DNA of 64,000 nt from Dehalococcoides mccartyi CG5 (GTDB lineage: Bacteria > Chloroflexota > Dehalococcoidia > Dehalococcoidales > Dehalococcoidaceae), in contig NZ_CP006951.1 in NCBI RefSeq assembly GCF_000830885.1, positions 1,240,001 to 1,304,000 of the forward strand. Reading direction: 5' to 3'. Positions within the stretch are counted from its first letter, which is position 1; the number at the start of each line of letters is the position of its first letter. The translations under genes and the position numbers were made by a program. Positions 1 through 64,000 of the stretch are shown one piece after another. The notes under the pieces are model-generated. The model was given only the letters and a program-made list of their open reading frames with translations. It was not told the DNA's origin and did not search any database.

Positions 1-538
1 TGCTGAAGTCCGGTAAAAACCGGTAGATATCATCTTGTGTCCAGGCACTCATGCCCCAGAGTTTCTTATCCCGGCTCTGGCGGTCATCCCAGCATTTTAT
101 TATCTTGGCTTCGTCCGGTCTGGCCGGGTGAATCCGGCAGCCTTTCTTCTCTTTATCAAAGAAAATACAGTAACCCTTATCATAAGTGCGCCTGGGCGGT
201 ATGCGGGCACCGGTTATATCTTCCTGCCCTTCCTTAGCCCACCTGAGAAAAAAGGTCTGGCAGTCTGCCGTATCTGCCACCATATACCTGTCAATCAGCT
301 CTTTCAGCGAAATAGCCAGATATTTGGCTACCGGGGGTATCTCATCCGGGCGGGGCATACACGGATAACACATACAGCAATATCCGCAGCACTGGCACTT
401 TTTGAAGTTGAACTTGGAAGCCATGAAGTGCTTGGCAATCTGCTCACGGCAATACTTTTCATATTCAGCCGTCAGGGCACGGTAATTTGAAACATCGCTG
501 GAAGAAAGACCATGTATAAATGAGCGAGGCTCTTGCAT
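1..538 (-). CDS. YkgJ-like cysteine-cluster protein, cut by window edge
   Basis: This reading frame stays open to the left edge of the window, so the C-terminus is missing; 179 codons are visible. The start is the ATG at 538, preceded by GGAGAAG. The protein has a dense cysteine cluster near residues 47-60 (CQCCGYCCMCYPC) and a later C-R-I-H-P segment. This arrangement is typical of the YkgJ/UPF0153 family of putative zinc- or iron-chelating proteins. The cluster probably binds a metal or an Fe-S centre, but no reaction is known to me for this protein. It lies just downstream of rdhB1, separated by a strong hairpin, so it may be read through from the rdhAB1 operon at low level or have its own promoter. 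Confidence is good for the gene and moderate for the family. Confidence 0.75.
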   Translation of the reverse strand, partial: MQEPRSFIHGLSSSDVSNYRALTAEYEKYCREQIAKHFMASKFNFKKCQCCGYCCMCYPCMPRPDEIPPVAKYLAISLKELIDRYMVADTADCQTFFLRWAKEGQEDITGARIPPRRTYDKGYCIFFDKEKKGCRIHPARPDEAKIIKCWDDRQSRDKKLWGMSAWTQDDIYRFLPDFS

Positions 539-566
539 ATTTCTTCTCCGGGTCAGATATTAAACT

Positions 567-596
567 AAGGGGGGATACCCTAAAGTATCCCCCCTT
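567..596 (-). terminator. Hairpin terminator after rdhAB1
   Basis: There are perfect 12-bp arms (AAGGGGGGATAC and its complement) around a 6-nt loop. The hairpin lies 17 bp past the end of rdhB1 and before the cysteine-cluster gene. There is no long U-run, so attenuation rather than full termination is possible. Confidence 0.6.
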
Positions 597-612
597 ATCA
601 CAAATAATGGCA

Positions 613-882
613 TTAACCAGATTGCGGGTGACGCCTTAACAGCGCCCAGGAGGTAGCCAATAAGACTACGGCCAGGATGAAAAACACCAGGAAGCCCATC
701 CAGGCTGATTCGGGTTCATTTTCAACCAGAGACCCGAAGTAATGCTGGATTGCACCAATACCTGACAGCAATCCCAGTGCACCTATCAGCCATTCATACC
801 ACCTGACGGCTGTCTTTTTCTTGAGCCAGTTTACCAAAAGGGCTAAACCTACGCCCGAAAGCACGCCAATCCAATAAATCAT
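613..882 (-). CDS. rdhB: Reductive dehalogenase membrane anchor RdhB1
   Basis: RdhB proteins are presumed to hold the exported RdhA at the outer face of the cytoplasmic membrane. This one has 89 residues, the usual length, with three hydrophobic segments (about 3-20, 31-48 and 62-80). It has the conserved WYEW at the start of the second segment and the loop motif ENEPESAWMG between segments two and three. The start follows TAGGAGAT with good spacing. It lies 29 bp after rdhA1 and is clearly co-transcribed. The ENEP-x-SAWMG loop places it in the same subgroup as RdhB2 and RdhB5 (class A here), unlike RdhB3, 4, 6 and 7. Confidence 0.93.
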   Translation of the reverse strand: MIYWIGVLSGVGLALLVNWLKKKTAVRWYEWLIGALGLLSGIGAIQHYFGSLVENEPESAWMGFLVFFILAVVLLATSWALLRRHPQSG

Positions 883-911
883 TTTATTTATCTCCTATAC
901 CAAAGTTGTTC

Positions 912-2399
912 TTAGTAACTGGTATCGACCCCGTAAGGATAGTCATCCACTTCATCCCACCAAGTAGCAGGGTTCTTCCGTCCGTACTTGAAGGACTTCT
1001 CCATATTCTTGAAAAAGCTGTTAAATACAGGTGTGGTGGAAACAGTCCCCTTGACTATGTCGTGTATGAACGAACCGGGGTGGGAATTGAAGGGACAGGT
1101 ACCCTGGCAGATGGGGCAGTGGGGGCACTTGGTATAGTCACAGCGCCAGCCCAGGAAACCAGCATTGCCGAAAGCATTATCATCTTTCCAGGTGGGCTCA
1201 CCGGGGTTGATAGCACCGAAAGGACAAGCCTCGGCACAGATACCGCAGGTTTCACAGAACTTGCGGGCACCAAAATCAATGGGGCGGCTGGGAGGAAGTG
1301 GCATATCGGTCAGAAAACCCCAGGTAACTCTGACAGTAATACCATAAAGCGGGTGGTTTACATATGAAGCACGGGACAGTTCACCCAAGCCGCCCAGAAC
1401 TGCCCAGGCACCCGCTGGAGAAAGGCTGTTGTTGCCGGCACTTATCATCTGGTAACCCAAACCGCGGGCAAAATCCTGGAAGTGGGCTTTGGTATTGTAG
1501 GCCCGTTCGTAACTGGTTTCGGTAGCCGCACCTTCAAACCTGCCGGACTGGCGGCGGGTCCATTCGTATGGCTGACGCATAGTCCACAGGAAAATATATT
1601 TGCACTTGTTAGGAATGATAACCTGCCGGGGAGTCTCTACACATTCCTCAACGTCCCCGAATTCAAGGGTTTTCCCGTACTGGTCAACGGTAAAGATTAA
1701 TTTCTTAAGGTTGTCATCAAGTTCCAGAGCACCTACGTCTTCACCGCCGAAGTAGCGGATACCGGCTTTCAGGGTTCGGAGGTTATCTTCGGGAGTACCC
1801 TGATACTTGGTGCCGCCCATTTCTTCCGGAGTATGAACTATTTTAGGGCCGGCATAACTGTCTGTACTACCCAGATATCCGCCTGCGGCTCTGATTGCAG
1901 GTACCAGATCTACCATATTGCCACCCAGATTCATCTTTTGAGGAAACTGCCCGAAGGCAAACATTTCAGATGCATGGGTGAGAGCAGTGGTTCTGAGATC
2001 TCCAAAACCATCTATGCCCGGTTCAAAACCGGGGAATTCCTCACGGGCTTTGGCAAAGAGTATTTCATCTTCGGCCTTTTTGTCAGCCCAGTCCAGCCAT
2101 CTGGTCACAGGCGCACCGATGGCCTTCAGGTTATCATACACCGGTAGACTGGGATCCATGCGCGCCCAAGTGTAAGGGCGTCTTTGAATCATACTCCAGT
2201 CTATAGGGGTGGTAGGGTCACCATGCTCCCTCTCTTTAACAAACCAGGGTAAATTGCGGGTACTGGGTGTTGAAGCTACGAGTTCATCAAGGTCATGAAA
2301 CATGGGGGTTACAGCTGATGCGGCACCCAATCCAGCTCCAGCCAGACCTATTCCTTTCAGGAAATCCTTACGGGTAAGTGTACTGTGAAAATTCAACAT
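912..2399 (-). CDS. rdhA: Reductive dehalogenase catalytic subunit RdhA1
   Basis: This is a corrinoid/Fe-S enzyme of organohalide respiration, 495 residues. The Tat signal (residues 1-42) is unusual: it reads TRKDFLK, with Arg-Lys where family members have Arg-Arg. Two cluster motifs are seen: C-x2-C-x2-C-x3-CP (CETCGICAEACP, near residue 381) and CPHCPICQGTCP (near 424), followed by HDIVKGT and the aromatic tail. A Tyr 19 residues before the GLGY tyrosine, an Asn 26 residues after that Tyr, and the Arg of GELSR match PceA Tyr246/Asn272/Arg305 by eye. The substrate cannot be read from the sequence. A strong Shine-Dalgarno (GAGGAGG) precedes the ATG. A co-directional two-component system lies upstream. 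It belongs to class A, like RdhA2 and RdhA5. Confidence 0.95.
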   Translation of the reverse strand: MLNFHSTLTRKDFLKGIGLAGAGLGAASAVTPMFHDLDELVASTPSTRNLPWFVKEREHGDPTTPIDWSMIQRRPYTWARMDPSLPVYDNLKAIGAPVTRWLDWADKKAEDEILFAKAREEFPGFEPGIDGFGDLRTTALTHASEMFAFGQFPQKMNLGGNMVDLVPAIRAAGGYLGSTDSYAGPKIVHTPEEMGGTKYQGTPEDNLRTLKAGIRYFGGEDVGALELDDNLKKLIFTVDQYGKTLEFGDVEECVETPRQVIIPNKCKYIFLWTMRQPYEWTRRQSGRFEGAATETSYERAYNTKAHFQDFARGLGYQMISAGNNSLSPAGAWAVLGGLGELSRASYVNHPLYGITVRVTWGFLTDMPLPPSRPIDFGARKFCETCGICAEACPFGAINPGEPTWKDDNAFGNAGFLGWRCDYTKCPHCPICQGTCPFNSHPGSFIHDIVKGTVSTTPVFNSFFKNMEKSFKYGRKNPATWWDEVDDYPYGVDTSY

Positions 2400-2571
2400 G
2401 TTTTCCTCCTCTAATGATTACTTGGCAGGAATGTATTCACTTCTGTTTTGGGTTTCTGCCTCCTCCTTTCAGTTTTTAATCAAACACAGCGGATAAAGAC
2501 ATTTGTACACGTGAGAAAAGCCAATAAACTTGGCTCTGAATGACAGTTAAATAATAAGGGAACACAAGTAA

Positions 2572-2638
2572 GCATTCGCATAAACGAATGCCCGAAAAAA
2601 TAAGAGTTTACTTATAAATGCATTAGAATTTACTTATA
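2572..2638. promoter_or_regulatory. rdhA1 upstream region with regulator-like repeats
   Basis: Two identical copies of TTTACTTATA lie at 2607-2616 and 2629-2638, exactly 22 bp apart (two helical turns). This is the usual geometry for OmpR-type response regulators. A perfect 7-bp inverted repeat (GCATTCG-N6-CGAATGC) lies at 2572-2591. A possible -10 for rdhA1 (TATTAT, minus strand) lies at 2551-2556 without a good -35, as expected for an activator-dependent promoter. Binding is inferred. Confidence 0.45.
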
Positions 2639-2699
2639 TGGAGATAAAACCGAAGTATTGCATGGGTAAAACCGGGGGAATAGGCTTTAAAGCGGGCAT

Positions 2700-3377
2700 T
2701 CAGCCATTACCAAGATAGTAACCTAACCCGTACTTGGTTACTATCAAATCAGGCTGGCTCAGAACTAACGCCAGTTTTTCCCTCAATTGGTTAACGAGTA
2801 CCCTGATAGCCTTATGGCAACCCGGATACTCGTCACCCCAGATAACCGAAGCAAGACTCCGGTAGGTGACATAATTTGGCCGTTGATTAGCCAGATGAAG
2901 GAAGATAATATTCTCAGTAGGCGAAAGTTTAAGCTCACGGCCGTTGGATTCTATTTTGTTCAGGGCGGGATAGTAGGTCAGATTGCCCATAGCATATACT
3001 TCACCCTCCGAAGGGTGTGAACGCCTCAAAACATTTTTTACTCTGGAGATTAGCTCCATCTGGCGGAAGGGTTTACTGATAAACTCATCAGCACCTTTGC
3101 TGAGCGCTACAACCACATCCATTTCGTCTTTTTTCACAGTCAGCACGATGATAGGCACTTTGGAAAAACTGCGTATTTCCTGCAGGACTTCTACTCCGCT
3201 CATATCCGGCAGACCAAGGTCAAGTATGATAAAATCCGGTGCTTCAGTTTCAGCCAGCTCTATGCCCTCTTTGCCCAGCTGGGTTCTGACTATCTGGATA
3301 TCCGGCCAGGCTACCGAAAAGGTGAGGGCCACCAGATCAATTATGGATAAATCATCCTCTATTATCAGTGTTTTCAT
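2700..3377 (-). CDS. OmpR-type response regulator next to rdhAB1
   Basis: This is a 225-residue regulator with an N-terminal receiver (residues 1-118) and a C-terminal winged helix. The acidic pair is in EDD, the phospho-acceptor is Asp53 (IILDLGLPD), the conserved Thr is in VLTV, and the Lys is in SKPF. A longer GTG start at 3386 sits on top of the Shine-Dalgarno AAGGAG; the ATG at 3377 has correct spacing and gives the same length as the regulator at 49071. The gene overlaps the end of its kinase by 26 bp, so the two are translationally coupled. It probably controls rdhAB1, and the 22-bp-phased repeats upstream of rdhA1 are the natural target. Confidence 0.9.
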   Translation of the reverse strand: MKTLIIEDDLSIIDLVALTFSVAWPDIQIVRTQLGKEGIELAETEAPDFIILDLGLPDMSGVEVLQEIRSFSKVPIIVLTVKKDEMDVVVALSKGADEFISKPFRQMELISRVKNVLRRSHPSEGEVYAMGNLTYYPALNKIESNGRELKLSPTENIIFLHLANQRPNYVTYRSLASVIWGDEYPGCHKAIRVLVNQLREKLALVLSQPDLIVTKYGLGYYLGNG

Positions 3378-4956
3378 CCCATTCACTCCTTATCGGCAAT
3401 GTAAAGTAAAAAGTACTGCCATGGCCATATTCGCTGGTAAACCATATCTCGCCCCGGTGCAGTTCCACAATCATCTTGGAAAGGGCTAATCCCAAACCCA
3501 AACCGCCGTACCTGTCCCTTTTGGTCTTGATGCGATAGTAAGGGGTGAAAATCCCCTGCTGTTTGCCCTTTGGTATACCCGTACCCTGGTCTTTGACCGA
3601 AACCCTTATATTATCCCCTGATTTCAGAGCCTCAACACAAATTTCACTGCCAATACGTGAAAATTTAAGCGAGTTGCTAAGCAGGTTAAGCACCACCTGA
3701 TGGATCATTGTTTTATCAAATAAGGTCAAGGGAATATCCCCGTCAAAATTCAGTACTATCCGCTTTTGCATCTTCTGGGCCTGAGGCTGAAGGTAATCTA
3801 TACAGTCACCAATTACTTTTCTTATATCGGCATACTCAGGGTCTATTTGCAGCTGGCCGATTTCTCCCTTTGCCAAGTTCATAAGGTCATCAATCTTGTT
3901 ATTCAGATTGATAGCCCCGTTTTGCATATTTCTGGCGTACCCGAGCAAGGTACTATCCGAAAGCTCGGATACCAAATATTCACTGGATGCCAGCAGGGGT
4001 GTCAGGAGTGTTTTGAGTTCATGCACCAGTGCCCGCATAAAGTAATTGCGCTGGTTCAGCTGGTCTTCAACCTCTGCATGAGCTTGGAGTTCACTTTCAT
4101 ATGCTTCCCGAAGGCTCTGTTCCAATCGCTTGGTCTCTGAAATATCACGGTAAACTACCACCGCCACTTCCCTGCCGGCTAAATAAACAAAGCTGGCATT
4201 TATTTCGCAATCCAGCCTTCTGCCATCTTTGGTAATATACACGTTCGGGAAACGGAGTACCGCATATTCAGACTCCAGCACCAGCTTTGTATTCGCCAGC
4301 GCATAATCTTTCATATCCGGAGCGGTAAGGTCAAGCGGTGTTAACTGAAGAAGCTCCTCCCGTGAGTAATTTACCATCTGGCAAAAGGCTTTATTTACTT
4401 CAATATATTTACCGGGTGGTATTGAACCTGAAAAATCAATCAGAGTTAAACCATCATTGCAGTTATTGAAAAACATGGAATACCGGGTAAACAGTTCGTT
4501 TAATTTCAGTTCTGTTTTCTCATGGTTCTTTATTTCCCGAACCAGCTTGCTGTTTATTTCGGCCAGCTCTTTTGTACGCTCCGCTACCTGTATCTGAAGT
4601 TGTTTACGAAGATTAACCGGATCAGTTACATCCTGCAATACTTCATACAGAAACATCTGTCCGTTTATGGTTACCTTGTTGGCGGTTTTTAAAATGGTAA
4701 TCAGCTTGCCGCTGCTGGTCAGCAGTTGCCTTTCGGCATTGTCCACTGATTGCCCCATATCCAGTATAGGGCACTTCCCTTCTGCCGCCGGGCAAATAAA
4801 CTTGTGACAGGAATGGCCTATAATCTCAGATGCTTCCGCCCCAATCAGCTTTTGGGCAGCCTTGTTTATATTCACAATTTTTCTGGATAAAACATCTATA
4901 ACCACAATGCCTACAGGCAAAGCATCTATCTGGATTGTATCCAAGCTATCAATCAT
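3352..4956 (-). CDS. Soluble PAS sensor histidine kinase next to rdhAB1
   Basis: This 534-residue kinase has no membrane segment, so it senses something in the cytoplasm. The first PAS domain (about 10-115) holds a cysteine motif, HSCHKFICP with a second Cys-Pro in GKCP, which could bind a redox cofactor or sense redox state. A coiled coil (about 118-150) leads to a second PAS domain (about 155-275). The phospho-acceptor is His312 in the H-box ALVHELKTLL, where the usual Pro after Lys-Thr is Leu. The ATPase domain has the N-box NLLSNSLKFS and the G-boxes DQGTGIP and GGLGLGLAL. It is followed by and overlaps its response regulator. The pair probably switches on rdhAB1, but the signal is unknown. 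Confidence 0.9.
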   Translation of the reverse strand: MIDSLDTIQIDALPVGIVVIDVLSRKIVNINKAAQKLIGAEASEIIGHSCHKFICPAAEGKCPILDMGQSVDNAERQLLTSSGKLITILKTANKVTINGQMFLYEVLQDVTDPVNLRKQLQIQVAERTKELAEINSKLVREIKNHEKTELKLNELFTRYSMFFNNCNDGLTLIDFSGSIPPGKYIEVNKAFCQMVNYSREELLQLTPLDLTAPDMKDYALANTKLVLESEYAVLRFPNVYITKDGRRLDCEINASFVYLAGREVAVVVYRDISETKRLEQSLREAYESELQAHAEVEDQLNQRNYFMRALVHELKTLLTPLLASSEYLVSELSDSTLLGYARNMQNGAINLNNKIDDLMNLAKGEIGQLQIDPEYADIRKVIGDCIDYLQPQAQKMQKRIVLNFDGDIPLTLFDKTMIHQVVLNLLSNSLKFSRIGSEICVEALKSGDNIRVSVKDQGTGIPKGKQQGIFTPYYRIKTKRDRYGGLGLGLALSKMIVELHRGEIWFTSEYGHGSTFYFTLPIRSEWDENTDNRG

Positions 4957-5288
4957 TAAAAGAGTTTCCCCGCCGAAACCATAATACTTGTATTAATATT
5001 ACCATACAAAAACCCAAGTACAATCAGACAAAAACCCCAACCTGTCTGAAGATATCCGTGTAAAAGAAAGGAGAGGATTTGAGCACAGGACAAGCCTCTC
5101 GCCACTACAGCCAGCTACATCCAGCCAAAACCGCGAGGTATACACCTGAACCTTTCTATATAAAAGGGTAGTATCTTAAACCGGCTGATATCATTACTGC
5201 CAGGTAGCAAAGAGTGTATAATGGAATTAGAGTATTTCACAGCAACTAATCGATATTATTCTGGGTGAACCAATAAAGGATTTACCAT
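4957..5288. promoter_or_regulatory. Divergent intergenic region, possible promoter for hybrid kinase
   Basis: This gap of about 330 bp separates the rdhAB1 kinase (leftward) from the LytS-type hybrid kinase (rightward). A consensus -10 TATAAT lies at 5217-5222 with a weak TTACTG 17 bp upstream, suitable for the rightward gene. I see no RNA element or gene in the rest. Confidence 0.3.
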
Positions 5289-8200
5289 ATGATCAACATC
5301 GATTTATTTTACAATATAGCCCTGCTGATATTTGTAGTTGTCATAATAGACTTAATAATGCGCCATAGCGGCCACTTTACCCGAAACAGCAAAATTATTC
5401 TGGGTGCGGTTATTGGGGCAGCTACTGTACTGGGCATGATGAATGCCGTAAGCGTGGCACCCGGGGTTTTCTTTGACGGCCGTTCCGTACTCATTAGCGC
5501 AGGTGCATTTATAGGCGGCCCGGTCATAGCCTTAATATCCTCAGTTATCGCCATTATTTACCGAATCTCACTGGGGGGTGACGGCGTACTTGTAGGCTCA
5601 AGTGTGATTGTCTGGGCAGCTATGGCCGGTCTGGCCTACTACTACCTGAGACAGCGTTATCCCAAAGTTACAAACCCCCTGTTATTACTCTCCTTCAGCC
5701 TTATTGTACATGCCGGAATGCTGAGTTTGATGTTGGCTCTTCCCGGCGGCCTCTCGTCCACAGTCATCAGTGACATTGCACTTCCGGTGCTTACTATCTT
5801 CCCCCTTGCCGGTTTGGTTGTCTGTTTGTTGTTCATTGACCAGGAATCGTATTATTCAACAATCTCCGAATTGTCACTTAGTGAACGCAAATTAACAACG
5901 GCTCTGGATACCATACGAGAGGGTAACGAAAAATTGCGCCTGCATACCCAAAATTCACCTCTGGCAACCATAGAATGGAACGCTGATTTTGTTATCACCC
6001 GCTGGGAAGGTGCGGCTCTTAATATATTCGGCTGGAACTCTGACGAAACTATTGGCAAATCAATCTATGACCTTAATATAATTTACGAACCTGATGCACC
6101 CATTGTTGAGCAAACTATTAAAACACTCAAAGAAGGCATCAGCAGCCAAGTTGTTTTTCTTAATCGCAACTATACCAAAGACAGGCGGGTTATTTACTGC
6201 ACCTGGTATAACTCAGCACTATACGCCAGCAACGGCAAACTGATATCCACAATGTCTCAAGTGGAAGATTCCACCGAACGCGAACAGATTAAAATATCTC
6301 TTGCAGAAAATGAAAAACACTACCGTGAACTATACGAACAATCACCCGCAGGATACCAATCTCTTGACCAAAACGGGATTTTCGTGGAGGTCAACCAAAT
6401 CTGGCTGGATATTTTGGGCTACCAGAAAGAAGAGGTAATCGGGCACTGGTTTGGCGAATTTGTAGCACCCGAGGATTTAGATAAGTTTAAAAAGAATTTC
6501 CCGCTTTTTGTCAAAGCCGGATCTACTCATGTAGATTTTAAGATGAAACGAAAAGACGGGCAAATAAGCATTGTTACCTTTGAAGGCCGAATTGCCTACA
6601 CTCCGAAAGGTGAGTTTAAACAAACCCACTGCATTATTCAGGATATAACCGAACGCTATATGGCCGAAGAAGCAACCAGAGAGCACAAAGAAAGATACCA
6701 GGCACTATTCAATTCCAATAATGACGCCATTCTGGTCCATCAGCCGAAGGGGGAATTGACACCCGGGACCTTTATGGAAGCCAATGACGCCGCCAGCACT
6801 CTCTTAGGTTACAGCCGGGAAGAACTGCTAAAACTCTCGCCTTTTGATATAACGAAACGTGATGAAAATGGTGAACACCCGGTTATAAAAGCAATAGAAT
6901 CCCTGCGGCGAACCGGAAAAGTTCAAGCCGAACGCATATTTATTCACAAAGACCACCATGAAATCCCGGTGGAAATAAATGCCAGATTATTTAAATACAA
7001 AGGGACTGATACTATCATTACCATTGCCCATGATATAACCACCCGAAAACAAGCGGAGGCTGCTCTCACCCATTCCGCTGAAGAATGGCGCACTACCTTT
7101 GATTCCATTAAAGACATGATAGCGATAGTTGACCCGAAACATATAGTCATCAGGGTAAATCTGGCCTTTGCCAGCGCACTGGGACTCAAACCCAATGACC
7201 TTGTGGGTAAATACTGTTATCAGGTTGTACACGGCATGAACCAGCCCCATCCGATGTGCCCCCATGCCCGTACACTTGAATCCCGGCACGTGGAATCCAG
7301 TGAATATTATGACAAAAGACTGAAGCTATGGGTGGAAGCATCTTCTTCGCCTATATTTAATAAAAAGGGCGAATTAACAGGCTCTGTTCATATCATCAAG
7401 GACATATCCAAACGAAAAGAAGAAGAATTGCAGCAACAACAACTCCGCAACAAGGCGGAAATGTCCAGCCGTCTGGCCGCAGTGGGCGAAATGGCTGCCG
7501 GCATTGCCCATGAGATAAATAATCCGCTTACCGGAGTAATAGGTTTTTCCGAACTGCTGCTGGAAAGAGAAGATTTACCTGATGATATCAAAGCAAACCT
7601 GAAAATCATAAATGACGGCAGCCAGAGAGCCAAAGAAATTATAAAGAGGATGCTCACCTTTGCCCGGCAGACTACACCCCAGATGAGCCGGGTAAATATC
7701 ACCGAACTTATAAACCACACTCTGGAACTGCGTAATTACGTACTGGCTACAGCAAATATCAAGATAGTCAAGGATTATGACGCTACTCTGCCCTGGGTTG
7801 TGGCAGACCCCGGCCAACTGCAGCAGGTCTTTTTAAATCTTATCGTCAATGCCGAATACGCTATGAAGAAGGCTCATGACAAAGGAATACTGACCATCAA
7901 AACTGAAAAACTTGATGGATATGTGCGTATATCGGTCAAAGATGACGGACCGGGTATGCCCGAAGGCATACGAAAAAAACTGTTCCAGCCATTCTTCACC
8001 ACCAAAGAACCGGGCGAAGGCACAGGATTGGGTCTAAGCCTTTCACTGGGTATCATTCAGGAGCATACCGGCACCATAAGGGCAGAGAGTGAGGAAGGCA
8101 AAGGAACTACTTTCATCATTGAATTGCCTATAGCCTCCGATACCGACAAAATAGCGGAAATAACGCCTGAGGCCGAACCTCCAAGGTCTGTAGTCAAAGC

Positions 8201-8567
8201 AAAAGTTCTGGTGGTAGATGATGAACCCAGCATAAGGCTGCTTATCAAAACTATTCTCACCCAAAATGGACACGTTGTTGAAGAGTGCGACGACCCCCGC
8301 AAGGCACTGGAAAAGCTCATGGCCACCGCTTATGATGTAATCCTATTGGACATTCGCATGCCCGGCATGAGCGGCATTGAACTATACCGTAATATCCTGA
8401 CCAAAAGACCTGACATGGCTTTGTCGGTAATATTTATCACCGGGGATACCTCTGACGAAGCAACCAGAGAATACCTAAGCGCTCACCAAACCCCTTATAT
8501 CAGCAAGCCCTTTAACCGTAAAACGCTGGAAACAAAGGTAGATGAGATACTGGGAAGAAAAGCCTAA
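5289..8567 (+). CDS. Hybrid histidine kinase with LytS-type membrane domain and four PAS domains
   Basis: This is a 1092-residue membrane sensor. Residues 1-175 form five hydrophobic helices like the 5TM LytS/YhcK input domain. Four PAS domains follow (about 218-330, 343-455, 466-590 and 597-712). The fourth carries GKYCYQVVHG and MCPH, a Cys/His-rich motif also present in the kinase at 15845. The dimerisation domain has IAHEINNPL with His741. The ATPase domain has DDGPGMPEG and GTGLGLSLS. A C-terminal receiver (from about 971) has Asp1021 in LLDIRMPG. No DNA-binding partner is adjacent; phosphate may pass to the separate regulators. Its kinase-receiver core is closely similar to those at 15845 and 23802, which suggests duplication. 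Confidence 0.92.
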   Translation: MINIDLFYNIALLIFVVVIIDLIMRHSGHFTRNSKIILGAVIGAATVLGMMNAVSVAPGVFFDGRSVLISAGAFIGGPVIALISSVIAIIYRISLGGDGVLVGSSVIVWAAMAGLAYYYLRQRYPKVTNPLLLLSFSLIVHAGMLSLMLALPGGLSSTVISDIALPVLTIFPLAGLVVCLLFIDQESYYSTISELSLSERKLTTALDTIREGNEKLRLHTQNSPLATIEWNADFVITRWEGAALNIFGWNSDETIGKSIYDLNIIYEPDAPIVEQTIKTLKEGISSQVVFLNRNYTKDRRVIYCTWYNSALYASNGKLISTMSQVEDSTEREQIKISLAENEKHYRELYEQSPAGYQSLDQNGIFVEVNQIWLDILGYQKEEVIGHWFGEFVAPEDLDKFKKNFPLFVKAGSTHVDFKMKRKDGQISIVTFEGRIAYTPKGEFKQTHCIIQDITERYMAEEATREHKERYQALFNSNNDAILVHQPKGELTPGTFMEANDAASTLLGYSREELLKLSPFDITKRDENGEHPVIKAIESLRRTGKVQAERIFIHKDHHEIPVEINARLFKYKGTDTIITIAHDITTRKQAEAALTHSAEEWRTTFDSIKDMIAIVDPKHIVIRVNLAFASALGLKPNDLVGKYCYQVVHGMNQPHPMCPHARTLESRHVESSEYYDKRLKLWVEASSSPIFNKKGELTGSVHIIKDISKRKEEELQQQQLRNKAEMSSRLAAVGEMAAGIAHEINNPLTGVIGFSELLLEREDLPDDIKANLKIINDGSQRAKEIIKRMLTFARQTTPQMSRVNITELINHTLELRNYVLATANIKIVKDYDATLPWVVADPGQLQQVFLNLIVNAEYAMKKAHDKGILTIKTEKLDGYVRISVKDDGPGMPEGIRKKLFQPFFTTKEPGEGTGLGLSLSLGIIQEHTGTIRAESEEGKGTTFIIELPIASDTDKIAEITPEAEPPRSVVKAKVLVVDDEPSIRLLIKTILTQNGHVVEECDDPRKALEKLMATAYDVILLDIRMPGMSGIELYRNILTKRPDMALSVIFITGDTSDEATREYLSAHQTPYISKPFNRKTLETKVDEILGRKA

Positions 8568-8680
8568 CTTTTCTTCCCAAAAATGCGTATACCGGGCTAA
8601 AAAAGGCGGGGGTGACAGACATAAATACCTCTTTGCCGGCAGTAATTTCCCCACTCAAACTAGGAAATAGACAATATCCT

Positions 8681-9079
8681 TTAGTGTAAACGCTCTGTTA
8701 AATTAGGCAGCTTGCCTTCAAGATAGAGTTTCAGGGCAGTTTCTATATCAGCTACATCAGTCATATGCACTGCAATTCCGGCTTGCTTCAGGCTTTCCTG
8801 AGCTCCCTGACCCATTCCGCCAGCTATCACAAGCTGACAATCCGTAATATTTGAAACCATGCCGGCATGGGTGGCTTGGGCATGGGCATTAAATCCATGG
8901 CAAGCTCCGGCGGCATGGGTGTGCTCATGATTCATCCCTGCAACATGGTGACCGGCTTTGGGCCTTTGTTCTTTACCAGTTACGCTGCCATCTTCGGCAC
9001 TTGCAACCAGATAATATTGAGCCCGTCCGAAATGCTGACAGATTGTTTTCCCGTCATCGGTTACTACTGCAATTTTCAT
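8681..9079 (-). CDS. NifX/NifB-like dinitrogenase cofactor-domain protein with His-rich insert
   Basis: This 132-residue protein has the dinitrogenase iron-molybdenum cofactor biosynthesis fold: MKIAVVTDDG at the N-terminus, CQHFGRA, and CQLVIAGGMGQGA near residue 83. Between the two halves (about 45-75) is a histidine-rich insert (MNHEHTHAAGACHGF) that could bind a metal. Stand-alone members of this family occur in many anaerobes without nitrogenase, with poorly known roles in Fe-S or metal cluster handling. A strong Shine-Dalgarno (GGTGGAGG) precedes the ATG. It sits alone between a hybrid kinase and rdhB2. A 12-bp palindrome GAGCATATGCTC lies at 9130-9141, upstream of the gene. Confidence 0.85.
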   Translation of the reverse strand: MKIAVVTDDGKTICQHFGRAQYYLVASAEDGSVTGKEQRPKAGHHVAGMNHEHTHAAGACHGFNAHAQATHAGMVSNITDCQLVIAGGMGQGAQESLKQAGIAVHMTDVADIETALKLYLEGKLPNLTERLH

Positions 9080-9302
9080 TAGTTATTCCTCCACCTATTT
9101 GATAAAGTTATATTCCCTAGATTGTTTTGAGCATATGCTCTTAACTAATATTAACTCATCAGCCCAGGTATATCAAACTTCCGGATTTACAGGTGAATTT
9201 CTCCTGTTTACGAAAGCAGTTTGAAATAAAGTGCCGAGTGAGTCCGGCAAGTAAAAGTAGCCGAAAAATGCATTCCTCACCAAAATAAAACCCCGTATAA
9301 AT

Positions 9303-9334
9303 AAAAAAGGCGAGGGAAATATTTCCCTCGCCTT
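9303..9334 (-). terminator. Terminator of rdhAB2
   Basis: A perfect 28-bp palindrome (AAGGCGAGGGAAAT and its complement) is followed by a U-run on the minus strand. It is a strong intrinsic terminator just after rdhB2. Confidence 0.85.
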
Positions 9335-9358
9335 AAGCTCGTTAGCAAAAACCCTGAA

Positions 9359-9628
9359 TTAGGCTTTCTTGGTTTTCCTGACGGACAACTGCCAGGCTAC
9401 TCCCAGCAGTATAAGGGCAATAAGACCGAATATAAGTGCCCCCATCCAGGCTGACTGGGGTTCATTTTCACGCAGAGAACTGAAATAATGCTGGCCGGTA
9501 GCAAACAAGGCTAATACGCCCAAGCCACCCAGCACCCATTCATACCACTTCGTGAATACTCCCTTTTGCACAAGCCAATTGGCCAGAAGAGCTATAGCTG
9601 CACCTGCAAGCAATCCAATCCAAAACAT
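9359..9628 (-). CDS. rdhB: Reductive dehalogenase membrane anchor RdhB2
   Basis: This presumed anchor of RdhA2 has 89 residues, three hydrophobic segments, the WYEW motif and the class-A loop ENEPQSAWMG. It lies 27 bp after rdhA2 and ends at a strong terminator, so rdhA2-rdhB2 form a two-gene operon. The tail (VRKTKKA) is basic and should be cytoplasmic. Sequence and loop type are closest to RdhB5, matching the similarity of their RdhA partners. Confidence 0.93.
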   Translation of the reverse strand: MFWIGLLAGAAIALLANWLVQKGVFTKWYEWVLGGLGVLALFATGQHYFSSLRENEPQSAWMGALIFGLIALILLGVAWQLSVRKTKKA

Positions 9629-9655
9629 TACATTACTCCTTTATTCATTAAGCCT

Positions 9656-11140
9656 TTAGTAAGATGTATTTATACCGTAGGTATAATCATCTATATTCCA
9701 CCAGTCGCGCGAGTCCTTGCGTCCGTATCCCATGGTCTTTTCCATATTGGCAAAGAAACTGTTGAAAACAGGAGTGACGGAAACTGTATTACGTACCAAA
9801 TCATGTATAAAAGAACCGTCGCCATTGGTATTAAAGGGGCAACTGCCCTGACAGACCGGACAATGCGGGCAGGTGGTGGTATTAGTACGCCATCCGTTGA
9901 AACCGGGGCGGGTACCGGGTTGGGTAGCTTCCCAGGACGGGTCGCCTTTTTCAATCAAGCCGAACGGGCAGGAGTCCGCACAGATACCGCAGGTCTTGCA
10001 GAAGTCATACACCCCAAAATCTATAGGCTTAGTGGACATAAGAGGCATATCGGTCATCATTACCCACATAGCCCGGTTGGTAGTGCCGTATTTGGGGACT
10101 AAGGTCGGTGATGACATACGGCAGTGTTCACCCATACCGGTTAAGGTAGCGATAGCATTGGTGTGATAACCCATCATGTGGGTTGAAACCGCAGTATATC
10201 CCAAAGCATGGATAAACTCCTGGATAATAGCCCCGACAAAGGGGAATCTTTGATAGGAGTAGTATACAGCGGCATCCTCATATTCGCCGGCCTGGCGTCT
10301 GGTGGACTCGTAAGGCTGGCGGGCAGTCCACTGGAGGATATATTTGGCTTTGGCAGGAATGACCAGTTTGGTGGGTGTTTCAGCCGCTTCGTCTACGTTT
10401 TCTATTACCAGCTGTTTCCCGCCGCTTTGCTCGTGGAAAAGCTTAAAAACGTCTGAATCCATTTCCTGAGCGCCTACATCACAGCCGCCAAGGAAACGGA
10501 CTACCTGACGCAGGGTAAGCAGGTTTTCTTCGGGTGTGCCTTCCCAACGCGGTACACCGAAATCCTGCGGGCGGAGCGTTTCGCTTGAGCGAAGACCCAT
10601 GAAGGAGGGGAAAGTGGCCGTGCCTCCGGCCTTTAGTATGGCCTGCATAACATTAACCCTGTTGCCGCCCATATTTATTTCGCCGGGCCACATGCCCATA
10701 CGCATAAATTTGGTGGCCATGAAGAGAGCGGTTGTCCGGTTGTCTCCCAGACCGGCATAGCCGGGTTCCCATCCCGGAAATTCCTTTTTCATGTAATCAA
10801 AAAGTACTTGCGCCTGCTCAGGGCTGGCCCAGGTACCCGAACTGCCGCCGGGAATGCCCATAGCATATCTTTCCTGAGCCGACAGGGTTGGTCTGGCCTG
10901 GTAGGGGAAAGTACCTTCCATCTTGGGTAGATTCTGCCAGTCAATGGGTACTGAAGGATCTTTGAACTCCCTCTCTTTAACCCACCACGGCAGCTTCTGT
11001 ACGCCGCCGGAAGAAGCAGTCAGCTCATCCACATCATGAAAAACCGGGGCGGCAGCCGACACTGCTCCGATACCGGCACCAGCCAAACCCAAAGCCTTCA
11101 TAAAATCTCTTCGGGAAAGTGTTGAATGAAAAGTTTTCAC
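9656..11140 (-). CDS. rdhA: Reductive dehalogenase catalytic subunit RdhA2
   Basis: This is a corrinoid/Fe-S reductive dehalogenase of 494 residues. I chose the GTG at 11140: it follows AGGAGAT and begins VKTFHSTLSRRDFMK, the family's normal N-terminus. The longer reading from 11209 adds an unrelated hydrophobic stretch. The Tat signal has canonical SRRDFMK. The cluster motifs are CKTCGICADSCP (near 381) and CPHCPVCQGSCP (near 423). The presumed catalytic Tyr is in YYSYQRF and the Arg in GEHCR; the position of PceA Asn272 reads Met. It is divergent from the MarR gene at 11737, whose operator-like repeat covers this promoter. RdhA5 is a close paralog (shared KYGTTNRAMW). Confidence 0.95.
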   Translation of the reverse strand: MKTFHSTLSRRDFMKALGLAGAGIGAVSAAAPVFHDVDELTASSGGVQKLPWWVKEREFKDPSVPIDWQNLPKMEGTFPYQARPTLSAQERYAMGIPGGSSGTWASPEQAQVLFDYMKKEFPGWEPGYAGLGDNRTTALFMATKFMRMGMWPGEINMGGNRVNVMQAILKAGGTATFPSFMGLRSSETLRPQDFGVPRWEGTPEENLLTLRQVVRFLGGCDVGAQEMDSDVFKLFHEQSGGKQLVIENVDEAAETPTKLVIPAKAKYILQWTARQPYESTRRQAGEYEDAAVYYSYQRFPFVGAIIQEFIHALGYTAVSTHMMGYHTNAIATLTGMGEHCRMSSPTLVPKYGTTNRAMWVMMTDMPLMSTKPIDFGVYDFCKTCGICADSCPFGLIEKGDPSWEATQPGTRPGFNGWRTNTTTCPHCPVCQGSCPFNTNGDGSFIHDLVRNTVSVTPVFNSFFANMEKTMGYGRKDSRDWWNIDDYTYGINTSY

Positions 11141-11496
11141 TTGATATCTCCTAATCATGTATTTGACACTAATAACCAGTTCAAGGAAAATATAAATACG
11201 GAAGGGCACTAAAAGTTATCTCTAATCCAGCTAGCTTAAATACCTTCCTTTCTGGCGGTCTCTGATACAGGCCGCCGGTTTTTATTTTTAAAGCTCACCG
11301 GGCAATTAGAACCAAGGTTGGTTTCTCCAGTAAGCTCAAAATCCCATTTAGGCTGCTTAATCTGCCATCAGATTCATAACCTTAACAATCAAACGGCAAA
11401 TACTGAGTGAGTGCCGGGCATATTCACTGCACCTTGGGTACGCTAAAACCCTTACTGAATGCCCGCTATCAGTTTACGCCTCCATCTATGAGTATT

Positions 11497-11565
11497 GTTC
11501 GTATCATAATGTTCGTATCATAATGTTCGTTATGGAATATTAACCCCTCCGAACAAAACCGTCAA
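11497..11565 (-). promoter_or_regulatory. rdhA2 promoter with overlapping MarR-type operator
   Basis: On the minus strand a -35 TTGACG (11560-11565) and a -10 TAATAT (11537-11542) are 17 bp apart. The -10 lies inside an inverted repeat AATGTTC-N6-GAATATT (11522-11541). Just downstream are two perfect 14-bp tandem copies of GTTCGTATCATAAT (11497-11510 and 11511-11524). The inverted repeat is nearly identical to one at the rdhA4 promoter. Confidence 0.6.
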
Positions 11566-11736
11566 TACGCCGAAATGCGTATTTTTAATAAGCTCTGGGG
11601 TATACTTTAGGATATATAATAATGTTAAACCTGTATTGTTTAGAGATTGATAGTTATTTGTATTTAACGTCTGGTTTATTGTTTAATACTGATACAGGCT
11701 GATATTTACCAAAATACAGATTGGGGAAACAGGATT
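11566..11736. other. Remainder of rdhA2/MarR divergent gap
   Basis: This AT-rich DNA upstream of the MarR gene must hold its promoter. I see no clear consensus elements. The segment before the ATG (AAAATACAG and GGGGAAA) resembles the same position upstream of the MarR gene at 38085. Confidence 0.3.
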
Positions 11737-12252
11737 ATGCCAAGCAACAACACTTTTGAGATTTGGTCTATGCTGATGCAGGCAAGGGCAGGGGCTTATA
11801 ATGTGCGCCGCAAAGAACTGCTGGAAACTGGAATTACGCCTGAACAAGCAGGCATATTAAATATTTTGCATGTTGAAAGGGACACCGTAGTAACTCCCGC
11901 CAAAATTTCCAAAATATTTCTGCGCGAACCCCATACCGTCTCGGTAACTCTAAAGAGTATGGAAGCCAAAGGGCTGCTAGAACTGAGAAAAGACCTGGAA
12001 AGACGGAATATGATTCGGGTAGTAATAACAGAAGCAGGGGAAAACGCCAGAAACAATGCGTTTTTACTGAACAAAGTCCAAAAAATATTTGAGGATTTTT
12101 CTGAAGAAGAAATAGAACAACTGAAGGGTTTACTCCGGAAAGTACGGGATAAATCCATAAATGAGCTCTCCACACCCAAGGTCAAACCAAACTATGATTT
12201 AAATATCCTGCACAATTACGATACCGAAATATCCCTCAAGAACAACTCCTGA
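11737..12252 (+). CDS. MarR-family regulator divergent from rdhA2
   Basis: This 171-residue MarR regulator is of the kind coupled to rdh operons. The winged helix-turn-helix covers about 30-115: ITPEQAGILNIL, then TPAKISKIFLREPHTVSVTL as recognition region, and the wing RRNMIRVVIT. The flanking helices should form the dimer. It is a close paralog of the regulator at 38085, with the shared blocks AYNVRRKEL, TPEQAGILNILH and RRNMIRV. It is divergent from rdhA2 and convergent with rdhB3. By analogy with MarR regulators described for Dehalococcoides rdh genes, it most likely represses rdhA2; the shared repeat suggests it may also act at rdhA4. The inducing ligand is unknown. Confidence 0.9.
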   Translation: MPSNNTFEIWSMLMQARAGAYNVRRKELLETGITPEQAGILNILHVERDTVVTPAKISKIFLREPHTVSVTLKSMEAKGLLELRKDLERRNMIRVVITEAGENARNNAFLLNKVQKIFEDFSEEEIEQLKGLLRKVRDKSINELSTPKVKPNYDLNILHNYDTEISLKNNS

Positions 12253-12266
12253 TACAAATGATAAAT

Positions 12267-12295
12267 AAAAAAGCGGGGGATTTAACCCCCCGCTT
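12267..12295 (-). terminator. Terminator of rdhAB3
   Basis: Nine-bp arms (AAGCGGGGG) enclose a 7-nt loop and are followed on the minus strand by a run of U. It lies between the convergent MarR gene and rdhB3 and could also slow the MarR transcript. Confidence 0.8.
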
Positions 12296-12317
12296 GAGGA
12301 TAATTAATAAACCCTGT

Positions 12318-12590
12318 TTAAGCTTTTTTAATTCTCCGGGCAACCATCTGCCATGAAAGAGCCAGCAGGATAAGGGCCGGCAAACCAAGCACCAGCAGGA
12401 ACATACTGGCAGCTTTGGATTCAAGCTCATTCAGACTGCCGAAATAGTTCTGGATAGTAAGTAAGAGCAAGACCAAACCTACTATACCAATCAACCATTC
12501 ATACCACTTGAGACTGAAACTGTTGCGTTTCATCAACCAGAACAGTCCCATAACCAGTGCACCCACTATTAGACCAACTATTAACCACAT
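12318..12590 (-). CDS. rdhB: Reductive dehalogenase membrane anchor RdhB3
   Basis: This presumed anchor for RdhA3 has 90 residues, three hydrophobic segments and WYEW at about 29-32. Its outer loop is ELESKAASMFLL, the class-B form shared with RdhB4, 6 and 7, followed by LGLPALILLALSWQ. It starts 15 bp after rdhA3 and ends at a strong hairpin. Class-B RdhB proteins pair in this window only with RdhA proteins that have the long-spacer second cluster motif. Confidence 0.93.
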   Translation of the reverse strand: MWLIVGLIVGALVMGLFWLMKRNSFSLKWYEWLIGIVGLVLLLLTIQNYFGSLNELESKAASMFLLVLGLPALILLALSWQMVARRIKKA

Positions 12591-12605
12591 ATTTATTCTA
12601 ACCTC

Positions 12606-14105
12606 CTAGTAACTTCCGCCCTGAATACCGCAGGTGCTGTCAAACCCGCCGATAGGCTGGGGCATGTCCCACCAGTTTTCAAGATCTTCACCTGCTCTAA
12701 GACCATAACCAAAGGCCTTGTCTGCCTGCCACAGGAAACTGTTGAAAACAGGAGTGGTGGACAGGGTTGCTTTGACATAATCATGGATAGCGTTTTTGCC
12801 GGTATTAAAGGTGCAGGTACCCATACAGGCACCGCAGGTACCCAGCTGGACTCTGCCCAGCCAGCAATCAACGCTGTTTGTCCAGAACTGTTTCTTGCCG
12901 GGTACGTGGGTGGTATCTTCCTGACCGTACAACTTGGGAATATCCCAGCTGGGCTCATGGTCAGTGGGAATAGCACTCCATGGGCAGGCATCAGCACACT
13001 TGGTGCAGGTATGGCAGAAACGCCACATGCCGGCATCAATGGGCGGAGTAGGCTCAAGCGGCAAATCGGTAATCAGGTGGAAAAGACCGGTTATTGAGCC
13101 GAATTCCGGGTTATTAAATGCACCTATATTACGGGCGCCTTCACCCAAGCCTGTCAGTACGGCACTGGCAATGGTCGGTACCGCACCATTCATGGGCAGG
13201 GTATATCCGTAACACTGGTAACCCAGAGACTTGATAAAAGCCTGAATCTTGGGCTGAATCTGTGCCATGGCAGTATACCGGCTAAGATTAGCCGCATTTT
13301 GAAGCGCCGAACTAGGTGAACACCGGAACATCTCCTTTGACATGGGGACAATGAAAGTAAACTCGTATAGAGGTACATTAGCAGGGAAGACCATCTTTTC
13401 AGCTGTATCATAGCCTACCGGCACATCTTCAAAAAAGTACTGCTTGCACTGGGTAAGGGGAGGCGGCCAAGCGCCTTGGTAAGCGGTAGCGGCATTGCCC
13501 TTATCAAAGGTGCGGAAGAGTTTATCCTTGTAACGCTGGGTAACTTCACCATAGCCTACTTGAGCAGCCCCGTAAAAGATTAAGGCGCTTCGGAGCATGC
13601 GGGAGTTTTCAGCCGGCGTTCCCTGATATTTAGCCACGCCGCGGGCTTCGGGAGTGGCTGTTGCCGGGCCCATAAAGCTAATGCTGGGGATCATACCCAT
13701 TGCCATCGGCAGCATACTCATAACGCCTGCAGCCAAGGCCTGATCACGCACTTTCAATCCCGGGGTATCGTTTTTCAAACCGTCTGCAGTAAATTTTGCA
13801 CCCACCGCATTGCGTCTGTTAACTTCTTCTTCGCCCAGGTATTTTATCTGCACTGACCGAACCTGACCTACCATGCGCCCGTCAGACCGATACATCATAT
13901 CCCAGTCTATCTCGGTAGTGGGGTCATCTATTTCCCGGTTTTTTACCCACCAGGGGCGTTTCCATTCCGCACTGGGGGAAGCTGTTACATCATCCAGATC
14001 CTGAAATACAGGGGTAGCGGCAGCGGCAGTGCCAAGACCGGCACCAGTCAAACCCAAAGCCTTAACGAAATCACGGCGGCTAACTATTGAGTGAAAATTA
14101 GGCAT
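12606..14105 (-). CDS. rdhA: Reductive dehalogenase catalytic subunit RdhA3
   Basis: This is a reductive dehalogenase of 499 residues. The Tat signal is MPNFHSIVSRRDFVK, followed by PVFQDLDD. The first Fe-S motif is CHTCTKCADACP (near 364). The second is a variant: C-x9-CGACMGTC followed by Thr, so the first Cys is far away and the usual Pro is lost. RdhA4 has the same variant and is the nearest paralog. The presumed catalytic Tyr lies in LSRY and the Arg in GEGAR. The gene has no regulator of its own: the MarR gene at 11737 is convergent with rdhB3 and belongs to rdhA2. Its upstream DNA shares a palindrome with rdhA4 and its leader shares an element with rdhA7. Confidence 0.95.
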   Translation of the reverse strand: MPNFHSIVSRRDFVKALGLTGAGLGTAAAATPVFQDLDDVTASPSAEWKRPWWVKNREIDDPTTEIDWDMMYRSDGRMVGQVRSVQIKYLGEEEVNRRNAVGAKFTADGLKNDTPGLKVRDQALAAGVMSMLPMAMGMIPSISFMGPATATPEARGVAKYQGTPAENSRMLRSALIFYGAAQVGYGEVTQRYKDKLFRTFDKGNAATAYQGAWPPPLTQCKQYFFEDVPVGYDTAEKMVFPANVPLYEFTFIVPMSKEMFRCSPSSALQNAANLSRYTAMAQIQPKIQAFIKSLGYQCYGYTLPMNGAVPTIASAVLTGLGEGARNIGAFNNPEFGSITGLFHLITDLPLEPTPPIDAGMWRFCHTCTKCADACPWSAIPTDHEPSWDIPKLYGQEDTTHVPGKKQFWTNSVDCWLGRVQLGTCGACMGTCTFNTGKNAIHDYVKATLSTTPVFNSFLWQADKAFGYGLRAGEDLENWWDMPQPIGGFDSTCGIQGGSY

Positions 14106-14148
14106 ATTCCATTTCTCCTTTTCATATGCTTACGGTCTTTCCCGTTGT

Positions 14149-14170
14149 CACCCAGTCTTCCCTGAGCGCC
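14149..14170 (-). promoter_or_regulatory. Conserved leader element of rdhA3
   Basis: This 22-bp stretch (plus strand begins CACCCAGTCT and ends CTGAGCGCC) lies 44 nt before the rdhA3 start. It matches 20 of 22 positions in the leader of rdhA7, at nearly the same distance (47 nt). It lies in the expected untranslated leader, so it may act in the RNA. Confidence 0.5.
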
Positions 14171-14227
14171 CAAGAGCCATCTTACCCCCTGTATCAAACA
14201 AAATCTGTTATTAGTAGCAATACGATG

Positions 14228-14316
14228 TTTGTATACGATATTTGTATACGATTATATATCCTGCACACAGGGTCAAACAATCAGCAAAACGGATAATAAT
14301 ACTAAGCATTTAGTAT
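14228..14316 (-). promoter_or_regulatory. rdhA3 promoter, tandem repeat and upstream palindrome
   Basis: The minus-strand -10 TATAAT (14251-14256) is 18 bp from a -35 TTGTTT (14275-14280). Two direct copies of TTTGTATACGAT (14228-14239 and 14241-14252) cover the start site. A perfect palindrome ATACTAAGCATTTAGTAT lies at 14299-14316, with 19 bp between its core and -35. The rdhA4 promoter has a near-copy at exactly the same distance. Confidence 0.55.
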
Positions 14317-14544
14317 AATTTGAGATATCGGCCTGATTTTCCGGTTGGAACAAACCCCTAAGTAACCGGAAATAAATATCCGCCATATATTGATACCGAG
14401 GCAGAGAAAGGTATAATACAGAGGATATAAATGCAGATCTGAAGAATACTTGAGGCTTACCTTTTAACACTTTTTGGGTCGGGAGCAGTTTTTAATATCC
14501 ATAGCATCAGAGGGGCAAAAAAATATTTCAGCAGGAGAGATAAC
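14317..14544. other. Gap between rdhA3 promoter and DUF4389 gene
   Basis: No gene or clear repeat is seen beyond the rdhA3 upstream sites. The promoter of the DUF4389 gene is presumably here; AGGAGA lies just before its start. Confidence 0.3.
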
Positions 14545-15180
14545 ATGATGTCCAGTGTTACCCAGTATCCGGCCACACTAAGCGTTGATTATCAGGATAA
14601 ACCCCGTGACAGGGTAAATGTAGCCTTCCGCCTTCTTATGATAATCCCTGTTGCCATAATCTTGTCTCTGATTAGCGGAGGCAGTTATAAATACACCATT
14701 GACCATATAACTTATTCCGCAGGTAATGCCGGAGGAATTATTATTCTGGCAACCGTACTTATGATTCTCTTTCAACAGAGGTACCCTAAATGGTGGTTTG
14801 ACTGGAATCTGGCCCTCAGCCGTTTCAGTTACAGATTTATCTCTTATCTTACCCTGCTGAGGGATGAATACCCCTCAACAGACGAAGAGCAATCAGTCCA
14901 CCTTAATCTGGTTTATCCGAATGTCAAAACCGACCTGAACCGCTGGATGCCGCTATTTAAATGGTTTTTAGCCATACCCCATTATATTTTGTTGGCTTTC
15001 CTGGGATTTGCCGCATTTATATGCACCATATTCGCTTGGTTTACCATTGTATTTACCGGTAAATACCCGAAGTCACTGTTTGATTTTGTAGTGGGGGTGC
15101 TGCGTTGGGGGCTCAGGGTATCCGCTTACTCCTCCCTGCTGATTACAGATATCTATCCGCCATTCAGTCTGGAACCTTAA
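14545..15180 (+). CDS. DUF4389 membrane protein
   Basis: This 211-residue protein has four or more hydrophobic helices (about 27-46, 58-77, 135-165, and a weaker one near 180-195). It matches the DUF4389 pattern, including PKWWFDWNLALSRFSYR, the short charged DEYPSTDEEQSVHL, and FTGKYP followed by a repeat of the W-x-L-R motif. The function of this family is unknown. AGGAGA precedes a double ATG. It is divergent from rdhA3, so the two share an upstream region, but nothing ties it to dehalogenation. Confidence 0.8.
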   Translation: MMSSVTQYPATLSVDYQDKPRDRVNVAFRLLMIIPVAIILSLISGGSYKYTIDHITYSAGNAGGIIILATVLMILFQQRYPKWWFDWNLALSRFSYRFISYLTLLRDEYPSTDEEQSVHLNLVYPNVKTDLNRWMPLFKWFLAIPHYILLAFLGFAAFICTIFAWFTIVFTGKYPKSLFDFVVGVLRWGLRVSAYSSLLITDIYPPFSLEP

Positions 15181-15844
15181 GCCAAGCCACAAATATGCTA
15201 ACGGCTAAAATATCAGACAGGCTAAAAACCAAACATGAGTGAAATATCTGATGGGATTATAGCTTTGCGGGGAGAGAGCGGCTTTAAAGCCGTCATACTG
15301 TTTCCTGCCTGCATTTGGCGGAACTGGAAGAAACCTGTTTAATTCTTCAGAACTTGCCAATCAGCCGGATTCCGACAAAGGTATACCAAAAGCTAAGCTA
15401 TGTCTCTATGGATAACTCCTGCCATATTTTAACCCATAACCTTGAGCGGCTTTTAAACCCCAAACCATACTCCATTAAGCCGCTCAGGGCAGACACTCGT
15501 CATAGCCCCGCAGAACCACCTCAGTGCCACTTATCCACCCCAAAAGCGATAAACAGGGTATTTACACAGGCAAGCATTTGGAGTAATACTATTATGCAGG
15601 GTGATATACGAATAGAGAGGTTTTTATCAACCCTGAACGCAATAGTCAGGTATAGGCCAAACCTACAGGACTTGCCAAACGGCAGACCTGAGCCAGATAC
15701 AGCCAGCCGCATACCATATGTGTGTGCCAAACCTGAATACAGCAACAAATGGGATTGGGATTCTCCAATAAACTCAATCCGTATGAATTATTTCCTCTGG
15801 CATACAACCACCCGGTAGCCGACAGATTAAGAGGTAACCGAATT
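15181..15844. other. Long gap upstream of eight-PAS kinase
   Basis: I find no convincing gene in this gap of about 660 bp. The open frame at 15315-15818 has no ribosome site and no family features. There is a 14-bp palindrome CGGCTTTAAAGCCG at 15279-15292. A candidate promoter TTTACA (15561-15566), 17 bp, TAATAC (15584-15589) could drive the kinase gene with a long leader. Confidence 0.35.
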
Positions 15845-18800
15845 GTGAAAGATAAGCTGGAGAAAAAGACCCTGCACCCGAAAAAATTGACGGGCGGCAA
15901 TCCTTTACCAAATACTCAGATCAAATCTGATACTCAAGGCATGCCTGCTCCAAACTTGGCAAATCTGTCCAAGGGTGAACTGCCTTACAGCGAACAGGCT
16001 GATATCTTCTTTGAGATGGATCAGGATTTAAATTATATATACTGGGACAAAGCCTCCGAAGAACTCACCGGCATACCTGCCAAAGATGCCATAGGCAAAT
16101 CTATTTATACCCTTTTCCCAAAAACCAAGGGCTCAGATATTGAAAAAGCTTATCTGAAAGCCCTAAAAACCAAGCTCCCCCAACATTTTCCTTCAAAGTA
16201 CCAGATTGGAAAACAGCAACACTATTTTGAGATTAGTGCGTACCCGACTGCAAGTGGCCTATCTGTTTTTGCCAAAGATATTACCGAGTCCAAAGAAACC
16301 CATGAAACACTCCGCCAGTCCAATATTTTGTACTCCACGCTGGTGGAAAAAAGCAATGACGGAATTATCATAATTCAGGATGAGCTGCTAGTTTATGCCA
16401 ATCCAAAAATGACTGAATTGTCCGGGTTTTACCTGGAAGAAATCACGGGAAAACCCATGGTTGACTTCGTTTCCCCAGAATACCGGGGGCTGGTACTGGA
16501 TCGGTACCAGAGGCGGCTGGCCGGAGAAAAAATACCTAACCAATATGAGATAGAAATTGTTGCCAAAGACAAGCGCAAGATACCGGTTGAAATAAATGCC
16601 AGCCATATTGAGTATAAAAACAAACCTGCCAATATGGCCATAATTCATGATATGACTAATTACAAACTAGCCCAACTAAAACTTGCCGAAAGTGAAGAAC
16701 GCTACAGGGGAGCACTGGACAACATGCTGGAGGGCTGCCAGATTATTGGATATGACTGGCGTTATAAGTATCTGAATAAAGCGGCGGTTCAGCAAAGCCG
16801 TCTGACCAAAGAATCACTCTTCAGCCATACTATGATGGAATTATACCCCGGGATTGAAAACACCGAGTTATTTACCAATCTCCGTCTCTGCATGGAGAAA
16901 AGGATTACCGTCAAAATGGAAAACCAGTTTATTTTCCCTGACCTCACTGAAGGCTGGTTTGAATTAAGTATTGAACCGGTACCGGAGGGTATTTTTATAC
17001 TCTCACTGGATATTACCCAGCGCAAAAAAACTGAAAACCAGTTGCGAATCAGCGAAGAGCGTTTTCACCTGGTATTTGACCAGGTACCCATTGGGATAGC
17101 TATAGCCAATTTGGATTTTAAATTTATACAAGTTAATAAAACCATGTGCAAGATGATGGGATACTCCGAAAAGGAATTTGCCTCCATTACATTTAAAGAT
17201 TTGACCCCTGCCGAATTTCTGGCATACGATATGTATCAGTTAAAACTCCTGAACAAAGGCGCCATAGACCATTTCGAACGGGACAAGCAATACCGTCATA
17301 AAGACGGCAGTGTTTTCTGGGGACATTTATTTGTAGGCACGATAAAAGATGACGAAGGTAAAATTCTATATTACACCCCATGTATTATAGATATTACCAA
17401 ACGCAAACAAGCCGAAGAATCTCTGCAAAAATACAAACTGATTGCCGATGACAGCCGGGATATCATCCTGTTTCTGGATAAAAACAGCGGGAAAATACTT
17501 GAGGCCAATGTTGCCGCTACCAAAGCTTACGGGTACAGCCGCAAGCAATTGTTAAACAAGACTATATATGACATACGCCCGCTTAATACACAAACATCTA
17601 TTCCCCAACAAATAGCCCTGGCTGATTCAGACGGAATACTATTTGAATCGTATCACCGCCATAAAGACGGCAGCATCTTCCCTGTGGAGGTAAGTTCCAG
17701 GGGCGCCACTGTCAACAATACCCGCTTGATAGTAAGCGTGATAAGGGATATAACCGAACGCAGAGAATCTGAAGAGGCTTTTAAAGCTATATATAAACAC
17801 CAGGAGACTATACTGGCTACTGTCCCGGATATTATAGCCGAAGTGGATGAAAACCGGGTCTACACATGGATAAACGAATCCGGCAGAGAGTTTTTCGGGG
17901 ATGATGTCATCGGCAAAGAGGCATCGTACTATTTTGAAGGGGAGCAGGATACTTACCACAAGATTGCACCAGTTTTTAACGGAGATGAAAACACACTTTA
18001 TATCGAAAGCTGGCAACGCCGCAAGGATGGCGAAAAACGTCTGCTGGGCTGGTGGTCACATGCGCTAAAGGATATCACCGGTAAAACGGTAGGGGCATTA
18101 TCCGTTGCCAGTGATATAACCGACCGCAAACTTATGGAAGAGAATCTGGTCCATTCGGCTAAAGAGTGGAGTATTACTTTTGACTCTATAAACGATATGA
18201 TTTGCATTGTGGACGCCGGTTACGTAATTCAGCGGGTCAATAACGCATTCGCCAACTCCTTGAATCTGTCTCCGGTGGAAATTATAGGCAGGCATTGTTA
18301 TGAACTTATCCATGCAACCAGCAAACCCTATTCCATATGCCCGCATAAACTTACCCTTGAAACGGGGCTAACCCAGACAAGTGAATACCTTGAAGAAAAC
18401 CTTGGTATATGGGTTGAAGCAACCACCTCACCCATTTTTGATGCGTCTCACCGGGTGACAGGGTCGGTTCATATTATCAAAGACATCAGTTCCAGAAAAA
18501 AATCTGAAGAGTCTTTGAAGGCAGAGCGTGAGACCTACCTGTCCCTGTTTAACAGTGTTTCAGATGCTATTTTTGTCCACCGCCCGAAACCGGATAAAAC
18601 ACCTGGCAAACTTCTGGAAGTAAATGATATTGCGGTAAAAATGCTGGGGTACAGTCGCGAAGAACTACTCAATATGGAAGTAGCAGATATTACAACCCAA
18701 ATAGTAGATGACTTGCCATTATTTGAAAAAGCCGCTGCAAGACTTAATAATAATCAGGAAGCTTCTTTTGAACGCATTTTTGTAACCAAAACCGGCAGGA

Positions 18801-20053
18801 AAATACCGGTGGAGCTAAGGTCACGAACCATTATTTTTGAAGGCGATACGGCAATCCTTACCATGGCCAGAGATATCAGCGAGCTTAAGAAGGCCGAAAC
18901 TGAGCGGCAAAAACTTCGCGAACAGGCAGATGTAGCTAACCGTCTGGCCGCAGTAGGGGAAATGGCGGCCGGCATTGCCCACGAGATAAACAACCCATTA
19001 ACCGGTGTTATCGGTTTTGCAGAGCTGCTTGCCAACAGACCTGATTTGCCTGCTGATATACAGGACTCTATAAAGATAATAAACAACGGAAGCCTCAGGG
19101 TAGTTGAGATTGTAAAAAGGCTGCTGACCTTTGCCCGCCAGACAAGACCAATTGTCAGCAAGGTCAATATTACAGATGTGATAGATAACTCCCTGGCACT
19201 GCGAAGTTATGTACTGGAAACTGCCGGAATTTCCATAATCCGGGATTATGCTCCAAATCTACCCTGGATAGATATTGATCCTGCCCAAATACAGCAGGTT
19301 TTTCTAAACCTGATATTAAACGCCGAACAATCCATGAAAAAAATCCATGAAAAAGGTACTTTGACGGTAAAAACTAAAAAAGCCGGCAAGTACATACTTA
19401 TTTCATTTAAAGATGACGGAGCAGGTATACCGCCGGATGTAATGGATAAAATATTCCAGCCGTTTTTCACCACCAAAGACCCCGGGCAGGGAACGGGCTT
19501 GGGTTTAAGCCTGTCACAAGGCATTATTTTGGAGCACGGCGGCAAAATATGGGCGGAAAACAACCCTGATGGAGGCGCTACCTTTATGATAGAACTGCCC
19601 ATAACCACCACTTGTGAAATCCCCGCCCAAGCCCCCGGAGAAACAGATAAGGCCTATCTGAAATCAAACAGAATAGCTTCAGCCCTGGTGATAGATGATG
19701 AACCGGCAGTCAGATCCTTGTTAAAAATCATTTTACGCCAAGATGGCCACAAGGTAGATGAATGTGAAAACCCGGAAAAAGCTCTGGAAAAACTCAAAGA
19801 TAATACCTATGATATTGTCTTTCTGGATATCCGCATGCCCGGCATGAGCGGAACCGAACTTTACAAAAATATTATCAGCAACTGGCCAAAACTGACCGGC
19901 CATATTATATTTATCACCGGTGATACATCTGATGCCAAAGTCAGAGATTATCTTGATAACCACGATATCCCTTATGTTACCAAACCCTTTGATATGTCCC
20001 TGCTTAAAATAGCTATAAACAAGATATTAAATAAAATGGATGCGGATAACTGA
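15845..20053 (+). CDS. Soluble hybrid histidine kinase with about eight PAS domains
   Basis: I prefer the GTG at 15845, which has AAGAGGT eight bases upstream. An in-frame ATG at 15749 without a ribosome site would add 32 residues. From GTG the protein has 1402 residues and no membrane segment. By eye there are eight successive PAS domains over residues about 55-1015. The seventh carries GRHCYELIHA and ICPH, the same Cys/His motif as in the kinase at 5289. The kinase core has IAHEINNPL with His1046, then an ATPase domain (DDGAGIPP, GTGLGLSLS) and a receiver with Asp1328 (LDIRMPG). It ends one base into the next gene, an HD-GYP response regulator, so the two are coupled. It probably integrates several cytoplasmic cues. 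Confidence 0.9.
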   Translation: MKDKLEKKTLHPKKLTGGNPLPNTQIKSDTQGMPAPNLANLSKGELPYSEQADIFFEMDQDLNYIYWDKASEELTGIPAKDAIGKSIYTLFPKTKGSDIEKAYLKALKTKLPQHFPSKYQIGKQQHYFEISAYPTASGLSVFAKDITESKETHETLRQSNILYSTLVEKSNDGIIIIQDELLVYANPKMTELSGFYLEEITGKPMVDFVSPEYRGLVLDRYQRRLAGEKIPNQYEIEIVAKDKRKIPVEINASHIEYKNKPANMAIIHDMTNYKLAQLKLAESEERYRGALDNMLEGCQIIGYDWRYKYLNKAAVQQSRLTKESLFSHTMMELYPGIENTELFTNLRLCMEKRITVKMENQFIFPDLTEGWFELSIEPVPEGIFILSLDITQRKKTENQLRISEERFHLVFDQVPIGIAIANLDFKFIQVNKTMCKMMGYSEKEFASITFKDLTPAEFLAYDMYQLKLLNKGAIDHFERDKQYRHKDGSVFWGHLFVGTIKDDEGKILYYTPCIIDITKRKQAEESLQKYKLIADDSRDIILFLDKNSGKILEANVAATKAYGYSRKQLLNKTIYDIRPLNTQTSIPQQIALADSDGILFESYHRHKDGSIFPVEVSSRGATVNNTRLIVSVIRDITERRESEEAFKAIYKHQETILATVPDIIAEVDENRVYTWINESGREFFGDDVIGKEASYYFEGEQDTYHKIAPVFNGDENTLYIESWQRRKDGEKRLLGWWSHALKDITGKTVGALSVASDITDRKLMEENLVHSAKEWSITFDSINDMICIVDAGYVIQRVNNAFANSLNLSPVEIIGRHCYELIHATSKPYSICPHKLTLETGLTQTSEYLEENLGIWVEATTSPIFDASHRVTGSVHIIKDISSRKKSEESLKAERETYLSLFNSVSDAIFVHRPKPDKTPGKLLEVNDIAVKMLGYSREELLNMEVADITTQIVDDLPLFEKAAARLNNNQEASFERIFVTKTGRKIPVELRSRTIIFEGDTAILTMARDISELKKAETERQKLREQADVANRLAAVGEMAAGIAHEINNPLTGVIGFAELLANRPDLPADIQDSIKIINNGSLRVVEIVKRLLTFARQTRPIVSKVNITDVIDNSLALRSYVLETAGISIIRDYAPNLPWIDIDPAQIQQVFLNLILNAEQSMKKIHEKGTLTVKTKKAGKYILISFKDDGAGIPPDVMDKIFQPFFTTKDPGQGTGLGLSLSQGIILEHGGKIWAENNPDGGATFMIELPITTTCEIPAQAPGETDKAYLKSNRIASALVIDDEPAVRSLLKIILRQDGHKVDECENPEKALEKLKDNTYDIVFLDIRMPGMSGTELYKNIISNWPKLTGHIIFITGDTSDAKVRDYLDNHDIPYVTKPFDMSLLKIAINKILNKMDADN

Positions 20054-21108
20054 TGGATTTAAAACAGGACACTTTACTGATAGTAGATGACGAAGAACTG
20101 ATACGTCAATTACTCCGTGTAAAGTTTTCAGGCGAAAACTACCAGTGTCTGACAGCCGTTAATGGGATTGAGGCCATTGAACTAATCAAAGGGATACAGA
20201 TTGCAGTGGTTCTGCTGGATATCAACATGCCCGGCAAAACAGGTATTGAAACCCTGCAGGATATAAAAACCCTCAAACCGGATACCGAAGTTATTATGGC
20301 TACAGCCATAAACGATATTGAAATTGCCTTGAAATGTCTCCGTCTGGGTGCATACGATTATGTCATTAAACCCTTTAATTTAGAAGAACTGATACACATC
20401 ACCAAACGGGCACAGGAACATAGACGTCTCATACTGGAAAACAGGAGCTACCAGCTTGAGCTGGAAAAGAAAGTATCCGAACGGACTGAAGAACTCAGGC
20501 AGGCTTTGGATAAATTAAAAACGGCCTCGCTGGATACCATCTTTCGTTTGTCACGGGCCGCCGAATACAAAGACGAGGATACCGGTATGCATATACGGCG
20601 AATAGGCCGTTATGCCGCCCAGATAGCCGAAACCATGGGTTTACCCGCCGAACAGATAGAATCTTTCCTGTATGCCGCCCCCATGCATGATATAGGCAAG
20701 ATTGGTATTCCTGACCATATACTCCTGAAACCCGGAACACTCACCCCCCAGGAATGGGAAATAATGAAGCAACATACTATTATCGGAGCCAACATCCTGG
20801 AGGGAGCCGCCTCAGAAATAATTAAACAAGGGGCGGTGATTGCCCTTAACCATCATGAAAAATGGGACGGAAGTGGTTACCCGAACGGATTAAAAGGCGA
20901 AAATATACCTTTGGCCGGGCGCATCACTGCCATTGTAGATGTTTTTGACGCCTTAACCTCCAAACGTCCTTATCGGTTACAATCATTTTCCGTACCGGAA
21001 GCTTTGAAAATGATAGAAGAAAATGTGGGCAAACAGTTTGACCCTGAAATATACCGTGCTTTGCAAGGCAGTTTGAAAAATATTCTGGCTATCAAAGAGC
21101 ACCACTGA
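20053..21108 (+). CDS. Response regulator with HD-GYP cyclic-di-GMP phosphodiesterase domain
   Basis: This 351-residue protein has a receiver (about 6-122, Asp56 in LLDINMPG), a coiled linker, and an HD-GYP domain (about 160-345). The catalytic signatures are MHDIGKIGIPDH, the HHEKWDGSGYP segment, and DVFDALTSKRPYR. HD-GYP domains hydrolyse cyclic di-GMP with a metal centre. The start codon overlaps the stop of the eight-PAS kinase, which makes that kinase the likely phosphodonor. No GGDEF cyclase is visible in this window, so the source of the substrate is elsewhere or the domain has another nucleotide substrate. Confidence 0.92.
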   Translation: MDLKQDTLLIVDDEELIRQLLRVKFSGENYQCLTAVNGIEAIELIKGIQIAVVLLDINMPGKTGIETLQDIKTLKPDTEVIMATAINDIEIALKCLRLGAYDYVIKPFNLEELIHITKRAQEHRRLILENRSYQLELEKKVSERTEELRQALDKLKTASLDTIFRLSRAAEYKDEDTGMHIRRIGRYAAQIAETMGLPAEQIESFLYAAPMHDIGKIGIPDHILLKPGTLTPQEWEIMKQHTIIGANILEGAASEIIKQGAVIALNHHEKWDGSGYPNGLKGENIPLAGRITAIVDVFDALTSKRPYRLQSFSVPEALKMIEENVGKQFDPEIYRALQGSLKNILAIKEHH

Positions 21109-21221
21109 CTTCGTCTGCCCGCATACCACAGGGGGCTCTGCCCGTATCCTGATACAAGCCCACAGCGATATAAACATTACTTACTCGTAATGCTTACAGG
21201 CGTCTACAGAGGACATGACAG

Positions 21222-21623
21222 CTACCTGAGCAAAAAGGGTATTACCACTGCCACCAGCCCGGTAAACAGGACTGCCAGCATGAAGAGATTGTACCTGAGG
21301 GCATAATCACTGAGCATAGATGGGTCATAGTAATCTGCCACACCCTGATCTTTATACATTCTGAGCAAACCGTTAATTAATTTAGCTCTCATCTGGCGTC
21401 CGCGGATAAGCCCTACTTCAACTACAAAATTTACAACCACTATCAGTGCCACAAAAGTAAACATGACCACTGTCTGGGTATTTTCACCGGAAGAGGATGC
21501 TATGCCGGAGTTTATACCCAGAGTTATCAGATTAAGGAAAATGGCGGTCAGGACAAATATTGTATCTGTGCGGGCATTGGAAGCCAGCTCAGCAATCAAA
21601 TGCTCATGCACACGTTCAATCAT
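21222..21623 (-). CDS. Small membrane protein, unknown function
   Basis: This 133-residue protein has three hydrophobic segments (about 21-39, 50-71 and 109-131), a charged N-terminus (MIERVHEHLIAEL) and a cytoplasmic loop RGRQMRAKLINGLLRMYKDQG. I do not recognise the family with confidence. It begins 18 bp after the next gene upstream and reads as the last gene of a minus-strand group of membrane proteins (21222-23398). Confidence 0.7.
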   Translation of the reverse strand: MIERVHEHLIAELASNARTDTIFVLTAIFLNLITLGINSGIASSSGENTQTVVMFTFVALIVVVNFVVEVGLIRGRQMRAKLINGLLRMYKDQGVADYYDPSMLSDYALRYNLFMLAVLFTGLVAVVIPFLLR

Positions 21624-21641
21624 CTCATCACCTCAAAACCC

Positions 21642-22184
21642 TTAATTACGGTTAAAGTGGCGGTACAGGAAAATAAACCCGCCAATCATCACCGCTCCCA
21701 GACCCAACCCCACCCATTGCCACAATCCGGGAATGTCTCCGACCACTAGAACAGTATTGCTGAAAGTACGTATCTGCTGGTATTCGGCTATGAAAACCAG
21801 ATTGTACTCTCCGCGGGACTCATCTGAAGGAGCAAGCACCACCGCCTCAATCGACTTACGCTGGCCGACACCCAGATAGTCAATGGATGCAGGGCTATAT
21901 TCCACTACCCAGTTTGCAGGTACATCCGCCGACAGGGTTATATCAAATATTTCCTGAGAACCGGCATTTTCAAGTTCCAGATAAAGTTTCAAAGGTTCAC
22001 CAGGTATTATGTCCATATAATAGTAACCGGAAAGTAGGTACAGAGAAAGGATGGGCTTTTCTGTCTGAGCAATTACTGTAGAAGCTGAAAACAGCCCGCC
22101 CAGCAAAGTGCCAAACAGCAGAGCGGTACAAACCAGACCGGTCAGAACCTTGTATATTTTGAAATTCTTTATAAATTTCTTCAT
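21642..22184 (-). CDS. Exported NEW3-like domain protein with C-terminal anchor
   Basis: This 180-residue protein has an N-terminal signal or membrane segment (about 14-40, ending ASTVIAQ). An extracellular beta-rich domain follows, with LYLELENAGSQEIFDITLSA and W-V-V-E-Y-S-P-A, the pattern of NPCBM-associated NEW3 or CARDB-like domains. A C-terminal membrane helix (about 154-174) is followed by RHFNRN. Such proteins display a domain outside the cell; the role is unknown. It is 18 bp from the next gene, suggesting co-transcription. Confidence 0.7.
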   Translation of the reverse strand: MKKFIKNFKIYKVLTGLVCTALLFGTLLGGLFSASTVIAQTEKPILSLYLLSGYYYMDIIPGEPLKLYLELENAGSQEIFDITLSADVPANWVVEYSPASIDYLGVGQRKSIEAVVLAPSDESRGEYNLVFIAEYQQIRTFSNTVLVVGDIPGLWQWVGLGLGAVMIGGFIFLYRHFNRN

Positions 22185-22280
22185 CTCAGGTTAATAATAG
22201 ACGATAAGCCGAGCCGGTGCAATTGGGGCAATAACTGATTTTTATGAAGTATGATACTTAATTCCCGATAGCCAATAAAA

Positions 22281-22303
22281 AGCGGGGGATTACAACCCCC
22301 GCT
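22281..22303 (-). terminator. Hairpin after YqhA-like gene
   Basis: The 8-bp arms AGCGGGGG and CCCCCGCT enclose a 7-nt loop. The sequence after it on the minus strand is U-rich. It separates the 22331-23398 gene pair from the two genes further downstream. Confidence 0.75.
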
Positions 22304-22330
22304 AAGATTTGTGCTAAAGCAACCATGCCG

Positions 22331-22786
22331 TTATTCTGTTTTACTGCCAACATAATTAAACGCTATTAAAGCCACAGATACTACAGCCATACCCAAGCCG
22401 AAATAAAATGTACCCTGCGGGTCCTGCCATTCCACCAAATGCTTTAAAAATATAATGCCCATAACCATAATCACCAAACTGCTCAGCTTCACTTTCAGGT
22501 CATGGAGATTTCTTATAATAAGCCACTCGGGAAGTGAAAGCTTCCCAATGAATAATTCGTAAATACCCAGTGCGAAAATCAAAAGCACAGTAGCTATAAG
22601 GAATATATCCATAAGCTCTATGAAAGGAATCAAATCAACACTTTCCTCTGCAAAATTGGAGAGAAAACCGCCCAAAATCTTGACTGCTTTCATAATGCCC
22701 AAAGAAAAAACCATAAGCGAGGCCAGCAGCATTGAGAAAACTGCCGTCAGCGTAAAATATTTACTTTTCTCTAACAATCGTTTCAT
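22331..22786 (-). CDS. YqhA/UPF0114-family membrane protein
   Basis: This 151-residue protein has four predicted membrane helices (about 12-34, 56-76, 99-117 and 124-143). The pattern LPEWLIIRNLHDLKVKLSSLVIMVMGIIFL, given here only as its start and end blocks (LPEWL, DLKVKL, IIFLKH), is typical of UPF0114/YqhA. The function of the family is unknown. It lies 15 bp after the acetate-type transporter gene and is followed by a terminator. Confidence 0.8.
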   Translation of the reverse strand: MKRLLEKSKYFTLTAVFSMLLASLMVFSLGIMKAVKILGGFLSNFAEESVDLIPFIELMDIFLIATVLLIFALGIYELFIGKLSLPEWLIIRNLHDLKVKLSSLVIMVMGIIFLKHLVEWQDPQGTFYFGLGMAVVSVALIAFNYVGSKTE

Positions 22787-22801
22787 CTTCTCCCTGCAAA
22801 T

Positions 22802-23398
22802 CTACTTATTACACTCTTTATTTTCCAAAGGGAAAACGGGTAATACCAGCCTACCGCAGCTTTCATTCAAGATTTCTGCCGCCGCAAGGTATACTGCAGA
22901 AAGACCGCAAACTATGCCTTCCCAGCCGCCAATACGGATAAATATCTTGCCTGCGTCTCCGGGTACCCAGTGACCTATAGCTAACAGGGAAAATAGAACC
23001 GTTAAACTTATAAAAACGAATGCCATTACTCTGTTTTTCTTTAGGGTAGGAAATACCATAAAGAACGTAAACAGCCCCCAAAGAAACAAATACCAACCCA
23101 GAAAGGCAGGCGGCGCAGCCCATACTTCAGGCAGACCCATTTGGGGAGCTATAAGGATAAATACCAGAGTCAGCCAAAACATACCATATGAAATAAAAGC
23201 AGTCATGCCGAAAGTATTGCCTTTGCGATATTCCAGTATGCCGGCTATCACCTGAGCTAATCCTCCATAAAAGATTCCCATAGCCAGAATGGCAACATTC
23301 AGAGGGAAAAAACCGGCATTGTGGATATTTAGAAGGATTGTTGTCATGCCGAAACCTAATAAACCTAAAGGGGCGGGGTTTGATAATTTTGACTCCAC
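22802..23398 (-). CDS. Acetate uptake-type transporter, GPR1/FUN34/SatP family
   Basis: This 198-residue membrane protein has six hydrophobic segments. The N-terminal signature NPAPLGLLGFGMTT is the hallmark of the GPR1/FUN34/YaaH (SatP) family of acetate/succinate channels, and the length is normal. The GTG start follows AAAGGAGT. Dehalococcoides uses acetate as carbon source, so an acetate entry role would make sense, though the substrate is inferred from family only. It forms an operon with the YqhA-like gene downstream. Confidence 0.88.
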   Translation of the reverse strand: MESKLSNPAPLGLLGFGMTTILLNIHNAGFFPLNVAILAMGIFYGGLAQVIAGILEYRKGNTFGMTAFISYGMFWLTLVFILIAPQMGLPEVWAAPPAFLGWYLFLWGLFTFFMVFPTLKKNRVMAFVFISLTVLFSLLAIGHWVPGDAGKIFIRIGGWEGIVCGLSAVYLAAAEILNESCGRLVLPVFPLENKECNK

Positions 23399-23801
23399 GT
23401 GACTCCTTTATATGCCGGATTAAAAGGATTTGATTATACGGATATGCCGGCGTTATTTCAAACCCGGCTTGATTACACATAAATAATATTTAAATTTGTA
23501 TCCCTTGGCAGGCGGATTCTGCTATTACCCGAAACCAAAGTACCGCTTTTATTTCAATATTGCCTAAAACCCTTCAATTGACTCTCCTGAATATACTGCC
23601 TTGCACCTTATATAGGAAGAAAGTTTTATGGTACAAAAGGGGTAAATTCTTGCTACAAATCTACTCAAGGAATACAATGAAGGGTATTAAAATTAGTCAT
23701 ATACTATGACACTGTTACTAACAACATATAATTTCTCTTGTAGCCTCAAATATCAAGGCAGGTAAAGATATATTCAGATCTGATAACCACGGAGAAGCCC
23801 G
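23399..23801. other. Divergent gap between SatP-type gene and 7TM kinase
   Basis: This gap of about 400 bp must hold promoters for both genes. I see no hairpin, RNA gene or long repeat. The GGAG before the kinase GTG start is the only clear site. Confidence 0.3.
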
Positions 23802-26360
23802 GTGAGCGAATCTTATCTGTTTTTTTACTATCTGGCCATGACAATTTCGTTACTGGCTTGTCTGACAGTAGTAGTATTAAGCTGGAAAAACCGTGAAGCA
23901 CCAGTAGCCCGGTCTATGCTGGCACTTGGTGTGGCAACATTTATCTGGGGATTCGGCTTTATGTTTGAAGCCGCCAGTAGCAGCCTGAGTCAGCAACTGC
24001 TGTTTAACAATATCGGTTATTTGGGATCAATGAGTGTTCCGGTAATCTGGCTGATTTTTGCTATTCAATATACCAACACCGGCAAATCGTTTGAAAACTG
24101 GAAAAAGGCACTCCTTTTCATCTTTCCGCTCTTCATAGTGATAATGGTCTGGAGTAATGACGCCCACCATCTTATGTGGTCAAACGAACACCAGACTACT
24201 TCCGGGCCTTTTCTGATAGTTGCCAAAACCTACGGGGTGCTTTTCTGGGTAGCAGTGGCACACAACTATACCCTGATTACCGGCGTAACCATTATTTTAA
24301 TACGCCAGTTATTCACCGGAATACGCATATACCGCAAACAGGCCTTTATACTGTTATTTGCAGTTTGCCTGCCTTTGGTCTGGAACGTTATATATATTTT
24401 TGATTTGCTGTCACTACCGCGCAAAGACCTTACCCCCATGATGTTTGCTATTTCCGGCATAGCCATAACCCTGGGATTGATGCGCTTCAAGCTGTTTAAA
24501 ACAATCCCTTTTGCCTATCCCCTTATTCTCCAGCAAATGAATGACGGTATTTTGGTTTTTGATAAATCTAACCGCCTGCTGGAAACCAACCCGGCGGCCT
24601 GCAGAATGACCAGTTTGGACAACACTATGGTCGGACAGGAACTAAGAGATTTGTGCGAACTCTCACCCCTTCTAGAGTGTTTGTCCATCACAGATTTTGG
24701 TCACCTTGACATGGAATCTGCGACCAGAGTAAAAGGAAAGTCCTACCAACTGGACAAGCAACCCCTATTTAACAAACAAAAACAACAGGTAGGCTGGCTG
24801 GCTACTATCCGCGATATAAGCCAACGCAAACAAACTGACCAGGAACTTAAGGAACGCAAGGAACAGTACTTTACACTGGTGGAGCATGGCAATGACGGTA
24901 TTATCATTGTCCAGCACGGGCTGGTAGTCTATGCCAACTCTAAAATGAAAGAGTTGTCCGGTTACCTTATGGAAGATATTCTGGAAAAACCCTTCGTCCA
25001 ATTTATATCACCCGAACAAAGAGAGCTGATTGAGAAGCATTATCAGAAGCGGATTGAAGGGCAGAAATCATCAGGCAGGTACGAGACCTGTCTGATTAAC
25101 AAGAATGGTCAAGAGGTATATGTTGAAATAAGCGCCAGTTTGATTGAATATGACGGACAGATCGCAGATATGGCCATTATCCGTGATTTGACTGCCCACA
25201 AACAAGCCGAGCTTGAAAACCAGAGACTGCGGGATAAGGCGGAAATGGCCAGCCGTCTGGCCGCAATAGGCGAGATGGCCGCCGGAATAGCCCATGAAAT
25301 AAATAACCCGCTAACCGGGGTTATAGGTTTCTCCGAGCTTCTTGCAGCCCGTGAAGACCTGCCCGAAGATATCATGGCGGATCTTCAGGTAATCAACCAC
25401 GGTTCTCAGCGGGTAGTGGAGATCGTAAGACGGTTACTCACCTTTGCCAGACAAAATAAACCCGTAAAGACACGGCTGAATGTTCATGAGCTTATTGATA
25501 ATACTTTGGAATTCCGAAGCTATGTATTTAAAACCGCCAATATAGAGGTTATCCGTAAGTATGACCAGAATCTGCCTTGGATTACCGCTGATCCGGGACA
25601 ATTGCAACAGGTATTTCTTAACCTGGTCATCAATGCCGAACAAGCCATGAGAAAGGCACATGACGGAGGGAAACTAACCATAACTACTACCCGGGAGGAT
25701 AGCTTTTTCAGCATCTGCATTGCAGATGACGGTCCCGGTATGACACCGGAAGTTAAAGCCAAAATATTCCAGCCTTTTTTCACCACCAAAGGCCCCAAAG
25801 ACGGGACCGGGCTGGGGTTAAGTTTGGCTATGGCCATTATCCTTGATCACCACGGCACTATTGAGGTTGAGAGTGAATACGGCCGGGGTACGGCTTTTAC
25901 TATCAACCTGCCGATGGATTCTTCCGAAACAGAAGACTGGACTGTCCAGCAGGAAGGGCTAACGCCAAAAGCCGGTGATAACCATGCCGCCAGCATACTG
26001 GTAATAGATGACGAAGAGCATATATGCCAGCTGGTTACCCGGGTACTGGAGCAGATGCGGCATAAGGTTGAGAGTTTCAGTGACCCGATTAAGGCCCTTT
26101 CAAAATTGGAAACAACCAGCTTTGATCTGGTACTGCTGGATATCCGTATGCCGGGCATGAGCGGTTTGGAATTTTATTCGCAAATGATTTCCAAACGACC
26201 GGAACTGGCAGGCAAGGTTATCTTCATGACCGGAGATATGACCGTTTCGGATCTGGAAGCCCAGATGCAGCAGACTGACCTGATGCACATTTCCAAACCT
26301 TTTCATCCTGCAATTCTGGAACAATTTTTAAACAAGGCTTTAAAACAACAAGCAGGCTAA
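23802..26360 (+). CDS. Hybrid histidine kinase with seven-helix membrane domain
   Basis: The 852-residue sensor starts at a GTG with GGAGAAG upstream. Residues 1-225 form seven hydrophobic helices, like the 7TM N-terminal domain found on histidine kinases. Two PAS domains follow (about 232-345 and 357-470); the second closely resembles the second PAS of the kinase at 15845. The core has IAHEINNPL with His498, ATPase boxes DDGPGMTPE and GTGLGLSLA, and a receiver with Asp780 (LLDIRMPG). No response regulator with a DNA-binding domain is adjacent. The core is near that of the kinases at 5289 and 15845, so this is a paralogous set with swapped sensor parts. Confidence 0.92.
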   Translation: MSESYLFFYYLAMTISLLACLTVVVLSWKNREAPVARSMLALGVATFIWGFGFMFEAASSSLSQQLLFNNIGYLGSMSVPVIWLIFAIQYTNTGKSFENWKKALLFIFPLFIVIMVWSNDAHHLMWSNEHQTTSGPFLIVAKTYGVLFWVAVAHNYTLITGVTIILIRQLFTGIRIYRKQAFILLFAVCLPLVWNVIYIFDLLSLPRKDLTPMMFAISGIAITLGLMRFKLFKTIPFAYPLILQQMNDGILVFDKSNRLLETNPAACRMTSLDNTMVGQELRDLCELSPLLECLSITDFGHLDMESATRVKGKSYQLDKQPLFNKQKQQVGWLATIRDISQRKQTDQELKERKEQYFTLVEHGNDGIIIVQHGLVVYANSKMKELSGYLMEDILEKPFVQFISPEQRELIEKHYQKRIEGQKSSGRYETCLINKNGQEVYVEISASLIEYDGQIADMAIIRDLTAHKQAELENQRLRDKAEMASRLAAIGEMAAGIAHEINNPLTGVIGFSELLAAREDLPEDIMADLQVINHGSQRVVEIVRRLLTFARQNKPVKTRLNVHELIDNTLEFRSYVFKTANIEVIRKYDQNLPWITADPGQLQQVFLNLVINAEQAMRKAHDGGKLTITTTREDSFFSICIADDGPGMTPEVKAKIFQPFFTTKGPKDGTGLGLSLAMAIILDHHGTIEVESEYGRGTAFTINLPMDSSETEDWTVQQEGLTPKAGDNHAASILVIDDEEHICQLVTRVLEQMRHKVESFSDPIKALSKLETTSFDLVLLDIRMPGMSGLEFYSQMISKRPELAGKVIFMTGDMTVSDLEAQMQQTDLMHISKPFHPAILEQFLNKALKQQAG

Positions 26361-26475
26361 AAGGCTTAATTTGATAACCATATAAGGTTCATCCAGACAA
26401 TAATTCGTATTTCTTTAACAATATTTAGTATAATTGATGCATATTCAAACTATAAAATCAAAAAAGGGGATTAAT

Positions 26476-27114
26476 GTGCCGTCTAATAAAAAACATATAG
26501 CTGCATTGCTTGCCATACTGGTTCTGCCCAGTCTGCTGTTTTCTTCTTGTGCCGCCATTGCGGAGATGAATTCAGACCCGCCCGATAATACAGATTCCAC
26601 CACCCAGATTTCAGACCCTGCCGCACTGGCGGAATGGGTGGCAGACGGGATTATAACGGTGAGCGAATATACCAATAGCTCAGCCCTAAATGCCAACTTT
26701 ACCCTGTTTTCCAGAACAGATGACCAGTATGTTTATATTGGCATCAAGGCCAAGGCTACCGGCTGGATTTCAATCGGTTTTCAACCCCTGCCTGCCAAAG
26801 GCCACACTTCGGCTGATTTTGCACTGGGCGGAGTGAGTAGCGGAGAAGCCTATATTTATGACCTGTGGGGCCTAAACAAAGAGGAGCATTCTCTGGATAC
26901 CAAACTTGGCGGAACAAGCAGTATTCTGGAATACGGGGGCACCGAATCCGGCGGCTATACCATACTGGAGTTTAAAAGACTGCTAACCACCGGTGATACC
27001 TATGACCAGAACATTGTGCATGGATCCAATAATATCCTGTGGGCCTATAGTGACGAAGACGGCTTTGCCGCTATGCATATAGCTGAAGGAACAGGGAAAA
27101 TAAATATACCCTGA
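26476..27114 (+). CDS. DOMON-domain lipoprotein
   Basis: This exported protein has 212 residues from the GTG at 26476, which has GGGG six bases upstream; a TTG at 26434 is a poorer start. The signal sequence ends LLFSSC, a lipobox-like site that would attach the mature protein to the outer face of the membrane. The rest (about 50-200) has the DOMON pattern: Y-V-Y-I-G-I-K-A-K, WISIGFQP, and ALGGV followed by a beta-rich core. DOMON domains bind heme or sugars and often serve in extracytoplasmic redox. It stands alone before a hairpin terminator, and its electron partner is not visible. Confidence 0.8.
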   Translation: MPSNKKHIAALLAILVLPSLLFSSCAAIAEMNSDPPDNTDSTTQISDPAALAEWVADGIITVSEYTNSSALNANFTLFSRTDDQYVYIGIKAKATGWISIGFQPLPAKGHTSADFALGGVSSGEAYIYDLWGLNKEEHSLDTKLGGTSSILEYGGTESGGYTILEFKRLLTTGDTYDQNIVHGSNNILWAYSDEDGFAAMHIAEGTGKINIP

Positions 27115-27151
27115 TAAAAATACCCGCAAACTGTTTTAGTTTAAGTATAGT

Positions 27152-27184
27152 TTAAAGGGCACCGGATAATCCGATGCCCTTTAG
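27152..27184. terminator. Hairpin between convergent DOMON and flavodoxin genes
   Basis: The arms AAAGGGCA and TGCCCTTT are extended by an inner CGGA/TCCG pair. The hairpin lies between convergent genes and could serve both. Confidence 0.65.
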
Positions 27185-27264
27185 ATTTGCCTGTTATAAT
27201 CAAATTCATTTCCCCCTGCCGGAGAGAATAAGGGCAGAGGAAGATTTTGGGTTAAAGCTGTCTG

Positions 27265-27702
27265 CTAACCGCCCTGAGCCATGGCAATACCCAGCTGTCT
27301 GGCGCTCTCTTTTCCAGCTTCAATTTCATCTACTTTTACAGTCAGTCCGCCAGCTACCTGCTCAAGACCAAGATGGCCGGCAATAGCTTTGATGCTATCT
27401 TCGGTGGGTTTGGTATCATTCATATGGCAGATAATAATGGCCAAGCGAATACCCTTTTTAATCTTGTCCCGTCCCATCCACAGCCGTTCAAACAGGCTTT
27501 TAGTGCCGCCTGCCATAGACTGGAAGGGTTGGGTAGTAGCCAGAATAACCCCGCCAATACCGGAAAAATCGTCAGCACTGACAGCTGAAACTTCTTTAAT
27601 TACAGTTTCAGCCCCGACAGAACTAGCACCTGCTGCCGCCGCTTCAGCTAAAGATTTGGTCTTGCCCCCGAAGCTTTGGTAAACCACTAGAATTTTTGAC
27701 AT
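27265..27702 (-). CDS. Flavodoxin-family protein
   Basis: This 145-residue protein has the flavodoxin/WrbA-like fold. The FMN phosphate loop is near the N-terminus (VVYQSFGGKTKSLAEAAA), and later blocks are GVILATTQPFQSMAGGTKS and LAIIICHMND. It probably binds FMN and carries electrons or reduces a small substrate. A strong GGAGG site precedes the ATG. It lies 19 bp after a MerR-type regulator gene and should be co-transcribed with it, which suggests stress or redox control. Confidence 0.87.
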   Translation of the reverse strand: MSKILVVYQSFGGKTKSLAEAAAAGASSVGAETVIKEVSAVSADDFSGIGGVILATTQPFQSMAGGTKSLFERLWMGRDKIKKGIRLAIIICHMNDTKPTEDSIKAIAGHLGLEQVAGGLTVKVDEIEAGKESARQLGIAMAQGG

Positions 27703-27721
27703 TATATATTCCTCCTATTAT

Positions 27722-28153
27722 TTAATAAATCAGATGATTACGGGGAGGGCACTCTTGCGGGCACACCTCCATGTCACAACCCAGGCATTTGCTAACCAGA
27801 CTTATTATCTCTTTTCTCTCACGGCTCTGGCGCTCAAGTTCGGCAATACGGCTGGCGGCATTTTCCGCTTCCAGCTTAAGCACTTTAAGGGTATGCTCAG
27901 CCTTGGCCTTACGGTCAGTTTCACCGCCTGCATCTAGTATATCCAGAATACGGTTCAGGCTCATTCCGGTATCTTTAAGGCGGCGTATAAGCTTAACCCG
28001 GTTGACATCTTTTTGGGAAAACAGACTCATGCCGCTTGAGGTACGCAAAGACGGCACAATCAGTCCCTTCTGCTGGTAAAACCTGACTGTACGCAGACTG
28101 ACACCGGACTGTTTGGCTATTTCACTTATCTGGTAGGCGACTTCATTATCCAT
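27722..28153 (-). CDS. MerR-family regulator upstream of flavodoxin
   Basis: This 143-residue regulator has an N-terminal MerR helix-turn-helix (YQISEIAKQSGVSLRTVRFY, QQKGLI) and a long dimerisation helix. A cysteine cluster follows at the C-terminus (CLGCDMEVCPQECP), which could bind a metal or Fe-S cluster, as in SoxR-like and metal-sensing members. The promoter gives almost no leader, and no ribosome site is seen before the ATG, so translation may be leaderless. It probably controls its own operon with the flavodoxin gene. Confidence 0.88.
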   Translation of the reverse strand: MDNEVAYQISEIAKQSGVSLRTVRFYQQKGLIVPSLRTSSGMSLFSQKDVNRVKLIRRLKDTGMSLNRILDILDAGGETDRKAKAEHTLKVLKLEAENAASRIAELERQSRERKEIISLVSKCLGCDMEVCPQECPPRNHLIY

Positions 28154-28162
28154 TTCGTAATG

Positions 28163-28191
28163 ATATTAACACCATGTGACGTTACTGTCAA
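28163..28191 (-). promoter_or_regulatory. Promoter of MerR-flavodoxin operon
   Basis: On the minus strand there is a perfect TTGACA (28186-28191), a 17-bp spacer and TAATAT (28163-28168). The spacer holds a partial inverted repeat (TAACGTC-N4-GGTGTTA), the usual place for a MerR operator. The expected start site is only about three bases from the ATG. Confidence 0.6.
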
Positions 28192-28271
28192 GACTTACAT
28201 ATACGTAACTTTTAATATCCCGAACAAAATTGAGACACATACTGCCGTACGGACTGAAAATGCTATAATAG

Positions 28272-30224
28272 ATGTTCATGATACACAGCTATTATTCCCG
28301 TATAAATGGAAACTCCCCTGACGAGAAGCCCAAAATTACCCGGGGCTTGTTGAAAAGGGTATGGAGTTATGCCCGCCCTTACCGGTGGCTGGTTCTCTGG
28401 ATGCTCCTCCTCACTCTGGCTACCACCGGACTGGGGTTATTGACCCCTCTGATACTGCGTGACTTGATAGACACTACTCTGCCGAACAAGGATTTGACCC
28501 GTTTAAGCTGGCTGATTGCGGCACTGCTGACAATACCTCTGCTGACCAGTTTCTTGAACGTGGTGCTGAGGAGATATAACTCACATGTGGGCGAAGGGGT
28601 TATATCCGACCTCCGACTGGCTATGTTTTCGCACCTTCAGCGTATGTCACTCAGCTTTTTTACCCACACCAAAAGCGGTGAACTGATGAGCCGCCTTAAT
28701 AACGATGTTATCGGCGCCCAGACTGCTATCAGTAATACTTTTGTATCTATCGTAACCAGCCTGATTCAGGCAGTAGTGGTATTTTCGGTAATGGTTACCT
28801 TGGAATGGCGGCTGGCACTGGTAAGTGTAGCTATACTGCCCCTTTTCTTCTGGGCTGCCCATCATCTGGGAAACAGGCTGCGGGATATTGCCCGAAACCA
28901 GCTTGACCTGAACGCTAGAATGAATGCCGTTGCCCAGGAACTGCTTAACATAAGCGGGGCTTTGCTGGTCAAACTGTTTGGCCGTTCCTCTGAAGAAGAC
29001 CGCCGTTTCAAGCAGCGTTCCGAAGAAGTAAGAAACATAGGTATAAAACGGGCGGTTACAGGCTCACTTTTTTTCGCCAGCATAGGTCTTTTAAGTGCTA
29101 TCGGCATAGCTCTGGTTTACGGGGTAGGGGGCTATTTTGTAATCCAGGAAACACTGACTATAGGTACTATCGTAGCTTTGGGTGTATACCTGACTACCCT
29201 GTACGGGGCCTTGCAGACCCTGACTAACGCCCCGGTGGATTTTGCCACCTCTATGGTTAGTTTTGAACGCGTTTTTGAGGTACTGGATGTACCGCTTGAT
29301 ATAAAAGAAAAAGAAAACGCCCGTATTCTGGGAAAGGTACGCGGCGTTTTGGAATTTAAGGACGTTCTTTTCCACTATGAGCGGGAAGAAAAAGGACTCC
29401 TCAGGGAAGTGCGGCGTTTCGGCCAGATGGAGGATGTAGTTTCGGTATTGTCCGGTGCAGGTGGTGCGCCCCGAAACGGCGGTGAAAAAGATGCCGCCGG
29501 TGCGGAACGTACAAACGGCGAAGTTCTGGAGCATATCTCTTTCAGAGCCGAACCCGGCCAGCTGGTGGCGCTGGTTGGCCCCAGCGGGGCAGGCAAAACA
29601 ACCCTTACCTATCTTATCCCCCGTCTGTATGACCCCGTTGCCGGGCAAATACTGATAGACGGGCATGACCTTATGGATGTTACCCTTGACTCACTTGCCG
29701 CCCAGATAGGCATGGTCACTCAGGAGACCTACCTTTTCCATGATACTGTGCGTACCAATCTGCTCTACGGCAGACCTGATGCTACCCAGACAGAAGTGGA
29801 AACGGCGGCCAAAGCAGCCAATATCCACAAGTTTGTAAAGGGTCTGCCCCAAGGATATGAAACTATTGTGGGAGAGCGCGGTTACCGGCTGAGCGGGGGC
29901 GAAAAACAGCGTCTGGCACTGGCACGGGTTATCCTTAAAAACCCGCGTATACTGGTGCTGGACGAAGCCACCAGCTCACTGGACAGCCAGTCTGAATACC
30001 TTATTCAGGAAGCCCTGAAACATGTAATGGTGGGGCGTACCAGCATTGTCATTGCCCATCGCCTGAGTACCATTCTGGCGGCGGATATTATATTGGTGCT
30101 GGACCATGGACATATAGTGGAGAGGGGTACCCATAGCGAACTGCTGGCTCTGGGAGGACTATATGCAAATCTCTATGAAACCCAGTTTCGCGGCAAGATG
30201 AATAACCTTTCTTCTGCAGAATAA
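28272..30224 (+). CDS. ABC exporter, fused permease and ATPase
   Basis: This 650-residue half-transporter has a six-helix membrane domain (about 35-320) and a C-terminal ATPase. Visible motifs are Walker A GPSGAGKTT (near 436), Q-loop VTQETYLF, signature LSGGEKQRLALARV, Walker B ILVLDEATSSLD and H-loop IVIAHRLST. It probably works as a homodimer exporting a lipid, peptide or drug; the substrate is unknown. An insertion of about 45 residues (about 370-416) rich in Gly, Ala and charged residues separates the A-loop strand (LFHYE) from the strand before Walker A. The gene stands alone, divergent from the MerR gene. Confidence 0.9.
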   Translation: MFMIHSYYSRINGNSPDEKPKITRGLLKRVWSYARPYRWLVLWMLLLTLATTGLGLLTPLILRDLIDTTLPNKDLTRLSWLIAALLTIPLLTSFLNVVLRRYNSHVGEGVISDLRLAMFSHLQRMSLSFFTHTKSGELMSRLNNDVIGAQTAISNTFVSIVTSLIQAVVVFSVMVTLEWRLALVSVAILPLFFWAAHHLGNRLRDIARNQLDLNARMNAVAQELLNISGALLVKLFGRSSEEDRRFKQRSEEVRNIGIKRAVTGSLFFASIGLLSAIGIALVYGVGGYFVIQETLTIGTIVALGVYLTTLYGALQTLTNAPVDFATSMVSFERVFEVLDVPLDIKEKENARILGKVRGVLEFKDVLFHYEREEKGLLREVRRFGQMEDVVSVLSGAGGAPRNGGEKDAAGAERTNGEVLEHISFRAEPGQLVALVGPSGAGKTTLTYLIPRLYDPVAGQILIDGHDLMDVTLDSLAAQIGMVTQETYLFHDTVRTNLLYGRPDATQTEVETAAKAANIHKFVKGLPQGYETIVGERGYRLSGGEKQRLALARVILKNPRILVLDEATSSLDSQSEYLIQEALKHVMVGRTSIVIAHRLSTILAADIILVLDHGHIVERGTHSELLALGGLYANLYETQFRGKMNNLSSAE

Positions 30225-30346
30225 CAACCAAAGATTTTTTTAGGACAGTAATTACTTTCCGTTACCCCAATTTTATTATAATAACGTTGATTTTGGTTAT
30301 TTATCCTCCTGAAAAAACCCTGAACCCAAATAATTTCCCCTTAATG

Positions 30347-30370
30347 TATAATAAAACCACCCTTAGGAGT
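30347..30370 (+). promoter_or_regulatory. -10 element and ribosome site of YgiQ-like gene
   Basis: A consensus TATAAT lies at 30347-30352, and TTAGGAG lies before the ATG at 30379. No clear -35 is seen. Confidence 0.4.
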
Positions 30371-30378
30371 GAGAGATT

Positions 30379-32130
30379 ATGTTTTTACCTACAACCCCCC
30401 ATGAGTTATTAAAACTGGGGTGGGATCAGCCGGATATCATACTGGTAACCGGTGACAGTTATATAGACAGCCCGTTTATCGGCTCAGCCCTTATCGGCAA
30501 AGTTCTAAGCCAGGCGGGTTACCGGGTGGGTATCATTGCCCAGCCGGATATACATACGGATAGTGATATATGCCGTCTGGGTGAACCCAAGCTTTTTTGG
30601 GGGATAACAGCAGGCAGTGTAGACTCTATGGTTGCCAACTATACCTCACTCAAAAAAAGAAGAAAAAGTGACGATTATACCCCCGGCGGAATAAATAACC
30701 GCCGTCCAGACCAAGCCAGCATTGTCTACACCAACCTGATAAAGCATTACTTTAAGAATACCCGCCCTATAGTGCTGGGCGGTATTGAAGCCAGCCTGAG
30801 GCGCATCTCCCATTTTGATTTCTGGACTGACCGTATCCGCCCTTCAATCCTGTTTGACGCCAAGGCGGATTACCTGCTCTACGGCATGGCGGAAAAAGCG
30901 GTGCTTGAGCTGGCTGCCGCACTGAAAAACGGAACCGAAGTATGGGATATACGGGGGCTTTGCTATATTGCAGGGGCAGAGGAAAGTGCTATAAAAAGGG
31001 CGGGTTATCTGGAGCTACCTCCTTTTGAGGCAGTTGAAAAAGACGCTCACACCCTGATTGATATGTTTCATGATTTTTACCGGAATAATGATTCCCTGAC
31101 CGCCAAAGGGCTTTACCAGAAAAACGGCAACCGCTATCTTATCCAAAACCCGCCGTCTATGCCCCTTACCCAAAAAGAGATGGACGGTATTTACGGGCTG
31201 GATTTTGAACGCACCCAGCACCCGTATTACCAGAAGCAGGGGGCGGTAAAAGCTCTGGAGACTATCCGCTTTTCCATCCAGTCCCACCGGGGTTGTTACG
31301 GGGAGTGCAATTTTTGTGCTATTGCCATGCACGAGGGACGAACCGTCCAGTGGAGAAGCCCGGAATCTATTCTGGCTGAGGCCCAAAAACTGGCCCGGTA
31401 TCCTGATTTCAAGGGATATATACAGGATATAGGCGGCCCGACAGCCAATATGTACGGCTTTGAGTGTGAAAAAAAGCTGAAAGAGGGGGCGTGCCAGGAC
31501 AAACGCTGTTTATACCCGCAAGTGTGCCCTTATTTGAAAGTGAACCACCATAAACAGCTGGAAATGCTGAAGAAAGTCCGCTCGGTTGCGGGCGTCAAAA
31601 AGGTATTTGCCTCATCCGGTATCCGCTATGACCTGCTGCTTAGTGACAGACAGTATGGCGAACAATACCTGAAAGAGCTGGTACAGCACTATATATCCGG
31701 CCAGATGAAGGTTGCACCGGAACACACCGAAACAGCCGTTTTGAACAGAATGGGAAAGCCGGGCATATCACTGCTTTTACGCTTTAAAGAGCTGTTTGAC
31801 CGCATGAATAAAAAGTTCGGCAAGGAACAATTTTTGACTTACTACCTGATTGCCGCCCACCCCGGGTGCACCCGAAGCGATATGCAGAAGCTGAAACGGT
31901 TTACCCGTGATAATCTTAGAATCAACCCTGAGCAGGTACAGATTTTTCTGCCGGCACCGTCTACCTATTCCAGCCTGATGTACTGTACCGGTATAGACCC
32001 TTTTTCCAAAAAACCTGTTTTTGTTGAAAAAGACCCCCAAAATAAAGACCAGCAGAAAAACATTGCAGTTGCCAAACAGCCACCAAGCCCTGTTCCGTCA
32101 AGACGCCCCCGCCCAAGACGCACCCCTTAG
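30379..32130 (+). CDS. YgiQ-family radical SAM protein
   Basis: This 583-residue protein has the YgiQ/UPF0313 N-terminal domain (LPTTPHELLKLGWDQPD, then DSYIDSPFIGSALIG), which is related to B12-binding-type folds. The radical SAM cluster motif is HRGCYGECNFCAI (C-x3-C-x2-C, near residue 306). The later part has GGPTANMYG, a cysteine-rich segment (CQDKRCLYPQVCPYLK) and VAPEHTE, all typical. The reaction of YgiQ proteins is unknown. The C-terminus is basic and Pro-rich (SPVPSRRPRPRRTP). The enzyme is cytoplasmic and needs S-adenosylmethionine and a 4Fe-4S cluster. Confidence 0.9.
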   Translation: MFLPTTPHELLKLGWDQPDIILVTGDSYIDSPFIGSALIGKVLSQAGYRVGIIAQPDIHTDSDICRLGEPKLFWGITAGSVDSMVANYTSLKKRRKSDDYTPGGINNRRPDQASIVYTNLIKHYFKNTRPIVLGGIEASLRRISHFDFWTDRIRPSILFDAKADYLLYGMAEKAVLELAAALKNGTEVWDIRGLCYIAGAEESAIKRAGYLELPPFEAVEKDAHTLIDMFHDFYRNNDSLTAKGLYQKNGNRYLIQNPPSMPLTQKEMDGIYGLDFERTQHPYYQKQGAVKALETIRFSIQSHRGCYGECNFCAIAMHEGRTVQWRSPESILAEAQKLARYPDFKGYIQDIGGPTANMYGFECEKKLKEGACQDKRCLYPQVCPYLKVNHHKQLEMLKKVRSVAGVKKVFASSGIRYDLLLSDRQYGEQYLKELVQHYISGQMKVAPEHTETAVLNRMGKPGISLLLRFKELFDRMNKKFGKEQFLTYYLIAAHPGCTRSDMQKLKRFTRDNLRINPEQVQIFLPAPSTYSSLMYCTGIDPFSKKPVFVEKDPQNKDQQKNIAVAKQPPSPVPSRRPRPRRTP

Positions 32131-32239
32131 TTACAACCTGCGTACTTGGCATCACTTCGGCGTACCAAATCCGCTCTTACTTCCACAGACAAACCCCTCA
32201 AACAAGCATACCGTCTGTATGAAGCATTCAAAACACAGT

Positions 32240-32270
32240 CGGGGGTGCCGTTACTTTGCCGGCACCCCCG
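32240..32270. terminator. Hairpin between convergent YgiQ-like and RND genes
   Basis: Perfect 11-bp GC-rich arms (CGGGGGTGCCG) enclose a 9-nt loop. The hairpin lies between two convergent genes and may end both transcripts. Confidence 0.7.
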
Positions 32271-32305
32271 AATAACTTTATAAATCCCCGGACGGGAAAA
32301 GACTG

Positions 32306-35300
32306 TTACTTACCCCGGTAAACCATGCTGTATACAGCCGGTATGACAAACAGGGTCAGGAAGGTAGAGCTTATCATGCCGCCGATAACCACAATAGCCA
32401 GTTCGGCACTTAACATAGTACCGGAACTGACACTCAGTGCCATGGGAATCATGGCCAAAATAGTAGTCAGGGCCGTCATGACTATGGGGCGCAGGCGGAT
32501 TTTGCCGCCCTCTATCAGGGCGTCTTTAACGCTAAGACCATGCTTGCGCTGCTGCTCCACCATGGATACCAGCACTATGGCATTGGTAAGTACAATACCC
32601 ACCAGCATCAGCATACCCATCAAGGCCGAAACTCCCAGTGTATAGCCGGTTACTACCAAAGCCAGCATAGAACCGATAAAGGCCAGAGGTATGCTTAGCA
32701 TAATAAGCAGGGGATTGCGGATAGAACGCATCATGAGTATGACTATCAGGAAAACAATGGCAATGGCCACCAGAATGGCAATACCCATCTGGATAAATGT
32801 ATCACCCATCTGTTCGGCGATACCGGCGGTCACCACCTTTACTCCCGGATGTGAAGGCAAGGCATCCACCTGTTCTTGAACCGCCGCATTTACCGCACCC
32901 ACATTAGCCTCAGTTATCAAGCCGGTAATGGTGGCAGAAAGCATGGTATCTGTATGGCTGACATGTGAGGGCTCTGCCACTACGCCAACAAAAGCAATAT
33001 CATTCAGGGTGACCGAAACCGGGAAACCTATTTTCAGGTTTTTAGCCTGTTCGGCATCACTCAACCTGCCAGCTATACCCTTGAAGTAAACCGGATAACT
33101 GCCGCTTCCCAGCGTAATAGTTGTACCGGGCAATGCTCCGCCATTCATCAGGAGCACAAATTCCTGTTGCAACTGGGCTAACTGGGCAGGTGACAGCCCG
33201 GAAGTGGCCACCTTTGCCGGGTCTACCGCAATATTAAGTACCGGCACAACGGTTGTCAGGTCACTTTTGAGTTCTTCCAGACCGTCAACACCCTTAAGCA
33301 TCTCCAACAGTTGGGCAGTAATACTGGCTATTTCTTCCCGGTTCTGCCCCTGTATGGAAAGGTTTATGGAAGAACTGGATATGCTTCCGCCCATACTGTC
33401 ACCCGAACCGGAGCTGACCTGAATAACCCCATCGGTAGTAATGCCCTGGCTGGCCAGAGTGATATTTGAGAGTTCCGTTTGCAAGTCAGCTGAGTTCAGG
33501 TAAACAATAATACTGGCTGTATTGGCGCCACCGCCGCCCTGAGAGGCACTCATTATGCCAGCCATGGAGGTAGCGGAGGTACCGATGGTTGAACTGTAAC
33601 TGCGGACTGACGGGTTTGCCCCAAGCAGCGCCTCCACCTTGGCGGTAAGTGCACTGGTAGCACTGACATCAGCCGTAGCCGGCAGTGAAATACTTATTGA
33701 TATGGTTTCTTCGCCGAACGAACCGGACATGAATGAAGTACCAGCCATAGGCAGAAGACCGGCACTGCCTATCAGAAGCAATACCGCCGTGGCTACTACC
33801 GCCAGACGATGTCCCAGCGTCCACTTCAAGGCCTTGATATAAACTTTTTGATACCAGTTGTCCTTGGCTATAACTACTTTCTGTTTGGAGCTGACCAACC
33901 ACTTGGAGAGTGCCGGAATAAGGGTAAGGGCAACTATGAGTGAGGCCAGCATGGCGAAGGTTACGGTAAGGGCAAAGGGGACAAACATTTCACCCACAAT
34001 GCCGCCGACAAACATAAGGGGGGCAAAGATAGCTACGGTAGCCAGAGTAGCGGTGGTAATGGGAGTGGCCACTTCTTTGGCACCGCCGATAGCTGCCTCT
34101 TTGAAACTTTCCCCGGCACGCAAACGGCGGTAGATTACTTCTATTATGACTATACTGTCATCTATAAGCCGCCCGACCGCTATGGTCATGGCACTTAGGG
34201 TAAGTATATTCAGAGTAATACCGAATAAACTCATGCACAGGAAACCAAAGAATATGCTAAGGGGAATGGAGATGGCAGCTATCAAAGACGCCCTTACAGC
34301 CCAAAGGAAGAAGAAGACCACCAATACGGCTAAAATACCGCCTACAATCGCCTTTTCTTCAAGCTGGCTGATACTGGTACCAATGAAATCTGACTGGTCA
34401 AAAACAGTACTGATGGTAACGCCGTCACCCAGTGTTCCCTGCAATTCAGCTATTTTTTCATTTATGGCGTTGGCAGTTTCAACTGTATTGGCAGATTCGG
34501 TTTTTACTACAGATATACCTACGCTGGGCTTGCCGTTGGTGCGGGTAATGGCTGATGAGGGTGAAGGACTAAGACTAATGGTGGCAATATCTGACAGTTT
34601 AATGTCATCTCCACCCAGCGAAATCTGTTCAATATCACTCAGTGAAGAGTAATTGGTACCCAGTATGCCGGCAATTTGGGAAATGGTTATACCGTACTGG
34701 GTCATCTTGGCCGGGTCGGGGGAAATTACTAAATAATCTTTTTCTCCGCCCTCGGTATCCACCCTGAGTACCCCGTCAAGCTGAGACAACAGGGGTACAA
34801 TTTGTCTGTCTGCAATTTGTTTTAGCTGGTCCGGCGGTAAATCTCCGGACAGGCTCAAGCTTACCATAGGCATAATATTCATATTGATAGGAATGATTTG
34901 AGGGTTCTTGGCATTAGCCCCCATCATGGCGGCAAAATTGGTAACCGCCTGCGGGAAGCTGATTTTACTGATGCCTTCATTAAGGCTTTCACCAACGGCA
35001 TTCATATCTGTGCCGTACTCAAATTCGGCCATGATTACAGACATGCCTTCGGAAGAAGTGGAAGTGAGGTGTTTTAAACCCTTGTCTGCCCATTCGTCCC
35101 AGACAAACCTTTCAATAGGGGTGGTAACATCTCTGACCACTGCATCGGGAGTAGCCTGAGGGTAAACTGTAACCACAGTGGTATATGGCAAGCTGATATC
35201 AGGCATCAGCTCTACTTTAATGCCCATAAATGCCCACAAAGAAGCACCGGCAACTGCCAGCGCTAAAAGAATGGTAACAAGTCTGCTACGTAAGGCCCAT

Positions 35301-35317
35301 TTGGTAATATGCCACAT
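32306..35317 (-). CDS. RND-family efflux transporter
   Basis: This 1003-residue membrane protein has the two-fold RND layout: one N-terminal helix, a large extracytoplasmic domain, six helices, a second large domain and five to six helices. Family marks include VELMPDISLPYTTVVTVYP near the start and GRLIDDSIVIIEVIYRR in the fourth-helix region, equivalent to the proton-relay region of AcrB-type pumps. There is no membrane fusion or outer-membrane channel gene beside it, in keeping with a single-membrane cell. It forms an operon with the MarR gene upstream (22-bp gap), so it is probably an inducible exporter of toxic compounds. Confidence 0.92.
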   Translation of the reverse strand: MWHITKWALRSRLVTILLALAVAGASLWAFMGIKVELMPDISLPYTTVVTVYPQATPDAVVRDVTTPIERFVWDEWADKGLKHLTSTSSEGMSVIMAEFEYGTDMNAVGESLNEGISKISFPQAVTNFAAMMGANAKNPQIIPINMNIMPMVSLSLSGDLPPDQLKQIADRQIVPLLSQLDGVLRVDTEGGEKDYLVISPDPAKMTQYGITISQIAGILGTNYSSLSDIEQISLGGDDIKLSDIATISLSPSPSSAITRTNGKPSVGISVVKTESANTVETANAINEKIAELQGTLGDGVTISTVFDQSDFIGTSISQLEEKAIVGGILAVLVVFFFLWAVRASLIAAISIPLSIFFGFLCMSLFGITLNILTLSAMTIAVGRLIDDSIVIIEVIYRRLRAGESFKEAAIGGAKEVATPITTATLATVAIFAPLMFVGGIVGEMFVPFALTVTFAMLASLIVALTLIPALSKWLVSSKQKVVIAKDNWYQKVYIKALKWTLGHRLAVVATAVLLLIGSAGLLPMAGTSFMSGSFGEETISISISLPATADVSATSALTAKVEALLGANPSVRSYSSTIGTSATSMAGIMSASQGGGGANTASIIVYLNSADLQTELSNITLASQGITTDGVIQVSSGSGDSMGGSISSSSINLSIQGQNREEIASITAQLLEMLKGVDGLEELKSDLTTVVPVLNIAVDPAKVATSGLSPAQLAQLQQEFVLLMNGGALPGTTITLGSGSYPVYFKGIAGRLSDAEQAKNLKIGFPVSVTLNDIAFVGVVAEPSHVSHTDTMLSATITGLITEANVGAVNAAVQEQVDALPSHPGVKVVTAGIAEQMGDTFIQMGIAILVAIAIVFLIVILMMRSIRNPLLIMLSIPLAFIGSMLALVVTGYTLGVSALMGMLMLVGIVLTNAIVLVSMVEQQRKHGLSVKDALIEGGKIRLRPIVMTALTTILAMIPMALSVSSGTMLSAELAIVVIGGMISSTFLTLFVIPAVYSMVYRGK

Positions 35318-35339
35318 TAAGAAATACTCCTTTATGCTA

Positions 35340-35789
35340 TTAGCTAAGTTCCTGCTGATGTGCCCTTATGGCTAAAATGAGTTCCTGAAGACCCTTCCTC
35401 AAAGACTCAAGCCCATCTAAACTCATATGCTCCAAAATATGCAACATATGCCCGGATTTGCTTTCTACCAAATCGGTAACCAGTTCACGACCCTTGTCGG
35501 TAACCTGAAGCATGGTTATCCGTCTATCTACAGTACCGGTTTTGCGGATAACCAGCCCTTGCTCAACCAAACGTTCTGCAATGCCGGTTACATCCCCGGG
35601 GGTAACCCCCAGCCCCTGTGCCAGAGTACTCAGATTAGTTTCACCCTTGCTCATAATAATAAACAGACTTTTCATTTGGGCAAGAGGAACATCCAGCTTG
35701 CACCATGAATTCATAGCGTAGGGCAGGACAGTCTGGCCTATCTGCCCCTCAATTTCAATTATACTTTTTATAATTTCTGCTTTATCCAC
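35340..35789 (-). CDS. MarR-family regulator of RND exporter
   Basis: This 149-residue winged-helix regulator has the MarR pattern: TNLSTLAQGLGVTPGDVTGI as the helix-turn-helix region, then LVEQGLVIRKTGTVDRR as the wing. It is the first gene of an operon with the RND transporter. A long inverted repeat in its promoter (35869-35907) is the likely operator, so autorepression released by an effluxed compound is the simplest model. It is not closely similar to the rdh-linked MarR proteins. Confidence 0.9.
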   Translation of the reverse strand: MDKAEIIKSIIEIEGQIGQTVLPYAMNSWCKLDVPLAQMKSLFIIMSKGETNLSTLAQGLGVTPGDVTGIAERLVEQGLVIRKTGTVDRRITMLQVTDKGRELVTDLVESKSGHMLHILEHMSLDGLESLRKGLQELILAIRAHQQELS

Positions 35790-35868
35790 ATTCCCTAAAC
35801 CTTTCTATCTTACCGAAGGCCGAATATGCCTTTGCATCGGATATTTTTCAAATTTTAACAGAATTTGT

Positions 35869-35907
35869 CCGGATAAATACTTTACATTATATATATAATT
35901 TATCCGG
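35869..35907 (-). promoter_or_regulatory. Operator-like inverted repeat upstream of MarR-RND operon
   Basis: Perfect 10-bp arms CCGGATAAAT (35869-35878) and ATTTATCCGG (35898-35907) are separated by 19 bp. The spacer is AT-only at its centre (ATTATATATATAAT). It lies 80-120 bp upstream of the MarR start. Confidence 0.55.
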
Positions 35908-35997
35908 TATATAGTATATTGTCAAATCTGCAACTCCCCAATATTCAACCCGCGCATATGCTCTTACCTAAAAATATGCCACCCTCTTAAAAATGAA

Positions 35998-36021
35998 AAA
36001 CGGGGGATTTCTCCCCCGTTT
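35998..36021 (-). terminator. Terminator of rdhAB4
   Basis: Perfect 10-bp arms (AAACGGGGGA) enclose a 4-nt loop. A U-rich stretch follows on the minus strand, just after rdhB4. Confidence 0.8.
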
Positions 36022-36044
36022 AGGGTATAAACCTTAAACCTGAG

Positions 36045-36317
36045 CTACGCTTTTTTTATTCTCCGCACAGTCAGCTGCCAGCTGAGCGCCAGCAGGATAA
36101 CTGCCGGTAATCCGAGCACCAGCAGGAACATGGTAGCGGCTTTAGATTCGGTCTCTCCCAGAGCATCTGTAAAGAACAGAACCGTAAAGAGCAGGAGAAC
36201 CAGTCCGACAATACCCAAAACCCATTCGTACCAGGTCAAGGATACATGGCTGCTTCTAAGCCACATGACCAGACCAAGCAGCAAAGCTCCCAATACAAAA
36301 CTTATTATTAACCACAT
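36045..36317 (-). CDS. rdhB: Reductive dehalogenase membrane anchor RdhB4
   Basis: This presumed anchor for RdhA4 has 90 residues, three hydrophobic segments, WYEWVLG and the class-B loop ETESKAATMFLL. It lacks the NYFGSL segment conserved in RdhB3 and RdhB6 and reads LFFTDAL there, so it has diverged in the outer loop. It starts 21 bp after rdhA4 and ends at a terminator. Confidence 0.92.
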   Translation of the reverse strand: MWLIISFVLGALLLGLVMWLRSSHVSLTWYEWVLGIVGLVLLLFTVLFFTDALGETESKAATMFLLVLGLPAVILLALSWQLTVRRIKKA

Positions 36318-36338
36318 AAAATTATCCTCCCTTGCGTT

Positions 36339-37766
36339 TTAGTAATCTTTGCCGACTGTAACATGCGCAGTGTCAAAGCCAAGTGTTGGTTGTGACATAT
36401 CCCACCAGGCCTCTTTGTCTTCGTGTACACCATAGCCGAAGAATTTATCTGCCTGCCACAGGAAGCTGTTAAATACAGGAGTAGTTGACAGGGTTGCCCT
36501 GACAATCGTATGAATATTGGCAATATCAGTATTGAAGGTACAGGTACCCATACAGGCACCGCAACCACCGATAGTGGCTTTATACGACCAGCAGGCAATA
36601 CCGTCCGTCCAGAACTGTTTACGTCCCGGTATATGGGTGGTATCTTCCTTGCCGTAAATCTTGGGCACGTCCCAAGTTGGTTCATGCTCAAAGGAAATAC
36701 ACTGGGCGGGACATTCATCGGCACACTTGGTGCAGGTCTGGCAGAAGCGCCACATACCGGCATCAATGGGAGGTGTCGGTTCAAGCGGCAGGTCAGTAAC
36801 CAGACTGAAAAGACCGACGCAAGGACCAAACTCCGGGCTTATGAAAGCACCATTGTTGCGTGCGCCCTCACCCAAACCGGTAAGGGTAGCAGTGGCAATG
36901 GTCGGAATAGCCCCGTTAAATGGCCGGGTATAACCGTAACAGGTGTAACCCAAAACCTGCATAAACATCTGAATACGGGGCTGGATAATAGAGAACTGGC
37001 TATACCGCAGGCTGTTTCCGGCACTCCCTATATCAGAGCTGGGAGATGAACGGAACATCTCTTTGTTTAATGGGTGAGTAAAAGCAAAGTCATAAAGCGG
37101 TACTTTATCAGGAAATACCAGCTTATCAGTGCCTTCATAGCCTTTCGGTACATCTTCAAACATATATTTCTTGTGAGTGAAGTCTTTGTCATATTCTCTT
37201 ACAAGCTTTGTCTTCACCCGGTCAGTAATCTCAGCCATACCTACTTGTGCAGCTCCGAAATGAATCATGGCCGCCCTGATCATTTTGCTGTTTTCCTCAG
37301 GAGTACCCTGCCATTTAGGGACACCCAGAGATTCAGGGGTAGTACTGGAGGCAGGTCCCATGAAAGTGATGGGATACATATAGTTTCCGGAAGATAAAGC
37401 CCTGTCTCTAAGAGTCATACCGCTTTGATTGGTCTTTACAGCGTTGGCACTGTAAGCTGCCGCAGCTGCCCTACGCTTTGCACCTTCCTCCGCACCCAAA
37501 AAGAAATCCTGGGTGGGGTTGTTTTGACCGGTCCAGATACCGTCGGAGCGGTACATAAGTGACCAGTCCAGTTCAACTGTAGGGTCTTCTAATTCACGGT
37601 TTTTAACATACCAGGGGCGTTTCCATTCCGCAGTCGGAGACGACATAAATTCATCAACATCATGAAATACCGGACTAATTGCGGCAGAAGCCCCCAGACC
37701 TGCACCTGCCAGTCCGACAGCCTTCATGAAATCCCGCCGGCTTACCATTGAATGAAATCTTGACAT
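36339..37766 (-). CDS. rdhA: Reductive dehalogenase catalytic subunit RdhA4
   Basis: This is a reductive dehalogenase of 475 residues, the shortest of the seven. The Tat signal is SRRDFMK with PVFHDVDEF after it. The cluster motifs are CQTCTKCADECP and the class-B second motif C-x9-CGACMGTC followed by Thr. The presumed catalytic Tyr lies in LRYS and the Arg in GEGAR. GAGGAGG precedes the ATG. RdhA3 is the nearest paralog (shared SPTAEWKRPW-like start and LSTTPVFNSFLWQADK). It is divergent from the MarR gene at 38085, with an operator-like repeat over its -10 and a second palindrome upstream. The substrate cannot be inferred. Confidence 0.95.
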   Translation of the reverse strand: MSRFHSMVSRRDFMKAVGLAGAGLGASAAISPVFHDVDEFMSSPTAEWKRPWYVKNRELEDPTVELDWSLMYRSDGIWTGQNNPTQDFFLGAEEGAKRRAAAAAYSANAVKTNQSGMTLRDRALSSGNYMYPITFMGPASSTTPESLGVPKWQGTPEENSKMIRAAMIHFGAAQVGMAEITDRVKTKLVREYDKDFTHKKYMFEDVPKGYEGTDKLVFPDKVPLYDFAFTHPLNKEMFRSSPSSDIGSAGNSLRYSQFSIIQPRIQMFMQVLGYTCYGYTRPFNGAIPTIATATLTGLGEGARNNGAFISPEFGPCVGLFSLVTDLPLEPTPPIDAGMWRFCQTCTKCADECPAQCISFEHEPTWDVPKIYGKEDTTHIPGRKQFWTDGIACWSYKATIGGCGACMGTCTFNTDIANIHTIVRATLSTTPVFNSFLWQADKFFGYGVHEDKEAWWDMSQPTLGFDTAHVTVGKDY

Positions 37767-37869
37767 TTTTCTCCTCCTCTTTAGCTGGATTGCATATTCT
37801 TTCGCAATTCACTAATCAACTAAAACCCTATCTACCCATTGACCCTCCTAAGATTATTCACTCGGAATG

Positions 37870-37952
37870 AATGTTCGTTATAGAATATTAACTATCATCC
37901 ATAACCACTGTCAATTAGTATAAATACTTAATATACTAGGCATTTAGTATAT
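37870..37952 (-). promoter_or_regulatory. rdhA4 promoter with two operator-like palindromes
   Basis: On the minus strand TTGACA (37909-37914) is 18 bp from TAATAT (37885-37890). The -10 lies in AATGTTC-N6-GAATATT (37870-37889), nearly identical to the rdhA2 site. Upstream is ATATACTA-N6-TAGTATAT (37931-37952). Its core TACTAGGCATTTAGTA starts 20 bp from the last base of the -35 hexamer, exactly as at rdhA3. Confidence 0.6.
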
Positions 37953-38084
37953 TATCGGTATACTTAATACTCACTCCCTCTGGCTAGCCCATTAATAATG
38001 AGTATAATATTTGTATCAGGTATTAATTTTGGTGTTTAATTACCCTGCTAGTAGTTTCAGCAAAATACAACTTAGGAAAATGAC

Positions 38085-38609
38085 ATGACCCGTACTCCGA
38101 GGCTTAACACTTTTGAAATCTGGGGTATCATAATGCAGGCAAGAGCTGTCGCTTACAACGTAAGAAGAAAGGAACTGACAGAACAGGACCTGACGCCTGA
38201 ACAAGCGGGCATACTGAATATCCTGCACAAAGGGAAAACCAAAATAATAACCCCGGCCAAAATCGCCAAAGAATATCTGCGGGAACCGCACACTATTTCG
38301 GTAATATTAAAACGGATGGAAGACAAAGGCCTGATTGCCCTAACCAAGAACCTAGCCAGACGGAATATGATAAGGGTAACCCTTACTGAAAAAGGGGAGA
38401 ATGCCAGAACCGATGCATTCCGTCTGGACAGAACAAGCAAGCTTTTTGAAAATCTGTCTGATGACGAAATAAAAACGCTTTATAGTTTGCTTACGAAAGT
38501 AATGAACAATTCGGTAAAAGCTCTGGCAGAATCAGCATCCGATGCCAACCGTGATTTGAGCATTTTTCACGAATACGATACAAAGTTGAAATCTGAGGAT
38601 TTGCCCTGA
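38085..38609 (+). CDS. MarR-family regulator divergent from rdhA4
   Basis: This 174-residue MarR regulator is a close paralog of the one at 11737. The helix-turn-helix region is TPAKIAKEYLREPHTISVIL and the wing is RRNMIRVTLT. It is divergent from rdhA4 and probably represses it. Because the inverted repeat at the rdhA4 -10 also covers the rdhA2 -10, the two MarR proteins may bind each other's sites. The gene is convergent with the B12-type radical SAM gene, with 41 bp between the stops. Confidence 0.9.
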   Translation: MTRTPRLNTFEIWGIIMQARAVAYNVRRKELTEQDLTPEQAGILNILHKGKTKIITPAKIAKEYLREPHTISVILKRMEDKGLIALTKNLARRNMIRVTLTEKGENARTDAFRLDRTSKLFENLSDDEIKTLYSLLTKVMNNSVKALAESASDANRDLSIFHEYDTKLKSEDLP

Positions 38610-38650
38610 CAGAACCGGCTTGTTTACATAAGTTTATTCCGGATGCATTT

Positions 38651-40783
38651 TCAGAATGATATAATCTGCATTTCCCGCATCCGCAGCAGAAACCGTCTGC
38701 AATCTTTTTCAATGACATCCTTTGGGGCATTATATTCGGCAGCCAGTTGAGCTGTAATCTGCCCCAAATCCCGCTGGCCGTCACACAGCCTCAGTATGGC
38801 AAGCTCTGTCAGGGTAACATTCACCAAGCGGCTTTTAACCGGCTCATACACTACAGGGGTTTTTACTGGAGTGGCAGGCAGGGTAAGTTTACGGCTGATA
38901 TTCTGCTTGATCTGCAACAGGTCAAAATTAAGTACAGCGACCGTTAAATGTTTATCTAAACGGGGAACTCCCGAAGCGCTTACTGGATAATCCTGATGTG
39001 TTTCTGCCTTCGGCGGTATTTGGGCGGCTTTTAACAGGTCTTCTATAAGCGGGTAACGGGACACATACAGCAAAAGGTCTCCAACCATAAGCCTTTTAAA
39101 GATATCCCGGCTGGGGTGTTTGTTTATCAGCTCTGTCCAGCTGCGGATACTCATTTCACGGGCTTCCGGCTGCGAAATGCCCGAAACTGTTTTATAACTG
39201 CGGGAGAGTTTAAACTCGTCTGCTGTTTTACTTTCTATTATCCCGCTCACACCGTATTTTTCAGGCAATCTGGCCACAGCCGAGCCTTTGCCCAAACTGA
39301 AATAGTCTATATTGAAAGAGCGGATAATATCCCTGTTGTCCGCCAGAAAGTCAATCGTTTCACCAGCCTCAGCCTCACTTTCAGTCGGAAAACCCAGAAA
39401 TACGTAAAGGTGATTCCAGATATCTGCCCGGTAAATATTACGGCAGACCTGCACGGCAATCTCTCTGGTTGTGCCTTTTTCCATATGCTCAAGCACCCGG
39501 TTACAACCGGACTCAAGCCCCAGAAATAATACCCTGAACCCGGCCTTGCGCATTTTTAGGCATAGTTCCGGGGTGAAGCGGGATTCCAGCCTGACATTTA
39601 CAGAGCAACTGACCTGTATTCCACCCTTGATGAGTTCATCTGATAATGCGTCTGCCAAACTGGGGGCCAGCCCTTCGTCCGCAAAAGCAAATTTATCAAC
39701 CTTGTGCCTTACTGAAAGTGACCGCATATCCTCCGCAATTTTGGCAGCCTCCCGTTTCTGGTAGTGCCACCCATACGCTTCGTTATGGGAGCAGAAAGCA
39801 CACTTGCCCCAATAACACCCGCGGGACCCAAGCAGGGGCAGAACCGGCTCCGGTGAAAGATAATCCTTCAGATTCAGACCATCAAAGCAGGGAGTGGGCA
39901 GGGAATTTATTTTCAAGGAAGGTTTGGTCTTGTTTACCTGTATATGACCATCCAAATAAATAAGGTTTGGTACTTCGGAAAGGCTTCGCCCGTCCCCAAG
40001 GCAATTTGCCAACTCCAGCAGGGGTTGTTCACCCTCATTAACCACCGCACTGTCAAAGAAAAGCTTAAAAAGCTCTTCATGACGGGCTATTACATCCGCT
40101 AGCAGACTGACAATATACCCTCCGATTACTATATGCACTTGGGGGTTTGCCGATTTGAGCTGACAGGCTAAAGTAAGTGCCGGAAGTAGCTGGCTGTCAC
40201 CGGCAACAGAAATGCCGATAATATCCGGGCGGCATTCAGCCACGAAAGGCAGCAGTTTTTCCCGGCAAAGTTTGATATAGGGGTTCTGTTCATTATCCGC
40301 GGTACTGTCTTTTATATCCCGGTAAGACCGCAGGTAAGCACCCATCTCAAAAGAGCTCAGGTCTACCCGGGTAGGGAAGTGGGCAGTAGAGATTATGGCC
40401 ATGGCCTGATTTAAAGTTTCCCGAGCCTGTGCGAGTGTGTCAGGGTCATAATAGCGATTTTTATCATGAAAGACTTTTTTAGCCTGTGAAATCCCGCCTG
40501 CCACCCTCTCCAGAGATGTATTAGCTATAAAGAGGTCATTGTAGTATTGCTGATCAACCGGGGACAAGCTCCGTGAAGAATCAAGACGTTTAAATTCGGC
40601 ATTCAGGCCTGACTTCAGACTTCTTAAGTATTCCTCTGAAAAGAAGACCTTGTAAGCTTCAAGATTGAAGTCATACTGAACTGTATCTACGCCGTGTTCC
40701 TTCAGATAGGCCGTAAGTGAAGGCAGGCTGAGATACGGCTGGTAAGGAATCCACTGGGGCGGGAAAATCAGTAAAGTTTTCAC
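38651..40783 (-). CDS. B12-binding radical SAM protein with PqqD-like C-terminal domain
   Basis: This 710-residue protein starts at a GTG. An N-terminal B12-binding domain (about 1-270; FPPQWIPYQPYLSLPSL, then IGISVAGDSQLLPALTLA and HIVIGGYIVSLL) leads to a radical SAM domain with GSRGCYWGKCAFCSH (C-x4-C-x2-C, near 320). The last 80 residues (ELAILRLCDGQRDLGQITAQ, FLLRMREMQII) resemble PqqD, the peptide-recognition element of RiPP enzymes. The layout is close to RiPP-maturation radical SAM proteins, but no precursor peptide is evident nearby, so the substrate is unknown. The -10 TATAAT (40790-40795) puts the start site at or next to the GTG, so the mRNA may be leaderless. Confidence 0.85.
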   Translation of the reverse strand: MKTLLIFPPQWIPYQPYLSLPSLTAYLKEHGVDTVQYDFNLEAYKVFFSEEYLRSLKSGLNAEFKRLDSSRSLSPVDQQYYNDLFIANTSLERVAGGISQAKKVFHDKNRYYDPDTLAQARETLNQAMAIISTAHFPTRVDLSSFEMGAYLRSYRDIKDSTADNEQNPYIKLCREKLLPFVAECRPDIIGISVAGDSQLLPALTLACQLKSANPQVHIVIGGYIVSLLADVIARHEELFKLFFDSAVVNEGEQPLLELANCLGDGRSLSEVPNLIYLDGHIQVNKTKPSLKINSLPTPCFDGLNLKDYLSPEPVLPLLGSRGCYWGKCAFCSHNEAYGWHYQKREAAKIAEDMRSLSVRHKVDKFAFADEGLAPSLADALSDELIKGGIQVSCSVNVRLESRFTPELCLKMRKAGFRVLFLGLESGCNRVLEHMEKGTTREIAVQVCRNIYRADIWNHLYVFLGFPTESEAEAGETIDFLADNRDIIRSFNIDYFSLGKGSAVARLPEKYGVSGIIESKTADEFKLSRSYKTVSGISQPEAREMSIRSWTELINKHPSRDIFKRLMVGDLLLYVSRYPLIEDLLKAAQIPPKAETHQDYPVSASGVPRLDKHLTVAVLNFDLLQIKQNISRKLTLPATPVKTPVVYEPVKSRLVNVTLTELAILRLCDGQRDLGQITAQLAAEYNAPKDVIEKDCRRFLLRMREMQIISF

Positions 40784-40863
40784 CCCTTTATTATATCCAA
40801 AAGAACCGAAACCGTCTGTAAAAATTTAAGGGAACATGCAAGATACCGCCATCACCTGAAAAT

Positions 40864-40890
40864 AAAGGGGGGGAACTAATCCCCCTCTTT
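40864..40890 (-). terminator. Hairpin after MFS exporter gene
   Basis: A G-rich arm and its C-rich partner (GGGGGA and TCCCCC around ACTAA, extended by AAAG and CTTT) lie just past the end of the MFS gene. The stem has a mismatch. Confidence 0.55.
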
Positions 40891-40944
40891 AAATTATCTG
40901 AAACCCGAAGCAGCTTAACCTGAACTTGTTATGGTAAAACCGAA

Positions 40945-42606
40945 CTACAAGCGAGGTTCATTATTTTTGTCAGATTGTCCCAGCTGAATTTCCAAACCCA
41001 CTCCAGCCTCTTCAAGGGGCGGGTGGTTAGTCTTCCGAAGGGTTATCTGAGGCATAAAGAATACCACCACCAGAGCAACAAACATCAGCATTGCCCCGAT
41101 AAGATAGACCTGATCTATGGAATTGCTGAACGCAGTCTTCAAAGTTACCAGCAAATGGTCAAACGAAACGGTTAGCTGGTCTTGAATGGCCGCCGGAGCC
41201 TGACTGATAAGCTGATATATTTGAGTTTGGCCATCGGTTGATAAAAATGCCTGTATTGTATTGCCGTCTATAGCGGTAGGAATACCGGTAGGATTAAGTT
41301 GACCCATAAGCTCCACAAAGGGTTCATTGGCAATATCAGTCAGCTGGGAGGCCAGTTTGGCATTCATAACGCCGCCCAGCAGAGCACCGCCGACAGTACC
41401 GCCTATACTCCTGAAGAGCTGGGTGCCGGCCGTTACTTCACCTAACTGCTTGTGGCTGAAAGCATTCTGTACGGCAATGGTAAATATAGGCATGGTAACA
41501 CCCAAACCCAAACCGAGCAGTATCATGCACATTACCAGCTGGGTATTGGTAGTATTTATACCTACAAATGAAAAGACAAACATGGCAACAGTTGCCAGAG
41601 CCACACCCCCGACCGCCAGCTTTTTGTAGTTGCCGGTACGGGAGATTATCTGTCCGCTTATAGCTGAAGAAACGACCATTGAAAGCATCATGGGAGCAAG
41701 TATAAGACCTGAAGAAGTAGCGGATACACCAATTACTCCCTGAGCAAAGACCGTGATGTATAAAAGTGCCCCGAACATGCCCATAGATGTAAGGAACAAG
41801 GTTATAGCCGAAACTGAAAATATGCGGGTTTTAAATAACCCCATTGAAAGCACCGGTTCTTTTACCCTGCGCTCCACCATGACAAAGCTGAAAAGAGCGA
41901 TCAGGGCAATGCCAAACAGCCCTAATATCTGCACTGAGTTCCAGGCATATTGGCTGCCGCCCCAGACAAAGGCCAGAAGCAGGGGCACCAACCCTACAAT
42001 CAATAGGGCACCACCCAGAAAGTCTATAGAGCGGTCTTTGATTTTGTGCTTTATAGGAGGAATAGCCATAGCCAGCACTACCATGGTGGCAATGCCAACC
42101 GGGATATTTATATAGAAAATCCAGTGCCAGCTGAAGGCATCGGTTATCCAGCCGCCCAGCAAAGGACCGGCTACCGCGGTAAGACCAAAGACACCGCCCA
42201 GCACACCCTGCCATTTACCCCGTTCGGCCGGGGAGAATATATCACCGATAAGTGCCATGGAGTTAACCATCATGGCACCGCCGCCGATACCCTGCAAGCC
42301 GCGGAAGAGGATAAGCTGGGTCATATCCTGAGCCAGACCGGAGAGCACAGAGCCCAGAAGGAAAATACCGATACCTATCAGGTAGAGCGGCCTCCGCCCG
42401 AAGATATCAGAAAGTTTGCCGTAAATGGGTACTGTGACTGTAGAGCTTAACATATAAGCGGTAAAAACCCAGCTTAGATGAGAAAGACCGTTAAGTTCAG
42501 TGGCTATTTTGGGCATAGCTGTAGCCACAATGGTCTGGTCCAGCGAAGCCAGCATCATTGACAGTATGACGCCCAAAAGAATAAATAGTTTATTACCCTT
42601 TTTCAC
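40945..42606 (-). CDS. MFS exporter, DHA2/EmrB type
   Basis: This 553-residue protein has about 14 membrane helices, the DHA2 drug:proton antiporter layout. Motifs are LDQTIVATAMPKIATEL in the first helix, YGKLSDIFGRRPLYL (motif A) and the motif C region GPLLGGWITDAFSWHWIFYI. It starts at a GTG 16 bp after the MarR gene, so the two form an operon. It probably exports hydrophobic toxic compounds using the proton gradient. Confidence 0.93.
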   Translation of the reverse strand: MKKGNKLFILLGVILSMMLASLDQTIVATAMPKIATELNGLSHLSWVFTAYMLSSTVTVPIYGKLSDIFGRRPLYLIGIGIFLLGSVLSGLAQDMTQLILFRGLQGIGGGAMMVNSMALIGDIFSPAERGKWQGVLGGVFGLTAVAGPLLGGWITDAFSWHWIFYINIPVGIATMVVLAMAIPPIKHKIKDRSIDFLGGALLIVGLVPLLLAFVWGGSQYAWNSVQILGLFGIALIALFSFVMVERRVKEPVLSMGLFKTRIFSVSAITLFLTSMGMFGALLYITVFAQGVIGVSATSSGLILAPMMLSMVVSSAISGQIISRTGNYKKLAVGGVALATVAMFVFSFVGINTTNTQLVMCMILLGLGLGVTMPIFTIAVQNAFSHKQLGEVTAGTQLFRSIGGTVGGALLGGVMNAKLASQLTDIANEPFVELMGQLNPTGIPTAIDGNTIQAFLSTDGQTQIYQLISQAPAAIQDQLTVSFDHLLVTLKTAFSNSIDQVYLIGAMLMFVALVVVFFMPQITLRKTNHPPLEEAGVGLEIQLGQSDKNNEPRL

Positions 42607-42621
42607 TAATGATTTGTCTCC

Positions 42622-43056
42622 CTAGTTTCCTGTAATCTTTTCTGCCAGTTTTTTATTTAATAGCGCAAACATAGCCAACTCATCATCGTTCAGGGCATCA
42701 AAGGCTGCGACTATTTTTAATGTAGTCTGTTTCTTTATTTCCACTATCCTTCCCGATGCCTCCGCCGTAAGGCTGAGTGAGATAGCCCGTCGGTCTTTTA
42801 AATCCATCTCTCTAGTGAGCAGCCCTTTCTCTACCAAACCGTCTACGATTTGGGTAACTGCACTGGGACTGATATTGAGTAGGTTGGCTAAGTCCTTGAT
42901 GCCTGTGCCTTTATTTTTTTCTACTGCTCTCAGTACCATTAGCTGAGTATGGCCAAGCGCCAAAACGTCTCCTGCAGTATGGGCAACTGAGAACATATTG
43001 TGCTTTATAAGGCACATGTCATTATGAATGTCTTCAATAACTTTTTGCCTTATCAT
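42622..43056 (-). CDS. MarR-family regulator of MFS exporter
   Basis: This 144-residue MarR protein has TGIKDLANLLNISPSAVTQI as the DNA-recognition region and DLKDRRAISLSLT as the wing. It is the first gene of the operon with the MFS exporter and probably represses it. The AT-rich DNA before its start has TAGTTA and TAACTA arms about 18 bp apart, a possible operator. It is not close to the rdh-linked MarR set. Confidence 0.9.
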   Translation of the reverse strand: MIRQKVIEDIHNDMCLIKHNMFSVAHTAGDVLALGHTQLMVLRAVEKNKGTGIKDLANLLNISPSAVTQIVDGLVEKGLLTREMDLKDRRAISLSLTAEASGRIVEIKKQTTLKIVAAFDALNDDELAMFALLNKKLAEKITGN

Positions 43057-43207
43057 TTTACCTCCTGTATTGTTTAGTTACTTAATATTTTATATGCTTA
43101 ACTATTAAATGTCAAAACCAGCCGCCACATATGAATATCCGCTTTTAGAATGTCCAGATTAATACAGGCAATACGGCTTGATACAACAGGTTAAAAAGAT
43201 TTAGAGA

Positions 43208-43237
43208 AAAAAACAGGGGAGGTTAAACCTCCCCTGT
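43208..43237 (-). terminator. Terminator of rdhAB5
   Basis: The 10-bp arms ACAGGGGAGG and CCTCCCCTGT enclose a 5-nt loop. A run of seven U follows on the minus strand. Confidence 0.85.
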
Positions 43238-43261
43238 CAGACACCGATAATGCAGCCGGTA

Positions 43262-43531
43262 CTAGGCTACTTTTTTGTGACGGATGATAAGCTGCCAATC
43301 AAGCGCAGCCAGTATCAGAAAAATGATACCGAATATCAGGGCTCCCATCCAGGCTGAAGTCGGTTCGTTTTCTTCAAGCGAACTGAAATAATGCTGGACG
43401 GTGGCAAAGAGTGAAGCCACTGCCAAAAACCCGATAATCCATTCGTACCACTTTATAGCCAGTTGCTGGCGGATAAGCCAGACAACAAACAGAGTCAAGG
43501 CGACTGCTACTGCCAGTCCTACGAAAAACAT
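43262..43531 (-). CDS. rdhB: Reductive dehalogenase membrane anchor RdhB5
   Basis: This presumed anchor for RdhA5 has 89 residues from the ATG at 43531, which has GGAGG eight bases upstream. The longer reading from 43546 begins with a TTG that is part of that ribosome site, so I reject it. There are three hydrophobic segments, WYEWIIG and the class-A loop ENEPTSAWMG. It lies 27 bp after rdhA5. RdhB2 is the closest relative here. Confidence 0.92.
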   Translation of the reverse strand: MFFVGLAVAVALTLFVVWLIRQQLAIKWYEWIIGFLAVASLFATVQHYFSSLEENEPTSAWMGALIFGIIFLILAALDWQLIIRHKKVA

Positions 43532-43558
43532 GCTTCCTACCTCCAATTCCTTAAGCTA

Positions 43559-45046
43559 TTAGTAACTGGTGTCAATACCGTAGGTGAAGTCATCCATATC
43601 CCACCACTCTTCGGGGTCTTTCCGCCCGTAATCCATAGCTTTTTCCATATTTGTAAAGAAGCTATTTAAAAGCGGGGTATTGGCAACTGTGCCCTTAACC
43701 ACAGCATGCAGGAATGAATCCGGTTTGCTGTTGAAGGGGCAAGTGCCCTGACAGGTGGGGCAGTGAGGACAATCTGCGGTATTGGTTCGCCAGCCCTCAA
43801 ATGTGCCCTGCTGAATGCCGGACTTGGCTGAAGCCGGGTTTTCCCAGGTGGGATCACCCTTCTGAATCAGGTTGAAGGGGCAGGAGTCCGCACAAATACC
43901 GCAGGTCTTGCAGAATTTGTAGGCACCAAAGTCTATGGGCGGAGTGGGCAGCAAGGGCAGGTCGGTGATTAACGCCCACATAGCCCGGTTAGTTGTGCCG
44001 TATTTGGGAGTGATGGTGGGTGAAGACATGCGGCCATGTTCGCCCATACCGGCTAAAGCTGCTAAAGGATTAGCCAAAAAGCCCATCATGCCCGGATTCA
44101 AGGCCTGATAACCCAAACCGCGGATAAATTCCTGGAACTGGGCACCTACCTTGGGGAAGCGGGAATATGAATACCAAACGGCATGACTTTCGGTTATGCC
44201 TGCCTGGCGTCTGGTAGCTTCGAGTGACTGTCTGGCGCTCCACATAAGTATCCACTTGCACTTGCGGGGGATAACCATCTTGGTTGCGGTCTCATAAGCT
44301 TCCTCTACGTCTTCAACGACTACAGCTTTACCGCCAATCTGGGAATGGATAAATTTAAGAACATCGTCGTCAATTTCAATAGCACCCACATCCGAGCCGC
44401 CAAAGAATCTGAAGGCAGAGCGGCAGGTTTTAAGGTTTTCTTCGGGAGTACCCTGCCAGACCGGAGCCCCGAAATCCTGGGGACGGGTAGTAGTATCCAG
44501 CTGAGGCCCCAACCACGGAGTAAAGGTAGGGCTGCCGCCGGCCGCCATAATAGCGCCGATAACATTAACCCTCTTGCCACCCATTTCCATATTGCCGGGC
44601 CAGGCACCGAACATCATAAATTTGGAAGCATTGCACAGGGCGGTGGTTCGGGTATCTCCCATACCGGCATAGCCCGGAGTCCAGCCCGGAAACTCCTTGG
44701 CCATGGCATCATAAAGAGTCAGGGCCATTTCAGGGGTTTCAAGGTCAGTGGAAGTACCGCCGACAACGCCGGCTTTTGTGAAATCAGCTACAGTGGGTCT
44801 GGGCAGACCCTGAAATACACCCGGCTGACGGGTAACTTTTGACCAGTCTATAGGAACTGTAGGATTCTTGAAATCCCTTTCCTTTACCCACCAGGGATTT
44901 TTATTGATACCAAGGGTTGAAGACGTGACCTCATCCAAATCGTGGAAAACAGGGGCAGCAGCGCTCATAGTACCCAAACCTGCTCCGACTACCCCAAGGC
45001 TTTTCATAAAATCACGTCGCGAGAGTGTGGAATGAAACTCTTTCAT
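43559..45046 (-). CDS. rdhA: Reductive dehalogenase catalytic subunit RdhA5
   Basis: This is a reductive dehalogenase of 495 residues. The Tat signal is MKEFHSTLSRRDFMK. The cluster motifs are CKTCGICADSCP and CPHCPTCQGTCP (class A). It is a paralog of RdhA2, sharing KYGTTNRAMW, the Y-S-x-R-F block and Met at the PceA Asn272 position. GGGGAAA precedes the ATG. It is divergent from a MarR gene at 45293, and a perfect 42-bp palindrome lies in the shared region over the probable -10 of this gene. Confidence 0.95.
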   Translation of the reverse strand: MKEFHSTLSRRDFMKSLGVVGAGLGTMSAAAPVFHDLDEVTSSTLGINKNPWWVKERDFKNPTVPIDWSKVTRQPGVFQGLPRPTVADFTKAGVVGGTSTDLETPEMALTLYDAMAKEFPGWTPGYAGMGDTRTTALCNASKFMMFGAWPGNMEMGGKRVNVIGAIMAAGGSPTFTPWLGPQLDTTTRPQDFGAPVWQGTPEENLKTCRSAFRFFGGSDVGAIEIDDDVLKFIHSQIGGKAVVVEDVEEAYETATKMVIPRKCKWILMWSARQSLEATRRQAGITESHAVWYSYSRFPKVGAQFQEFIRGLGYQALNPGMMGFLANPLAALAGMGEHGRMSSPTITPKYGTTNRAMWALITDLPLLPTPPIDFGAYKFCKTCGICADSCPFNLIQKGDPTWENPASAKSGIQQGTFEGWRTNTADCPHCPTCQGTCPFNSKPDSFLHAVVKGTVANTPLLNSFFTNMEKAMDYGRKDPEEWWDMDDFTYGIDTSY

Positions 45047-45130
45047 AGATTTCCCCTTTCGAATTCTATCGGACTACCGCTGGTGCTGTAATTTATATTT
45101 ATTTAAGCTTGCTATCACCCTCTTTCACTA

Positions 45131-45189
45131 GTATATTAGTCTATATGGACTAGTCCATATAGACTAATATACCGATTGTGTATTGTCAA
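45131..45189 (-). promoter_or_regulatory. rdhA5 promoter with perfect 42-bp palindrome
   Basis: The minus-strand TTGACA lies at 45184-45189. The DNA from 45131 to 45172 is a perfect palindrome: the left half starts GTATATTAGTCTATATGG and the centre is ACTAGT. It covers the expected -10 and start region. The gene divergent from rdhA5 is a MarR regulator, so this is the likely operator. Confidence 0.7.
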
Positions 45190-45292
45190 TAGTGTGTACG
45201 GAGATTTGGCAAAAACGGCTTGAGGGATTAAGATATACGCCGTACAGATGCTAACAGGTATCCAGTAAATAATTAATAACACAGGCAATAAG

Positions 45293-45781
45293 ATGAACGA
45301 ATTTGAGACTCTGGAACTGGAACATTTACTTTGGGTCAACATTACTCAGGTTAAACATTCAATTGAACGGGCATGGACACGCGAATTAAAAAGCCTGAAT
45401 CTCTCTACCGAAAAGTTTGCCATATTACATGAACTCATGTGTCTGGGCGGAGAATCCACCCCTCATACTCTGGCCAGACGAATTGTATTTGAACCCCATT
45501 CAGTTTCAGCCATTGTCAGCCGTATGGAAAAAGACGGACTAATTATCAAAACCAAAGATTTAGACAAAAAACACATGGTGCGCATAAAACTTTCCGAAAA
45601 GGCTGTTGATACTTTCTATCAAGCTCTGGAAATTTCCAACAGAGTGTACAAGCAAATGATGGCCAGTATAACCAGAGAAGAAAAAGTGGAGTTATCAAAA
45701 ACACTCACTAAATTACGGAATCACACCTTGCCCTTAACCCACAAACACACTAAAACCCTGACCCCGTTTAAATACATTTAA
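45293..45781 (+). CDS. MarR-family regulator divergent from rdhA5
   Basis: This 162-residue winged-helix protein has TPHTLARRIVFEPHSVSAIV as recognition region and DLDKKHMVRIKLS as wing. It shares the EPH(S/T)VS core with the MarR genes at 11737 and 38085 but is otherwise divergent, in line with the unrelated operator sequence upstream. It probably represses rdhA5. It is convergent with rdhB6, so it is unlikely to be the regulator of operon 6. Confidence 0.9.
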   Translation: MNEFETLELEHLLWVNITQVKHSIERAWTRELKSLNLSTEKFAILHELMCLGGESTPHTLARRIVFEPHSVSAIVSRMEKDGLIIKTKDLDKKHMVRIKLSEKAVDTFYQALEISNRVYKQMMASITREEKVELSKTLTKLRNHTLPLTHKHTKTLTPFKYI

Positions 45782-45807
45782 CCCAGTCTATCAGATTAAA
45801 GAAGATG

Positions 45808-45839
45808 ACAAGGGGGGGGATTTAAGTCTCCCCCCTTGT
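45808..45839 (-). terminator. Terminator of rdhAB6
   Basis: The 10-bp arms ACAAGGGGGG and CCCCCCTTGT lie between the convergent MarR gene and rdhB6. The U-run on the minus strand is weak. Confidence 0.7.
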
Positions 45840-45851
45840 ATTACCTGAGGT

Positions 45852-46124
45852 TTAGGCTTTCTTTACCCTTCGGGCGGCCAGCTGCCAGGCTAAAGCCAGC
45901 AGGACAAGTCCCGGCAAGCCTACTACCAGCAGAAACATATAAGCCGCTTTAGGCTCTACCTCTGCCAGACTGCCGAAGTAGTTCTGGACGGTGAAAAGGA
46001 GCATGAGTGCCCCGATTGCACCAATCAGCCACTCGTACCAGGCAAGGCTGAAATTGTTTCGTTTCATCAGCCAAACTAGCCCCAATACCAGGGCACCAAC
46101 CAATATACCTATGATAAACCACAT
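45852..46124 (-). CDS. rdhB: Reductive dehalogenase membrane anchor RdhB6
   Basis: This presumed anchor for RdhA6 has 90 residues, three hydrophobic segments, WYEWLIG, NYFGSL and the class-B loop EVEPKAAYMFLL. It starts 18 bp after rdhA6. It is close to RdhB3 and RdhB7. Confidence 0.93.
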   Translation of the reverse strand: MWFIIGILVGALVLGLVWLMKRNNFSLAWYEWLIGAIGALMLLFTVQNYFGSLAEVEPKAAYMFLLVVGLPGLVLLALAWQLAARRVKKA

Positions 46125-46142
46125 ATCACTATCTCCTAATTC

Positions 46143-47621
46143 TTACTTTCCGTACCCGCCGTCTCTGACACCCATAGTGGTATCAAAGCCGTATCTGGGC
46201 AGGTCAAGATCCCACCATTCGGCCGCGTCATGATGGCCGTAGCCAAAAGCAACGTCAGCTTTCCAGAGGAAGCTGTTGAAAATGCCGGTGGTGGAAAGGG
46301 TGGATTTAACAATTTCATGTATCATGGCTTTGGTATTTACGTTAAATACACAAACGCCGGTACATATCTGGCAGGTAGCCCCGGTGCTATGTTGATACAG
46401 CTTGCACTCAGGTTCATTCTTGTAGTAAGCCTTTTTACCACCGGTGCTCCAAGGACCAGCTGGTTCCCATGTAGGCTCTTCTTCAAATGATATGGCCTTG
46501 GCCGGGCAGGTATCCGCACACTTTCGGCAGCTATGGCAGAAGCGGAAAGCGCCGAAATCTATGGGTTTGCTGACAGGCAAAGGAAGGTCGGTAATAAATT
46601 TATAAATGCCGACTACCGCGCCTTCTTCAGGAATAACGCACTGGTTAATTCTATCCATTTCGCCCAGACCGGACAAAGTAGCCACAGCCGGTGAAGGACA
46701 AATGCCGTTAGGCCAGGGGGCAGACTGCAAACCCTGATAACCCAACCCAAGCAGGAATTTCTGGACACAGGCCATGGTTTCCTGATTGAGACGGTAGCGG
46801 CTCATATTGGCGGCATAACAAACACCTGAAGGTGCAGTGCGATACATTTCTTTGGGCATGGGGGTAGTGTAAGTAACCACCCAGCGGGCTTTGTTGGGGA
46901 TAATAAAGTGGGTATCAGTTACATAACCGTTATCGCAATCTTCAAAACCATAGGCCATGGGCGGGCCGTTAAAGAACATGCGGCTGGCATCTACAGGGTA
47001 GAACATGCTTTTTACATTAGCATCCAGTTCTATAGATGCAATCTGGCCGGCACCGAAAAACCTCATGGCGGATTTGAGCAAGGCAAAGTTCTCTTCAGGG
47101 GTGCTTTCCCAGCGGGGCACTCCAAAACTTTCATGGGTATAGGTTTGACCTACCAGCTCCGGTATGGGGGCTGCCCCTTCCAAAGCCGGATATACAGGTT
47201 CTCTCCAGCCGGCGTGGGCTATAAAATGAGGCCAGGCAGCTTCCTGCATGGAGGTATCCAGCAGGGAAATGGCTTCTTTAGAGCCGGTCTTTTTTGCCCC
47301 TGCGTTAAGAGCGGCTACACCCTGAGCCATAGCGGAATTTACCCTGTCCCATCCCACAAATTCAGCTAACAGCGGGGGAAGATGACAACCTTCCTGGGGA
47401 AACGGCAGTGAGGACGTTTTACTCCAGTCTATTTCTATGGTTGGCTTGTCAACCTCTCTCACCCACCAGGGCCGTTTGTTGACAGATGAATCTGCCGAGG
47501 CTACTTCGTCAAGGTCATGGAAAACAGGAGCGGCGGCGGCAACTGCACCTATACCGGCACCTGCCAATCCTAATCCCTTCATGAAGTCTCTTCGGCTCAG
47601 GCTACTGTGAAATTTACCCAT
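46143..47621 (-). CDS. rdhA: Reductive dehalogenase catalytic subunit RdhA6
   Basis: This is a reductive dehalogenase of 492 residues. The Tat signal is SRRDFMKGLGLAGAG. The first cluster motif is CHSCRKCADTCP. The second is class B, C-x10-CQICTGVC followed by Val. The presumed catalytic Tyr is in MSRYR and the Arg in GEMDR. AGGAAAGG precedes the ATG. It is divergent from a kinase/regulator pair at 47896-49748, the likely control system. It is clearly different from the other six in the segment after the signal, including an EEGCHLPP-like region with a Cys. Confidence 0.95.
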   Translation of the reverse strand: MGKFHSSLSRRDFMKGLGLAGAGIGAVAAAAPVFHDLDEVASADSSVNKRPWWVREVDKPTIEIDWSKTSSLPFPQEGCHLPPLLAEFVGWDRVNSAMAQGVAALNAGAKKTGSKEAISLLDTSMQEAAWPHFIAHAGWREPVYPALEGAAPIPELVGQTYTHESFGVPRWESTPEENFALLKSAMRFFGAGQIASIELDANVKSMFYPVDASRMFFNGPPMAYGFEDCDNGYVTDTHFIIPNKARWVVTYTTPMPKEMYRTAPSGVCYAANMSRYRLNQETMACVQKFLLGLGYQGLQSAPWPNGICPSPAVATLSGLGEMDRINQCVIPEEGAVVGIYKFITDLPLPVSKPIDFGAFRFCHSCRKCADTCPAKAISFEEEPTWEPAGPWSTGGKKAYYKNEPECKLYQHSTGATCQICTGVCVFNVNTKAMIHEIVKSTLSTTGIFNSFLWKADVAFGYGHHDAAEWWDLDLPRYGFDTTMGVRDGGYGK

Positions 47622-47762
47622 AATTCTTTCCTTTCCTGCAAATATTTCAGGCGTTCCAAACAGCTACATGGATTTTGGTCTCGTCTGCTCCTCCTTAATG
47701 TTATTCAAGGATATCTGAATATTATAAATACCCTTAGTAAACCAAACGGTAAATCTCTGAAG

Positions 47763-47867
47763 CTTAAAGTAAAGTTAATATAAGGCTTAATTAAGTATTC
47801 TTAACTATTGCCAATCTTGGCATCAATGGTTGTTATCTGGTTATATCTCTCATTTTGGCAGTATAAT
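47763..47867. promoter_or_regulatory. Divergent region rdhA6 / two-component system
   Basis: TTAA blocks at 47764, 47775, 47787, 47791 and 47801 fall mostly on an 11-bp period, suggestive of phased response-regulator sites. A perfect inverted repeat TGCCAA-TC-TTGGCA lies at 47809-47822. TATAAT at 47862-47867 is a likely -10 of the kinase gene. Confidence 0.4.
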
Positions 47868-47895
47868 AGAATAACAGCCGTACGAGAGAACCTGA

Positions 47896-49074
47896 GTGGA
47901 AATAGACGAATTAAAAGACGAATTAGTTAAGTTAAAGCAGTGCAATTACACTCTTAAAAAAGAGCGGCTGAAATACCGCGAGCTTTTTAACTGGGCCAAC
48001 GATGCCATACTCCTGTTCAAATTCTCCAATACGAATGACCCCATAATAATTACAGAAGCCAATACTGCCGCCTGCAAGCACTTCGGATACAAATATGAGG
48101 AGCTAATCGGGAAGACAAATCTGGATATTGATTCACAGGAAACGGCACTCCGTGGACCGGAAATAGTCAGTAATTTAGTTGCCAAGGGGCATGAAGTTCT
48201 GGAAATAGCCCATAGAAATAAAAACGGGGAGAGTATCCCGGTTGAAATAAATCACAAACTAATCTACCTAGGCGGGGATACCATGATAATCTCGGTTATC
48301 AGGGATATCACTATCAGGAAGAAAAATGAGCAGGAACTTAAGGAGTCTTTAGAGCGGGAAAAACAACTAAGGGAAACTCTGGAAAATGAAATAAGCCAGC
48401 GGATTACCTTTACGAGGGCTCTGGTGCATGAACTGAAAACCCCGCTGACATCTATGCTGGCCACCTCTGAACTGCTCAGCAAAAACCTGGCAGAGGAACC
48501 TAACCTAAGCTATATGAAGTGCCTGTACGCCGGTATACAAGACCTTAATCTGCGTATAGACGAGTTGCTGGATATTGCACGGGGTGAGGTTGGTCTGCTT
48601 CGGCTGGAATGTGAACCCCTGAATATTTATGAATTACTTAAAGACATTGATGAGATAATGAACCCCGTATTTGAATCAAATTCCCAAAAACTGACTATCA
48701 GCATACAAAACCCGTTGCCTGTTGTAGTAGCCGATTACAAACGCCTTAAGCAGGTAATTTTGAATTTGTTGGATAATGCAGCAAAATACACCCCGTGGGG
48801 AGGCAATATTTCATTGACCGCCGGAATTAACCACAACAATCTGGAAGTTGAAGTGAAAGATAACGGCAAGGGCATGAGTCCGGAGGAGATAGGGGCTTTG
48901 TTCCACCTGTATTCGCGAAGCCATAAAAAAGGCACTCCCTCAGGTTTGGGTATCGGCTTGGCTTTGTCCAAGATGATTATTGACCTGCACGAAGGTGAAA
49001 TAACAGTGAAAAGCAAGGTTGGCGAAGGAAGTGCCTTTACTTTTTCCATACCGCTGAGGCCAAAAGCCAAATGA
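47896..49074 (+). CDS. Soluble PAS sensor histidine kinase next to rdhAB6
   Basis: This 392-residue cytoplasmic kinase starts at a GTG. There is one PAS domain (about 25-140; WANDAILLF, ending VIRDITIRKK), a coiled coil, then the H-box ALVHELKTPLTSML with His178. The ATPase domain has NLLDNAAKY, DNGKGMSPE and GLGIGLALS. It lacks the Cys-rich PAS of the kinase at 3352 but has the same general plan. It overlaps its response regulator by four bases. It is divergent from rdhA6 and probably controls it. Confidence 0.91.
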   Translation: MEIDELKDELVKLKQCNYTLKKERLKYRELFNWANDAILLFKFSNTNDPIIITEANTAACKHFGYKYEELIGKTNLDIDSQETALRGPEIVSNLVAKGHEVLEIAHRNKNGESIPVEINHKLIYLGGDTMIISVIRDITIRKKNEQELKESLEREKQLRETLENEISQRITFTRALVHELKTPLTSMLATSELLSKNLAEEPNLSYMKCLYAGIQDLNLRIDELLDIARGEVGLLRLECEPLNIYELLKDIDEIMNPVFESNSQKLTISIQNPLPVVVADYKRLKQVILNLLDNAAKYTPWGGNISLTAGINHNNLEVEVKDNGKGMSPEEIGALFHLYSRSHKKGTPSGLGIGLALSKMIIDLHEGEITVKSKVGEGSAFTFSIPLRPKAK

Positions 49075-49748
49075 AGATACTGATTATTGAAGATGATTAC
49101 AAAATAGTCCAGGCAATATCTTTTGCACTTAAAATATGCTGGCCGGATGCAACCCTGCTTAGTGCCTCACGCGGGGAGAACGGTTTAAAGATAATTGAAG
49201 AACAGTCACCAAATCTGATTATCCTTGACCTGAGCCTGCCGGATATGGACGGGCTGGAAGTACTGAAGGATGCCCGGCTTTTCTGTGATACTCCCATTAT
49301 TATTTTGACCGTACGGGCAGAAGAATCAGATGTAGTGGAGGCACTGGAGCTTGGGGCAAACGAATATATTATAAAACCCTTCCGCCAAATGGAGTTGCTT
49401 GCCCGAATACGGTGCATACTCCGCCGCCCCATAACTACCAACAAAGATGCCCTGATAGAATGGGGGCCTTTTAAACTGGACTATTTTAAAAGGCTGTTAT
49501 TTATAAACCAGAAAACTGTAATCCTGACCACCATTGAAAGCCAGATTATGCATGAGCTTATCAAGGATGCCCCTGGGATAGTAACTTATTCAAGGCTATC
49601 TGAACTGATTTCGGGGGGGCATTACCCTGAAGTAATTAACAGCATAAAGGTACATGTATACAACCTGAGGCGAAAACTTGAGGCGGATACCTATGCCCCA
49701 AAGCATATTATGAATATGCACGGGGTAGGCTATTTCCTGTCCAAGTAA
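49071..49748 (+). CDS. OmpR-type response regulator next to rdhAB6
   Basis: This 225-residue regulator has a receiver with Asp53 (IILDLSLPD), acidic EDD at 7-9, Lys in IIKPF, and a C-terminal winged helix (INSIKVHVYNLRRKLEAD, MHGVGYFL). It is the same length as, and clearly related to, the regulator at 2700. The start overlaps the kinase stop (ATGA). It probably activates rdhA6 from the phased TTAA sites in the divergent region. Confidence 0.92.
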   Translation: MKILIIEDDYKIVQAISFALKICWPDATLLSASRGENGLKIIEEQSPNLIILDLSLPDMDGLEVLKDARLFCDTPIIILTVRAEESDVVEALELGANEYIIKPFRQMELLARIRCILRRPITTNKDALIEWGPFKLDYFKRLLFINQKTVILTTIESQIMHELIKDAPGIVTYSRLSELISGGHYPEVINSIKVHVYNLRRKLEADTYAPKHIMNMHGVGYFLSK

Positions 49749-49821
49749 AAGTTTGATACTTTTACCGCACAACGCCTTTCAGCCAAACTAACCAAAACGG
49801 GGAGTGCCGTCATATTAACTG

Positions 49822-50178
49822 CTAGCTGGTAAATTCGTCTTTGGTCAAGATTAAAAGTATTACCGCCGGAATACCGGTCAGGATAAATGAGCAGGCTGCC
49901 GCTATGGCACAAATCAGCGCCCACAGCCATTTCTTACGCCGGAAAGCAAAAATACCCCCCGCCAAAGCCACCAGTGCAACTATGAGGGCCGGGATTGGGG
50001 TATCAAAAATAATACTGGGCACAAAGGGCGGGATATCCCCCTTCCCGAATCCGCTCCCGGCCTCCCCGAATATTCCTACTGAATAATTCAGTATTCCCAA
50101 TATGCCGAATATGCCGGAAAGAATACACAGGCTACCGGCAATCACCGGTCCGCGGGTTTTCTTTAATTTATCGTTCAT
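49822..50178 (-). CDS. Small membrane protein, unknown
   Basis: This 118-residue protein has about four hydrophobic segments (12-34, 60-79 and two near 84-112), with a Gly/Phe/Pro-rich outer loop between the first two. I do not recognise the family. Codon use and the positive-inside pattern (KLKKTRG, FRRKKW) support a real gene. It lies downstream of the DUF3068 gene, separated by a terminator. Confidence 0.6.
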   Translation of the reverse strand: MNDKLKKTRGPVIAGSLCILSGIFGILGILNYSVGIFGEAGSGFGKGDIPPFVPSIIFDTPIPALIVALVALAGGIFAFRRKKWLWALICAIAAACSFILTGIPAVILLILTKDEFTS

Positions 50179-50274
50179 ACACTTGCTCGCTTATTCCCAT
50201 GATAACCGCTATATAGCCTGCAATACAAGGGGGGTATGCCCGGCTAATCTGATACTTTACCTGAAGGGTATAAA

Positions 50275-50312
50275 AAAGGGGGAAGCAGGGTTTAACCCCC
50301 ACTCCCCCCTTT
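50275..50312 (-). terminator. Terminator after DUF3068 gene
   Basis: An outer stem AAAGGGGG/CCCCCTTT encloses an inner GGGTTTAACCC hairpin. A U-run follows on the minus strand. Confidence 0.7.
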
Positions 50313-50334
50313 GATATTTGATTAAGATTAAAGT

Positions 50335-51177
50335 CTAGGCAGTGCGACTTCGGAAAAACCCGACTCCGATAAAGACAATACCCACGCCTGCCACTATCCA
50401 GAAGGCGTAAACACTGGCCCACATAATCATACTCTTGGTGGATTCGGCAGTGCTTACCATCTCGTCAATGGTTTCAGTGGTATAGGCTATGGTTGAAATG
50501 AATATAGGCATGCTGACTGAGGGTGCAGGGGAGATTTTGAGGGTGGTGGTAGTATCTGAGTACACAGGCACCCCGCTGACCGGCTCTACTTTGATATTTA
50601 TCAGAAAATCACCGGTTTGGGGTATGCCGGTAGCACCGTAAGTACCCAGATTGATGTTTTTCTGGTCTACTTGAAAGACATATACTGTCAACCCCTGATA
50701 GGTCTCTTCTTTAACAAATTTGGCAGTCAGGCTCTGGTTGGCTTTTGCAGACCAGAAAGGATAATCCTGCTGCTGGGTATCAGCCGGGAAGGTAAACTGA
50801 CCGGTGCGGTCGATATTCCCGTAACCGGAGACATTTGCCCGGGTAGTTCTGTCCAGCCCGTAAACTTCCTCTGAACCAAAGGGTAACTCTGTACCGGCCT
50901 GAGCGTGGGTGAAAGTAATCGTCTGGTCCATAAGCAGAACATCATCTTCCAGACCGCTGGCCTTCAGAGCACGGGTAACATTGACCGGCATAGCAGGGTT
51001 AAGCTGGCCGGTAGCAGAATTCAGTACCTGAACAGTACCGGAAAAATAATAATTCTGTTCATAATCCGCCGGCAATTTAGCCATAACCGGGAAAAACACA
51101 TAAACCCAGATAAAAGCTACCGCCACTAAAAGAGTGCCTAAGAATGAGGGCCACCAACGTTTGAACAACCTAATCAA
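50335..51177 (-). CDS. DUF3068 (PorA-like) membrane protein
   Basis: This 280-residue protein has an N-terminal helix (about 9-31), a large extracytoplasmic beta-rich domain and a C-terminal helix (about 252-273) before FFRSRTA. Patterns such as YGLDRTTRANVSG, YPFWSAKANQ and VYVFQVDQKN match DUF3068, which includes actinobacterial PorA-family annotations. The function is unknown. It stands alone, between the two-component system of rdhAB6 and rdhB7, and nothing ties it to dehalogenation. Confidence 0.8.
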   Translation of the reverse strand: MIRLFKRWWPSFLGTLLVAVAFIWVYVFFPVMAKLPADYEQNYYFSGTVQVLNSATGQLNPAMPVNVTRALKASGLEDDVLLMDQTITFTHAQAGTELPFGSEEVYGLDRTTRANVSGYGNIDRTGQFTFPADTQQQDYPFWSAKANQSLTAKFVKEETYQGLTVYVFQVDQKNINLGTYGATGIPQTGDFLINIKVEPVSGVPVYSDTTTTLKISPAPSVSMPIFISTIAYTTETIDEMVSTAESTKSMIMWASVYAFWIVAGVGIVFIGVGFFRSRTA

Positions 51178-51368
51178 CCTCCTACTTCATTTTTGTGTCA
51201 CGCTAATTTGAAACCACAGCAAATAATGTTAGGGCAGATATGCTAAAGGGTCATAAAAGGAATACGGTACACTGAAAGCGAGTAATAATAACACATTATT
51301 TTACTTTTTGAAAGATAATTTCAATTTCATTCATTTTGAGACTAAAATAGTCGTCTGCATAAAAATAC

Positions 51369-51399
51369 CAGTGCCCGAACTTTTAAGGTTCGGGCACTG
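51369..51399 (-). terminator. Terminator of rdhAB7
   Basis: Perfect 12-bp arms (CAGTGCCCGAAC) enclose a 7-nt loop. A short U-run follows on each strand, so it may act in both directions. Confidence 0.8.
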
Positions 51400-51445
51400 T
51401 AATAGTTTTTACCGGAGAGTATTTATATCTGTTTCATCCCGGATT

Positions 51446-51718
51446 TCAGGCTTTAGCAAGTCTCCTTGCGGCTAGTTGCCATGTTAATGCCAACAGGATA
51501 AGAGATGGCAAGCCGGTAATCAGCAGGAACATATAGGCGGCCTTGGACTCTATTTCTTCAAAGCTGCCCATGAAATTCTGCAGGGTAAATACCAGCAGTA
51601 ACAGCCCAAGTATGCCTAATACCCACTCATACCAGGTAAGATTAAGATTCTTGCGTCTTAACCACCAGATAAAACCCAGCACCAAAGCCCCGATTATGAT
51701 TCCTATAAAAAACCACAT
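51446..51718 (-). CDS. rdhB: Reductive dehalogenase membrane anchor RdhB7
   Basis: This presumed anchor for RdhA7 has 90 residues, three hydrophobic segments, WYEWVLGILG and the class-B loop EIESKAAYMFLL. It starts 19 bp after rdhA7 and is followed by a strong hairpin. Confidence 0.93.
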   Translation of the reverse strand: MWFFIGIIIGALVLGFIWWLRRKNLNLTWYEWVLGILGLLLLVFTLQNFMGSFEEIESKAAYMFLLITGLPSLILLALTWQLAARRLAKA

Positions 51719-51737
51719 AAAGCTTTAATCTCCTTTC

Positions 51738-53240
51738 CTATTTTCCGTAACCGGCATCAGCCGCGACAATGGTTGAGTCCTGACCAAGGGTAGGCAGGCT
51801 GAGATCCCACCATGCTTCGGCTTTTTCAGGATCAGTGCCATAGCCAAAGGCATCGCCCAGTTTGTAGAAGTAGGTGTTGAAAAGAGGAATATTGGCAATA
51901 GTACCTTTTATAATCTGGTGAACCAGAGCACCCCGGTTAACGGTAAAGGTACATTCACCCCAGCAGATGCGGCAACCGTGAGAGGTTTCGTTGGAATACT
52001 GGCGGCAGAGAGGCAGATTGTTGTAGAAGGCTTTTGTGCCCTTTACTGAGTATATAGTCTCTTTGCCTTCGGTCAGCGGCAAATCCCATGAAGGTTCTTT
52101 TTCTTTAGATATACACTGGGGCGGACAGGAATCTGCACACTTCTGACAGGAATGGCAGAAACGGTAAATGCCTGCATCTATGGGATGGGTAGGTTCAAGA
52201 GGCAGGTCCGTCAACACACCATACAGGCGGCCGGGTGCCCCATATTCGGGAGTAAGGGTGTAAAGTTTCTGGCGGCTGGCTTCACCCAGACCGGCCATGA
52301 TTGCCGCTCCACCCTCGGAACCCACATAACGGGCATCGTTGCCTATAGTACCAATCAACTGGTAACCCAGATACCGCAGGAAGTTGTAGGTGGATGCGTG
52401 CAGATTGGCACAATTGTAAAAAGTATTGCCATTGGCCATACCGCCAAGCAGAGTGCCGGCTGAACGCCAGAGCTCATTTGAGCCTTGGGTTGACATGGCT
52501 ATCTCCCACAAGGGGACATTAGGGATAACCAGTTTTTCAGTAGTCTCATATGCTTTGGGCACATTTTCAAAGACAATAGGACGGGCAGCGGTGACAGGAA
52601 TAGTAGTGCCAATGTATTTTTCGTTGTTGGAGTCACCCTTCTCATAAGAGAAGATAACATGGTCACGATGTTCCTGGGTAAGTTCGGTATAGCCTACTAG
52701 TGAAGCGCCGTAAGCCCGCATGGCCGCCCTGAGCATACGTGAAGCCTCTTCAGGTGTACCCGTCCACTTCGGTTCGCCACGTTCTTCAGGGGTTTTTACC
52801 GGAGCGGGGTCTTTGGTTTCGGCCCAACCGGGAGAAGTACCCTGAGAAATCCGCTTAAAACTACCGGCCAGTGCCCTGGAACGGTAAGTATAACCGGGAT
52901 AATTTGAAGCGGTTCTTTCAGCCAGTTCGGCAGCGGATAAAGCCGCAGCCCCCAAGACTCTGTCTGCCCCGTAATAAATAGCTCTGACTCTGGCAGACTG
53001 TCCCTGGTCACGCCCGTCATGACGTTCCATCATGCTGAAGTCTACCTCTATGGTGGGATCGTCAATGGGGCGCTCTTTTACCCACCAGGGACGCGGCTGA
53101 ACAGCTGTATCAGAGGCTATAAGTTCGTCAATGTCATGGAAAACAGGAGCCGAAGCAGCAACTGCACCAATACCTGCCCCGGCCATACCCAGACCCTTCA
53201 TGAAATCACGGCGGGATACCATTGAATGAAACTTGCTCAT
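51738..53240 (-). CDS. rdhA: Reductive dehalogenase catalytic subunit RdhA7
   Basis: This is a reductive dehalogenase of 500 residues from the ATG at 53240, which has GGAGG at correct spacing. A longer frame from 53324 would only translate the leader. The Tat signal is SRRDFMKGLGMAGAG. The cluster motifs are CHSCQKCADSCP and class B, C-x10-CRICWGEC followed by Thr. The block before GY reads RYLGYQ, with the presumed catalytic Tyr one position nearer than in the others. No regulator gene adjoins it; the next gene upstream is pheA on the same strand beyond a terminator. Its upstream DNA carries TTTACTTA half-sites like those of rdhA1. Confidence 0.95.
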   Translation of the reverse strand: MSKFHSMVSRRDFMKGLGMAGAGIGAVAASAPVFHDIDELIASDTAVQPRPWWVKERPIDDPTIEVDFSMMERHDGRDQGQSARVRAIYYGADRVLGAAALSAAELAERTASNYPGYTYRSRALAGSFKRISQGTSPGWAETKDPAPVKTPEERGEPKWTGTPEEASRMLRAAMRAYGASLVGYTELTQEHRDHVIFSYEKGDSNNEKYIGTTIPVTAARPIVFENVPKAYETTEKLVIPNVPLWEIAMSTQGSNELWRSAGTLLGGMANGNTFYNCANLHASTYNFLRYLGYQLIGTIGNDARYVGSEGGAAIMAGLGEASRQKLYTLTPEYGAPGRLYGVLTDLPLEPTHPIDAGIYRFCHSCQKCADSCPPQCISKEKEPSWDLPLTEGKETIYSVKGTKAFYNNLPLCRQYSNETSHGCRICWGECTFTVNRGALVHQIIKGTIANIPLFNTYFYKLGDAFGYGTDPEKAEAWWDLSLPTLGQDSTIVAADAGYGK

Positions 53241-53286
53241 AAATTCCTCCAATTCTCTTAACTCAAGACCTGTTCTTCCACAACGC

Positions 53287-53308
53287 CACCCAGTCTCTCC
53301 TGAGCGCC
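53287..53308 (-). promoter_or_regulatory. Conserved leader element of rdhA7
   Basis: This 22-bp block matches the rdhA3 leader element at 20 positions and lies 47 nt before the start codon. The longer open frame runs through it, but ribosome-site position argues that it is untranslated. Confidence 0.5.
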
Positions 53309-53370
53309 ATAACACTCGCCGCACCTCACTAAGAAAATGTTTTAATTAGTGAACCCCAATTCATGAATAA

Positions 53371-53454
53371 ATTATACATTTCCGTATGCCATTTACTATC
53401 CGCTTTTATACGTAATACGGGTTAAGCATTTTTACTTATTTCCCGTAAGTAAAA
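53371..53454 (-). promoter_or_regulatory. rdhA7 upstream region with regulator-like repeat
   Basis: A minus-strand TATAAT (53371-53376) has no good -35. A perfect inverted repeat with 9-bp arms TTTTACTTA-N7-TAAGTAAAA lies at 53430-53454, about 55-80 bp upstream of -10. Outside it is a longer imperfect repeat with TACGTA in each arm. The half-site is the one repeated upstream of rdhA1. Confidence 0.5.
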
Positions 53455-53553
53455 CTACGTATAGGAAAGCGATATTATCTGAGTAAATCTAGACGAGATT
53501 CAAAAGGAATCTTTCGGCGTTTGGGACTGCGGGACATGCCAAAGAAGGACACA

Positions 53554-53581
53554 AAAAAGCCAGCCTCTTTTTAAGGCTGGC
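53554..53581 (-). terminator. Terminator of pheA
   Basis: The 8-bp arms GCCAGCCT and AGGCTGGC enclose a 7-nt loop. Six U follow on the minus strand. Confidence 0.85.
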
Positions 53582-53638
53582 CATTCTATCATAACACTTG
53601 TTTTAAGACCCTGTTTTCAGTTACAGGAAGCTACAGGG

Positions 53639-54469
53639 CTATTCCTCAAATACTTTGCCCTGTTCGTATGAGCCTAAAACTTGGATGCTCTCGGTTACCT
53701 TTTCCAGTTCCTTCAAGGCGCGCTGGGTTTCAGGGGTATTCAGTCCCCGCTCAAAATCCAGATAAAAGTAATAACCCCAGGTACGTCCCATAATAGGGCG
53801 GGATTCTATCTTGGACAGGTTTATGCCTTGATCATAAAAACATTTGAGGCACTTGTAAAGGCTGCCGGCGTTGTTCTCTGCCTTTATAGCCAGAGAAGTT
53901 TTGTTCGCCAACGGAGGATATTTAGGGTCTTTGGCGATGATAAGGAAACGGGTGTAGTTTTGCTTTTCAGTCTCAATATCTTTAGCCAGTATTTTCATAT
54001 CATACAGCTGGGCAGCCAGATTGCTTCCGATAGCAGCAGCAGTCTTAAGTCCCTTTTCTTTTATCATGCGGACACTGCCGGCGGTATCGTGGCTTTCTAT
54101 GCGTATCACACTGGGGTGTTTCTCAAGGAAAGATTCGGCCTGAATCATGGCGATAGGGTGGGTATACACTTCACGTATTTGTTCCAGCTTCACACCCGGC
54201 AGAGTAATCAGGTTCAGGATAACATGCAGATAAATCTCACCGACTATCTTGCTTTCATATTTTAGCAAATTGTCATAATTTTCCAGAAACGAACCGTAAA
54301 GGGAATTTTCTATGGCTACAACCCCATAATCAGCCAACCCTTTTTTGACATCTTCAAATACCTGATGGGAAGTGTTGCTTTCAATAATCTCGGAATCACC
54401 TGGAAATTTGTGGCGCGCCACAATATCATGAAAAGAGCCGCGAGCTCCCTGTATAGAAATTTTAATCAT
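53639..54469 (-). CDS. pheA: Prephenate dehydratase
   Basis: This enzyme converts prephenate to phenylpyruvate in phenylalanine synthesis. The 276-residue protein has the catalytic domain (about 1-180; QGARGSFHD, PIENSL-like AIENSLYGSF, then HDTAGS and NYTRFLII, where the Thr-Arg-Phe is the family's active-site motif). A C-terminal ACT domain (about 190-270) contains ESRPIMGRTWGYYFYLD, the part that binds phenylalanine for feedback control. It is cytoplasmic. It is a single gene with its own terminator, not linked to other aromatic genes here. Confidence 0.93.
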   Translation of the reverse strand: MIKISIQGARGSFHDIVARHKFPGDSEIIESNTSHQVFEDVKKGLADYGVVAIENSLYGSFLENYDNLLKYESKIVGEIYLHVILNLITLPGVKLEQIREVYTHPIAMIQAESFLEKHPSVIRIESHDTAGSVRMIKEKGLKTAAAIGSNLAAQLYDMKILAKDIETEKQNYTRFLIIAKDPKYPPLANKTSLAIKAENNAGSLYKCLKCFYDQGINLSKIESRPIMGRTWGYYFYLDFERGLNTPETQRALKELEKVTESIQVLGSYEQGKVFEE

Positions 54470-54585
54470 TGCCTGCCCCTTTCCATACCCGGATTATGCT
54501 AATAATAGCGTTTACAGCAGCTTGAGGCAAGGGTTTATCAGTAATGCATTTTCGTATATGATACTTTCAGATATACAGGGCGTGG

Positions 54586-54591
54586 TATAAT
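54586..54591 (+). promoter_or_regulatory. Extended -10 of structured RNA
   Basis: TGGTATAAT gives an extended -10 (hexamer at 54586-54591). No clear -35 is present. The expected start is near 54598. Confidence 0.5.
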
Positions 54592-54597
54592 AGAGGT

Positions 54598-54907
54598 AGG
54601 CAAGGAAGTTGCTTGCCAATACCGGCAAAAGGAGGCAAGGCATTTGGAGAAACTGCAGGCTCGGTTATGTACTTGGTTTTTCCCTTGCGCAGGCTCTTCG
54701 CTGGTGGGAGCTAGGGGGAGTTGACTAATATCAGTCCGGCAAAGAGCAACGAAGGTTCCTGAGCTTTCCGGTTCACTCACTCTATAGTTAACGAGAAATC
54801 CGGCTTTTTTGGCCGGGCGGGGAAAGTAAGGAACGATGGTTTCCCCCGATAATTGAATACGGCTTAGAATACAGTTGGGCCCCGAATCTTTTACGGGGCC
54901 CTTTTTT
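54598..54907 (+). ncRNA. Candidate structured non-coding RNA, about 310 nt, unidentified
   Basis: The interval has a promoter at its left end, an intrinsic terminator at its right end and no convincing reading frame. Several helices can be drawn by eye: GGCAAG/CTTGCC (54599-54617); a long arm starting GGGAGCTAGGGGG that pairs with TTCCTGAGCTTTC and encloses GTTG/CAAC; CCGGC/GCCGG; and GGGGAAA/TTTCCCC. It lacks the core sequences of RNase P RNA, tmRNA and SRP RNA as I know them. A divergent 6S RNA or a lineage-specific RNA is possible. Confidence 0.55.
54877..54907 (+). terminator. Terminator of structured RNA
   Basis: The arms GGGCCCCG and CGGGGCCC with a 9-nt loop are followed by six T. The hairpin also lies just after the convergent SAM hydroxide adenosyltransferase gene. 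Confidence 0.88.
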
Positions 54908-54915
54908 AACCTTTT

Positions 54916-55764
54916 TTAACCTTTGGGCGAAGTCAAAATACTAAGGTGAAAGCAATCACCCGGGCGGGCTGAAAGCAAACCGGCGGCACTGCCGCCCTGC
55001 AAGGCAATCTCCAGCCGTCCGCTGCTGCCTATAACTGCCAGCAAACCGCTTGCCTGAGTGTAATTTTGGCAAAGGCCATAAATGGTCCGACCTAAAATCT
55101 CAAGCCCGATAGACTTGTCCGAAGGCAACATCCGGGGAGTAATATCAGTAATCAGATTGCCGAAGTGATCTATATACACTACGTGTCCGGTAAACGAACC
55201 ATCAGCCGCAATCTCCGGACCAGGTAAATGGAAAGCATATATCCAGCTAAGGCGTGGACCAAACTCCGAAAGGGGAGTACCCAGACTTACATAAGCGGCG
55301 GCAGGCGCGAATATATCCCGCCCGTGAAAGGTGGTACTGACCGGGTTAAGCCAGAAAGCCGGGTTGGATATCTGGAATGCTTCTACACCCCGGGGCAGAT
55401 CCAGTTTAAGCAGACCTTCTGCCGGCAGTAAATCACTGGTGATTTTGGGTAAATACGGGCTGAGTGCGTAACTGAAAAGACCGTTGTCCGGGCCAATGAA
55501 TAAGCCGCCCGGAGTGGATAAAATAATTCCCCGGCGGCCGCTGCCTACACCGGGGTCTACTACAGCCAAATGAATGGTGTCTGCCGGAAAATAGTGACAG
55601 GTTTCACCCAACAAGAAGGCCGCCTGCTGAATATTCTGGGGCTCTACCTGATGAGAAACATCCAGTATGCGGGCATCTGGATTGAGACTCAGTATAACCC
55701 CCTTCATGGCGGCCACATATGCATCTTGCAAGCCGAAGTCAGTAGTAAGGGTAATGATACCCAC
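54916..55764 (-). CDS. SAM hydroxide adenosyltransferase (DUF62 family)
   Basis: This 282-residue enzyme belongs to the SAM-dependent chlorinase/fluorinase fold. The start ITLTTDFGLQDAYVAAMKG and the later VVDPGVGSGRR and GPDNGLFSY blocks are typical. Most members hydrolyse S-adenosylmethionine to adenosine and methionine rather than halogenate. The C-terminal domain holds YIDHFGNLITDI. The name chlorinase sometimes given to this family should not be taken as evidence of halide chemistry here. It is the last gene of a gatB-secG-this-gene run with short gaps. Confidence 0.9.
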   Translation of the reverse strand: MGIITLTTDFGLQDAYVAAMKGVILSLNPDARILDVSHQVEPQNIQQAAFLLGETCHYFPADTIHLAVVDPGVGSGRRGIILSTPGGLFIGPDNGLFSYALSPYLPKITSDLLPAEGLLKLDLPRGVEAFQISNPAFWLNPVSTTFHGRDIFAPAAAYVSLGTPLSEFGPRLSWIYAFHLPGPEIAADGSFTGHVVYIDHFGNLITDITPRMLPSDKSIGLEILGRTIYGLCQNYTQASGLLAVIGSSGRLEIALQGGSAAGLLSARPGDCFHLSILTSPKG

Positions 55765-55776
55765 AACTAGCCTCCT

Positions 55777-55995
55777 TTAGCTTAATTTCAGCATGAGCAA
55801 AGACACCAGCAGGAACAGGACTACCAGTATGATGGTGAGTATGAAAAGGGTCTTCTCTATACCCCTTTTGGTGCGGTAGACACTGTCTGCCTGCCCAAAT
55901 ATACCACCGAGGCCTCCGCCTTTTACTTGCATCAGGACTGCCAGAGTGAGGGCTACGGCCAGCACTATCTGGGCTATAATCAGGTAGGTTTGCAT
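55777..55995 (-). CDS. secG: Preprotein translocase subunit SecG
   Basis: This is the small subunit of the SecYEG protein-export channel. It has 72 residues with two membrane helices (about 5-22 and 50-70) and the conserved loop VKGGGLGGIFGQADSVYRTKRG. The length is normal. It lies between gatB and the SAM hydroxide adenosyltransferase gene in a probable operon. Confidence 0.93.
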   Translation of the reverse strand: MQTYLIIAQIVLAVALTLAVLMQVKGGGLGGIFGQADSVYRTKRGIEKTLFILTIILVVLFLLVSLLMLKLS

Positions 55996-55997
55996 GT

Positions 55998-57488
55998 TTA
56001 TCCTTCCTCCAGAGCTTTCTTAAGCAACTCCATAGCTATGTTAGGGTTGGCTCTGCCCTTGCTTTGTTTCATCATCTGTCCCACCAGGAAACCGATAACC
56101 TGGGTCTTGCCTTCGTTATATTCGGCTACTGCTTTGGGGTTATCTGCCAGCACCTTTTTGGCAATGGCTACCAGTTCGGAACTGTCGGAAATCTGGCTGA
56201 GACCTTTCTTTTCAATAATAGCCTCGGCATTTTGTCCGGTAGCATACATATCTTCAAGGACTGCTTTGGCAGTAGCGGCATTTACTTTGCCGGCTGAAAC
56301 CAGCACCAGCAAATGGCACAGACTGGCCGGGCTGACTTTAAGTGCAAAAGCGGTAATATCTGCCCCGCCAGTATTCATAATAGAGTTTACCGACCCCACC
56401 ACCCAGTTAGCCACTTCCTTAACGCCTTTATCCTGCGGTATATTCTGGAAATCAGTTTCGCCCAGAACCGCTTCAAAATAATCCGCCAGTTCACGGCTGG
56501 CAGTCAGAAGCGAAGCATCGTATTCGGACAGCCAGTACCCGTTTATAAACCTCTCCTTGCGGGTTTCGGGCAATTCGGGCAGTTTGGCCCTTATGTCCTC
56601 AATCCAGTCACAACTGATGTGCAGGGGAGGTAAATCCGGTTCAGGGAAATAACGGTAATCATGGGCAAATTCCTTGGAACGCTGGGAGACAGTCTGGCAT
56701 TTTTCATCCTGCCAGCCACGAGTCTCCTGGCTTATCTTTTTTCCTTCATCAGCCATTTTCCTCTGGCGGACTTCTTCATATTCCAGAGCGGAAAAAACCG
56801 CCTTGAAGCTGTTCATATTTTTTACTTCCACCTTAGCCCCCAGCTCGGTTGCACCTACAGGCCTTATGGAAATATTGGCATCACAGCGGAAACTGCCTTC
56901 TTCCATATTGGCGGTGGAAACACCCAAATACCGCATGATAGTCCGCAGTTTCATAAGGTACTGGCGGGCTTCTTCGGGGGTGCGCATATCCGGCTCACTG
57001 ACTACTTCCATCAGTGGTATGCTGGAACGGTTTATATCCAAAAGGCTATACGGCTGGCCGTTAATATCACTCTCATGGTGCAGTTTGGCTACGTCTTCTT
57101 CAAGATGAATGCGGGTTATGCCGATTCGACGGATAACTCCGTCCACATTTATATCTAAAAAACCCTTGCCGCAAAGCGGCTGGTCATACTGGGAAATCTG
57201 GTAGCCTTTCATAAGGTCAGGATAGGCATAGTTTTTACGGTCAAACTTGGTAAAGGGGGCAATATCGCATCCCAAAGCCAAGCCGGACATAATGGTGTAT
57301 TCCACTGCCTGTTTATTTATAGTAGGCAATACCCCCGGCATGCCCAGACAAACCGGGCAGACATGGGTATTGGGTTCGGCACTGGCATAGTCCGTACTGC
57401 AGCGGCAAAACATCTTGCTTTTAGTGTCCAACTGAACGTGGACTTCCAGACCGATTACCGTTTCATATTTAGTCATTGTAGTTACCAT
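55998..57488 (-). CDS. gatB: Aspartyl/glutamyl-tRNA amidotransferase subunit B
   Basis: This is subunit B of GatCAB, which converts Glu-tRNA-Gln and Asp-tRNA-Asn to the amidated forms. The 496-residue protein has YETVIGLEVHVQLDTKSKMFC, the Cys-rich zinc site CRCSTDY with CPVCLGMPG, the kinase-like core (RKNYAYPDLMKGYQISQYD) and the C-terminal YqeY-like domain (GQMMKQSKGRANPN). The start at 57488 follows AGGTAGGTG; a second ATG four codons later is possible. GatA and GatC are not in the window. Confidence 0.95.
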   Translation of the reverse strand: MVTTMTKYETVIGLEVHVQLDTKSKMFCRCSTDYASAEPNTHVCPVCLGMPGVLPTINKQAVEYTIMSGLALGCDIAPFTKFDRKNYAYPDLMKGYQISQYDQPLCGKGFLDINVDGVIRRIGITRIHLEEDVAKLHHESDINGQPYSLLDINRSSIPLMEVVSEPDMRTPEEARQYLMKLRTIMRYLGVSTANMEEGSFRCDANISIRPVGATELGAKVEVKNMNSFKAVFSALEYEEVRQRKMADEGKKISQETRGWQDEKCQTVSQRSKEFAHDYRYFPEPDLPPLHISCDWIEDIRAKLPELPETRKERFINGYWLSEYDASLLTASRELADYFEAVLGETDFQNIPQDKGVKEVANWVVGSVNSIMNTGGADITAFALKVSPASLCHLLVLVSAGKVNAATAKAVLEDMYATGQNAEAIIEKKGLSQISDSSELVAIAKKVLADNPKAVAEYNEGKTQVIGFLVGQMMKQSKGRANPNIAMELLKKALEEG

Positions 57489-57602
57489 TTCACCTACCTC
57501 TGGTTAACTAGCAAGTATATCAATATTCTTTGGCTACTGGCAAGGCAGGTTTGGGGGTTGCTTTAATGCTAAAGCGGGCTTATGTTATAATGCCCTTTAC
57601 AT

Positions 57603-57675
57603 GGGGCTGTAGCTTAGTTGGGAGAGCGCTGCGTTCGCAACGCAGAGGTCAGGGGTTCGAAGCCCCTCAGCTCCA
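57603..57675 (+). tRNA. tRNA-Ala (anticodon CGC)
   Basis: The 73-nt cloverleaf has an acceptor GGGGCTG/CAGCTCC, an anticodon stem CTGCG around TTCGCAA and a T arm with GGTTCGAAGCC. The anticodon CGC reads GCG (Ala). The terminal CCA is not encoded. Its last 11 bases recur at 58530-58540, beyond the next gene. Confidence 0.95.
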
Positions 57676-58540
57676 TTTTTCTGTTACTTCTAGGTTAATT
57701 TTGTACTATTTCCATTCTACACCGACCATTCCGCCAGTTCGCTGCTCTTCCATGTGTTATAATACAAATGGTAATCTAAATGGAATACGTCAGTAAAGCG
57801 GAATTAGAAAAAGAAAGAACCCCTTCTGAGCTATGGAATTGGTTAATCCAAAAGGTGGGACATATTTGTTCAACTAAAGAAGGTTTAACCGCTTTCAGGT
57901 TGCAATATGGGCTTTTGAAAAAGCTACCTGAGGAAATCGCTCCTGTTGCGATATTTGGTGAACATAAGTTTGGAAGCACCGACCAAATTCTTTTAAAGCC
58001 AGTTATTGGCAGTCAAAACTACGACGCGATAGTCATAGATAAAAGAACAGAACCCTCGACTGAAACTTACATTGAGATAACCCAAGCTCATGAGGGGGAA
58101 AATGATTATTGGCGCAGATGCCAATTACTTAATAAAGGTTATGTCTTCTCTAATGCTCCCGTTATCAAGTCTGGTAAAGGGAAGAATCTTCAGGTCTCAA
58201 TCCCAGAAACGGCCACCCCAGTAGAAGCAGGCGTAAAAAACGAACTTGATAGAATTGTTGATGCCGCAAACCGAAAAGCTAATAAAAACTATCCTGATAA
58301 TACATCCCTAATAATCTTTTTCGATGATACGAAACTCTCCGAAGAAAGATTGCAAGCATTAAACTTACCGACACTGGATGACTTCGTGAAAAAGAACCTC
58401 ATGAATTTAAATCTCACATTTACAACGCTTTATCTCGTTGGTGGTGCAAAAGTAGTTTTCCGGGAGTATCCCATCAAACAGAAAGAATAAAGGTCAACTC
58501 TAAGTCCTTGTCAGTACTACCTATTGATACCTCAGCTCCA
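57665..58540. mobile_element. Possible tiny integrated element at tRNA-Ala
   Basis: The 11-base sequence CCTCAGCTCCA ends the tRNA (57665-57675) and recurs at 58530-58540, bracketing one gene that does not resemble its neighbours. Such 3'-tRNA repeats mark integrase attachment sites. No integrase is present, so this would be a remnant or a piece moved by an enzyme coded elsewhere. The distal copy is followed by CCA. Confidence 0.45.
57780..58490 (+). CDS. Unrecognised protein in putative tRNA-flanked insert
   Basis: This 236-residue soluble protein is not one I recognise. The start has no clear ribosome site. It is hydrophilic and mixed alpha/beta. The segment NYDAIVIDKR, then ETYIEITQAHEG, has the spacing of a PD-(D/E)XK nuclease core (Asp, then Glu-x-Thr instead of Glu-x-Lys), but this is a weak reading. 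Base composition looks more AT-rich than the flanking genes. It is bracketed by a repeat of the tRNA-Ala end, which suggests horizontal gain. A defence or restriction-like role is only a guess. Confidence 0.7.
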   Translation: MEYVSKAELEKERTPSELWNWLIQKVGHICSTKEGLTAFRLQYGLLKKLPEEIAPVAIFGEHKFGSTDQILLKPVIGSQNYDAIVIDKRTEPSTETYIEITQAHEGENDYWRRCQLLNKGYVFSNAPVIKSGKGKNLQVSIPETATPVEAGVKNELDRIVDAANRKANKNYPDNTSLIIFFDDTKLSEERLQALNLPTLDDFVKKNLMNLNLTFTTLYLVGGAKVVFREYPIKQKE

Positions 58541-58657
58541 CCAAAGGTTTGCCTAATCAACAAGGTTAAACCTAAGGTAGATTGGATTTATCCGGCACAG
58601 ACAAACTTAGTCTACCCTTCTTTACCAACATGATATTTCTTATCCCTGTTTGTGAAC

Positions 58658-58846
58658 CTAACCGGATAAATAACGGGCAAAAGATTTTCTGTTTAACCCT
58701 ACATGGATAAGTATGGAGGCAATAAATGCTATTGCAACGGCCACGTGGTGGCCGGAATGACCGGGATGGACATGAGCTTCCGCTATTCCAGTTATTATAG
58801 TTGCCAGAAATAATACTGCCATGGATATACAAACCGCTCTTCTCAT
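58658..58846 (-). CDS. Mini membrane cytochrome-like protein, two helices
   Basis: This 62-residue protein has two membrane helices (about 4-22 and 34-51). The loop holds many histidines (HVHPGHSGHH), and the second helix ends HVGLNRKSFARYL, a pattern like the DUF4405 cytochrome b-type family. Histidines on both helices could hold a heme, but that is inferred. GGAG precedes the ATG, which overlaps the stop of the ferredoxin gene, so it is translationally coupled. Half-size for the family, it may work as a dimer. Confidence 0.7.
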   Translation of the reverse strand: MRRAVCISMAVLFLATIITGIAEAHVHPGHSGHHVAVAIAFIASILIHVGLNRKSFARYLSG

Positions 58847-59100
58847 CTGGCAACTCCAGAATGGAGTTTAGAATGTACAGGTGTAATAGCCTGCTGAGAA
58901 CAGACCTTCGCACATTTCAAACACCCTTTACAGTGCTCCGGGCAGCTGATACGGGCGTGCTTGTGGAATGGCAGATTCACCTTGTCAATCACACCATTGG
59001 GGCAGGCTTCAATACATTTCCAGCAGGCCTTACATTTAGCCGTATCAAGATAAATATATTCAGTCGCGTTCTGTCTCTGTATCGGGTTGCGTAGTCTCAC
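58843..59100 (-). CDS. Ferredoxin with two 4Fe-4S motifs
   Basis: This 85-residue iron-sulfur protein has two motifs: CKACWKCIEACPNG (C-x2-C-x2-C-x3-CP) and CPEHCKGCLKCAKVCSQQA. It starts at a GTG with AAGGAG eight bases upstream. It is probably cytoplasmic and an electron carrier. It lies 17 bp after a MerR gene and overlaps the two-helix membrane protein gene by four bases, so the three form one operon. The membrane partner may take electrons from it. Confidence 0.9.
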   Translation of the reverse strand: MRLRNPIQRQNATEYIYLDTAKCKACWKCIEACPNGVIDKVNLPFHKHARISCPEHCKGCLKCAKVCSQQAITPVHSKLHSGVAR

Positions 59101-59117
59101 CAGTTTTCTCCTTGCGT

Positions 59118-59828
59118 TTAGCTATGTTCCTGAAGGTGCCGGGCTTCCTGCCGATAGATTCTGGTAGCCAAACACCCCTTGAAGTCACTTACCAGTTTAA
59201 ACAGTTCCCCAAGCGGAATTACTTCGTGGTTTGGCAGGTGATGGATAATCTCATGCATAGTCTTAAATTCACTACGGGTTATTTCCATGTACTGTTGATA
59301 AATCTCAAAATCAGCTGGTTTTAAGCCAAACGTCAACAGCCGTTTGGCTATTTGGGCTATACGTGTTTCTATGCCATCAAATACCGGCCCGTTTTCGGTT
59401 TCTGACGCTATAATAACACCCATGGCAATCAATTCATTTACATCTGTTTCGCTTAAACCCGAGACAGATATCAATTCGGCCAGAGATATACTTACGAATT
59501 GGGTTTCATCAGGCATTGGCTGGAATATATCACCCAGCACAGATTCCATCTCGGACACATGTTTTACATCCTGACCATCCCGCTTGGCCTGCAGTATAAG
59601 TTTTATTACGGATAAAGGAAGAAATCTTTTTGATTGGAATTCTTTGATTAGACGGATATCTTCAACGCAATCAGGGCTATAGTAGGCCATATTGTGAGCA
59701 GTCTTGAGTGAGGGAAATAGCAAACCTTCACGGGTGTAGTAGTGTATAGTCGGCAAAGAAACACCCGCCGCTTTGGCGACTTCACTTATCCGCATCAGCC
59801 CTTGTTTAACTATATCTGTTTTTCTCAT
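59118..59828 (-). CDS. MerR-family regulator of ferredoxin operon
   Basis: I chose the ATG at 59828 (236 residues): the longer frame's ATG at 59849 lies inside the -10 of the promoter. The N-terminal helix-turn-helix is MRISEVAKAAGVSLPTIHYY followed by TREGLLFPS. A long helical region and an unknown C-terminal domain (about 95-225) follow, larger than in plain MerR proteins. It has no cysteine cluster. It is the first gene of the operon with the ferredoxin and two-helix membrane protein and probably controls it through the palindrome in its promoter. Confidence 0.88.
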   Translation of the reverse strand: MRKTDIVKQGLMRISEVAKAAGVSLPTIHYYTREGLLFPSLKTAHNMAYYSPDCVEDIRLIKEFQSKRFLPLSVIKLILQAKRDGQDVKHVSEMESVLGDIFQPMPDETQFVSISLAELISVSGLSETDVNELIAMGVIIASETENGPVFDGIETRIAQIAKRLLTFGLKPADFEIYQQYMEITRSEFKTMHEIIHHLPNHEVIPLGELFKLVSDFKGCLATRIYRQEARHLQEHS

Positions 59829-59845
59829 CTTAACCACTCTATAGT

Positions 59846-59878
59846 GCATAGTATATACTTACACTATATACTATGCAA
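59846..59878 (-). promoter_or_regulatory. MerR-type promoter with perfect palindrome
   Basis: Minus-strand TTGCAT (59873-59878) and TACTAT (59848-59853) are 19 bp apart, the long spacer typical of MerR-activated promoters. A perfect inverted repeat with 12-bp arms GCATAGTATATA and a 7-bp centre covers 59846-59876. Confidence 0.75.
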
Positions 59879-59921
59879 GAAACGAAAAGCCTTTACAGCG
59901 TTACAAAACCACATCAAAAGC

Positions 59922-60959
59922 TTACTCCGGAAAAGCCGCTTTTAAAACCCTGAGAGCCCGCAGGGTAATCCACTTGCTGGGTTGTCTGTTTTTTTCCATT
60001 CCCATCCATGTTTTACCGGTAAAGCGGCATTCCATAGGCCAGCGTCCTTGGGGGTTTTGCCTGGCAAGTACTAAATCCAGAGCTTCGGCCAAGCGGGGGT
60101 CACGGGCATAGCCCGAAGCGGACAATACATCCAGCGTTTGCAGGATATCAGCCGCATAGCCCATGGGATAACCAAACTTGAACCAGCTGGAGCTTGGTTT
60201 GTCACCGGTACCAAAGGGATAATCCGCCGCGGCAGGGTTGTACTTAAGCAAAAAACTCAAGCCACGGTCAAGTGCATGTATTACGGCCGGGGAACGCTTG
60301 GACGGAGGGATTTTACTAAGGGCATTGAGTGATTTTACAGCCCCCCAGCCGCAAGACAATCCTGAATTAGGGCTGCAACTGAACATAGGTCCCGGGGTGT
60401 ACATGTAATAACGGTCGGTCACACCCATAGTCTTGGAGTCTGCCATACCTTCACCGGTAATGAATCTGGCATGTTTCTCAACGGCAATTTGCAAGCGTTC
60501 ATCTTCCAGCCATCCCAAATCTATCAGGGCGGATTCAAGATTGCCAGCCAGACAGTGGAGAAAGCCTGATGGGGTACCGTTATAAGAAAACCAGCCGCCT
60601 TTGGACAGGTTATATTCAAACAGATAGTTGCAACCTTTTCTGACTCCGGCGTCAGATTTATCCGCCCCCAGCTGAGCCAGAAAAATAATCTGCCAAACGG
60701 TACTCTGGTATTTGGGGGAATAACCCGCACCGGAGTGCAACCAGTATCCTTCCGGCGACTGGGCTGCCAATATGGACGGGACCGGGCCGCTTAACATAAT
60801 AGCTGCCTTGGCTTCTTTCAGTTCCGCATCATGTTCCCCGCAGCCGATAATATCTTTAAGGGTAAAGTAACGGACTGCCGGCTGGGCTTGGTCTGGCTCC
60901 AGTAACCAAGGGACAGGATCTGCCCGCAACTTGTCTTTCCATATTACTTTTTCAGACAT
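59922..60959 (-). CDS. Alpha-toroid (terpene cyclase/prenyltransferase-like) protein
   Basis: This 345-residue soluble protein has repeated helical units with Gln-Trp-like and G-x-W motifs (SPEGYWLHSG, LSKGGWFSYNG, NPQGRWPMECRF), like the alpha-alpha toroid of squalene cyclases and prenyltransferases. I see no DxDD or other cyclase acid motif, so catalysis of that kind is doubtful. The third of three successive ATG codons (60959) has AAAGGA at good spacing. It may be an enzyme for an unknown lipid or a binding protein. It is a single gene, divergent from nothing obvious. Confidence 0.7.
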   Translation of the reverse strand: MSEKVIWKDKLRADPVPWLLEPDQAQPAVRYFTLKDIIGCGEHDAELKEAKAAIMLSGPVPSILAAQSPEGYWLHSGAGYSPKYQSTVWQIIFLAQLGADKSDAGVRKGCNYLFEYNLSKGGWFSYNGTPSGFLHCLAGNLESALIDLGWLEDERLQIAVEKHARFITGEGMADSKTMGVTDRYYMYTPGPMFSCSPNSGLSCGWGAVKSLNALSKIPPSKRSPAVIHALDRGLSFLLKYNPAAADYPFGTGDKPSSSWFKFGYPMGYAADILQTLDVLSASGYARDPRLAEALDLVLARQNPQGRWPMECRFTGKTWMGMEKNRQPSKWITLRALRVLKAAFPE

Positions 60960-61130
60960 CATCATGTTCCTTTGTATAGCCTTTTAATTATTATATTGCC
61001 GGTTTGACCGCAAAATCCATCTTCTTTTTAAATAACTGAACTGGGAAGTGTCTGAAATACCTGCAGGGGAACGGGTGCACCTGACCAGTTCCGGCAATAC
61101 ATCTCTCTGTATCTGCCGATTCCGGATAAT

Positions 61131-61160
61131 AAAAAGGGCGACCGCTAGCCGCCCCCGAGA
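61131..61160 (-). terminator. Weak hairpin after small membrane protein pair
   Basis: The arms GGGCG and CGCCC enclose a 9-nt loop. Five U follow on the minus strand. Confidence 0.45.
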
Positions 61161-61175
61161 TATGGATATTGGCAA

Positions 61176-61475
61176 CTACTGTTTAGCTAAAATCTTTTTA
61201 ATAACCCCTTTGGGGTCGCTAAGTAGCAGGGATATTTCCCAAACCAGTAATCCAAATATAATTACGCTAACCCCCAACAAGATTGCGTCCTGATTGATTT
61301 CCAGAAATTCACCGCCTTCCTGTAAATAGGCTATTACATGATCAACCAGCCACATAATACTTGCTCCCCAGAACATAAGGCTCAGAAAACCCAGCTTGTA
61401 CTTGTCATCCGGGGCTTTTATATACCAGATAGCGGTGGTGATTAGGGCGGCAACCAGAGTCATTATCAGCCACAT
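61176..61475 (-). CDS. Small membrane protein, second of a pair
   Basis: This 99-residue protein has three hydrophobic segments (about 2-20, 28-48 and 64-84). I do not recognise the family. The motif FWGASIMWLVDHVIAYLQEG resembles FLFAMLWGGTLLLALEHVWHG in its upstream partner: a Trp-Gly pair before an acidic residue and His in mid-membrane. The start codon overlaps the partner's stop by one base, so the two are coupled. Confidence 0.7.
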   Translation of the reverse strand: MWLIMTLVAALITTAIWYIKAPDDKYKLGFLSLMFWGASIMWLVDHVIAYLQEGGEFLEINQDAILLGVSVIIFGLLVWEISLLLSDPKGVIKKILAKQ

Positions 61476-61867
61476 TACACACCTGCTCCAGCAGTATTAA
61501 CCTTGGCAGATGCTTTTAACCTAGCTTCAGCAATAAGCACCATAATTACCCAGACGACAGTGACCGTAACAGCCATAGCACCGCCGACAGTAGCCATCTC
61601 ATGCAGCATGGGGGCGATATCAGCCGGGTTTTCCATAGCCGTCAGAAATGGCCACCAAGGCACAACCTCTCCATGCCAGACATGCTCCAAAGCCAAGAGC
61701 AGAGTACCTCCCCAGAGCATTTTGTTTAACCAGCCTAATTTCCGGCTCCAACTTAAACCTGAAATATTTTTAATCTCAGATCCCGGTTGTTTTTCTTTTT
61801 TCTCTATTACTTTTTGAACAACCGTAGTAACGGCCGCTTCCCCTGCAACCACTAAAAAACATGCCAT
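61475..61867 (-). CDS. Small membrane protein, first of a pair
   Basis: This 130-residue protein has an N-terminal segment, a charged cytoplasmic loop (KVIEKKEKQPGSEIKN) and two helices (about 50-65 and 95-115). It contains LALEHVWHGEVVPWWPF and LHEMATVGGAMAV, with His, Glu and Trp near the membrane edge. I do not recognise it. It is coupled to the next gene. It lies downstream of the hydrogenase-like genes with a 240-bp gap, so a link with that complex is possible but unproven. Confidence 0.7.
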   Translation of the reverse strand: MACFLVVAGEAAVTTVVQKVIEKKEKQPGSEIKNISGLSWSRKLGWLNKMLWGGTLLLALEHVWHGEVVPWWPFLTAMENPADIAPMLHEMATVGGAMAVTVTVVWVIMVLIAEARLKASAKVNTAGAGV

Positions 61868-62107
61868 AGTCTGCTGCTCCTTTCATTCCTCAGGTTTTAT
61901 CCGAGTAATACTTGCAACTGGGATATTATTGCGTCTTGTTGCATTTAATATTAATTGCAATTATATATCCTGCCTATATGCCCCGTCAATACCGGATAAC
62001 AGGCGGATTTTTACAGATTGCGGATACCTGAAAGTGAGGATGGATAACCGGATAGCGGTTTACTGAAGATAGTTCATATTTTTTAGCGGGTTAAAGCCGG
62101 AAGGTGC
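61868..62107. other. Gap after hydrogenase-like genes
   Basis: This 240-bp gap is AT-rich around 61920-61975 and presumably holds the promoter of the small membrane protein pair. I see no strong terminator or repeat. Confidence 0.3.
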
Positions 62108-62653
62108 TTACTTTTTACGCAGGGACTGCATAAGCCCCAGCAAAGAATTTATTATCTGGGCGGGTTCAGGAGGATTGCCCGGTATTTTTAAGTTTACCGG
62201 AAGGATTTTATCTACCCCGCCCAACACCCCGTAGCCTCCGTTGGCAATGCCGCCGCTGCAAGCATCATCGCCCAAGGCTATCACCAGCTTGGGTGAGGGC
62301 ATAGCATTAAAGGTCTTGCGGACTGCAATAGCCATATTCTGGGTAACCGCACCGGTGACTATCAGTATATCTGCATGGCGGGGAGAAGCCACAAAGCTGA
62401 TACCGAAACGTTCCACATCATAATACGGATTGGAAAGGTTGTTAAGCTCTATTTCAGCGGCATTGTCACTGCCGCTGTCCAGTGCCCGAATAGCCAGACT
62501 CCGCCCGAAGATAGTATTTATCTCGGATTTGAGGGCAAACCCCAGTTTATCAAACTCAGCATCACCAAGAGGCATCTGTTTGCATATCTTGGGCCCGAAC
62601 ATATTATTTAAAACGTTCTTCACGGCAAATACCTCACAGGTCTGTTCCGGCAT
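62108..62653 (-). CDS. Hydrogenase-like small subunit (NuoB/HycG type) lacking cluster ligands
   Basis: This 181-residue protein matches the small subunit of group 4 hydrogenases and NuoB: NPYYDVERFGISFVASPRHADI, VTGAVTQNMA, then GGYGVLGGVDKILPVNLKIPGNPPEP. All four cysteines that should hold the proximal 4Fe-4S cluster are replaced: the first pair lies in LDSGSDNAAEIE, the third is Asp (GDDACSGG), and the fourth is Asn (PGNPPEP instead of PGCPP). It overlaps the large-subunit gene by 20 bp. It resembles energy-converting hydrogenase-related (Ehr) complexes, and electron flow through it looks impossible in the usual way. Confidence 0.85.
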   Translation of the reverse strand: MPEQTCEVFAVKNVLNNMFGPKICKQMPLGDAEFDKLGFALKSEINTIFGRSLAIRALDSGSDNAAEIELNNLSNPYYDVERFGISFVASPRHADILIVTGAVTQNMAIAVRKTFNAMPSPKLVIALGDDACSGGIANGGYGVLGGVDKILPVNLKIPGNPPEPAQIINSLLGLMQSLRKK

Positions 62654-64000
62654 AAGACAGATTCAGGCTTTTGTTTATCAGGGGGAAATCCGGAATAATA
62701 TCCCCCAGTACCGCATGCTCTATGGCCTGCCAGTTGCAATAAGAGGCTGTCCGCACTTTATAGCGTTCTATTTTGCCGTCCCTGAGCCAAAGCCAGTGGA
62801 GGGACTGCCCGCGGGGAGATTCAACCAATACCAGACTGTAACCATTTACCGGCTTTAGCGGGATTGCATATTCACCGGCCGAAAGTTTGGCAGCGGTCTT
62901 TAGTATCAACCCAAGTGAGGTCTGCACCTCTGAGAGCCGCACCCTGAATCTGGCCATTACATCACCTTCAGGCAAAACAGGCAGCTTGAACGAAAGCTCA
63001 GGATAAAAACCGTAAGGCTGATTTAAACGGGTGTCTATGGCCTCACCGGAAGCTCTGGCTGTCACCCCGGTAATATTCAGGGGGATAAGCAAGCGGTTAT
63101 TTACGATGCCGGTGGTCTCAAAACGGTCTACCACCGAAGTTTTGGCAAGAGCCTTCTCAACCTGTTCGCTAAACCTGCCCTCAAAGGCATACAGGTAATC
63201 TGCAAGTTCGGTTATAAGCTCACCGGGTATATCTTTCAGCAAGCCGCCGGGGGCAATTATGCCCTTTAAAAAGCGGGAGCCGGTAAGGCGTTTGTTCCAG
63301 CGCATAAGTTCTTCACGCAAAGCCGACAGGGAAGCCGCCCCCACCGGATAGCCTACATCTGTAAGCATACCGCTAAGGTCTGCCAGGTGCGAATAAAGCC
63401 TTTCCATCTCAAGGAGTATTAACCGAAGCTGTTCAGCCCGGCGGGGAGGACGGGAAGAGCAGATATGTTCAACTGCCGAAGAGTAAGCATAGGTATTGGC
63501 GGCAGATTCGTCACCGCTTATACCTTCGGCTATCTTAAGGCCGAAATCTATATCCTTGCCCATAGCCAGTTTTTCCAGCCCCCGATGGGTATAAAAAAGC
63601 CTGACTTCCAGATTCAAGATAGGTTCGCCTATAGCGCTGAAACGGAAATGCCCCGGTTCAATAATACCGGCATGTACCGGTCCTACTCCGACTTCGTACA
63701 CGCCTTCACCGCTTATCTTTTTAAATGGATAAAGGGCTTCATTTTCCACCCCGGCAGGCAAACTGAGCGGTTGGTTTTTAAAACTATTTGCCAGCGGATG
63801 AAAATTAGCAGGGTAGGTTTCATGCAGGAAAAGCCGTCTGCGGTCAAAGGCATTTTCAAATTCACAGCCGTAGCCGTCCCGTATTTCTCTCTCAAAATAA
63901 CAGGCGGACGGGAAAATGGCGGCAATTGAGGAAACCGGGCTGTCTGCCCGGCGGATAATTACCAGTGTCCCTGAGTAATTTCTTTTTTCAAATATATATA
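62634..64000 (-). CDS. NuoCD/HycE-like large subunit without nickel ligands, cut by window edge
   Basis: The frame is open to the right edge; 455 codons are visible and the N-terminus is missing. The first part is NuoC-like (YFEREIRDGYG, RRLFLHETYP). The main part is NuoD/HycE-like (GVGPVHAGIIEPGHFRFS, EVRLFYTHRGLEKL, LLEMERLYSHLADLSG). A hydrogenase would have a Cys-x2-Cys pair at the position reading AEGISGDESAANT and another near the C-terminus, which here reads LNLSYAGTDL. Both are absent, so it cannot bind Ni-Fe. It belongs with the Ehr or NuoD-like group. The membrane subunits should lie beyond the window. Confidence 0.88.
   Translation of the reverse strand, partial: YIFEKRNYSGTLVIIRRADSPVSSIAAIFPSACYFEREIRDGYGCEFENAFDRRRLFLHETYPANFHPLANSFKNQPLSLPAGVENEALYPFKKISGEGVYEVGVGPVHAGIIEPGHFRFSAIGEPILNLEVRLFYTHRGLEKLAMGKDIDFGLKIAEGISGDESAANTYAYSSAVEHICSSRPPRRAEQLRLILLEMERLYSHLADLSGMLTDVGYPVGAASLSALREELMRWNKRLTGSRFLKGIIAPGGLLKDIPGELITELADYLYAFEGRFSEQVEKALAKTSVVDRFETTGIVNNRLLIPLNITGVTARASGEAIDTRLNQPYGFYPELSFKLPVLPEGDVMARFRVRLSEVQTSLGLILKTAAKLSAGEYAIPLKPVNGYSLVLVESPRGQSLHWLWLRDGKIERYKVRTASYCNWQAIEHAVLGDIIPDFPLINKSLNLSYAGTDL

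Follow-up and report, generated by a model that had tools for sequence, protein, structure and literature searches.

A perfect 42-bp palindrome between divergent rdhA and marR genes as a probable dedicated operator of RdhR

Between a reductive dehalogenase gene and a divergent marR gene of Dehalococcoides mccartyi lies a perfect 42-bp palindrome, found within a 64,000-nucleotide stretch of DNA analysed as a whole (hereafter, the window). We think it probable that this palindrome is the dedicated operator of RdhR, the product of that marR gene, occupied by two dimers on overlapping dyads that would block both rdhA and marR and be released by a chlorinated aromatic compound. The support computed here comprises the anatomy, uniqueness and conservation of the site, its mirror-paired substitutions, the identity of the regulator and the conservation of its DNA-binding domain; binding to exactly this site, the number of dimers, the promoter positions and induction are what we infer.

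Results

The palindrome occupies window positions 45131..45172, where it reads GTATATTAGTCTATATGGACTAGTCCATATAGACTAATATAC (no strand is assigned to it or to its dyads), and we annotate it as a predicted composite operator from its self-complementarity, which is also perfect in two orthologous promoters. Its arms, 45131-45151 and 45152-45172, measure 21 nt each, are 100% complementary and meet with a spacer of 0; the site is single copy and is flanked by the start codons of rdhA (ATG at 45046, minus strand) and of marR (ATG at 45293, plus strand). A preliminary description of this DNA had recorded a 42-bp palindrome with fully paired 21-bp arms and no spacer, placed between rdhA and a divergent MarR gene, and the arm check and the start-codon positions bear this out. 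It had also called chance occurrence negligible, in agreement with the expectation for arms of at least 21 bp (1.5e-8 per window and 3e-7 per genome). The latter figure overstates the surprise, because tandem copies of a 16-bp palindrome automatically give a perfect composite palindrome; the improbable part is the tandem dyad.

By length, the palindrome ranks second among the perfect inverted repeats of the 1.36-Mb genome, in a scan that took the genome as 69 separate stretches covering it in full, with repeats spanning stretch borders missed. The single longer perfect even palindrome genome-wide has 25-bp arms and lies at G000:283815 (G000 being the genome that contains the window), and most of the remaining long palindromes resemble GC-rich terminator hairpins. 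That longest perfect palindrome (50 bp; G000:C1 283815-283864; TTATAAAACAGATTGGGGAAGTGATATCACTTCCCCAATCTGTTTTATAA) is possibly a two-way terminator; another, of 40 bp (CCGTTTCCATCCTGTAGCTATAGCTACAGGATGGAAACGG; G000:C1 1209924-1209963), lies ~1 kb past the marR gene of another rdhA cluster and is not terminator-like. For the 42-bp palindrome itself, we rejected an intrinsic terminator (29% GC, no T run and no terminator-scan match there), and searches for a transposon end or a plasmid relative gave no support to either.

Examination of its internal structure resolved the palindrome into two overlapping 16-bp dyads, TAGTCYATATRGACTA, set 14 bp apart and flanked by GTATAT and ATATAC. Dyad 1 (TAGTCTATATGGACTA; 45137..45152) is symmetric at 14 of 16 positions in G000 and at all 16 in both orthologues, and dyad 2 (TAGTCCATATAGACTA; 45151..45166) is its reverse complement, 14 bp further on, with a TA common to both; together these repeated palindromic units have a period of 14 and span ~30 bp. 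With the two variable positions set to N, the dyad matched without mismatch at this promoter only, exactly twice in each of three genomes of the genus (G000, G001 and G002); the palindrome therefore appears to be a private operator and not a regulon motif. A search for the composite at 20 fixed bases returned no match in genome_contigs, a collection that excludes near relatives, and at 17 fixed bases eight matches, all from unrelated organisms and no more than chance could account for; viral contigs yielded no match to the composite.

The usual footprint of a MarR protein is one dimer on ~16-20 bp, and RdhR might accordingly bind this operator as a single dimer, either at the centre (TATGGACTAGTCCATA) or on one dyad or the other alternately, the remaining symmetry being incidental or an aid to sliding. 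A central 16-bp dyad does exist, as it would in any tandem of palindromes, but its half-sites stand back to back (GACTAGTC, spacer 0), unlike the TAGTC-N6-GACTA arrangement; the outer half-sites of both dyads are, moreover, fully conserved in all three genomes, and repeated dyads are found at other rdhA-marR promoters too. We consider occupancy by one dimer unlikely. The preliminary description had raised two possibilities for so long a palindrome, two overlapping MarR dimers or a cruciform, of which the first is supported by two like dyads of 16 bp in a 14-bp step, by their uniqueness and by their position beside the gene for an orthologue of RdhR-CbdbA1625.

The regulator itself (RdhR; 45293..45781, plus strand) could be identified by sequence and fold. 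In a phmmer comparison with the 5e1w chain, 160 of 161 aligned residues are identical to RdhR-CbdbA1625 (PDB 5e1w, 5e1z), whose entry titles name an organohalide sensing transcriptional regulator, ligand free and 2,4-dichlorophenol bound (further entries, 5e1x and 5e20); a predicted model of RdhR agrees with the solved structure (Z 22), and both PF12802 and PF01047 score above cut-off. RdhR-CbdbA1625 belongs to strain CBDB1, a different strain, in which its divergent partner is rdhA cbdbA1624, a link that fits the conserved first 100 bp of rdhA (PMC2764846). In CBDB1 a MarR protein represses rdhAB through binding to the rdhA promoter, according to PMC13390414, which cites Wagner 2013. The regulator has been characterised before, and earlier work on CBDB1 may include a description of the operator.

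Comparison of RdhR with its two orthologues (60-61% identity overall) revealed that conservation is concentrated in the winged helix: within residues 52-100, 42-43 of 49 positions are identical (86-96% across genomes), as against 55-56 of 113 (49%) elsewhere in the protein. Four-fold synonymous sites within the winged helix are identical at only 9/20 and 9/18, and third codon positions are also far from identical; the conservation therefore reflects purifying selection on the protein, not recent conversion. Such joint constancy of binding domain and target DNA, next to a diverging sensor domain, is what one would predict for a regulator and its operator.

We then placed candidate promoters on either side of the palindrome. 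The predicted marR promoter (45109..45137, plus strand; TTGCTA, 17 bp, TATATT), a consensus match only, has its -10 element in the left arm, and the putative rdhA promoter (45161..45189, minus strand; TTGACA at 45189-45184, 17 bp, TAGTCT at 45166-45161) has its own in the right arm. The preliminary description had assigned a TTGACA to rdhA: this hexamer is indeed present on the minus strand and kept in both orthologous promoters, but the -10 element paired with it is weak, matching the consensus at 3 of 6 positions, and was missed by the consensus scan. Hexamers and spacings of both predicted promoters are kept in all three genomes. If both are right, they would face each other, with both -10 elements and both starts inside the palindrome, and the 16-bp dyads overlap the two predicted -10 elements. 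A further minus-strand promoter from the scan, TGGACT-16-TATACT, was set aside, its -10 not being preserved in G001.

The presumed target, rdhA (43559..45046, minus strand), encodes the catalytic subunit of a reductive dehalogenase with a Tat signal and is followed by a presumed rdhB membrane anchor (43262..43546, minus strand; 94 aa), named from its position after rdhA, with no Pfam match; past marR lies a GC-rich inverted repeat, a likely terminator (45808..45839, no strand assigned). Nearby, a PAS histidine kinase and a response regulator (window 47896-49748) are divergent from a second rdhA (46143-47621), and adjacent dehalogenase genes therefore use different regulator types.

A purely structural role for the palindrome, as a cruciform in supercoiled DNA or a regulatory hairpin in mRNA, appears very improbable. 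The single strand does form a perfect fold (-15.5 kcal/mol as DNA, z -9), but any perfect palindrome folds likewise, a GC-poor stem lacking a T run is not a terminator, the core conserves base identity and not pairing alone, and the predicted starts lie inside the palindrome, so that neither mRNA would carry both arms.

The divergent rdhA-marR arrangement is also present in G001 and G002, giving three orthologous promoters for comparison. Loss of the palindrome in such promoters, raised in the preliminary description as evidence against it, was looked for, and the palindrome is perfect over 52 bp in G001 and over 42 bp in G002. Differences affect 0-2 of 30 sites in its 30-bp core and ~15-25% of the leader on the marR side. 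Within the 42 bp, G000 and G002 differ at two sites, as do G001 and G002, and each time the two sites are mirror partners with complementary changes (45147 G to A with 45156 C to T; 45131 G to C with 45172 C to G); given two random substitutions, such pairing is expected by chance in ~0.8% of cases per comparison (~1/41 x 1/3). The paired change in G000, whose direction assumes that the G001/G002 form is older, reduced the two 16-bp dyads, taken singly, to 14/16 symmetry and left the whole palindrome symmetric. Paired changes of this kind may mean either that the inner half-sites are equivalent within one symmetric complex or that one arm is copied onto the other at replication.

The second of these would make the palindrome an operator whose perfection is kept by a mutational process, hairpin or template-switch correction between arms during replication, an idea compatible with RdhR binding and one that we entertain tentatively, as possible though not likely. 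The mirror-paired complementary changes of the two comparisons, each at ~0.8% by chance, speak for it, as do the retention of whole-palindrome symmetry in G000 at the expense of dyad symmetry and a perfect extension in G001, CGTCA..TGACG, outside the shared repeat; the resulting 52-bp symmetry exceeds what a protein need contact and counts against a reading of the site as an operator and nothing else. On the other side, there are only three sequences, the direction of change is unreadable in G001, and selection on equivalent half-sites likewise yields paired changes.

The surroundings of the palindrome are mosaic. RdhA (~420 residues within the loci) shares 94% identity between G000 and G002 and 63% with that of G001, whereas MarR is 81% identical between G001 and G002 and 60-61% to that of G000. 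In all three pairs DNA identity is high over the region that begins at the first rdhA codons and runs across the palindrome (81-96% per 100-base window); it drops to ~50-60% within parts of rdhA in comparisons with G001, and at the marR ends in those of G000 with both other genomes. Could the palindrome then be a recombination end or the end of an insertion sequence instead of a regulatory site? The mosaic coding regions on both flanks are consistent with this, as is the chimaeric rdhA DET1535 of strain 195, whose first 100 bp match cbdb_A1624 (PMC2764846). The breaks in similarity, however, fall outside the palindrome, similarity continuing through it into the rdhA codons and the marR leader, and the site is single copy, leaving such an origin extremely improbable. 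With arm-to-arm copying, it is conceivable, if on balance doubtful, that renewed symmetry accompanies a fixed cassette of operator, promoter, rdhA signal-peptide codons and repressor DNA-binding domain, around which enzyme body and sensor domain are exchanged or diverge.

Finally, we scored tandem dyads against shuffles at 28 marR promoters from four genomes of the family. The RdhR promoter family and three other families lie above the shuffles, and the remainder do not; the architecture thus recurs at rdhA-marR promoters but is not universal. Upstream of the marR gene at locus L094 (G002:C1 near 1479503, minus strand) three tandem ATGGAATCATTCC units with a period of 13 make up a perfect odd palindrome of 41 bp; the adjoining rdhA is a 5' stub, apparently running into the end of an rdhB-like reading, and the operator is still there. 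At L092 (G000:C1 898600) and L089 (G001:C1 1069747), tandem dyads of the ATCGTATACGAT type in a 16-bp step lie upstream of marR; the rdhA near 900002 in G000 (L092) is short, at 177 aa, and the G001 marR (L089) has an internal TGA. Beside rdhA-divergent marR genes at L100 (G000:C1 1163240) and L098 (G002:C1 1361231), GTATACGATACTAGTATACGAT forms two dyads in a 13-bp step, a family that in G000 is only narrowly above the shuffle maximum. The paralogue nearest in sequence, whose DNA-binding helix is much like that of RdhR (G000:1208365, with its orthologues), lacks a clear tandem dyad of the RdhR kind, which counts against the operator reading. Class-level MarR homologues supplied 27 more promoters (L114-L140), and these have neither a tandem dyad clearly above chance nor a comparable palindrome, terminator-like hairpins excepted.

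Discussion

We propose that two RdhR dimers would settle on the two 16-bp dyads, their centres 14 bp apart, as a symmetric four-subunit complex in which the dimers are displaced both along and around the helix, by ~120 degrees at the usual 10.5 bp per turn. Because both predicted -10 elements lie inside the palindrome, a single complex would keep RNA polymerase from both promoters at once, and for marR this would amount to autoregulation. Binding of a chlorinated aromatic, for example dichlorophenol, to RdhR would then release the complex and induce the dehalogenase.

Comparable arrangements help to place this proposal. Krasper et al. are said to have described in 2016 a tetramer of Rdh2R (CbdbA1456) on a ~30-bp direct repeat that covers the start site of rdhA and whose units each contain short palindromes; Rdh2R was reportedly without effect on its own promoter. 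Rdh2R is a different paralogue, and the RdhR site differs from its repeat in consisting of perfect or near-perfect dyads in a 14-bp step, merged into one perfect palindrome; by analogy with Rdh2R, a tetramer might form cooperatively on the RdhR palindrome. Operators of the QacR type (TetR family) likewise hold two overlapping dimers on one long near-perfect palindrome, as we propose for RdhR, although the QacR family is unrelated and the spacing between centres is different.

Dehalococcoides carry dozens of rdhA genes, few of whose inducers are known, and are very difficult to work with genetically. One unmistakable operator per regulator would allow regulators to be assigned to their targets by sequence and followed with reporters in E. 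coli. The three genomes compared here appear to join one operator and one DNA-binding domain to two types each of sensor domain and enzyme, a combination that would make the rewiring of inducer specificity without altered DNA recognition directly testable.
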